IMG/VR virus record: IMGVR_UViG_3300023273_000411
Coordinates: 1-25,116 of that record
Strand: one strand, 5' to 3'
DNA: 25,116 nucleotides
Source of the DNA: a virus
The notes below the pieces were generated by a model, which worked only from the letters and a program-made list of their open reading frames with translations, ran no database searches and was not told the DNA's origin. This document shows, one piece after another, positions 1 through 25,116 of this stretch (the first letter of the stretch is position 1; every line of letters begins with the position of its first letter). Position numbers and translations under genes: made by a program.

Positions 1-679
1 AACCACCTATCGTAACTGTGGCACTATGAGTTGCACTTCCCTTCTGTATCATATCAACATCATTATTAGAATTGTTGATGGTTAAGTTTAGTGTTTTATC
101 TTGGTTACTTTCCTGTCTTGTATAAACATCATTATTACTACCATAGATATTTGTAATGTTTGAATGTTCGTGTCCTGAGTTATTTGATCGTTGACTTCCC
201 AAAAACTTATTGTTAGAACCATGAATATCTAATCGTGTAAAATGTCCACCATATTCATAATCATCTATACTATGTAGTGTTCCGTCAGCATCAACTCTGT
301 GTCCTTGATAGAAATCAACATCATTAGAATTGCCTGCTATATGAAACTCAAACTTATCACCGCCACATGGAGATTGATTACATGTCTGTGTAACATTTAG
401 ATTGTTACTGTCACCATCCAAGTCACCACCCCATAGTGCACCACTGCCCCATGCTGAGGTATATCCAACATAATTATTGTCACCTTTTTGGTCAATGTCT
501 ACTGTATTACTCGCACCACCAAAACTAAAGTTTACCTCGTTGTTACTACCCTCTACAGAGACAGTAATGCTGTTTGAGTTACCGCTGGTAACCTGTTCAA
601 TGGTTATGAGGTTATCAGCATATGCTACACTCATCATAAGGACGAAACTAGTTTTGATTAATAATAATTTGCGAATCAT
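1..679 (-). CDS. curlin-repeat secreted protein, 3' end outside window
   Basis: Open frame running off the left edge with no stop, so the C-terminus is missing. The start ATG ends at 679 and has a strong GGAGGG ribosome site at 685-690. The protein begins with a signal peptide (MIRKLLLIKTSFVLMMSVAYA) followed by DNLITIEQ. It then carries degenerate repeats of curlin type: hydrophobic-x-hydrophobic strands separated by GNSN, GSNN, GDNN and NSNN turns, with Gln in ITIEQV and VDIDQKG. A Cys pair (TCNQSPCGG) is unusual for curlins. It starts inside the 3' end of the FecR-domain gene (32-nt overlap) and is the last visible gene of the curli operon. By analogy with CsgA/CsgB it may be exported through CsgG and form amyloid-like fibres. 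The repeats are clear; the function is inferred. Confidence 0.85.
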   Translation of the reverse strand, partial: MIRKLLLIKTSFVLMMSVAYADNLITIEQVTSGNSNSITVSVEGSNNEVNFSFGGASNTVDIDQKGDNNYVGYTSAWGSGALWGGDLDGDSNNLNVTQTCNQSPCGGDKFEFHIAGNSNDVDFYQGHRVDADGTLHSIDDYEYGGHFTRLDIHGSNNKFLGSQRSNNSGHEHSNITNIYGSNNDVYTRQESNQDKTLNLTINNSNNDVDMIQKGSATHSATVTIGG

Positions 680-1736
680 TCGCGCCCTCCGTAGTGTGTA
701 GCATAAGATCAGGCGTGCCAGCCTGACGCAATGTAATACGTGTATCCTGTGTGCTAGGTGTTTTAATGCTTACCACACGTCCATCAACCTGTCTGTATAT
801 TTCCCAGTCTTCCTGTTCACCGCCAAATATTTGTGTATTGCCTTCTTCATATACACCTGCTACGATGGGATTGGTTGGAAAACGATCTGTTTGTTCGTAC
901 AATCTTCTGTTTAAAATATCTAGAATATTAGCCAGTAGATCAACATCCAGTAAGTTAAAGTCTAGTCTTGTAAATGCCAGTTGTTCTTCTTCTAGTTCAT
1001 TTACTGCTAGTAAGTCAATGTCTAGTTCATTGAAGTCTAATAAATTATTAGTTTCTTCATCTTTTGTATATTCTTTTTCAATCTTCTTAGGTCGATTAAT
1101 AATTAACAGGTTGTTAATCTGTGCTTCAGATAAATCCAATATCACTGGCTTTGCTGGAGATTTTTCGGTGGCAGTTACAAGTGTTGCTTGAAAGGCCTTG
1201 TTCATAATAACAGTGCCCACATCACTTGTAACTGCTATTTCACCTACTGTACCGTCCGGGTTTGGCAATAGTATGACTAGAGAACGACCAATCTCGTCCA
1301 CGGTCATACTGAATGCCGTTCCTCTAACACCAATAGACGCGGTGGGAGTGCGGATGCTAACAGACTGTTGGTTCTGTTTTGCAATAAGTCCACTGGCGTA
1401 TCGGACAGTACCCAACGCAATTTTAAGTCCTAGTTTGCTTGCGTTAGGCTTTTTTGGATCATAGACAAATTCATCTATGACCAATTTTGAATGTTTGTCA
1501 ACACGAACTTTAGTTTTATCTGCAAATCCTATTCCTACAATACCGTTTCCTGATCTAACTTCATCACGCATTTCAATACCAAAGCCTACTTCGCTTGACT
1601 TCTTATCGCCACTACGAAGCACTTCAGCAGATCCCATCTGCTGTTCGACTTTGCCTACTGCGGCATGCGCTACGGTTACAAAATTAATCTGTAACAGTAA
1701 TAGTAACGCTAGAACTAGACCCGTTAGTTGTAACAT
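648..1736 (-). CDS. FecR-domain exported protein
   Basis: 362 aa. A Leu-rich signal peptide ends at about residue 25 (VTVAHA/AVG). Residues about 30-190 look like a FecR domain: an N-terminal segment with GNGIVGIGFADKTKVRV, then the typical core SVSIRTPTASIGVRGTAF around residue 125-143. Residues about 230-275 hold an acidic leucine repeat, with NLLDFNELDIDLLA echoed by TRLDFNLLDVDLLA. In cellular FecR the domain is periplasmic and signals to a sigma factor. Stand-alone FecR domains occur in many envelope proteins, so signalling is not implied here. It overlaps the curlin-repeat genes on both sides (53 nt upstream, 32 nt downstream), so it is very likely co-translated and envelope-related. 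No strong Shine-Dalgarno precedes the start, which fits translational coupling. Confidence 0.8.
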   Translation of the reverse strand: MLQLTGLVLALLLLLQINFVTVAHAAVGKVEQQMGSAEVLRSGDKKSSEVGFGIEMRDEVRSGNGIVGIGFADKTKVRVDKHSKLVIDEFVYDPKKPNASKLGLKIALGTVRYASGLIAKQNQQSVSIRTPTASIGVRGTAFSMTVDEIGRSLVILLPNPDGTVGEIAVTSDVGTVIMNKAFQATLVTATEKSPAKPVILDLSEAQINNLLIINRPKKIEKEYTKDEETNNLLDFNELDIDLLAVNELEEEQLAFTRLDFNLLDVDLLANILDILNRRLYEQTDRFPTNPIVAGVYEEGNTQIFGGEQEDWEIYRQVDGRVVSIKTPSTQDTRITLRQAGTPDLMLHTTEGANDSQIIINQN

Positions 1737-2382
1737 CTACAGTACTCGCTTCTGCACCTGATTGAGTTATACTTGTTGTATTAGACGAACCAGTAATTCC
1801 TAGTGTAGTGTCATGCTGTGATGCACCGCTCTTAGTAACAGTAACAGTGTTAGTGCTACCAGTAATATCAACGTCTGTGATCTTATCTGTTACACTAGCT
1901 GCTGTTGAGTTTTCTGTGATAGTTACGCTATTACTTCCGCCAGTAATATCAACATCAATGTCAACATCATCAACGCCACTGGCAGTTGATCCTACACTAG
2001 TACTAACTGTGTTTGAGTTACCACCACTTGCGTTAATAGTAATGTCGACATCATCTGATCCACCGTTGCTACCGCCTGTAGTACCAACCTGGACGTCAAC
2101 GTCTGATGAGTTACCGGTTATGTTAGAAGTAATATTGGCGTTGTCGCCATAGATATCATAATCTAATTCGTTGCTTGTACCAACCTGATCGATGTCCATA
2201 GTGGTTGTAGCACCGTCACTGACGCTGTCATCACCACTTGCACCAACACGGTTACTTGAACCGTCTTGGTTAATATTAATTGTTGCACTACTACCTGTTT
2301 GATCAATATAGATCAAATTGTCAGCAAATGCTGGTATAGACATTGCTAACAGTAGTGTTACTCCTCCTACTATGCTCCTCAT
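1684..2382 (-). CDS. curlin-repeat secreted protein (CsgA/CsgB-like)
   Basis: 232 aa with a signal peptide (MRSIVGGVTLLLAMSIPAFA) and then DNLIYIDQTGSSATININQDGSSN, which matches the curlin pattern of alternating hydrophobic/polar strands with Gln and Asn/Gly turns. The body is almost entirely Ser, Thr, Asp, Asn, Gly and Val in short repeats (VDVDITGSTNTVTVTKSG, GITGSSNTTSITQSG). It contains no aromatic-rich or globular segment. Start support is AGGAG at 2390-2394, 7 nt before the ATG. It sits directly downstream of csgG, where secreted curli subunits would be expected. Amyloid formation is inference from repeat type; unusually many Asp residues could also suggest Ca-binding beta-solenoid behaviour. 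Confidence 0.85.
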   Translation of the reverse strand: MRSIVGGVTLLLAMSIPAFADNLIYIDQTGSSATININQDGSSNRVGASGDDSVSDGATTTMDIDQVGTSNELDYDIYGDNANITSNITGNSSDVDVQVGTTGGSNGGSDDVDITINASGGNSNTVSTSVGSTASGVDDVDIDVDITGGSNSVTITENSTAASVTDKITDVDITGSTNTVTVTKSGASQHDTTLGITGSSNTTSITQSGAEASTVDVTTNGSSSSVTITVTD

Positions 2383-2406
2383 AGTATTTCTCCTAAAGTT
2401 CTTTTA

Positions 2407-3249
2407 TTAGTTGACGTCTTCTAAATTCGATTTAGACTCCTTGTTAATAAATTTTTCTGGAAGCTTTGTACTGTCATAGTTCCAGTATCCCTTGCGCTTG
2501 CCTTCTTTAACCATTTGCACAACAGCAAACTCTATTGCTTGCCTAACAGCATAGTTAACTGGTTCATTTGTGCTTGTGCCTGCTTCTATCTCTAATACCT
2601 TTGTACCTAAATCATAAAATTTGAATACATTAATAGAAGTATTTGTGCTGAGTATTGTTTTCTCTGCACTTACTGCTAGAATAACTTCACCTGTGAGTAC
2701 GCTAACTGCTCGTAAGCCTATAGTTACAATGTCGGCCCTCCATTCTGTCATAGGCCCTATGCCCATAATACGTGCGCCAGCACCTCCTGTAAACTTGTTT
2801 GTATCGTAGCCTACAATGCCACCCTCAATGATAACACCTGCAAACTTTAGTGGAGCAAGTCCTTTATCAGGGTCAAACTTCTGTCTTGCTTGGCGTATGA
2901 TCTGTCGTTCTTTAACCAGAGCTTCCATTCCACCACGTTCGACCACATCAAAGAAGTTACCATCTGCAATGTCATCTAATGCTTTTATTAGGTATATCTC
3001 TGCACCTTGTGTTACCGCAGTACTGATGTTTGCAATGTTGTCTGCAGGCTTGCGCTGCCCTGTTTTATCTAAAAAGTTATAAACTGCAACCGTAACAGGT
3101 TTGTTGTTAGAGATCTTTGGAAAATCTCTAAGTCCCTTTTGTAATGGTGTGACTGTAGGTGTAGGTGACATTGTTTTAGCAATCTCATTGCCAACCACAC
3201 ATCCTGTTAGACTAAGTGCCATTACTATTGTTGCAGCAAGTTTAAACAT
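2407..3249 (-). CDS. csgG: CsgG curli secretion channel lipoprotein
   Basis: 280 aa, close to the 277 aa of E. coli CsgG. It begins with a lipoprotein signal and lipobox LTGC (Cys17). Recognisable CsgG blocks run the full length: VTVAVYNFLDKTGQRKP, NISTAVTQGAE, FFDVVERGGMEALVKERQII, GVIIEGGIVGYDTN, GGAGARIMGIG, VSVLTGEVI, KTILS, VFKF and TSNEPVNYAV. CsgG forms a nonameric outer-membrane pore that exports curli subunits. Of the pore constriction residues known from E. coli (Tyr51, Asn55, Phe56), Tyr and Asn are present in VYN and NISTAV, but Phe is replaced by Ile. The gene overlaps csgF by one base (TAATG). Family assignment is firm; a working pore in the infected cell is inferred. Confidence 0.95.
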   Translation of the reverse strand: MFKLAATIVMALSLTGCVVGNEIAKTMSPTPTVTPLQKGLRDFPKISNNKPVTVAVYNFLDKTGQRKPADNIANISTAVTQGAEIYLIKALDDIADGNFFDVVERGGMEALVKERQIIRQARQKFDPDKGLAPLKFAGVIIEGGIVGYDTNKFTGGAGARIMGIGPMTEWRADIVTIGLRAVSVLTGEVILAVSAEKTILSTNTSINVFKFYDLGTKVLEIEAGTSTNEPVNYAVRQAIEFAVVQMVKEGKRKGYWNYDSTKLPEKFINKESKSNLEDVN

Positions 3250-3695
3250 TAGAATCCAAATCCACTTGTTGGAATAATTAGAGTTGTTACTGTACCATCT
3301 GAGGCAGTTACAACCAGTTTAACTTCGTCTCCAATAGTATCATACTCTATAGTGTTTCCTAAAATTACAATTGTCCCGCTGTCTTCCGCTGTTTCCCCAA
3401 ATAACTTCTCACTCAACTGTTTACTTAATTCAGCGTAAACGCGACTTTCAAAGTTCTTCATAAACTTGTTAATGTTTGTATTTTCAGCTTCACGCTCTAG
3501 CTCTCTAGCCTTAGCTTCTTCTTTGGCTTTAATATCAGCCTTGCGTTGGTGTGTAAGGTTTTCAATAGTCAATACATGACTGCTATAGCCATGCCCACTA
3601 AAGGCAGGTGAACGCCAAGTGTGTCTAAGTTCCCCAGCGGCTGCTTGAGTAAAAAAAATCACGCTGAAAAAGACTGTAGCTATAACAGTTCGCAT
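3249..3695 (-). CDS. csgF: CsgF curli assembly factor
   Basis: 148 aa from the ATG ending at 3695. That start is chosen because GGAGGAG lies 7 nt upstream at 3703-3709; a longer frame to 3737 would run into a terminator hairpin and the late promoter. A signal peptide ends at AAAG/ELRHTW. The mature N-terminus ELRHTWRSPAFSGHGYSS parallels the CsgF segment that plugs the CsgG pore (E. coli GTMTFQFRNPNFGGNP). Then comes a charged helix (residues about 45-95), followed by a C-terminal beta region ending in TSGFGF. CsgF normally couples CsgG to the CsgB nucleator at the cell surface. First gene of the operon csgF-csgG-curlin-fecR-curlin. No csgE or csgC is visible. Confidence 0.88.
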   Translation of the reverse strand: MRTVIATVFFSVIFFTQAAAGELRHTWRSPAFSGHGYSSHVLTIENLTHQRKADIKAKEEAKARELEREAENTNINKFMKNFESRVYAELSKQLSEKLFGETAEDSGTIVILGNTIEYDTIGDEVKLVVTASDGTVTTLIIPTSGFGF

Positions 3696-3714
3696 ATCCG
3701 TACTCCTCCGCCCA

Positions 3715-3722
3715 TATTTATA
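3715..3722 (-). promoter_or_regulatory. T4-type late promoter for the curli operon
   Basis: Perfect TATAAATA on the minus strand. It is followed 6 nt later by a G, then the GGAGGAG ribosome site and the csgF ATG. It sits directly downstream of an intrinsic terminator, so the curli operon is insulated from upstream transcripts and should be expressed late. Confidence 0.8.
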
Positions 3723-3723
3723 G

Positions 3724-3753
3724 AAAAAACCGCACATTAATATGTGCGGTTTT
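3724..3753. terminator. intrinsic terminator between small genes and curli operon
   Basis: A 12-bp stem (3726-3737 with 3742-3753, core ACCGCACAT/ATGTGCGGT) with a 4-nt loop, flanked by A and T tracts. On the minus strand the stem is followed by six T. The plus-strand T run is shorter, so its main use is probably to stop minus-strand transcription coming from 3776-4085. Confidence 0.8.
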
Positions 3754-3775
3754 CTTATAGCCTATATATGAGTTG

Positions 3776-3925
3776 TTATTCCATCACTCGTTGTTTAAAA
3801 CTATCTACTATAGTTTTAATTTCTACAGCAGTAAGTGGAGTTAAAGGTCTTGCTTTATACCAATTACTAATCTGAAATGAATTAACTAATAAACTAAGTA
3901 TATTTTTTAGTTTATTAATTATCAT
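3776..3925 (-). CDS. 49-aa small protein, unknown function
   Basis: The ATG overlaps the end of the preceding gene (ATGATAATTAA, 11-nt overlap), which suggests translational coupling. The product (begins MIINKLKNILSLLVNSF, ends IKTIVDSFKQRVME) is small, basic and probably helical. A terminator follows 23 nt after the stop. No family is recognised. Support comes from the overlap, the terminator placement and coding-like composition. The gene is AT-rich and could be a chance frame. Confidence 0.55.
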   Translation of the reverse strand: MIINKLKNILSLLVNSFQISNWYKARPLTPLTAVEIKTIVDSFKQRVME

Positions 3926-4085
3926 AATACATGCCTAGATTATGCATATGCATCGCTGAACGAGCACGTGATGTGCCGTAGCGTACACAAGCTGCTGCAA
4001 AGTTTTTACCAAATTTCTGAGTACGGGTCTTAAAGGCGTCCCATAAGCCTGTTTCCACCAATAGGGTGCTTGTTAAAAAAGACAT
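3915..4085 (-). CDS. 56-aa basic small protein, unknown function
   Basis: Start at the ATG ending at 4085, preceded by GGAG (CATGGAGAAAAAATATG). An upstream in-frame ATG lies within the promoter and has no ribosome site. The product contains a basic helix-rich part (KTRTQKFGKNFAAACVRYGTSRARSAM) and ends in LGMYYDN. No family recognised. It is the first gene after the sigma70-like promoter at 4188-4217, so it is probably an early host-takeover gene, with the 49-aa gene downstream. Confidence 0.6.
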   Translation of the reverse strand: MSFLTSTLLVETGLWDAFKTRTQKFGKNFAAACVRYGTSRARSAMHMHNLGMYYDN

Positions 4086-4187
4086 ATTTTTTCTCCATGT
4101 GTATATGTGTGTGCTTGAGGAAAGCAATACCCCGGTCTTTTCCGGCGTCGCGCTTTTGAGGCATGCGTCATGCCATACTGTACTGTA
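4086..4187 (-). other. structured 5' leader, about 100 nt
   Basis: The leader between the promoter and the 56-aa gene can fold. GGCATG-ACG-CATGCC makes a 6-bp hairpin and CCGG...CCGG a second one. A two-codon frame (ATG GCA TGA) lies near its 5' end. No riboswitch class is recognised. This accounts for most of the gene-free interval 4086-4267. Confidence 0.35.
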
Positions 4188-4217
4188 ATAGTACAATATT
4201 ATTTATTGATTAGTCAA
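4188..4217 (-). promoter_or_regulatory. sigma70-like promoter with overlapping late-type box
   Basis: TTGACT (4212-4217), 18-nt spacer, TACTAT (4188-4193) on the minus strand. A late-type AATAAATA occupies 4200-4207 within the spacer. It would drive the 56-aa and 49-aa genes. Confidence 0.55.
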
Positions 4218-4267
4218 GGAAAAATGCGTTTATCTAATGTAAAATCTGTTATGCGGAAATGTAATAG

Positions 4268-5671
4268 TTATTTTTTAAACTTGAAGCTGATTTTGCCGCG
4301 GATGCCTGTCGCATCAAAATTCTTTGAAGTGTTGATATTAACTTTGCCTTCAAATACTGGTGGCCAAACAAACTTAAACTCGTTCATTCTAATATCGGCA
4401 CCAGATTTACTTGTACCAGCATAAACTTGAGTAAGTGTACTGAAGTTAAGAAGTGCTTTAACTGCTTCAGTTGGATCTGTGTCATTTAGTTTAAGTTCTA
4501 AAAATCTGCTAAGGGCAGCGGTTGCATGATAGATTACATTATAAAGTGGTTTGTCTGTATCAGCACCGTATGTAGGTAGTAAATTCTGCAAACGTGGTGT
4601 AAGATCTTCAAGTGTACTTTTGTTGCCCTGCTTTGCTTTCTTAATTTCAGTAGCAATTACAGATGCATCATTTTCATCAATTAACTTCTGCTCCAAACAT
4701 AACTGAATAAAGCCTGCTGGTGCACTCATTGTTGCTACAGTTTCTACTAGATTAATAAAGTCTGGATATGTATCCATTACCTGCTTAAAGTCTGCGTCGT
4801 TTTTCTTTAATTCAATAGTAGCATAAAGTCCTGCTAGACTTGCTGCTGCGCCTCCACCTGTTTTTGCTTTACTACTAACGCCAACTTTGCGGCCGTTTGG
4901 TGCCACAAGTTCACTGTCTGTTAAAGCATTGGAAACATCTAGAGGGAAAATAATCTTACAATTAGCAAACTTTTCACCGCCTAGTAGAGCTTCTTCAGCC
5001 TTAAGTAGTACACCCGGAGGAATAACTTGTCCTGTAATTACTGCTATAGGTGCTGCAAATTCACCAGTATAGTTTTCGTGTATACTTCTATACTTTTCAC
5101 CGTCCTGGATAACAAAGTCTTTATTACCCTTTGATAGTTCAGTAATATAGGATACCATTTGTGATTTAAGATCGTCTGGAATACCGCTAGCATTTTTAAG
5201 AGCATTCGCAATCTGTGCAGGTTCGTATGGACCTTCACTAGTGAACACACTGCTAGGTTTAATGGCGTATGCCTCTTTACGTGCTGTTTTACTACCAAAC
5301 TTATATCCGCCATGTCCAGGCTTTGCGCCTGCTGGTATATCTGTCATAATACCTGCAGAACTACGTACATTCTTAACGTATCTTACATAATACTCATCAA
5401 CATCTTTTGTAAGCATGTGGACAATATATAATCCAAGCATGCCATTGTTAGGTTTGTTTACAACATAAACCTCACCCTTAACTTGTGACTGAAAGTTTTT
5501 TAACGCTTCGTTACGTTGTTCAGGTGTTTCAAATTGCTTTTCGGAAGTGTCAGGCCATAGAATAAGCTCTACAAAAGTAGATGTGTCTGTCTCATCCTTA
5601 GGGTTGTAGAATTCATCGCCTTGTCTGCGATTTGGGAAGCCTACACTTTCAAGCAAATCTTTTAATAACAT
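4268..5671 (-). CDS. 467-aa protein of unknown function, late expressed
   Basis: Not recognised. The protein is soluble-looking, without a signal peptide or membrane segment. Features include an N-terminal region rich in Asp/Glu, a Gly-rich stretch GVSSKAKTGGGAAASLAG near residue 260-280 that could be a nucleotide- or phosphate-contacting loop or a linker, a long helical middle, and a basic C-terminus (GIRGKISFKFKK). A perfect late promoter lies 7 nt before the ATG with no Shine-Dalgarno, so the mRNA would be nearly leaderless. No good alternative start exists, because the next ATG is about 75 codons inside. Late timing suggests a virion, packaging or assembly role, but that is inference only. 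Confidence 0.8.
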   Translation of the reverse strand: MLLKDLLESVGFPNRRQGDEFYNPKDETDTSTFVELILWPDTSEKQFETPEQRNEALKNFQSQVKGEVYVVNKPNNGMLGLYIVHMLTKDVDEYYVRYVKNVRSSAGIMTDIPAGAKPGHGGYKFGSKTARKEAYAIKPSSVFTSEGPYEPAQIANALKNASGIPDDLKSQMVSYITELSKGNKDFVIQDGEKYRSIHENYTGEFAAPIAVITGQVIPPGVLLKAEEALLGGEKFANCKIIFPLDVSNALTDSELVAPNGRKVGVSSKAKTGGGAAASLAGLYATIELKKNDADFKQVMDTYPDFINLVETVATMSAPAGFIQLCLEQKLIDENDASVIATEIKKAKQGNKSTLEDLTPRLQNLLPTYGADTDKPLYNVIYHATAALSRFLELKLNDTDPTEAVKALLNFSTLTQVYAGTSKSGADIRMNEFKFVWPPVFEGKVNINTSKNFDATGIRGKISFKFKK

Positions 5672-5678
5672 AGTAAAG

Positions 5679-5686
5679 TATTTATA
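5679..5686 (-). promoter_or_regulatory. T4-type late promoter, almost abutting the start codon
   Basis: Perfect TATAAATA followed by CTTTACT and the ATG at 5671. A late transcript would start within 0-2 nt of the ATG. It overlaps the last codons of the upstream gene. Confidence 0.7.
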
Positions 5687-6413
5687 ATATTTCCCAGTCA
5701 GTTAGTGTGTAGTAATGTAGCCCGTCCTTAGCCTCATGCTTGATGGGTGAACCCTTAACTGGGAACGGATGTTCGATAGTCTTTTGCCAAAAGTTGCGGA
5801 AGGGACAATTTAAATCCATTTCCAGCATATACAAGCGATCATTTTCATCGTGGCACCAATAGCAAAGCCAAGAATCCCGATGTTTAAAACTGTGCCTAAA
5901 TGCTTTTTTAATGTGACTATCAATAAATGTTAGTGTAGTGGATATTTCCTTGCCGTGCGGTTCACTAGCCAGCCAAGGTGTGTTGTTGTAGTTTTTCCGC
6001 ATTGTCTCTAGAATACTGTCTTCAGCATACAGTCTAGGCAAGCTAGCAATCATACCAACATGGTCTGCTGTAAAACTCTTGTCAGCTCTTGTCAAATATT
6101 CAAATAGTTGTGTGCGAAAGCGTGTCATATGTGTTTTACGCATACTGAGCATCATAAACTTCTGCCCATAATAAGCACGGATTTTTTCAGCATGCTGGAT
6201 ATACTTTGGCTGATTAGCGGGTCGAAAAATACCGATATCCTTAAATCCTGTATTAAAAATACTAGACTCTAGTGATTGGAATACTTCTGTATAATTACTG
6301 AGTCTGTTTTCATACATGTAGCAACTAATAGCAATAGGATCTACTGGTAGTTGATACTCCTTTAATGGCTTCTCGACCTGCTCTTCTCTAAGAACTTGTA
6401 TGATACTTGTCAA
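5682..6413 (-). CDS. 243-aa protein of unknown function
   Basis: The start is uncertain. A TTG at 6413 has AGAGG 5 nt upstream and gives LTSIIQVLREE as N-terminus; a TTG at 6428 (five residues longer) is the alternative. The next ATG is too far inside. No signal peptide. The protein is rich in Tyr, Phe, Trp and His, with a WLCYWCHDENDR segment near residue 185-195 and a C-terminus GLHYYTLTDWEIL. No family or catalytic motif is recognised. It overlaps the MazG-like gene by 26 nt and its 3' end holds the late promoter for the 467-aa gene. Confidence 0.75.
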   Translation of the reverse strand: MTSIIQVLREEQVEKPLKEYQLPVDPIAISCYMYENRLSNYTEVFQSLESSIFNTGFKDIGIFRPANQPKYIQHAEKIRAYYGQKFMMLSMRKTHMTRFRTQLFEYLTRADKSFTADHVGMIASLPRLYAEDSILETMRKNYNNTPWLASEPHGKEISTTLTFIDSHIKKAFRHSFKHRDSWLCYWCHDENDRLYMLEMDLNCPFRNFWQKTIEHPFPVKGSPIKHEAKDGLHYYTLTDWEIL

Positions 6414-6747
6414 TGTAACCTCTATCAATTAGCCGGCGCCGCTTGAAGGCAACACGGGTTTGTATTTCATTCTCATCCAACAGATCTTCTGCGATGAGGA
6501 TATCCAGCAATACTTTTACATCTGCTGCTTCTTCCGTGAGATCATTAAGTGTTTTTTCATTTAGACCATGGCGTAGAACTTTACTGCAACGCTGCGTAAG
6601 TTCACCGCATTCTTCCATTAGAATGATTAGCACTTTTTCAAGGTCAATTCCAGTATAAGGATGATTGTAACTGTCCTTGTATACTTTATTTCCTAAGCCA
6701 TCGTAGGACCATAATCTTTTATCCGGGTCTAGCCAACTGTTAGCCAT
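6388..6747 (-). CDS. MazG-like nucleoside triphosphate pyrophosphohydrolase
   Basis: 119 aa from the ATG at 6747. An ATG at 6753 is also possible; AGGA at 6757-6760 is 9 nt and 3 nt from the two. The all-alpha NTP-PPase signature is visible: LIILMEECGELTQR (EExxE), then LTEEAADVKVLLDIL (ExxD) about 30 residues on. These acidic residues bind Mg in the family. Phage MazG enzymes hydrolyse dNTPs or alarmone-type nucleotides to monophosphates and are common in marine T4-like phages. The gene overlaps the end of guaC by a few bases and the next gene by 26 nt, so it is co-translated with nucleotide-metabolism neighbours. The family is well supported; the substrate is unknown. Confidence 0.85.
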   Translation of the reverse strand: MANSWLDPDKRLWSYDGLGNKVYKDSYNHPYTGIDLEKVLIILMEECGELTQRCSKVLRHGLNEKTLNDLTEEAADVKVLLDILIAEDLLDENEIQTRVAFKRRRLIDRGYIDKYHTSS

Positions 6748-7816
6748 TTTCATAAATCCTGTTGTGTGTATCAGAGCAACGAATAAATGTTGCACATTTG
6801 CTGAGATCTTTTAGTCGTTTAGCGCCTACATATGTGCAGGTGCTGCGAATACCGCCTAGCAAATCCTGTATAGTTGCTGCTACTTCTCCCTTGTAGGGGA
6901 TAAGAACTTCGCGTCCTTCGCTACTACGATATTCTTTTAGGCCGCCAAAGTGTTTGTCATTCGCCGCTTGTGAACTCATACCATAGAATTCTATAAACCG
7001 TTTTTCGTCTAGAATCCAATTACCATCTTCGTCAATCTCACCATTGCGATAGTATTTGGTAACTACTTCGCCGCCGCCTTCATCATGTCCTGCTAGCATA
7101 CCGCCTAGCATTACAAAATCGGCTCCTCCAGCGAACGCTTTACTGACGTCACCAGGACATGTACAGCCACCATCAGCAATAATATGTCCACCCAACCCGT
7201 GAGCTGCGTCTGCACATTCCATAACAGCACTCAACTGCGGATAGCCAACACCTGTTTGAATTCTCGTAGTACAAACACTGCCAGGACCAATGCCCACTTT
7301 GACAATATCTGCTCCACGTAGGATTAACTCTTCTGTGATGTCTCCGGTTACAACATTACCAGCAATGATAATTTTTTCCGGAAACTCGTTTCTAAAGTTT
7401 GCTACAAAGTCTATAAAGTGTTCACTATAGCCATTAGCAACATCAATACATACCCATTTGATTGTTGCGCCTGCGTTTACAGCTCTAAACTTAGCTAGGT
7501 CGTCTTCTGTAACGCCCATACTATAAACAGCAAAATCACTGCCAGGATGGTTAAAATGTTCTGCTAGAATCTTTATTGGATAGTGTTTAACAATAGCAGT
7601 AAGCATACCCTGTCTGGATAGAATATCATTCATTTCCCAGGTACCAACACCATCCATATTGGCGGCAATGATAGGAATGCCAGTATATTCAGCATGACTA
7701 TTTGTAAACTTATATGATCTGCGAAGATCAACTTCTTTGCGACTAGCCAGCGTACTACGCTTGGGTCGTAACAATATGTTAGAATAATCTAACTTTAAAT
7801 CGTTTTCTATTCTCAT
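6740..7816 (-). CDS. guaC: GMP reductase
   Basis: 358 aa, very similar along its length to E. coli GuaC. It starts [20 protein letters not shown] and carries [52 protein letters not shown] (catalytic Cys), [60 protein letters not shown] and [12 protein letters not shown]. The enzyme reduces GMP to IMP with NADPH, moving guanine nucleotides back to the adenine branch. The MRIE N-terminus fixes the start, and that ATG lies only 6 nt after a TATAAT box, so transcripts should be leaderless. An insertion around residue 255-270 ([16 protein letters not shown]) lengthens it relative to E. coli. It probably rebalances host purines for phage DNA. Confidence 0.95.
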
Positions 7817-7822
7817 ATCACT

Positions 7823-7851
7823 ATTATAATTAAATTGTAAGTATAAGTCAA
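7823..7851 (-). promoter_or_regulatory. sigma70 promoter for guaC
   Basis: TTGACT (7846-7851), 17-nt spacer, TATAAT (7823-7828). The -35 box overlaps the TGA stop of clpS. The guaC ATG starts 7 nt after the -10 box, about where +1 is expected. Confidence 0.8.
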
Positions 7852-8156
7852 CCTGCAGGTTCTAAACGAACCTCTAGTGGAAACCCAGCGTTTCTTGCGC
7901 CTACTAGTACTTCCACGCCCTTTTGTTCTGCCATCTCAAAAGGCAAAACGGCAACAGTTCCCGATCCTTTGTCGTTAACTTCATGTGCCTTTTCTTTGGC
8001 ATTATCCTCATTGTATTCAAATGTTGTAACAAGACTGTGTATAACAAATTCAAAACTAGTTACATCGTCATTTATATAGATGACTTTATAATTAGGTGGT
8101 TCAGATAAATCCAGTCGTTTTACGACATTAACCTTAATGTCAGTTTCCTGACTCAT
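7848..8156 (-). CDS. clpS: ClpS adaptor protein
   Basis: 102 aa, the usual ClpS size. The core PPNYKVIYINDDVTSFEFVIHSLVTTFEYN matches the ClpS signature (YKVILxNDDYTPMEFVxxVL), including the NDD and hydrophobic residues of the N-degron pocket. EKAHEVNDKGSGTVAVLPFEMAEQKGVEV corresponds to the helix-GxG-VFxxEVAExK part, and the final LEVRLEPA resembles the usual CTLEKA-type end. ClpS delivers proteins with N-terminal Phe, Tyr, Trp or Leu to ClpAP and blocks other ClpA substrates. GGAG 8 nt upstream supports the start. It lies between hsp20 and guaC. It probably redirects host proteolysis during infection. Confidence 0.92.
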   Translation of the reverse strand: MSQETDIKVNVVKRLDLSEPPNYKVIYINDDVTSFEFVIHSLVTTFEYNEDNAKEKAHEVNDKGSGTVAVLPFEMAEQKGVEVLVGARNAGFPLEVRLEPAG

Positions 8157-8173
8157 AAACTATCTCCATATGG

Positions 8174-8209
8174 GTAAATGTGGGAGGACAAGCCTCCCAC
8201 ACTATTTAC
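8174..8209 (-). terminator. strong hairpin at hsp20 end (terminator or processing element)
   Basis: TGTGGGAGG-CTTGT-CCTCCCACA forms a 9-bp stem, extended by GTAAA/TTTAC around a 3-nt internal gap. It overlaps the hsp20 stop codon. Only three T follow, so it may be a weak terminator or an mRNA stabiliser before clpS. Confidence 0.55.
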
Positions 8210-8643
8210 TTGAAGTTGACTGGGATAATACGTGGTTTTAGTTCTTCAGGAACTTCACGTACCAGCTTAATGCTAAGAATACCATTTTCAACGTCAGCAG
8301 ATTCAACATAAACATGCTCTGCTAGATTGAACGTGCGGGCAAAACGTCTGCCAGCAATACCCTTGTGTAGATATTCCTTTTCCTTCTCACCAGCTAACTT
8401 TTCAATAGTCGCTTCAACGGTAAGGGTGCTTTCGTGAGTATTAATATTAATACCTTCACGAGGAATACCTGCTACTGCGATTTCAATAACAAAAGTATTT
8501 TCGTCTTCTTTAATTACGTTGTATGGAGGATACCCGTCACTAGCATTATTCATATTATATGACATACGATCAAGTAGGCGATCGATACCAATAAAGTTAC
8601 GATGTAGTGAAGGCAGGTCGAGTGTGGTTAGTCTTGTATTCAT
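8206..8643 (-). CDS. Hsp20 / alpha-crystallin small heat-shock protein
   Basis: 145 aa from the ATG at 8643, which has AAGGAG 7 nt upstream; the longer in-frame start has none. The alpha-crystallin domain spans about 35-130: PPYNVIKEDENTFVIEIAVAGIPREGININTHESTLTVEA, then RRFARTFNLAEHV and GILSIKLVREVPEE. The C-terminus RIIPVNF holds the I-x-I/V-type anchoring motif. Hsp20 proteins are ATP-independent holdases, and relatives occur widely in T4-like cyanophages. A composite early/late promoter upstream suggests expression throughout infection, perhaps to protect capsid-assembly intermediates. Confidence 0.93.
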   Translation of the reverse strand: MNTRLTTLDLPSLHRNFIGIDRLLDRMSYNMNNASDGYPPYNVIKEDENTFVIEIAVAGIPREGININTHESTLTVEATIEKLAGEKEKEYLHKGIAGRRFARTFNLAEHVYVESADVENGILSIKLVREVPEELKPRIIPVNFK

Positions 8644-8707
8644 TGCATTTCTCCTTGTGTTAAGCAAGATATACTTGTGTAAGTCCCATAATGGCAACTT
8701 ACATCTA

Positions 8708-8738
8708 TATTTATACTACAAAACATAAGGATTGTCAA
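8708..8738 (-). promoter_or_regulatory. composite sigma70 and T4-late promoter for hsp20
   Basis: TTGACA (8733-8738), 17 nt, then TATAAA (8710-8715). The same bases continue to give a perfect late box TATAAATA (8708-8715), so one -10 element can serve both the host sigma70 and the phage late factor. Confidence 0.75.
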
Positions 8739-8743
8739 ATATT

Positions 8744-8989
8744 TTACAAATTATTTTCGTTCAAACGCTGTTTCTTTTCAGCTCTGCGGATAGCAGCTTC
8801 TTTAGCCCTGCGCTTTTTGTCGCTAGGTTTTTCATAAAACTGCCGGTTACGCAGTTCTTGTGTATGACCTTCGTCTTGAAGCAGACGCTTTAGTTTACGC
8901 CAGGCCTTGTTAATGTTATTACCTCTTACCTCTACAGTAAATCCTTTCTTTCTAAAGTCATTATAATCTAAATTATTGTGTCTTTTCAT
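8744..8989 (-). CDS. rpsU: ribosomal protein bS21
   Basis: 81 aa. Matches bS21 from the centre on: VEVRGNNINKAWRKLKRLLQDEGHTQELRNRQFYEKPSDKKRRAKEAAIRRAEKKQR, equivalent to the family's single-subunit RxFKR...RRREFYEKPxxxRKRKKxAA pattern. bS21 sits near the Shine-Dalgarno helix of the 30S subunit and is loosely bound, so a phage copy could replace the host's and bias initiation. Viral bS21 genes are known from marine phages. AGAGGA lies 5 nt before the ATG. It overlaps the upstream gene by 17 nt. Confidence 0.93.
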   Translation of the reverse strand: MKRHNNLDYNDFRKKGFTVEVRGNNINKAWRKLKRLLQDEGHTQELRNRQFYEKPSDKKRRAKEAAIRRAEKKQRLNENNL

Positions 8990-9377
8990 TTATTCCTCTT
9001 AAATTGTTGTTTGTATTTTCTGTCCACTTTAAAATAAAATCTACAGGATCGGGTATCTCATTTAAGTTAAACTTTAAATAACTAACTGTATTATTGTAAT
9101 AAAAAACTTTGGGTTTGTCTATAAAATAGCCAGCAATAAAGTTTTCTTTATCGAGTTCCATTAAGAATATATCAGACTGACTGTAGCACGATATAATCCA
9201 ATCTATACTACTGTCATAACCTGCCACATATACAGTAACTCTTGCATCCAGGTTACATAATATGTCACAAATACTAGAAACATATACTATATTACCCAAA
9301 CATGTGATTGTATAGTCAGATCCATAAAAATGATCAGGTTCTGATACAGCAACTACATTACTTTGAGAGTTTGGCAA
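8973..9377 (-). CDS. 134-aa protein of unknown function
   Basis: Probably starts with TTG at 9377 (MPNSQSNVVAVSEPD...), overlapping the preceding frame by 20 nt, with only a weak purine-rich ribosome site. The protein has alternating hydrophobic strands (YTITCLGNIVYVSSICDILCNLDARVTVYVAGYDSS, IDWIISCYSQSDIFLMEL), suggesting an alpha/beta or Rossmann-like fold of about 110 residues. No catalytic signature is recognised. It overlaps the bS21 gene by 17 nt, so the two are probably co-translated. Confidence 0.65.
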   Translation of the reverse strand: MPNSQSNVVAVSEPDHFYGSDYTITCLGNIVYVSSICDILCNLDARVTVYVAGYDSSIDWIISCYSQSDIFLMELDKENFIAGYFIDKPKVFYYNNTVSYLKFNLNEIPDPVDFILKWTENTNNNLRGINEKTQ

Positions 9378-9675
9378 TTTCTTCTTGCTCTACTTGTGAC
9401 AAGTCTTCAATTTCTATTCTCCTATTATCTATCTCGTTTTTAAGATAGGCGATGTATTCCTGATTGTCCAGGTAGGCCCTTGTATTAGTTTTACTAATCT
9501 CTATCCAGCGGTCACCAGTATATCTAAAGAGTTTGTTGGGGAGAACATCCACACGCACGAATAAATCACCACGGGTGGCTGTAGTGGGGAACCAAGTTCC
9601 AAACGTTACATTTGCTGCCCTGTCAATACTAAGGTCTACTACACCGGCAACTTCAACCGTAGGGACCGTTAGGAT
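9358..9675 (-). CDS. candidate -1 frame extension of the upstream membrane protein
   Basis: An open frame with no ATG and no usable ribosome site. It starts exactly at an A8 run in the last codons of the 583-aa gene and continues for 105 codons. The residues (ILTVPTVEVAGVVDLSIDRA, then GTWFPTTATRGDLFVRVDVL and LFRYTGDRWIEI, ending in an acidic helix) look protein-coding throughout, including the 36 codons before the only candidate start, a GTG at 9558. Such GDLFVRV/FRYTGDRWIEI segments resemble phage structural-protein ends. I infer either a -1 frameshift fusion (about 687 aa in total) or, less likely, a separate 66-aa protein from GTG 9558. A sequencing error in the A run is the third option. 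Confidence 0.6.
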   Translation of the reverse strand: MLTVPTVEVAGVVDLSIDRAANVTFGTWFPTTATRGDLFVRVDVLPNKLFRYTGDRWIEISKTNTRAYLDNQEYIAYLKNEIDNRRIEIEDLSQVEQEEIAKLSK

Positions 9676-9682
9676 TTTTTTT
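9633..9682 (-). promoter_or_regulatory. candidate programmed -1 frameshift signal
   Basis: The slippery run A8 (9675-9682) reads A AAA AAA in the zero frame, a classical heptamer. The TAA stop of the zero frame follows at 9669-9671. About 7 nt after the run a hairpin can form: GGTC (9664-9667) with GACC (9633-9636), plus inner CTAC/GTAG and CGG/CCG pairs. Spacing and order match known -1 sites. Confidence 0.5.
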
Positions 9683-11420
9683 CAGTTGTTTCCTTATTAG
9701 TAGCTGCTGATACTAGATCATCGCCAAAACTGTCTTTTTCCACTAACCGATATTTTTCGGCCATCTTCAATACTACAGCATCACGACGTGCTACTTCTGC
9801 TTCTAGATCTGAAATTTGTGTGAGCAGATCAGTAATCCTAGTTTCAAATGCCTGAGCGCCTGCTCCAAGATCATCAATTCTTTTCTTTAACTCGTCACGC
9901 TCTGCTTCAGTAGCAACGACTTTATCAACTAACCCATCGGCTTCGTTTTTTGCTAGATCTAAGGCGCTAGCGAGTGTATCACGCTCCTTGAGAACTTCGT
10001 CATATTCAGCTTTAAGTTTAGCATGCTCAGCCGGATCCATTTTACCTAGATTGTCATCTAGGAGTTTTTCCAGCTCATTTAGAATATTATTATGTTGATC
10101 TAATTTCATTTCTAGTTCCTCTAATCTAGGATCGTTTACTCGAACTATCTTTTTTTTAACTTGTTTACGTTCCTGTCTCCACCAACCAATAGTCATTGTG
10201 CCTGCTAGCACAAGGCATACAGCAAGTGGATCAAAAACTGCTACTATTATAATTATCACCCAACGCACCGCTTCTTCTAATAATGTCTTATCTGCTGCGC
10301 CATAGATAAGTTCTGCGATGTATTTTACTGGGCCTACTTCTGCTTCAAACTGTCTGTACTTTTTCTCAAATACAAACTTCTCTTCTCGTAGCTGATCAAT
10401 AACTGGCTGTTCGTTTTCTATTTGTTTTTCTAAATCAGCAATACGTGTGTCTACACCTTTATTAGCATTGCCTGCTTCAAGTGTGTAACGTGCAATATTT
10501 TCATTAGCACTCTTTACTGTGGGATCAATACTCTTGCGTATTGTGGCAATACGTGCTTCAACTGCCTTAATACTATCTGTTAGACGACCGTTGATTGCAC
10601 GAATTTCTCGTTGTACTGCACTAGCAATACCTAGTTCATTTGCTTTGGCACGGTCAATATCCGCTTGTAGTTTATCACGTTCGGGCTTTTGTTTAGCTCT
10701 TAGTTCAGCACCCTTGGCAACGTTGTCTGTTGTGCTACTAAACAGACCACTTTCTCCAGTGGTGCCCTGTTTAGTATATGCTTCTACGTCATTGTCTAGT
10801 CTTGTAAGTTCGTCCTGTGCTACTTTGATACTAGCCTCTGCACGTTTTTGTGCATCTTCTAAACGGTTTTCCTGCTGTTTAATTTCGATGGCAGCTTGAT
10901 CACGTAGGCCAGGTATCTTAGCGTTCTCAGCATCTATCTGTGGTTGTAGTCTAGCATTAGCATCCTTAATACGCTGTTGCTCTCGGGTAATGAGACTGTC
11001 GATTCGACCACCAGTTTCGCCCTTGTTTAAAGCCTGTATGTTTTCTTGCCAGCGTTTGATTTTGGCTTCTGACCTAGCCATCTTTTCGTCAATAGCTTCT
11101 GCAAGTGCAATCTGTTCTGCGCCTACACTAGCCTGTTCAATATGACTCTTACTTAGGAAACCAAACACACCCATGCTTGTAATAAACATAAGCACTATAA
11201 CCGCCGCGGTTAGGTAGCCACGTATAAGTTTAGGCGCACGGTGCCAGTTCTGATGTAGCCATACAGTTGTTAGGATCTTACCAACTTCTAGTACACTGCC
11301 CATAAGAACAATAGGCAAGAAAGCTGCTGCGAAAATCGCAGTCAAGCCAATGATGCTATAGTACGCCGCAATGCCAGATATACAAAGGGCAACAAGTAGT
11401 GTAAGTAATCCTAAAAACAT
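9669..11420 (-). CDS. coiled-coil inner-membrane protein
   Basis: 583 aa. Hydrophobic segments at about residues 1-25, 30-50 and 70-90 form an N-terminal membrane domain. A long charged coiled coil follows (about 95-375, with repeats such as IKRWQENIQALN and ARLQPQIDAENAKIPGLRDQ). A further hydrophobic segment (VRWVIIIIVAVFDPLAVCLVLAGTMTI) lies at about 390-415. A second coiled coil runs to about 560. Proteins with this layout occur in other marine T4-like phages as far as I recall, without a known role; anchoring replication or assembly at the membrane is possible. The ATG lies 6 nt after a TATAAT box, so the mRNA should be leaderless. The end of the gene carries a candidate -1 frameshift site. 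Confidence 0.85.
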   Translation of the reverse strand: MFLGLLTLLVALCISGIAAYYSIIGLTAIFAAAFLPIVLMGSVLEVGKILTTVWLHQNWHRAPKLIRGYLTAAVIVLMFITSMGVFGFLSKSHIEQASVGAEQIALAEAIDEKMARSEAKIKRWQENIQALNKGETGGRIDSLITREQQRIKDANARLQPQIDAENAKIPGLRDQAAIEIKQQENRLEDAQKRAEASIKVAQDELTRLDNDVEAYTKQGTTGESGLFSSTTDNVAKGAELRAKQKPERDKLQADIDRAKANELGIASAVQREIRAINGRLTDSIKAVEARIATIRKSIDPTVKSANENIARYTLEAGNANKGVDTRIADLEKQIENEQPVIDQLREEKFVFEKKYRQFEAEVGPVKYIAELIYGAADKTLLEEAVRWVIIIIVAVFDPLAVCLVLAGTMTIGWWRQERKQVKKKIVRVNDPRLEELEMKLDQHNNILNELEKLLDDNLGKMDPAEHAKLKAEYDEVLKERDTLASALDLAKNEADGLVDKVVATEAERDELKKRIDDLGAGAQAFETRITDLLTQISDLEAEVARRDAVVLKMAEKYRLVEKDSFGDDLVSAATNKETTEKKS

Positions 11421-11426
11421 CTCTGT

Positions 11427-11455
11427 ATTATACTACCTTTTTACTCTAACGTCTA
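11427..11455 (-). promoter_or_regulatory. sigma70-like promoter for the membrane protein
   Basis: TAGACG (11450-11455), 17 nt, TATAAT (11427-11432). The start codon begins 7 nt after the -10 box, as at guaC. Confidence 0.6.
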
Positions 11456-11458
11456 TAT

Positions 11459-12859
11459 TTAACGCTGTTCAATCCAAGTGAATGATGCTAATGCGTCCTT
11501 ATTCGTGACGTCGGAAGCACACAGGATGGTGAATACATCACTGACTGTTCCTAAACTGCTTCTACCGATTTGGTATGCTGTTCTTGCGTCCAACTCAACG
11601 CCCGTGCCACCACCACCTGAGATAACAAATCCGCTGTCAAGCACCCGGCCGTGATTGGCCACCGTGATGTTGGTTGGGGCAATATAGGTTTGGTACTGTG
11701 TGAATCCGTTTGGGTCTGGATGATCCAGCCATGGTTGCGGACCATTCGCACCTGCCGTGACTTCTGCTGGTATGGTAGCATTACGCACCAGTTTGTAAAA
11801 CACGTTGGTGTTGTCAATGGTAGCGACTTGTAACATCTGTGGTAACACGATTCCTTGCAGTGTTGTGGGCTTTAGTCTAATGCTCAAAATGGGATACCAA
11901 TTGTCATTGGTCACTGCGGAGGACAAGGCCGATGCCATGCGTGTGCCGTAGAAAGGAGAACTGATGTTTTGGGCGATACCAAGTTTGCCCACTGCGCCTT
12001 CTGAGATAATACTGTTGGATCCTTGAAGCATGGTGTATGGACCACCTGCCACCGTGCTGATTGCTTCCATTTCCATCCTGATGGGGAGGAAGGGAGTCTG
12101 TGCCCAGGGCAGTGTATGTCTGTTGGCATTACGATGGGTGTGTATTATGCGAGTTGCGCCGTCAATTACAAAACCAAACTTGACTTGGCCCGCACCATAC
12201 CATTCATATTCGATGTTGATCAATTGTATCTTGGTTGGGTCTGCTGTTATGCCACTTACTGTAGTGCCGTCAAGTTTGTCGCCATTCCACTGACTTCTTG
12301 GAACCACAATGTCAGCACCGCCGTTTGATACTGTGCAGTTATATATTGGAGCACCATCCACCCATACGCCACTGTCTTCAAACCAAAAGCCATCACCTTC
12401 TTGGTTGAACATTCCAAATCTTTTGCGAATGCCTTCCACAGGAGTTTCAAGCGTGACAGCGAAACTCACCGTGCTGGTCCTTCCCGGAACGTATCGTTGT
12501 ACGAGAAGAGTTTGCCTAACGACCTTGTCGCCACTGTCTCCATTGATGCTCAATTGAACTTGGCTGGTGGCTGGTGCGTGGGTGGCACTGCCAGTTCCTG
12601 TTACATCAGTTTCCCATACATCTGTTTCAACACCATATTGGAATGTGTTGAAGAAAGTGGTTTCATAGGGACTAACTTTTTGCCTACCCTTTGAGGTTAG
12701 GTTGCCGTCATCACCCGGACCAGTGGCAGTTTTAACACGCAGGATGGGTTGCCCTGATGAATTATATTCCATGGCTTTATGCAGGTTAAGTAGGTTTGTT
12801 TCCTGTGGATGTTCGTATGCTGTGGTGTTGTCTCTACTAGTGTCTGAACGATCAACCAT
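11459..12859 (-). CDS. virion structural protein (tail/baseplate type)
   Basis: 466 aa, beta-rich, no signal peptide. The middle part (about residues 145-245) has the run RFGMFNQEGDGFWFEDSG, YNCTVSNGGADIVVPRSQWNGDKLDGTT and IEYEWYGAGQVKFGFVIDG, which resembles a conserved segment of tail or virion proteins in many large phages. The C-terminus is also beta-rich (GGGGTGVELDARTAYQIGRSS). The GC content is visibly higher and the Shine-Dalgarno weak, and it starts 4 nt downstream of the previous stop. I recognise it as virion-type but cannot assign a T4 gene number. Confidence 0.7.
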   Translation of the reverse strand: MVDRSDTSRDNTTAYEHPQETNLLNLHKAMEYNSSGQPILRVKTATGPGDDGNLTSKGRQKVSPYETTFFNTFQYGVETDVWETDVTGTGSATHAPATSQVQLSINGDSGDKVVRQTLLVQRYVPGRTSTVSFAVTLETPVEGIRKRFGMFNQEGDGFWFEDSGVWVDGAPIYNCTVSNGGADIVVPRSQWNGDKLDGTTVSGITADPTKIQLINIEYEWYGAGQVKFGFVIDGATRIIHTHRNANRHTLPWAQTPFLPIRMEMEAISTVAGGPYTMLQGSNSIISEGAVGKLGIAQNISSPFYGTRMASALSSAVTNDNWYPILSIRLKPTTLQGIVLPQMLQVATIDNTNVFYKLVRNATIPAEVTAGANGPQPWLDHPDPNGFTQYQTYIAPTNITVANHGRVLDSGFVISGGGGTGVELDARTAYQIGRSSLGTVSDVFTILCASDVTNKDALASFTWIEQR

Positions 12860-12862
12860 GAT

Positions 12863-13318
12863 TTATGTCCAAGGACGACCTTGTGTGAGGACATCACCGT
12901 CACCAGTGTTATCCACCACAGTATCGCCAACGTATTTGGTGGGAAGAATATCTCTATCGTAGGTATTGCCCGTGCGATAATAGGGTTTGGTAGTATCACC
13001 GCCTGCGCGTCGTTTGAGTTGGGCTATTTCCAACTGCATGATCTGGCCAGCTTCCCGTGTAGCCTGATTGCGATCTGCACTTACTGTAATAATATCACCT
13101 GCTCTAATACCAGCATTGAATAGTGTAGTACCACTGTCATCTGTGCTGTCTTTCACAAGTCCATTTTTGTGAATACTGACACGACCATAATATGCACTAT
13201 CTAATCCTTCGTCACTAATAATAGCAGTACGAAGTTGTGCCATTGTTTGTCCGTCGTCGATTGTAAAGTCATTTAACAGTCCTGTTAAACCCTTGTACTT
13301 GATATTAATGCTTGCCAT
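12863..13318 (-). CDS. 151-aa probable virion protein with beta-grasp-like N-terminus
   Basis: Start supported by GGAG 7 nt upstream. Residues 1-80 (INIKYKGLTGLLNDFTIDDGQTMAQLRTAI ... LFNAGIRAGDIITVSADR) follow the order of a ubiquitin-like beta-grasp domain, with the typical ending 'L...GI..GD.I.V'. The C-terminus (TKPYYRTGNTYDRDILPTKYVG) is extended. It sits between virion-type genes, overlapping its upstream neighbour by 14 nt. Structural or assembly role inferred from position; the fold is suggested only by sequence pattern. Confidence 0.65.
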   Translation of the reverse strand: MASINIKYKGLTGLLNDFTIDDGQTMAQLRTAIISDEGLDSAYYGRVSIHKNGLVKDSTDDSGTTLFNAGIRAGDIITVSADRNQATREAGQIMQLEIAQLKRRAGGDTTKPYYRTGNTYDRDILPTKYVGDTVVDNTGDGDVLTQGRPWT

Positions 13319-13598
13319 GCTCGTGCTCCAACTGTGTTAGATAATGATACAGGCTTGGTGAATCTGTGCGCAAATCAGCGGCATGTTTGGGGCCATTTAC
13401 CCCGCCGCCTGCATGAGTTGTTACGCTTTCAATATCTGCGTATTGCTCGTTAGGTGCGTTAGCTGGTTCGCACTCACTGCGATCATCGTCAGTTAAATCT
13501 TCAATCTGACGGAAATGATTATCGTCAACAGGCTCATTAACCTGTTGATATTCGTCAATTACACCCAATAAGCGTTTAATAAGTTCACTAGTATCCAT
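13305..13598 (-). CDS. 97-aa acidic protein of unknown function
   Basis: Strongly acidic (IEDLTDDDRSECEPANAPNEQYADIES) with a His-rich end (HYLTQLEHEHGKH) and a predicted N-terminal helix (SELIKRLLGVIDEYQQV). No family recognised. A late-type AATAAATA box ends 4 nt before the ATG and no ribosome site is seen, so it begins a probable late transcript leading into the 151-aa and 466-aa genes. Confidence 0.65.
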   Translation of the reverse strand: MDTSELIKRLLGVIDEYQQVNEPVDDNHFRQIEDLTDDDRSECEPANAPNEQYADIESVTTHAGGGVNGPKHAADLRTDSPSLYHYLTQLEHEHGKH

Positions 13599-13602
13599 AC
13601 TG

Positions 13603-13610
13603 TATTTATT
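13603..13610 (-). promoter_or_regulatory. late-type promoter box AATAAATA
   Basis: It overlaps the TAA stop of the deaminase gene (CAA TAA ATA) and lies 4 nt before the next ATG. One mismatch to TATAAATA but fits the NATAAATA form known from marine T4-like phages. Confidence 0.5.
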
Positions 13611-14052
13611 GTAGGACGGCGAACTCCTCAGGGTTATCTGTGGTGTAAACTACACGCTTAAAGTCAAACTCAGCAATAGCCCGCATACAGCCCTTGCAGG
13701 GCTTTGCCATACCGTTCACCCATTCACGCTTGTCGTTATCAGGGTGTTTGATTCTATAGACATAGAGAGTTGCTTTACGCAAATCATCCTTATCCAAATG
13801 GTTAAGGCTGTTGGCAATAGCGTTTACTTCGGCATGCAAAAAGATTGCTTCTTTATTCTTACCATACTGTCTTGCGAGAGGATGACTTTTGTACTGGTTT
13901 CGTCCTGTACTAATAATTCTATTCTTAATTACGACGCAGGCGGATAGTTTTGCACGACTAGCGCCTTCATTGTCAATAGCCTGTCTACGCAGGAAGTCCA
14001 TTACTCTATAATCACGACGCCCCAAGGGCGACGGCGGCGGTACGTCATCCAT
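13606..14052 (-). CDS. dCMP/cytidine deaminase family protein
   Basis: 148 aa from the ATG at 14052, which overlaps the previous gene's end. An ATG at 14001 is possible but has no ribosome site. Zinc-dependent deaminase motifs are plain: HAEVNAIA (His ligand and catalytic Glu) and PCKGC (two Cys ligands), with the N-terminal strand AKLSACVVIKNRIISTGRN. In T4-like phages dCMP deaminase feeds dUMP to thymidylate synthesis. The exact substrate (dCMP, deoxycytidine or other) cannot be decided here. It is shorter than T4 Cd (193 aa). Confidence 0.85.
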   Translation of the reverse strand: MDDVPPPSPLGRRDYRVMDFLRRQAIDNEGASRAKLSACVVIKNRIISTGRNQYKSHPLARQYGKNKEAIFLHAEVNAIANSLNHLDKDDLRKATLYVYRIKHPDNDKREWVNGMAKPCKGCMRAIAEFDFKRVVYTTDNPEEFAVLQ

Positions 14053-14239
14053 TCTTCTTGCCCCGCTTGAGCTTGTTAGTATGGGCATCAAAAAGGTTAC
14101 CTTCACTATCAACCTTGTAGAGCTTGCCGTCTACATTAGTGTAGCCAACAGCAACCTTCTCAGGGTTAATAGTACGATTAAGAAAGTTAGGAATAGTGAG
14201 CATCTCGTCTTCAACTGTCATCGTTTTCGTCTTAGGCAT
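14045..14239 (-). CDS. 64-aa basic protein, unknown function
   Basis: Start taken at the ATG ending 14239, which overlaps the upstream stop (ATGCCTAA). ATGs at 14245 and 14263 are alternatives. The product MPKTKTMTVEDEMLTIPNFL continues with GYTNVDGKLYKVDSEGNLFD and ends in KRGKKNG. A short beta-hairpin and charged tails are all that can be seen. It is part of the tightly overlapping early block running from 14921 to 13606. Confidence 0.6.
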   Translation of the reverse strand: MPKTKTMTVEDEMLTIPNFLNRTINPEKVAVGYTNVDGKLYKVDSEGNLFDAHTNKLKRGKKNG

Positions 14240-14420
14240 TATCATCTCTCTTGTTGTAAACATAAGTTACATAGCCGGCCCTTGTGTTGTCGAGTGTGAC
14301 CACATAATCAGAACCGTATTCCTCTTGGTCTTTAAATAAACTCTTGAGATAGAGTATTGGGTTATTATCAACCCATCCCAGATTATATTCGTGTTCGATT
14401 CGTGCTGCTTTAGGTAGCAT
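14232..14420 (-). CDS. 62-aa protein, unknown function
   Basis: Start at the ATG at 14420, which overlaps the stop of the preceding gene by 11 nt (ATGCTACCTAA). A longer frame exists to 14486 but lies wholly inside the previous gene. Product MLPKAARIEHEYNLGWVDNN, then a LYLKSLFKDQEEYGSDYVVTL stretch. No family recognised. Coupled translation with its neighbours is likely. Confidence 0.6.
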   Translation of the reverse strand: MLPKAARIEHEYNLGWVDNNPILYLKSLFKDQEEYGSDYVVTLDNTRAGYVTYVYNKRDDNA

Positions 14421-14745
14421 TTCTACGAAAGTCTTCCAAAACATCCTCGACGAGGTAAGGAGCATCTGCGGCAAAGCCGCCAACATGCCAACGGAAAGTT
14501 CCAGTACGAGCAGTCAGTGGACTACCCTCCTTCCAATCGTAAAGGGTTACTGTGTAGTCATCATAACAATCAAGCACAGGATTGTACACTGTAATCTCAC
14601 CACGAAACTCGTTAAAAACCTTGTCACTAGGACCGAGGTTCTCACCAAACACTGCTTCAAGTTCTGCATAGGTTGCCATAACATAACCCTGCAGGCTTGT
14701 ACCTACAGCATCTACAGTGTCACCGCTGTCAAATATTCCAATCAT
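14410..14745 (-). CDS. 111-aa conserved-looking phage protein
   Basis: Start at the ATG at 14745, with AAGGAG 8 nt upstream and TAATG overlap with the preceding stop. The core ATYAELEAVFGENLGPSDKV, then EITVYNPV...DDYTVTLYDWKEGSP and FRWHVGGFAAD, matches a pattern I associate with small phage proteins of unknown role (an 'ATYxxLxxxFG ... YDWK ... WxVGG' arrangement). No catalytic residues are evident. It is expressed from the early promoter at 14950-14977. Confidence 0.7.
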   Translation of the reverse strand: MIGIFDSGDTVDAVGTSLQGYVMATYAELEAVFGENLGPSDKVFNEFRGEITVYNPVLDCYDDYTVTLYDWKEGSPLTARTGTFRWHVGGFAADAPYLVEDVLEDFRRNAT

Positions 14746-14921
14746 TACGCATACTCCTTTACATTCCAAACCATTCCATCACGCATTGCACTTGCAGTAA
14801 GAAAAACCTCATGCCCGTTCATGCCCTCAAAGACAAGATTGATCTTGTCGCCACTGCGTTCAACTCGCTTCAATCCAGCAAGTTCCTCAACAACACAACC
14901 GCCCATATCAACTTCAATCAT
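14745..14921 (-). CDS. 58-aa small protein, unknown function
   Basis: ATG at 14921 with a GGAG-type site upstream (GAGGAGAACTGGAAATG). The stop TAA overlaps the next start (TAATG). Product MIEVDMGGCVVEELAGLKRV ... FLTASAMRDGMVWNVKEYA, with several short beta strands and helices. No family recognised. It is the first gene of the early block and the first after the 14950-14977 promoter. Confidence 0.65.
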   Translation of the reverse strand: MIEVDMGGCVVEELAGLKRVERSGDKINLVFEGMNGHEVFLTASAMRDGMVWNVKEYA

Positions 14922-14949
14922 TTCCAGTTCTCCTCATTTCCTACATATA

Positions 14950-14977
14950 AACATAACACATCTGTACTATGCGTCAA
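14950..14977 (-). promoter_or_regulatory. sigma70-like early promoter
   Basis: TTGACG (14972-14977), 16 nt, TATGTT (14950-14955), preceded by GG as in several other promoters here (GGTTGAC). Confidence 0.55.
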
Positions 14978-14982
14978 CCGTT

Positions 14983-15369
14983 TTAGCGAACGAATTCGTA
15001 TGGCTTGTTCCAGCTACCAATGCTTAGGTTTAGGTAGTAAGCCGTATCAAAGTAGTCGGTCATGCTATCCGAATTATCATACCAACCCTTGTTAGCATGG
15101 AAACCTTCGCCCTGAATAGGTGCAGTCTTCATGATCTCTAGGATACGCTTAAAGAAAATCTCGTGCTTACCAACTTGGTCTAGGTGGTACTCGTTAACAT
15201 TACTATGTCCAGTAGCAGTAATATCGCTAAGATCCCGGGGACCTTTCGCCAGCGTAACATCTAGGCTGTAGCTACCAGCGCCCTTGCGAACGCTGAACTT
15301 GTACTTGGGATAAGCAGCCTTAAGCTCTTTACGGACTGCCTTGACGTCTTCTGCACTGATATAAGCCAT
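14983..15369 (-). CDS. LPD29-like protein
   Basis: 128 aa from the ATG at 15369, with GAGGAG about 6 nt upstream; the longer frame to 15432 would include the promoter. The N-terminus MAYISAEDVKAVRKELKAAYPKYKFSVRKGAGSYSLDVTL matches the pattern of Large Polyvalent Protein-associated Domain 29, found alone in phages and fused in large polyvalent proteins of mobile elements. The domain's biochemical role is unknown. The C-terminal half (FDTAYYLNLSIGSWNKPYEFV) contains aromatic strands. Monocistronic between a promoter and the next promoter. Confidence 0.75.
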   Translation of the reverse strand: MAYISAEDVKAVRKELKAAYPKYKFSVRKGAGSYSLDVTLAKGPRDLSDITATGHSNVNEYHLDQVGKHEIFFKRILEIMKTAPIQGEGFHANKGWYDNSDSMTDYFDTAYYLNLSIGSWNKPYEFVR

Positions 15370-15400
15370 TTCGTTGCTCCTCAATTTCAACTTATAATGT

Positions 15401-15428
15401 ATAATAGCACTTCCTAGCAGATGGTCAA
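15401..15428 (-). promoter_or_regulatory. sigma70-like early promoter
   Basis: GGTTGACC with -35 TTGACC (15423-15428), 16 nt, TATTAT (15401-15406), with an upstream TGC giving an extended -10. The following bases (ACATTATAAGTT) resemble the leader after the 15815-15842 promoter. Confidence 0.7.
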
Positions 15429-15440
15429 CCATTTTAGATG

Positions 15441-15468
15441 AAAAAAGCCCACCGAAGTGAACTTTTTT
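15441..15468. terminator. bidirectional intrinsic terminator with UUCG loop
   Basis: AGTTCAC-TTCG-GTGGGCT forms a 7-bp stem with a UUCG tetraloop on the minus strand, followed by six T and preceded by six A. It ends the 15557-15790 transcript just before the next promoter. Confidence 0.85.
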
Positions 15469-15556
15469 CTGTAGTGTAAAGGCTATTTTTGCCCGCTCTG
15501 TGACACTTTTGGGAGCCGTTCCCTTGACCCTATATCACGGCAGTCAGCTGGCATAG
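15469..15556 (-). other. structured 3' region, possible small RNA
   Basis: Between the 77-aa gene and the terminator no frame of note is seen. GGGA-ACGGC-TCCC and a larger AGTGT...ACACT stem enclosing GGC-AAAAATA-GCC can form. It could be a 3'-derived small RNA or just a structured trailer. No known class is recognised. Confidence 0.3.
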
Positions 15557-15790
15557 CTACCCTATTACGTCAAAATCTGGGTCATCTTTGACAGCAATCC
15601 AACGATGGTCGCCAGTTGGACTGAACACCATCGCAAAAGGACCTAGTACACCAGTATGCTTTGTGGTTTGGATACTGTCACGAATCTCGCTGACCCAGAA
15701 CTCTGTACCAAACTGCTGGATACGATTCTTACCGTGTTTGCTCTTACCTTTGAGCGTAATCTTATCGCCTACTTGCATTGTGATTCTCAT
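15557..15790 (-). CDS. 77-aa basic protein with SH3-like pattern
   Basis: Start taken at the ATG at 15790 (MRITMQVGDKITLKGKSKHG). The ATG at 15778 and a TTG at 15796 are alternatives. The pattern VGDKITLKGKS...FWVSEI...GPFAMVFSPTGDHRWIAV, short strands with turns, suggests a small beta-barrel of SH3 or KOW type. No family assigned. It is early, from the promoter at 15815-15842, and is followed by a structured RNA region and terminator. Confidence 0.65.
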   Translation of the reverse strand: MRITMQVGDKITLKGKSKHGKNRIQQFGTEFWVSEIRDSIQTTKHTGVLGPFAMVFSPTGDHRWIAVKDDPDFDVIG

Positions 15791-15814
15791 CTTCAACTCT
15801 TTAACTTATATTAT

Positions 15815-15842
15815 ATAATAGCATACCTTAGTCTAAAATCAA
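15815..15842 (-). promoter_or_regulatory. sigma70-like early promoter
   Basis: TTGATT (15837-15842, preceded by GG), 16 nt, TATTAT (15815-15820), with TGC before the -10. Divergent from the plus-strand promoter at 15949-15976. Confidence 0.65.
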
Positions 15843-15853
15843 CCGTTTCTGAT

Positions 15854-15875
15854 AAAAAAATAAATCGCAGATTTA
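15854..15875 (-). terminator. weak terminator-like inverted repeat in divergent spacer
   Basis: TAAATC-TGC-GATTTA followed by seven T on the minus strand. The stem is AT-rich, so it may be a weak terminator or an operator. The rest of 15797-16003 holds only the two divergent promoters. Confidence 0.3.
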
Positions 15876-15948
15876 TACGGTTTTTGATAGTTTGCTAAAT
15901 GTTTGAAATCTAACAAGAAAAAAATATCACTTTTTTGCTCAGAAACGG

Positions 15949-15976
15949 CTGACATATGCCCTGTATGTGCTAATAT
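15949..15976 (+). promoter_or_regulatory. sigma70-like promoter for the plus-strand operon
   Basis: CTGACA (15949-15954), 16 nt, TAATAT (15971-15976), about 20 nt upstream of the ribosome site of the SWIM gene. Confidence 0.6.
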
Positions 15977-16003
15977 GTATGTATAAGGATTTTGGAGCAG
16001 ACA

Positions 16004-16243
16004 ATGGCCAAGTACAAACCTCGCTATTTCAAGCCAGCTGGTATGAACACTGCCAAGCACTTTATGGTTGGCATTGTCTGGCCAGTCTCAGGTAGCAAGG
16101 GCAATACTTACGACATAGAGCTACATCCTGAGGGATTCGACTGCTCTTGCCCAGGCTTTGGTTTTCACGGCAGTTGTAAACACGTTAAGGCAGTTGCTGA
16201 AACATTTACCTGTGAAGACGTTCCTGAATATAAGGTTGCCTGA
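16004..16243 (+). CDS. SWIM-type zinc-finger small protein
   Basis: 79 aa from the ATG at 16004, with GGAG 6 nt upstream; a TTG 12 nt earlier is unlikely. The C-terminal half has FDCSCPGFGFHGSCKHVKAV, the CxCx(n)CxH pattern of SWIM zinc fingers, with spacing CSC-x7-C-K-H. SWIM domains bind DNA or protein and occur in helicase-like ATPases, MuDR transposases and small phage proteins. The N-terminus is basic (MAKYKPRYFKPAGMNTAKHF). It starts the only plus-strand operon and overlaps the next gene (TGATG). Zinc binding is strongly suggested; the partner is unknown. Confidence 0.8.
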   Translation: MAKYKPRYFKPAGMNTAKHFMVGIVWPVSGSKGNTYDIELHPEGFDCSCPGFGFHGSCKHVKAVAETFTCEDVPEYKVA

Positions 16244-16527
16244 TGTCCTTACATGACCAAGAGTGTATAGATGCTATAGAGAACCCTAACATGATGGTTC
16301 CCTGGTATCTTATGGCGGCCTACGCATACTACGAAGAGGATTCGCCCATACTTAGCGATGGACTATTTGACGCACTAGCTAAACGTATGCTAGAATGTTG
16401 GAATGATATAGATCACTGGCACAAGGATCTAATCACACCGGAAGATCTAAAAGCAGGCACTCTGCTACGACGTGATTTTCCCAACAGAGTAAAGGGTGCT
16501 GTGGAGTACCTTGTACAGACTAAATAG
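16243..16527 (+). CDS. 94-aa protein resembling the N-terminal part of NAD-dependent DNA ligase
   Basis: Start overlaps the SWIM gene stop (TGATG). The segment AAYAYYEEDSPILSDGLFDALAKRMLECW resembles domain Ia of LigA, which binds the NMN part of NAD (pattern YYxxDxPxxSDxxYDxLxxxLxxLE). No adenylation domain follows, so it cannot be a ligase by itself. Similar small proteins are known in many phages as 'ligase-like' proteins of unknown role. The C-terminus (DLITPEDLKAGTLLRRDFPNRVKGA) is helical. It may bind a nicotinamide nucleotide; that is inference. Confidence 0.7.
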   Translation: MSLHDQECIDAIENPNMMVPWYLMAAYAYYEEDSPILSDGLFDALAKRMLECWNDIDHWHKDLITPEDLKAGTLLRRDFPNRVKGAVEYLVQTK

Positions 16528-16545
16528 GCTTATAAGGAGAATGTT

Positions 16546-16944
16546 ATGAAGTCCGGGAATATTTTTGTAATTGCGGTATGCGCAGTAGGCCTTTCAGGCT
16601 GCTTGGCTACCAACCAGGATAAAGGTGCGCTGATTGGTGCCGGCGCCGGCGGTTTACTGGGTAGTAAGATTGGCGGTGGAACTGGTAAGTTGGTTGCTAC
16701 TGGTGCTGGTGTTCTAATTGGTGCTATGACAGGCAGCGCAGTTGGTCAGAGCATGGATCAGAAACAACAGGCTCCCACGGTCGTTTATCAACAGGCACCT
16801 GTGTATCAAGTTCCTGCTGATGCTTGCACCCAGTACCGCACTAATGAGGGAGCGTATGCTGCTTGTCAGCGTGGTGTAGCACAGAAGAACGCAGACATCC
16901 AACGTCAGTTGGAGCAGGACGCTTATCAGGCTGGTCGCAGATAA
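16546..16944 (+). CDS. glycine-zipper lipoprotein (17-kDa surface antigen type)
   Basis: 132 aa, AAGGAG 7 nt before ATG. A lipoprotein signal with lipobox LSGC (Cys19) is followed by DKGALIGAGAGGLLGSKIGGGTGKLVATGAGVLIGAMTGSAVG, a double glycine-zipper segment as in the rickettsial 17-kDa antigen / SlyB-like 2TM family of the outer membrane. The C-terminus is Gln-rich with a Cys pair (DACTQYR, YAACQRG). Such proteins are common in alphaproteobacteria, so the gene may come from a host. It could alter the outer membrane of the infected cell, for example blocking superinfection. The terminator follows at once. Confidence 0.85.
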   Translation: MKSGNIFVIAVCAVGLSGCLATNQDKGALIGAGAGGLLGSKIGGGTGKLVATGAGVLIGAMTGSAVGQSMDQKQQAPTVVYQQAPVYQVPADACTQYRTNEGAYAACQRGVAQKNADIQRQLEQDAYQAGRR

Positions 16945-16962
16945 TACTACAACTAGTCAAGG

Positions 16963-16990
16963 AAAAAGGGACCGTTTGGTCCCTTTTTTA
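16963..16990. terminator. bidirectional terminator between convergent operons
   Basis: AAAAAGGGACC-GTTT-GGTCCCTTTTT, with a GGGACC/GGTCCC core and T runs on both strands. It closes the plus-strand operon and the minus-strand operon that ends at 16988. Confidence 0.9.
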
Positions 16991-17257
16991 TTCTCTATCG
17001 CTAGCAAACTGTGTTATAAAAATATGCTTGCCAGTCTCAAAAAGTCCTACTGCTCCTAGCCAATCTTTGCTACTAACATGGATAACAGAATTACCCTCGT
17101 TGTCTATGCTACAGGCAGCAAACTCAGTGATAACGCCCTGATGGGCCATCTCTAGCATTTCCTGCAATACGTCAACAACGCTTTGTTGACCACGCTCTTC
17201 TAATGTTTGGTCATTCTTAACTACATTAAGATGTACAATCTTTTCATCATCGCTCAT
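16988..17257 (-). CDS. 89-aa protein of unknown function
   Basis: ATG overlaps the previous stop (ATGA). The product has a helical middle (SVVDVLQEMLEMAHQGVITEFAACSI) and then NEGNSVIHVSSKDWLGAVGLFETGKHIFITQF. This pattern, a helix followed by a three-stranded segment ending GxFExGKHxF, recalls small proteins seen in phages and bacteria, but no function is known to me. Third gene of the SleB/oxygenase operon. Confidence 0.65.
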   Translation of the reverse strand: MSDDEKIVHLNVVKNDQTLEERGQQSVVDVLQEMLEMAHQGVITEFAACSIDNEGNSVIHVSSKDWLGAVGLFETGKHIFITQFASDRE

Positions 17258-18015
17258 TTTGTTTCTCCAAGTGGGCTAGGTCCATCAGTATCCTTAGGAT
17301 AGAACCAACCTGTTAATGTATAGCGAGGGTGATCCGCCGCATAACTGACAGGACTTATAAAGTGCTTGTTAATCCTATCTTTTATTGTAGCACTAACATC
17401 CATTAATAGCAAGCGATTACCAAAAGGCTCCACACTTGTTTTAATAGTGTGCTCATCGTCGTTCATTATACATAGTTGTCCGCCCCAATGCGTTTCCCAT
17501 GTATCATTTAAGTAGAATATATATGCCAGCCAGCGTTTAGGATCATGATGTGCCTTTAGCCAACTCGTATGGTCGTAGGCACTATAGGTAGGTTGGTGTG
17601 TGTACATATTAGTAAAACCACTAACATACTCTGCTAGGTCCATAAAACTAGTATCCGGCTTGCCTAACTGGTAATCTTCTACACAAACTCTTGTAAACTC
17701 TGTGGTTAGTGGATGGTCTATAAAAACACAATCCTCTTCTTTAAGAATCCATTTAGCCATGTGCCAGTAGCCAAAAGTACCTTGTCCGCTTTGTTTGTAT
17801 TCATCACGCAGAGCCGCTTCATCTATATTAGCAAGTTTTTCAGGTGATATCTTTTGGTGGCTAGTGTGTATGCATCCCCAACGTCCATAGTCGATCTTCT
17901 TAACAGCATCATAGATTTCAGTTATGTACTCGTCTTGGAGCACATTGTCTATAATGCAGAATCTATTCTCTGCAAAATCCTTTTGTGCTTGATCTAGACT
18001 ATCAGTATTAAACAC
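17254..18015 (-). CDS. 2-oxoglutarate/Fe(II)-dependent oxygenase
   Basis: 253 aa. The double-stranded beta-helix signature is present: LKAHHDPKRWLAYIFYLND (HxD-type iron ligands at HHD), GGQLCIM, NRLLLMDV, the distal His in HFISPVS, and HPRYTLTGWFYP, where Arg binds 2-oxoglutarate. The overall pattern is prolyl-4-hydroxylase-like. Such phage enzymes are frequent in marine T4-like phages and could hydroxylate proteins or modify nucleic acids; the substrate is unknown. The start overlaps the hydrolase stop at 18015 and its end overlaps the next gene, indicating one operon. Confidence 0.85.
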   Translation of the reverse strand: MFNTDSLDQAQKDFAENRFCIIDNVLQDEYITEIYDAVKKIDYGRWGCIHTSHQKISPEKLANIDEAALRDEYKQSGQGTFGYWHMAKWILKEEDCVFIDHPLTTEFTRVCVEDYQLGKPDTSFMDLAEYVSGFTNMYTHQPTYSAYDHTSWLKAHHDPKRWLAYIFYLNDTWETHWGGQLCIMNDDEHTIKTSVEPFGNRLLLMDVSATIKDRINKHFISPVSYAADHPRYTLTGWFYPKDTDGPSPLGETK

Positions 18016-18725
18016 TAGTTCTCTCTGTAAAAGATATGGTCGTCGATCTTAGTTATTAGACGCATACTTTTACGCCAATGAGGACTGACATAATCTGCAT
18101 GGTAATGTGTAGCACCTTCTACCATGCCGCTCCATTTGTCAAACGCTAGGATCTGATAGGCAACATCTTCAGCAAGTTTCCAACTAACACTTTGCTTGTT
18201 AGCAGGAGGATCTGTCTTGCCGTCACAATACCAACTAAACTGGCATTTGTGGCGAATAGGATAATATTCTCTTTTACTATCGTCCACATCCTTACCACGA
18301 GTTTTCCAACTCTCAGTGTGTGGGCCTTCGTAGATAACTTCACAAGGGCTACCAGGATAGCGCCTATCCTTAACACGATTCATAACAACACGACCTACAG
18401 CAATCATACCTGCTACACTTTGGTTGCTTGCTTCGCGATACATGTTAAGTGCCATACAGTATTGCTCTTCTTTATCTACTCTAACATTAGTGGGCTGTTT
18501 TGGTAGATATACAATACGTGTTTTGGTAGTAGGAACTTCTTTGATTACTACCTTTTCAACTACAGTGGGTACTTCTACTTCCACAACCTTGTCTATAGGT
18601 ACAAGTTTTTCAACTACTCGTTCTACTGTAACAAACTCTATTTCAGTTTTTGGCTCGGCACCGTAGTAATACGATACTACACCTGCAATAAACCCAATAA
18701 TCAAAAGTCCAGCTCTAGGTCCCAT
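18015..18725 (-). CDS. SleB/CwlJ-type cell-wall hydrolase with membrane anchor
   Basis: 236 aa from the ATG at 18725, supported by GGAGG 5 nt upstream; an ATG at 18737 lacks a site. A hydrophobic N-terminal segment (GLLIIGFIAGVVSYYYG) could be a signal anchor. Residues about 30-65 are a Val/Glu/Lys-rich stalk (ERVVEKLVPIDKVVEVEVP repeats). The catalytic domain spans about 85-236: LNMYREASNQSVAGMIAVGRVVMNRVKDRRYPGSPCEVIYEG, QFSWYCDG and AFDKWSGMVEGATHYHADYVSPHW, as in Hydrolase_2 (SleB). Likely the phage endolysin or a spanin-like peptidoglycan enzyme. A signal-arrest-release mode is possible. Confidence 0.85.
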   Translation of the reverse strand: MGPRAGLLIIGFIAGVVSYYYGAEPKTEIEFVTVERVVEKLVPIDKVVEVEVPTVVEKVVIKEVPTTKTRIVYLPKQPTNVRVDKEEQYCMALNMYREASNQSVAGMIAVGRVVMNRVKDRRYPGSPCEVIYEGPHTESWKTRGKDVDDSKREYYPIRHKCQFSWYCDGKTDPPANKQSVSWKLAEDVAYQILAFDKWSGMVEGATHYHADYVSPHWRKSMRLITKIDDHIFYREN

Positions 18726-18755
18726 TAGAACCTCCATGCTTGTTAACGATATACT

Positions 18756-18783
18756 ATATTAACTTGTATTTGAGACTTGTCAA
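18756..18783 (-). promoter_or_regulatory. sigma70-like promoter of the hydrolase operon
   Basis: GGTTGACA with -35 TTGACA (18778-18783), 16 nt, TAATAT (18756-18761). Located just after the stop of the nuclease gene. Confidence 0.7.
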
Positions 18784-18786
18784 CCG

Positions 18787-19215
18787 TTACGGTTTAACGA
18801 TTCCTTCAGCAATCAGGCGTTCTCTATTACGCATATGATGAGCTTGAACATCTTCTTTACTGCCACCAAAGTAAGGTACACAATGTCCTTCAGCAATCAT
18901 AACTTCTGTAACCATGCGACCATCTTCACTAACAAAGTCACCGAGGATACGACCAAACTTGCCTTTCATATCCTCGCCATCTTTGTTTACTTGTGTTTTT
19001 AGGATTGCTTGTTTCCCTAATAAGGATTTCAATCTAGCTTTTGCAGCAAGTCCAAACTTCTTTTCTACCTTATCACTTGTGCGAGATTCTGGTGTGTCAA
19101 TGCCCATAATACGGACACGTTCGTCTTTAAGCCATACGCCAAAGCCTAGGTCGATGTCAACATCTACAGTGTCTCCATCCACAACTTTGACGACATTTAC
19201 TCGATATTCGTACAT
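18787..19215 (-). CDS. staphylococcal-type (thermo)nuclease
   Basis: 142 aa, the size of an SNase domain, with no signal peptide. Motifs: VVDGDTVDVDIDLGFGVWLKDERVRIMGIDTPESR (Ca-binding Asp, catalytic Arg and Glu regions), then KGKFGRILGDF with the second catalytic Arg and a C-terminal GHCVPYFGG. Such nucleases cut DNA and RNA; intracellularly it might degrade host nucleic acid or help salvage nucleotides. The ribosome site GAGGAGT lies in a hairpin that also contains a late promoter, so translation is probably tied to late transcription. Confidence 0.9.
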   Translation of the reverse strand: MYEYRVNVVKVVDGDTVDVDIDLGFGVWLKDERVRIMGIDTPESRTSDKVEKKFGLAAKARLKSLLGKQAILKTQVNKDGEDMKGKFGRILGDFVSEDGRMVTEVMIAEGHCVPYFGGSKEDVQAHHMRNRERLIAEGIVKP

Positions 19216-19216
19216 A

Positions 19217-19246
19217 ATCGATACTCCTCTTCCAGGAGTATTTATC
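19217..19246 (-). promoter_or_regulatory. SD-masking hairpin with embedded late promoter
   Basis: On the minus strand AATCGAT-(AAAT)-ACTCCT pairs with AGGAGT-ATCGATT (13 bp, 4-nt bulge, GGAAG loop; outer arm reaches 19250), hiding the AGGAG ribosome site. GATAAATA (19239-19246) lies in the 5' arm, so transcripts starting about 6 nt later lack that arm and expose the site. Confidence 0.65.
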
Positions 19247-19248
19247 GA

Positions 19249-19410
19249 TTACCGAGTTCTGCCTTGTCCGCGATACTTTTTGAAACTTGCACGTAATCGT
19301 TTGTTTTTAGGCTTGGACATATTACTCTGTCCAATGCTTGTACGCTTTTTTGTACCCTGTCTGTTGAGTGTAAGTTTAGTGTTACCACCGGTTGCTTTTC
19401 TTGATGCCAT
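19249..19410 (-). CDS. 53-aa highly basic protein
   Basis: ATG at 19410 with AAAGGAGG upstream. The product (begins MASRKATGGNTKLTLNRQG, ends KKYRGQGRTR) contains about 16 Lys/Arg in 53 residues and little hydrophobic core, like a nucleic-acid-binding or ribosome-associated tail. It is not a match to a ribosomal protein I can name. A late-type AATAAATA at 19435-19442 precedes it. It lies between a bL33-like gene and the nuclease. Confidence 0.75.
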   Translation of the reverse strand: MASRKATGGNTKLTLNRQGTKKRTSIGQSNMSKPKNKRLRASFKKYRGQGRTR

Positions 19411-19434
19411 AGTCGATCCTCCTTTAGGACAGAC

Positions 19435-19442
19435 TATTTATT
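19435..19442 (-). promoter_or_regulatory. late-type promoter AATAAATA
   Basis: It directly follows or overlaps the stop of the bL33-like gene. The next bases AGTC-TG-TCCT can pair with AGGA-TC-GACT around the ribosome site, a weaker copy of the nuclease-gene arrangement. Confidence 0.5.
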
Positions 19443-19644
19443 ACTTACTGTGTGGAGGCATCCTTGATTCAACAAACCAAACATGTTCGCGACGACCTGG
19501 ATGATACTTACGCATACGCAACTTCTTGCCTTCACGTAGCTGGCTTACTGTCTTTGGATGGACGAAATGAAACGTAGCACTGTTACGCTGTTCATCCTCT
19601 GGAATCATCCATACTTTATCGTTACGATTATTCTTCTTTGCCAT
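19441..19644 (-). CDS. 67-aa protein with bL33-like C-terminal half
   Basis: The C-terminal part KKLRMRKYHPGRREHVWFVESRMP resembles bL33 (KLELKKFDPVVRQHVxYKEAK). The N-terminal half (NRNDKVWMIPEDEQRNSATFHFVHPKTV) is compatible with the beta strands of bL33 but lacks its usual 'TYYTTKNKR' signature. A phage ribosomal protein is therefore possible, not proven. Alternatively it is another small basic RNA-binding protein. The start overlaps the upstream stop (TAATG). Confidence 0.55.
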   Translation of the reverse strand: MAKKNNRNDKVWMIPEDEQRNSATFHFVHPKTVSQLREGKKLRMRKYHPGRREHVWFVESRMPPHSK

Positions 19645-19919
19645 TAACCGTTACTCTTCATACTGTAACGACCAGACTTCCAAACTTCATTAGCAGGCAC
19701 ACGAATAAACTTTTTGTTAGTTTCATTCTTATTAGGGTTTTCAATAGTAAGCATTACACGCTTACCTTTAAGAAAGGCTGTCATTTGATTATTCACACGT
19801 TCGACTGAACGGTTCTCAACGTAGTCTTTACGGCATGCCTTCTTTAACCAACGTGACACATTGTTATGCTCGCCTTTTGAAGTATAGTGCTTACCGCTGC
19901 TCTTCTTGCCTTTTGCCAT
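19644..19919 (-). CDS. 91-aa basic protein of unknown function
   Basis: MAKGKKSSGKHYTSKGEHNN, then WLKKACRKDYVENRSVERVNNQMTAFLKGKRVMLTI and a Lys/Asn-rich end (NETNKKFIRVPANEVWKSGR). Strongly basic, no signal peptide. No family recognised. The ATG overlaps the lipoprotein gene by 29 nt and its stop overlaps the next start. Position among small basic proteins suggests RNA or ribosome binding, which is inference. Confidence 0.65.
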   Translation of the reverse strand: MAKGKKSSGKHYTSKGEHNNVSRWLKKACRKDYVENRSVERVNNQMTAFLKGKRVMLTIENPNKNETNKKFIRVPANEVWKSGRYSMKSNG

Positions 19920-20166
19920 TAGTTTGATTTTCCTTTTCTAAAAGTTCTTTGCATACGTTTTCGTTATCTTTGAAAACATTTTTAAGTGTGCAATCTTTGC
20001 CTATAATATCACTAACAACCTTGTCAGCAATACCTTTTCCTGTTTCTGCTTCAACTATACCGTCTGCTGCCCAGCTTCCTATAGTCCCAATTAATTCTAC
20101 GGCAGTAATGCTAGCACAGCCTGGAGGTATTGTTAATAACAACATCAACATTATAACTTTTTTCAT
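19891..20166 (-). CDS. 91-aa small lipoprotein
   Basis: Lipoprotein signal MKKVIMLMLLLTIPPGCAS with Cys17 as the modified residue. The mature part has a Gly-rich short helix (ELIGTIGSWAADGIVEAETGKGIADKVVSDII) and a charged end (KELLEKENQTNGKRQEEQR) with two further Cys. No family recognised. It could be an outer-membrane or Rz1-like lipoprotein, but no Rz partner is visible next to it. The ribosome site is weak. A late-type box lies about 30 nt upstream, just after the tmRNA terminator. Confidence 0.65.
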   Translation of the reverse strand: MKKVIMLMLLLTIPPGCASITAVELIGTIGSWAADGIVEAETGKGIADKVVSDIIGKDCTLKNVFKDNENVCKELLEKENQTNGKRQEEQR

Positions 20167-20195
20167 TGACTGTGTCTACTTTCTTACTCCGCAAT

Positions 20196-20203
20196 TATTT
20201 ATT
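20196..20203 (-). promoter_or_regulatory. late-type promoter AATAAATA
   Basis: Located between the T8 end of the tmRNA gene and the small lipoprotein gene. One mismatch to TATAAATA. Confidence 0.4.
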
Positions 20204-20210
20204 TTTAGCG

Positions 20211-20236
20211 AAAAAAAATGCAACCATTTCTGTTGC
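20211..20236 (-). terminator. intrinsic terminator of the tmRNA gene
   Basis: GCAAC(20232-20236)...GTTGC(20220-20224), then A and eight T (20211-20218). An alternative six-pair stem GCAACC/GGTTGC with a longer loop is also possible. It marks the 3' end of the tmRNA precursor. Confidence 0.7.
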
Positions 20237-20392
20237 TAGGTAGGTTGCCCACCCCATGAGATTATGCTGCTAGAGCAAAATCCTCAGATGCTACATTATC
20301 GTTAGCATTTATTGTTTTTTGCTGATTTACGGTCTCGCCTACCGGTAACTCCACTTCGCTATACAACGCCAATCGATACCTAGTTCGCCCCC
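20219..20392 (-). ncRNA. ssrA: tmRNA coding piece (permuted, two-piece type)
   Basis: The minus-strand RNA begins GGGGGCG, which pairs over seven positions with CGCCUCC before the ACCA of the acceptor piece, including G3-U70, the alanine identity pair. A D-loop-like segment follows (GGTATCGATTGGCG). Further on, AACAATAAAT is followed by a resume codon GCT and the tag frame ANDNVASEDFALAA with TAA at 20262. After the stop, G/C-rich segments that could form pseudoknots lead to the terminator. The tag matches alphaproteobacterial tags (ANDN...AA). tmRNA with SmpB rescues stalled ribosomes and tags the product for ClpXP/ClpAP. The 3' boundary of the mature piece is approximate. Confidence 0.92.
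20262..20306 (-). other. tmRNA tag peptide frame
   Basis: GCT resume codon to TAA encodes ANDNVASEDFALAA. The terminal ALAA is the ClpX recognition end and the start ANDN is typical of alphaproteobacterial tags. Confidence 0.93.
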
Positions 20393-20523
20393 CTCAGAAA
20401 CACACGAATAAGTAATGGCCCAAATCTATAACTTTTATAAGGATTTCCACTATTTAATTTAAATTCGCCCCATTGAAAAGGAGTTCCTTTAAACCAACTA
20501 ATCCAATGCCAATCCCAATTCAT
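20380..20523 (-). CDS. 47-aa aromatic-rich protein nested in the tmRNA spacer
   Basis: The segment between the acceptor and coding pieces, normally removed during tmRNA maturation, holds a 47-codon frame from ATG 20523 to TAG 20380. GAGGA lies at 20528-20532, 4 nt before the ATG. The product starts MNWDWHWISWFKGTPFQWG and continues KLNSGNPYKSYRFGPLLIRVFLRGAN, with five Trp, several Tyr and Phe, and a hydrophobic-basic end. The frame fills the spacer almost exactly and its last 13 bases run into the mature coding piece. Composition is protein-like rather than random. Possibly a small membrane or toxin-like peptide; no family recognised. Translation is inferred from the ribosome site and frame only. 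Confidence 0.6.
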   Translation of the reverse strand: MNWDWHWISWFKGTPFQWGEFKLNSGNPYKSYRFGPLLIRVFLRGAN

Positions 20524-20541
20524 TATATCCTCATGTGTTTA

Positions 20542-20603
20542 TGGTGGAGGCGCCGGGATTCGCACCCGGGTCTTGTTCGCCTTTTGCTGGGCTTCAACGT
20601 TAC
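20542..20603 (-). ncRNA. ssrA: tmRNA acceptor piece
   Basis: The RNA ends GGCGCCUCCACCA with encoded CCA. A T-arm CCGGG-UGCGAAU-CCCGG is visible; its loop has G in place of the usual second U of UUCRA. The 3' strand CGCCUCC pairs with GGGGGCG of the coding piece. The 5' part (UGUAACGUUGA) can pair with UUGGCGUUGUA of the coding piece over 11 positions with several G-U pairs, as expected for helix P2. The acceptor precedes the coding piece in the gene, which is the permuted order. The 5' end is set from the promoter and is approximate. Confidence 0.88.
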
Positions 20604-20609
20604 AATACT

Positions 20610-20638
20610 ATTTAACTACAAATGCTAGGAAATGTCAA
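20610..20638 (-). promoter_or_regulatory. sigma70 promoter of the tmRNA gene
   Basis: GGTTGACA with -35 TTGACA (20633-20638), 17 nt, TTAAAT (20610-20615). It begins right after the speD stop codon. Confidence 0.75.
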
Positions 20639-20639
20639 C

Positions 20640-20993
20640 CTAGTTTGCATCTCTAGTCAAATAATTGACACGTACACCACTTGGTGCAAAGAATTCCTCA
20701 ACTGTGCGAACAACCTCAGCGTTATCATAGGGCTTACAACTAAACACGTCGATATAACAATCGCCAGTGTCATCGCAGAAGTGACCGCAAATATTTGAAG
20801 TCTCAATCAGTTGGACAAGAGTGTAACCAGTCTTGTCTTCCTTGCCAAAGTGTACTACCTGAGGTTCACCATACGCAACCATATCAATCCGCTTTACTAA
20901 TTCTTTAGCAAAGGCACTAATATTTTCTGCACTGGTGATTTTAGACTTATCGCATGCGCGGCAGTCTAGTGTTAAATGGTAGCCCCATGACAT
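20640..20993 (-). CDS. speD: S-adenosylmethionine decarboxylase-like protein (SpeD)
   Basis: 117 aa. The N-terminus SWGYHLTLDCRACDK resembles the SpeD start (GxHLxLDLxGC). The central QLIETSNICGHFCDDTGDCYIDVFSC is the catalytic block. Ser66, His71 and Cys86 keep the spacing of Ser63, His68 and Cys83 of Thermotoga SpeD, where Ser becomes the pyruvoyl group. The residue before Ser is Thr rather than Glu (Glu is one place earlier). SpeD makes decarboxylated AdoMet for spermidine, which could neutralise phage DNA. Some SpeD relatives use arginine or ornithine instead, so the substrate is uncertain. AAGGAG is 8 nt before the ATG. Confidence 0.82.
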   Translation of the reverse strand: MSWGYHLTLDCRACDKSKITSAENISAFAKELVKRIDMVAYGEPQVVHFGKEDKTGYTLVQLIETSNICGHFCDDTGDCYIDVFSCKPYDNAEVVRTVEEFFAPSGVRVNYLTRDAN

Positions 20994-21010
20994 ATGTGTA
21001 TCTCCTTAGG

Positions 21011-21043
21011 AAAAAAAAATGCAGGACATTTCTTACGTCCTAC
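21011..21043 (-). terminator. intrinsic terminator in the speD leader
   Basis: GTAGGAC-(loop)-GTCCTGC, 7 bp, then A and nine T, located between the speD promoters and its ribosome site. It ends the 623-aa gene transcript or works as an attenuator of speD. Confidence 0.75.
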
Positions 21044-21049
21044 ATTGTA

Positions 21050-21078
21050 ATTGTATTACAACATTATAAAAATGTCAA
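21050..21078 (-). promoter_or_regulatory. sigma70 promoter upstream of speD
   Basis: TTGACA (21073-21078), 17 nt, TACAAT (21050-21055), with the predicted start at the foot of the terminator hairpin. Confidence 0.75.
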
Positions 21079-21081
21079 GGT

Positions 21082-21089
21082 TATTTATA
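21082..21089 (-). promoter_or_regulatory. T4-type late promoter upstream of speD
   Basis: Perfect TATAAATA, just after the stop of the 623-aa gene and before the sigma70 promoter, giving a tandem late and early arrangement. Confidence 0.6.
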
Positions 21090-21097
21090 TACGTATA

Positions 21098-22969
21098 TTA
21101 AATTTCTTCCTGATACTCAGCACGCCATTTAATGCCGTACTCGGACATAAGCTGTTGGTTTTTTCTCTCTTGGGTATAAGCATCCCAATATTCACCATAT
21201 CCGTCATTGTTGAATACTACTGCACTATCAAACATTCCTTCAATGATACTCGTTTTATCTACGCTTTTAACACGATCTTCTAACGCACTTCCGAAATAAT
21301 AGGCATTGTCCTTGCTATTATTTCTAAGTTCTAATTGTAGATCAGTTCTGCTAGCAAACTCTTTTTCGTCGTAGACTTTCTTTTGCATATTTGTCCAGGA
21401 GCTCTGTAAAGTTCCTAAAGCGCCACTTACACTAGAGTCACTAGCAAGAGCTGTCAAAGCACTATCTATTTGTACCATTTTTTCTTCAGCAAAATTGTCG
21501 AGAGTTGCATAAGAGGTCATGGTGTATGGATCAGTTACTACAGATGCAGTAGCATAATCTAGAGTATCTAAATAATCAGGTGTTGTAACTGCTGTTACTA
21601 ATTCACTGTATCTTGCTTTAATATCTGTTAATTTTCCCTGACTATCTAAATAATCCATTGTATTAGCATAATCATAAGCATTTCCTGTTCTGGTTTTAGG
21701 ATTGCCTAAACCTACGCCGCCTACTGTGCCCATTAGATCCCCGGTAGTGATAGCACCATGATGACCACTGCCGCCCAGATATGTATTTGTAAGCTCTGTT
21801 AGTGCTCCAGGAGCAATGGGAAAATCTGTATCACTAATAATATTAAGATCAGGTAAACTTAGATTAGTAACCAAGTTTCCCAGTTGACCCGGTGTACTTA
21901 AACTACCAAGATTTACGCTTTGTAATTGTTCTCTAAATTGATCAAAATTATCATAAGGAATATCATCAAAACTGTTCGCCATGATTTGTTCAAAGTTTGC
22001 AAAATCAGCGAGGCTAGTCATACCCGGTACATTACTGCCCAATAGTCGCTGGGCATAGGCAATCTGTCCTGGATCAGTTACCATGCCTAATGCTTCAGTC
22101 ATTGCCTCATTAAAGTCACTACTAGATAAGTTTGGAATCATATTAGCATCAATGCCCACAGTAGCAAGAGCATCACCTATACCAGTAATGCCTGCTCCTC
22201 CAGTGGACAAGAGCTTACCTACGACCTGCCCAGGATTACCAAAGTTAGCAATATCCCCCAAGTTGAAAGCACTGCCTAGATTTCCTAAGTCCATGCCCAA
22301 TGATGGCAAACTACCTACAGATCCAGTTAGGCTACCCAATCCATTTGTTACCATAGATAGATTATTAGGAAAGGCACCTCCTAGGTAGTTGCCAAAATTG
22401 CCACTAAGTGGAAATGTCTGTGTTAAGCTGCTGATACTGGCGCCAAAATTCAAACTGCCGGCGTCCACAATGGACCCAGCAAGACTGCTACTTATTCCAC
22501 TAAAAGCATCTGCAGCGCCAAAAGTTTGTGCCATTTGTAGTGGCCCACTGCCAAATAAATTGCCAGTATGACTTCCCATAGCACTTAGAAAACTACCACT
22601 ACCTAGCGAGCTAACAAAACTAGATCCTACTGAACCATTTAAGGCGCCGCCAAGTGCGGCGCTACCGATACCAGCCAAGCTGGGAGCAGCACCACTAAGA
22701 TTACTTAATGCACTAACGGCACCGCCCAATGGATTGGTTATGCCAAGTCCGGCGGCAATACTGACCATATCACCAACTCCAGTGGATCCAGGTATAACGC
22801 TACCAGCAACAGATCCCAATGCTCCTGATACGCTACTTAATATTCCGCCGCCGGCGGTTGACATCACATTACTAAGTCCTGGAACGGCACTGACCAGACC
22901 GGCACCGCTCATCATACCAGCAACTGCTGATAACCCAGTAACACTTAACACTGCGCTTACACAAGCCAT
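21098..22969 (-). CDS. Gly/Ser/Ala-rich virion protein next to PAAR
   Basis: 623 aa. Residues 1-260 are low-complexity Gly, Ser, Ala, Leu and Val in loose repeats (ALGSVAGSVIPGSTG, GSSFVSSLGSGSFLSAMGS, NGLGSLTGSVGSLPSLG), with almost no charge. The part after about 430 is ordinary and charged (YDYANTMDYLDSQGKLTDIKARYSELV ... EYGIKWRAEYQEEI). No signal peptide in the usual sense, although the N-terminus is hydrophobic. It lies 5 bp after the PAAR gene and is probably translated with it, so a tail-tip, baseplate or injected protein is likely. Which T4 protein it replaces cannot be told. Confidence 0.75.
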   Translation of the reverse strand: MACVSAVLSVTGLSAVAGMMSGAGLVSAVPGLSNVMSTAGGGILSSVSGALGSVAGSVIPGSTGVGDMVSIAAGLGITNPLGGAVSALSNLSGAAPSLAGIGSAALGGALNGSVGSSFVSSLGSGSFLSAMGSHTGNLFGSGPLQMAQTFGAADAFSGISSSLAGSIVDAGSLNFGASISSLTQTFPLSGNFGNYLGGAFPNNLSMVTNGLGSLTGSVGSLPSLGMDLGNLGSAFNLGDIANFGNPGQVVGKLLSTGGAGITGIGDALATVGIDANMIPNLSSSDFNEAMTEALGMVTDPGQIAYAQRLLGSNVPGMTSLADFANFEQIMANSFDDIPYDNFDQFREQLQSVNLGSLSTPGQLGNLVTNLSLPDLNIISDTDFPIAPGALTELTNTYLGGSGHHGAITTGDLMGTVGGVGLGNPKTRTGNAYDYANTMDYLDSQGKLTDIKARYSELVTAVTTPDYLDTLDYATASVVTDPYTMTSYATLDNFAEEKMVQIDSALTALASDSSVSGALGTLQSSWTNMQKKVYDEKEFASRTDLQLELRNNSKDNAYYFGSALEDRVKSVDKTSIIEGMFDSAVVFNNDGYGEYWDAYTQERKNQQLMSEYGIKWRAEYQEEI

Positions 22970-22974
22970 TTAAT

Positions 22975-23265
22975 CTATCCTATCGTACAATCAAAAGCAC
23001 CTGTAGCTCTAGGATGGCCGCAAGTATCAATATCGCCTATCCTTAAAACTGGGATGCCGTTCATAGTAACACTAAAACTACCAGGAAATGCTGCTGTAGC
23101 AGCACAATGTATGTCACAACCAGGAGCACCGCAACAAGGATGAGGTGTTACTCTACTGCCTTGTCTTGCTGCTGGTCGACCATTAACAGTTACATTCATG
23201 TGACCCTGTACTGCAACGCCGCCTGCACTGTTAATATCACCTATTCTTACTACTGGTCTTCCCAT
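22975..23265 (-). CDS. PAAR-domain tail-spike tip protein
   Basis: 96 aa. The classic PAAR pattern repeats: MGRPVVRIGDINSAGG, VTVNGRPAARQGSRVTPHPCC, CDIHCAATAAFPGSFSVTMNGIPVLRIGDIDTCGH. The Cys and His residues are suited to bind a metal at the tip. PAAR proteins cap the gp5/VgrG spike (T4 gp5.4) and pierce the membrane. A late-type GATAAATA ends 5 nt before the ATG without a ribosome site. Confidence 0.95.
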   Translation of the reverse strand: MGRPVVRIGDINSAGGVAVQGHMNVTVNGRPAARQGSRVTPHPCCGAPGCDIHCAATAAFPGSFSVTMNGIPVLRIGDIDTCGHPRATGAFDCTIG

Positions 23266-23269
23266 GCTG

Positions 23270-23503
23270 TTATTTATCAGCAGTATTATGTGCTATTATA
23301 ATATAATCTTCCATGACTTCATTTACTAAACTTTTAGCAATCAGTTCTGGATCCTGCTCTGTAGTAATATAAATGCTCCTGCCAATACGCACATCTTCAA
23401 CACTAGTAAATCCTAAATTTTGTAAGGCACGTGTGGTAGCCTTTCCAGCATTGTCCAAAATGCCACGCTTGAGCATGATTTGTATTTCATAGCGTGAGGT
23501 CAT
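23270..23503 (-). CDS. purS: PurS subunit of FGAM synthase
   Basis: 77 aa. RYEIQIMLKRGILDNAGKATTRALQNLGFTSVEDVRIGRSIYI matches PurS (VxVxLKxGVLDPQGxAVxxALxxLGxxxVxxVRxGKxxxL), with a C-terminal MEDYIIIAH as in VIEDYxxE. PurS links PurL and PurQ in purine synthesis. A lone phage PurS presumably works with host PurL/PurQ. The ATG overlaps glutaredoxin by 17 nt. Its last codons GAT AAA TAA form part of the late box for PAAR. Confidence 0.92.
   Translation of the reverse strand: MTSRYEIQIMLKRGILDNAGKATTRALQNLGFTSVEDVRIGRSIYITTEQDPELIAKSLVNEVMEDYIIIAHNTADK
23271..23278 (-). promoter_or_regulatory. late-type promoter for PAAR and 623-aa genes
   Basis: GATAAATA, formed by the final codons and stop of purS, 5 nt before the PAAR ATG. 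Confidence 0.5.
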
Positions 23504-23759
23504 CTAGGCCTAGGTCTCCCATGCGTTCACGAATTTCTGGTGCGCTCAGTTTAGTGAGACCATCACAGCCACCTTCCACAAACAATGCGCCATGCTGATA
23601 GATTTGTGGTACTGTTTTATGTCCACGGAGTACGAGGAACTCTCTTGCTTCACTATCTTCCTCAATGTTTAGTTCTTGGAAAGTTATGTCATATCTTTTT
23701 AAATATGCCTTGGCGCGGTCGCAGTAAGGGCAAAAGTTTTTTGTATATACTGTTAACAA
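23487..23759 (-). CDS. glutaredoxin
   Basis: 90 aa. The active site NFCPYCDRAKAYL (CPYC), the cis-Pro segment KTVPQIYQHG and the GGCDGL motif are those of dithiol glutaredoxins. It donates electrons to ribonucleotide reductase, whose small subunit lies just upstream (T4 has the same association with NrdC). The start is TTG at 23759, with AAGGAG 8 nt before it. The C-terminus overlaps purS by 17 nt. Confidence 0.93.
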   Translation of the reverse strand: MLTVYTKNFCPYCDRAKAYLKRYDITFQELNIEEDSEAREFLVLRGHKTVPQIYQHGALFVEGGCDGLTKLSAPEIRERMGDLGLDDLTL

Positions 23760-23785
23760 TTTATCAACTCCTTTTGTACAATAGC

Positions 23786-23914
23786 TTATTTACGGTCTGG
23801 AAAGTAATCCTGCTGTATACCTTCTTCAAGGTCTACATCTGGATTGTCCAAAAATTCATAGTTCAAATCAATTTTATAATTGGTTTTCTTTAAATTTACA
23901 AAACAATAACTCAT
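23786..23914 (-). CDS. 42-aa small protein between nrdB and glutaredoxin
   Basis: ATG at 23914, with AGAGGA 5 nt upstream. Product begins MSYCFVNLKKTNYKIDLNYE and ends EEGIQQDYFPDRK. Acidic C-terminus, no family recognised. It fills the gap between the NrdB stop and the glutaredoxin ribosome site. The ribosome site sits in a CCTCTA/TAGAGG hairpin (23920-23937) with the nrdB stop codon, so translation may depend on ribosomes finishing nrdB. Confidence 0.6.
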   Translation of the reverse strand: MSYCFVNLKKTNYKIDLNYEFLDNPDVDLEEGIQQDYFPDRK

Positions 23915-23930
23915 CTATTCCTCTATTTGT

Positions 23931-25103
23931 TTAGAGGCTGAGTCCACTGAACGTATCCTCTTCTACGTCTTGTTTGGTGCCACCAATAATGTAGCTTGAG
24001 ATTTCCGTTTCTTGTGGTGCTACTTGTACTTCAGCGCCGCTAATCCATTTTTGTGTCCAGGGCAGTGGGCTGGCCTGTGGTACATTAAATGGAGTACGCA
24101 TACCAATAGCAATCATGCGCTTGTTAGCGATCCATTCAATATACTGACTGAGCAGTTGTGCGTTGAGACCAATCATACTACCGTCTTTGAATAAGAACTC
24201 TGCCCAACGTTTTTCCTGCTCAACTGCACTTACAAACATCTGCACACATTCGTCTAGTGTTTCTTCTGCAATCTTTGCAAAGTCCTTGTCCTCTTTGGGT
24301 AGTAGTTTTAGTAACTGTTGTGTACTTCCCAAGTGTACATTCTCATCACGAGCAATAAACTTAATAATCTTAGCATTGCCTTCCATCTTCTTAAGTTCTG
24401 CAAATGCCCAACTGCATGCAAAACTCACATAGAAGCGAACACCTTCGAGAATGTTTACACTCATCAGTGTAAGCCATAGCTTCTTCTTTAGCTCGTATAA
24501 ATCTACATTGATCTCTGTTGCAACGTTGCTGAAGTTACCATTTACTTTTGAGGTATCGTGTTCCTTACCGCTTACTACAAGATGCTTACCTACACCCAGT
24601 AAATTATACCACCCAGCCATACGCACTAGATCATCATAGTGCTTGGTAATATCATCTGCACAGTCGACAATCTCCTGAATGTCTAACATCTCATCGAACA
24701 CTTTGCTCGGGTCAGCATATACATTACGAATGATATGTGTGTAACTACGACTATGAATAGTTTCACTGAATGCCCAAGTTTCAATCCAAGTCTCTAGTTC
24801 TGGTAAACTCACTAGTGGGAGAAAGGCTAGGTTAGGGCTACGGCCTTGTACACTATCTAACAGGATTTGACGCTTGAGGTTGCTAGTAAAGATATGCTTT
24901 TCGTGGTCTGTAAGTTCTTTAAAGTCCTTAGCATCACGTAGGATATCCACCTCCTCAGGTCTCCAAAAGAAACCAAGTTGCTTGTCAGTGAGCTTGTCAA
25001 ACGCACGATACTTTACGTCATCATAACGCTGTATACCTACATCCCCGTCAAGGAAACTTTTTCTATTCTTATGATCTCTGTTCTCTGTGTCTAATACTGC
25101 CAT
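23931..25103 (-). CDS. nrdB: ribonucleotide reductase small subunit (class Ia)
   Basis: 390 aa, full length. Family motifs: WAFSETIHSRSYTHIIRNVY (Glu, His iron ligands and the radical Tyr equivalent to E. coli Tyr122), ILEGVRFYVSFACSWAF, and FIARDENVHLGS (Glu and His ligands). The N-terminus MAVLDTENRDHKNRKSFLDGD precedes QRYDDVKYRAFDKL. R2 carries the di-iron tyrosyl radical used by NrdA to make dNDPs. nrdA, if present, is expected upstream, beyond 25116. GGGAAAAACT precedes the ATG. It heads the visible nrdB - 42 aa - grx - purS series. Confidence 0.96.
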   Translation of the reverse strand: MAVLDTENRDHKNRKSFLDGDVGIQRYDDVKYRAFDKLTDKQLGFFWRPEEVDILRDAKDFKELTDHEKHIFTSNLKRQILLDSVQGRSPNLAFLPLVSLPELETWIETWAFSETIHSRSYTHIIRNVYADPSKVFDEMLDIQEIVDCADDITKHYDDLVRMAGWYNLLGVGKHLVVSGKEHDTSKVNGNFSNVATEINVDLYELKKKLWLTLMSVNILEGVRFYVSFACSWAFAELKKMEGNAKIIKFIARDENVHLGSTQQLLKLLPKEDKDFAKIAEETLDECVQMFVSAVEQEKRWAEFLFKDGSMIGLNAQLLSQYIEWIANKRMIAIGMRTPFNVPQASPLPWTQKWISGAEVQVAPQETEISSYIIGGTKQDVEEDTFSGLSL

Positions 25104-25116
25104 AGTTTTTCCCTAG

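Follow-up and report, generated by a model that had tools for sequence, protein, structure and literature searches.

A small protein gene in the intervening sequence of a phage-borne permuted tmRNA

Within the virus record IMGVR_UViG_3300023273_000411 we analysed a stretch of 25,116 nucleotides (hereafter, the window) in which positions 20211-20603 had been annotated, from the letters alone, as a phage-borne two-piece (permuted) tmRNA. The locus raises two questions, namely whether this RNA gene is genuine and belongs to the phage, and what lies in the intervening sequence (IVS, or spacer) between its two pieces. Our answer is that the locus is very probably a phage permuted tmRNA gene with two products, a two-piece tmRNA and a 47-residue protein encoded by the IVS. 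The tmRNA is a further member of the already published phage two-piece tmRNAs; what is new here is the protein-coding spacer.

Rfam covariance models and ARAGORN both identified a complete permuted tmRNA on the minus strand of the phage DNA. The tmRNA_permuted model (RF04321) matched positions 20603-20262 with 117.1 bits (E = 1.3e-22; gathering threshold, 47), and the alpha_tmRNA model (RF01849), which the initial annotation had proposed as a check, matched 20659-20217 with 92.4 bits (gathering threshold, 50), so both scores are above gathering. ARAGORN called a tmRNA* at 20171-20637 with the tag ANDNVASEDFALAA*. The acceptor piece (20542-20603, minus strand) consists of the 3′ acceptor strand, the T arm, and an encoded CCA at 20544-20542, and it does precede the coding piece (20217-20392, minus strand), as had been claimed; the latter contains the 5′ acceptor strand, the tag frame, and the 3′ hairpins, with G1 at 20392. 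The tag frame, ANDNVASEDFALAA-stop, occupies 20262-20306 on the same strand and has a degron end. In the 3′ part of the coding piece, the RF01849 alignment has a large deletion, and a plain fold, made as a pseudoknot check, gave nested hairpins. The acceptor stem GGGGGCG/CGCCUCC is paired at 7/7 positions, again in agreement with the earlier reading, and includes a G3-U70 wobble. This wobble is present in 94/94 unique viral and 130/131 unique bacterial permuted tmRNAs compared, where part of the viral set was retrieved by a pattern that fixes U70 and one of 250 ARAGORN permuted genes could not be split and was left out. G3-U70 is the identity mark for alanine. Judging from its anatomy, the window's tmRNA should be charged with alanine by the host alanyl-tRNA synthetase via G3-U70 and, together with host SmpB, would rescue stalled ribosomes with the addition of ANDNVASEDFALAA; an SmpB gene was found in 0/50 viral records, most of which carry permuted tmRNAs.

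The tmRNA had also been credited with its own promoter and terminator. The putative promoter, TTGACA-17-TTAAAT at 20610-20638 (minus strand), would place the transcription start near 20603. A strict promoter scan of the window did not list the 20638-20610 pair, as its -10 element fails the rule of the scan, but the same hexamers and spacing (TTGACA-17-TTAAAT or TATAAA) recur in L004, L060, L022, L027, L185, L059, and L143 amid flanks that differ from those of the window, and this recurrence supports the promoter claim. At the other end, a terminator-like hairpin, GCAAC-7-GUUGC (20236-20220), is followed by eight T's, the whole feature covering 20211-20236 on the minus strand. Immediately upstream of the promoter lies a gene for S-adenosylmethionine decarboxylase (PF02675; 20640-20993, minus strand), for which tblastn gave no match in the relatives L004, L022, and L060.

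Could the phage have captured this tmRNA gene recently from a host, or could the region even be an assembled fragment of host DNA? The match to the alpha_tmRNA model might be taken that way, and passages of PMC9004378 argue for an alphaproteobacterial origin of the tmRNA of phage Melnitz. However, the genes around the window's tmRNA are those of a phage (ribonucleotide reductase, endolysin, a virion structural protein, and genes resembling the CsgF/CsgG genes of Melnitz), and seven viral contigs (L004, L022, L027, L039, L045, L056, and L060) carry the tmRNA with the same downstream neighbours. We also placed the gene in a tree of 194 distinct mature tmRNA rows, 85 viral and 109 bacterial (18 of them SAR11). 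One branch, with 99/92 support, unites 108/109 bacterial rows, including all 18 from SAR11, with only two viral rows, and 83/85 viral rows, the window's among them, fall outside it. With syntenic viral contigs on the one hand and the window among the viral rows on the other, we reject a host fragment or recent capture as extremely improbable. The tree suggests instead that phage two-piece tmRNAs are a long-standing viral lineage and not the result of repeated host captures; given its 156 columns and unsettled bootstrap, we regard it as evidence for such a lineage and not as proof. The single bacterial exception, L317 (G049 contig 320, ~164326), comes from a Methyloprofundus gammaproteobacterial MAG and groups with the phage tmRNAs; it is possibly a phage contig in the Methyloprofundus bin.

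The initial annotation was unsure whether phage two-piece tmRNAs had been reported before. They have, in Melnitz and in marine and aquatic phages: passages of PMC9004378 describe a two-piece tmRNA in Melnitz and in 17/47 related contigs, and count two-piece forms as 53/133 distinct phage tmRNA structures, so that the headline of the annotation is confirmed and is not new. Some phage tmRNAs in our own collection are unusual in other ways. One viral contig (L024) has two permuted tmRNAs (8159-8493 and 9090-9481) inside a 1.4-kb span, with different tags (ANDNFASEDYALAA and ANENFALAA), and the phage tmRNAs of L009, L011, L019, L105, L172, and others encode tags that end in NEDFALAA and, at 29-30 residues, are roughly double the usual length. 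In the window itself, CsgG- and CsgF-like genes, so named from their similarity to Melnitz, lie at 648-3737 (minus strand), together with FecR-like and curlin-repeat-like open reading frames (ORFs) recognized by eye.

What the initial annotation overlooked is a protein gene inside the IVS. The IVS comprises 149 nt (20393-20541, minus strand) and is expected to be absent from the mature tmRNA. Starting 10 nt after the CCA is a Shine-Dalgarno (SD) sequence, GAGGA (20528-20532, minus strand), followed after 4 nt by an ATG, about 18-19 nt from the CCA, which opens a frame of 47 codons (MNWDWHWISWFKGTPFQWGEFKLNSGNPYKSYRFGPLLIRVFLRGAN; 20380-20523, minus strand). The UAG stop lies within the mature coding piece and ends 13 nt into it. 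In the predicted fold, the IVS is closed by an 11-bp stem whose 5′ arm, AAACACAUGAG (20530-20540, minus strand), pairs with the 3′ arm at 20398-20408; the first letters of the SD sequence fall within the 5′ arm. A discarded spacer would be expected to be the part of the gene that is freest to vary. Yet, in comparison with L004 and L060, the IVS is identical at 149/149 positions, whereas identity is 60% over the 25 nt immediately before the acceptor piece and 41% for a neighbouring 623-residue protein. That very identity makes these nearest relatives uninformative on codon usage. Against 300 dinucleotide shuffles, the ORF cover of the window's IVS (88%) gave p = 0.023 and the length of the SD-led ORF p = 0.000. 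The nested protein had no match in PHROG, Pfam, the phage collection, or plasmids, a profile of its family had none in 58 genomes from the order of a Pelagibacteraceae genome (a search run without a positive control), and its AlphaFold model is poor (pLDDT 55.5).

In a collection of permuted tmRNAs for which an ANDN tag start and G3-U70 were required, the spacer was at least 100 nt long in 33/113 unique viral genes compared to 2/85 unique bacterial entries, both of them from locus L470 with an ORF of 11 codons. We compared 32 distinct long viral spacers with 300 dinucleotide shuffles each, bearing in mind that these spacers are not independent samples, since one cargo family contributes several copies. 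ORF cover averaged 0.79 against an expected 0.47 and exceeded that of the shuffles (p < 0.05) in 19/32, and the SD-led ORF was longer than in the shuffles in 18/32. At least one of the two tests was passed by 23/32 and neither by 9/32. The nine without any excess, and the conservation of the IVS ends for structural reasons, leave some room for the view that this is an ordinary phage tmRNA with a junk IVS, in which an open frame arises by chance from base composition and the conserved ends. The shuffle tests speak against it, as do protein-level homologues outside tmRNA genes and, for the three cargo families described below (A, C, and D), the pattern of substitutions, and we consider it hardly conceivable.

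The homologues were found in IMG/VR with protein alignments as queries, from which the tmRNA was excluded. Family A, to which the window's protein belongs, has 42 copies, 34 of them inside a tmRNA IVS and five free-standing, four of the latter without a tmRNA found in the stretch examined. Family C has 25 copies (17 in an IVS). Of 132 family-D copies, the best 80 comprise 33 inside an IVS and 46 outside. In 17/20 tested loci that lack an ARAGORN call, the RF04321 match spans the cargo. All 34 family-A copies in an IVS start 18 nt after the CCA, and the family is associated with 11 different tags, a further tag being incomplete at a contig end; the tag of the L610 tmRNA is ANDNFASEDFALAA. Pooled pN/pS, calculated from unique sequences of the commonest length, was 0.13 for family A (14 coding sequences), 0.23 for family C (five), and 0.26 for family D (24), where the last value may include the copies in L682, L684, and L686, which lie between tRNAs and not in a tmRNA. 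Differences within family A fall on the three codon positions as 37/105/486, so that 486/628 are at third positions. Three family-C frames (L126, L142, and L129) are open and conserved at the protein level, with only an ATA after the SD sequence where the start is expected, which reflects either a non-standard start or decay.

The cargo also seems to move. We compared 20 distinct family-A copies with the window's type and found the IVS to be more identical than the coding piece in 18. In 13 of the 20, the IVS is 0.91-0.99 identical and the coding piece only 0.43-0.66. Four copies have a whole gene close to that of the window, and three have an IVS below 0.91 (0.88, 0.81, and 0.61); these seven comparisons are no evidence for exchange. 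In an alignment of 15 backbones that carry other tags, the whole spacer is highly identical, and identity drops in the T arm on one side and, on the other, some 14 nt inside the coding piece. When backbones were clustered at 80% identity, family A occurred in eight clusters, family D in nine, and family C in six. The excess of IVS over coding-piece identity and the spread over several backbone clusters lead us to propose that a small-protein cassette moves from one phage tmRNA gene to another, divergent one, the probable route being recombination within the conserved sequence of the acceptor stem. Taken with the selection described above, these sequence comparisons support an IVS that is protein-coding, kept by selection, and exchanged between divergent phage tmRNA genes.

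How would such a nested gene be expressed? We envisage one transcript that would start near 20603 and end at the U-run, and would be cut at the CCA end and, by RNase P, at G1. This maturation would either free the IVS as a mini-mRNA or cut it during translation. The layout of the spacers bears on these steps. The spacer is closed by a stem that adjoins the acceptor stem, and the two arms change in step between families: AAACAC/GUGUUU in family A, AAGGAC/GUCUUU in most of family D, and AAAAGC/GCUUUU in 2/17 family-C copies, with AAACGC/GCUUUU, which contains a mismatch, in three. In family D the SD sequence lies within this stem. In 27/34 family-A and 13/17 family-C copies, the stop codon ends 13 nt beyond the RNase P site, and it ends 1 nt before this site in 33/33 family-D copies, which have the arrangement CCA-12 to 15 nt-cargo-1 nt-G1. 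The closing stem, the precise stops, and the RNA genes that abut some free copies (see below) are the grounds on which we infer that each message is produced within a longer tmRNA or tRNA precursor, whose maturation trims it.

Taken one step further, the family-D layout resembles tRNA punctuation, in which small messages, whether within tRNA arrays or within a tmRNA IVS, would have a CCA 3′ end on one side and an RNase P cut on the other and would be trimmed to exact ends, just as mitochondrial mRNAs are trimmed by their flanking tRNAs. Among the best 80 of 132 family-D copies, the stop of free copies is 0 nt before a tRNA-Leu in 9/43 and 1 nt before an ARAGORN tmRNA in six, and an RNA gene starts at most 60 nt after the stop in 16/43, compared to 29/500 other ORFs at the same loci; a further three copies have such a neighbour. 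In nine loci (L651, L652, L653, L657, L658, L660, L682, L684, and L686), the family-D gene is squeezed between two tRNA genes; the stop directly abuts tRNA-Leu in several, and some have the arrangement tRNA-13 nt-cargo-0 nt-tRNA. However, 27 of the same 43 free copies lack an RNA gene start in the 60 nt that follow the stop codon, and for 24 there is none on either flank; furthermore, in family A and most of family C, a cut at the RNase P site would remove the stop codon. We regard tRNA-like punctuation as a possible but rather unlikely reading of these arrangements.

As the family-A stop usually ends 13 nt inside the coding piece, cleavage by RNase P would turn the message into a nonstop mRNA, which would itself be a substrate for trans-translation. 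Across many such phages, the spacer might then be a dedicated, exchangeable docking site, where maturation yields an mRNA and a rescue RNA from one precursor, and a stop beyond the cut would let the tmRNA limit its own passenger, as a self-regulating RNA-protein pair. We put this self-regulating pair forward as a tentative idea that we ourselves judge unlikely.

An alternative is that insertions into the IVS are simply tolerated, and that the spacer is occupied by an independent phage gene that has no functional tie to ribosome rescue and no regulated release. The 46 family-D copies outside tmRNA genes (of the best 80 of 132), several of them between tRNA genes, and the five free-standing family-A copies show that the link to tmRNA is not obligatory, and the slot is common to several dissimilar cargo families. 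In contrast, 13 of these 46 free family-D copies are followed on their own strand, after 22-502 nt, by an ARAGORN tmRNA, a tmRNA is present in the stretch examined for 6/8 free family-C copies, and the stops of family D (1 nt short of the RNase P site in the IVS copies, and flush with tRNA-Leu in the nine free ones) are more precise than tolerance needs. We give this alternative a substantial chance, somewhat below even. The best reading, in our opinion, is that the IVS of phage permuted tmRNAs serves as an exchangeable cargo bay for small proteins, whose genes would share a transcript with the tmRNA and would probably be released when that RNA matures.

What the cargoes do can be approached from their relatives. 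Families A, B, and C had no match in PHROG or Pfam. Family D has only a weak PHROG match (E = 0.076), and is an annotated coding sequence in phage Melnitz, where it ends 3 nt before the tmRNA. Its structure model is good (pLDDT 92); the best match to the model in the PDB (E = 0.33) is a 70-residue chain from a study of type I-C CRISPR-Cas3, and the best viral structure match has E = 0.010, so that the fold of a small phage protein is no more than hinted at. Relatives of the 82-residue L519 cargo occur in pelagiphage Mosig, in HTVC025P (~0.7 kb ahead of DNA maturase B), and, directly before terminase, in a Mediterranean phage. These locations are near the position of the lysis genes in T7-like phages. 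Some other cargoes resemble short membrane proteins by eye. Because of these membrane-like cargoes and the locations of the L519 relatives, it is plausible that the cargoes are small lysis, anti-defence, or host-takeover proteins.

The window also encodes a phage ClpS (7848-8156, minus strand; PF02617, 72.8 bits), adjoining an Hsp20 gene (8206-8697). ClpS blocks the degradation of SsrA-tagged proteins by ClpA. One might thus suppose that the tmRNA and the phage ClpS act together as a proteolysis module. Among 50 viral records with a length of 37 kb or more, ClpS was present in 16/35 with, and 0/15 without, a permuted tmRNA above the cut-off, and in all 16 it was on the same strand as the tmRNA and within ~18 kb of it. 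In the 12 records that had been picked by a ribonucleotide reductase search, the corresponding counts were 6/9 and 0/3. However, the other 38 of the 50 had been picked by tmRNA motifs, Melnitz has no ClpS, and when the search started from ClpS, a permuted tmRNA was found in only 4/26 records (4/9 of those of at least 37 kb) and with looser spacing, which weakens the 16/16 association. No one-piece tmRNA above the cut-off was found in the 16 of these 26 records that were searched for it. We therefore do not adopt the proteolysis module, which appears very unlikely.

If the cargo-bay reading is right, phages would use a spacer thought to be waste for storing and exchanging protein genes, and overlooked small phage proteins could be found inside permuted tmRNAs and between tRNAs. 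Expression of the cargo would depend on the maturation of the RNA and might also be linked with ribosome rescue. Since Melnitz also has a spacer ORF, these ideas are testable in a cultured phage-host pair.

We found no description of a protein gene inside a tmRNA spacer in the open-licence literature, including passages of PMC9004378 and PMC11915505. A close known counterpart of the window's locus is that of the Methylophilales phage Melnitz (MZ577095-MZ577098; PMC9004378), which likewise has a permuted tmRNA and CsgF/CsgG-type genes in the same genome. The IVS of its tmRNA also holds an SD-led, unannotated ORF of 54 amino acids (L002, 11889-12053) that runs into the coding piece, with pN/pS of 0.34 against L177. 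Melnitz differs in its tag (ANDNYVPVDYALAA), its cargo, and its neighbouring genes, and its tmRNA is followed by a glutamine riboswitch (RF01739), which an Rfam search at E ≤ 1 did not find in the window. The permuted tmRNAs of alphaproteobacteria, including SAR11 (RF01849, RF04321), share with the window the gene order, the 7-bp acceptor stem, G3-U70, and the ANDN tag start. They stand apart from the phage tmRNAs in the tree, however, and the bacterial genes have a shorter median IVS (33 vs. 63 nt) and median tag (11 vs. 14 amino acids) than those of phages.

A protein gene within the removed part of a tmRNA gene is also a feature of the intron-type tmRNAs, whose group I introns, according to passages of PMC11915505, in some cases contain homing endonuclease genes. 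There, the protein gene belongs to a self-splicing intron in the T-loop, whereas in the window it occupies the natural spacer of a permuted gene and encodes 47 residues. We tried an intron with a homing endonuclease as a candidate for the window and rejected it, as there is no match to an intron family and the 47-residue protein has no Pfam match. Mitochondrial tRNA punctuation offers another likeness, since there, too, an mRNA is flanked by tRNA-like units, which RNase P and 3′ processing enzymes cleave. Unlike in mitochondria, the setting here is phage DNA, each message comes from one small gene, and it is a tmRNA that provides the punctuation.
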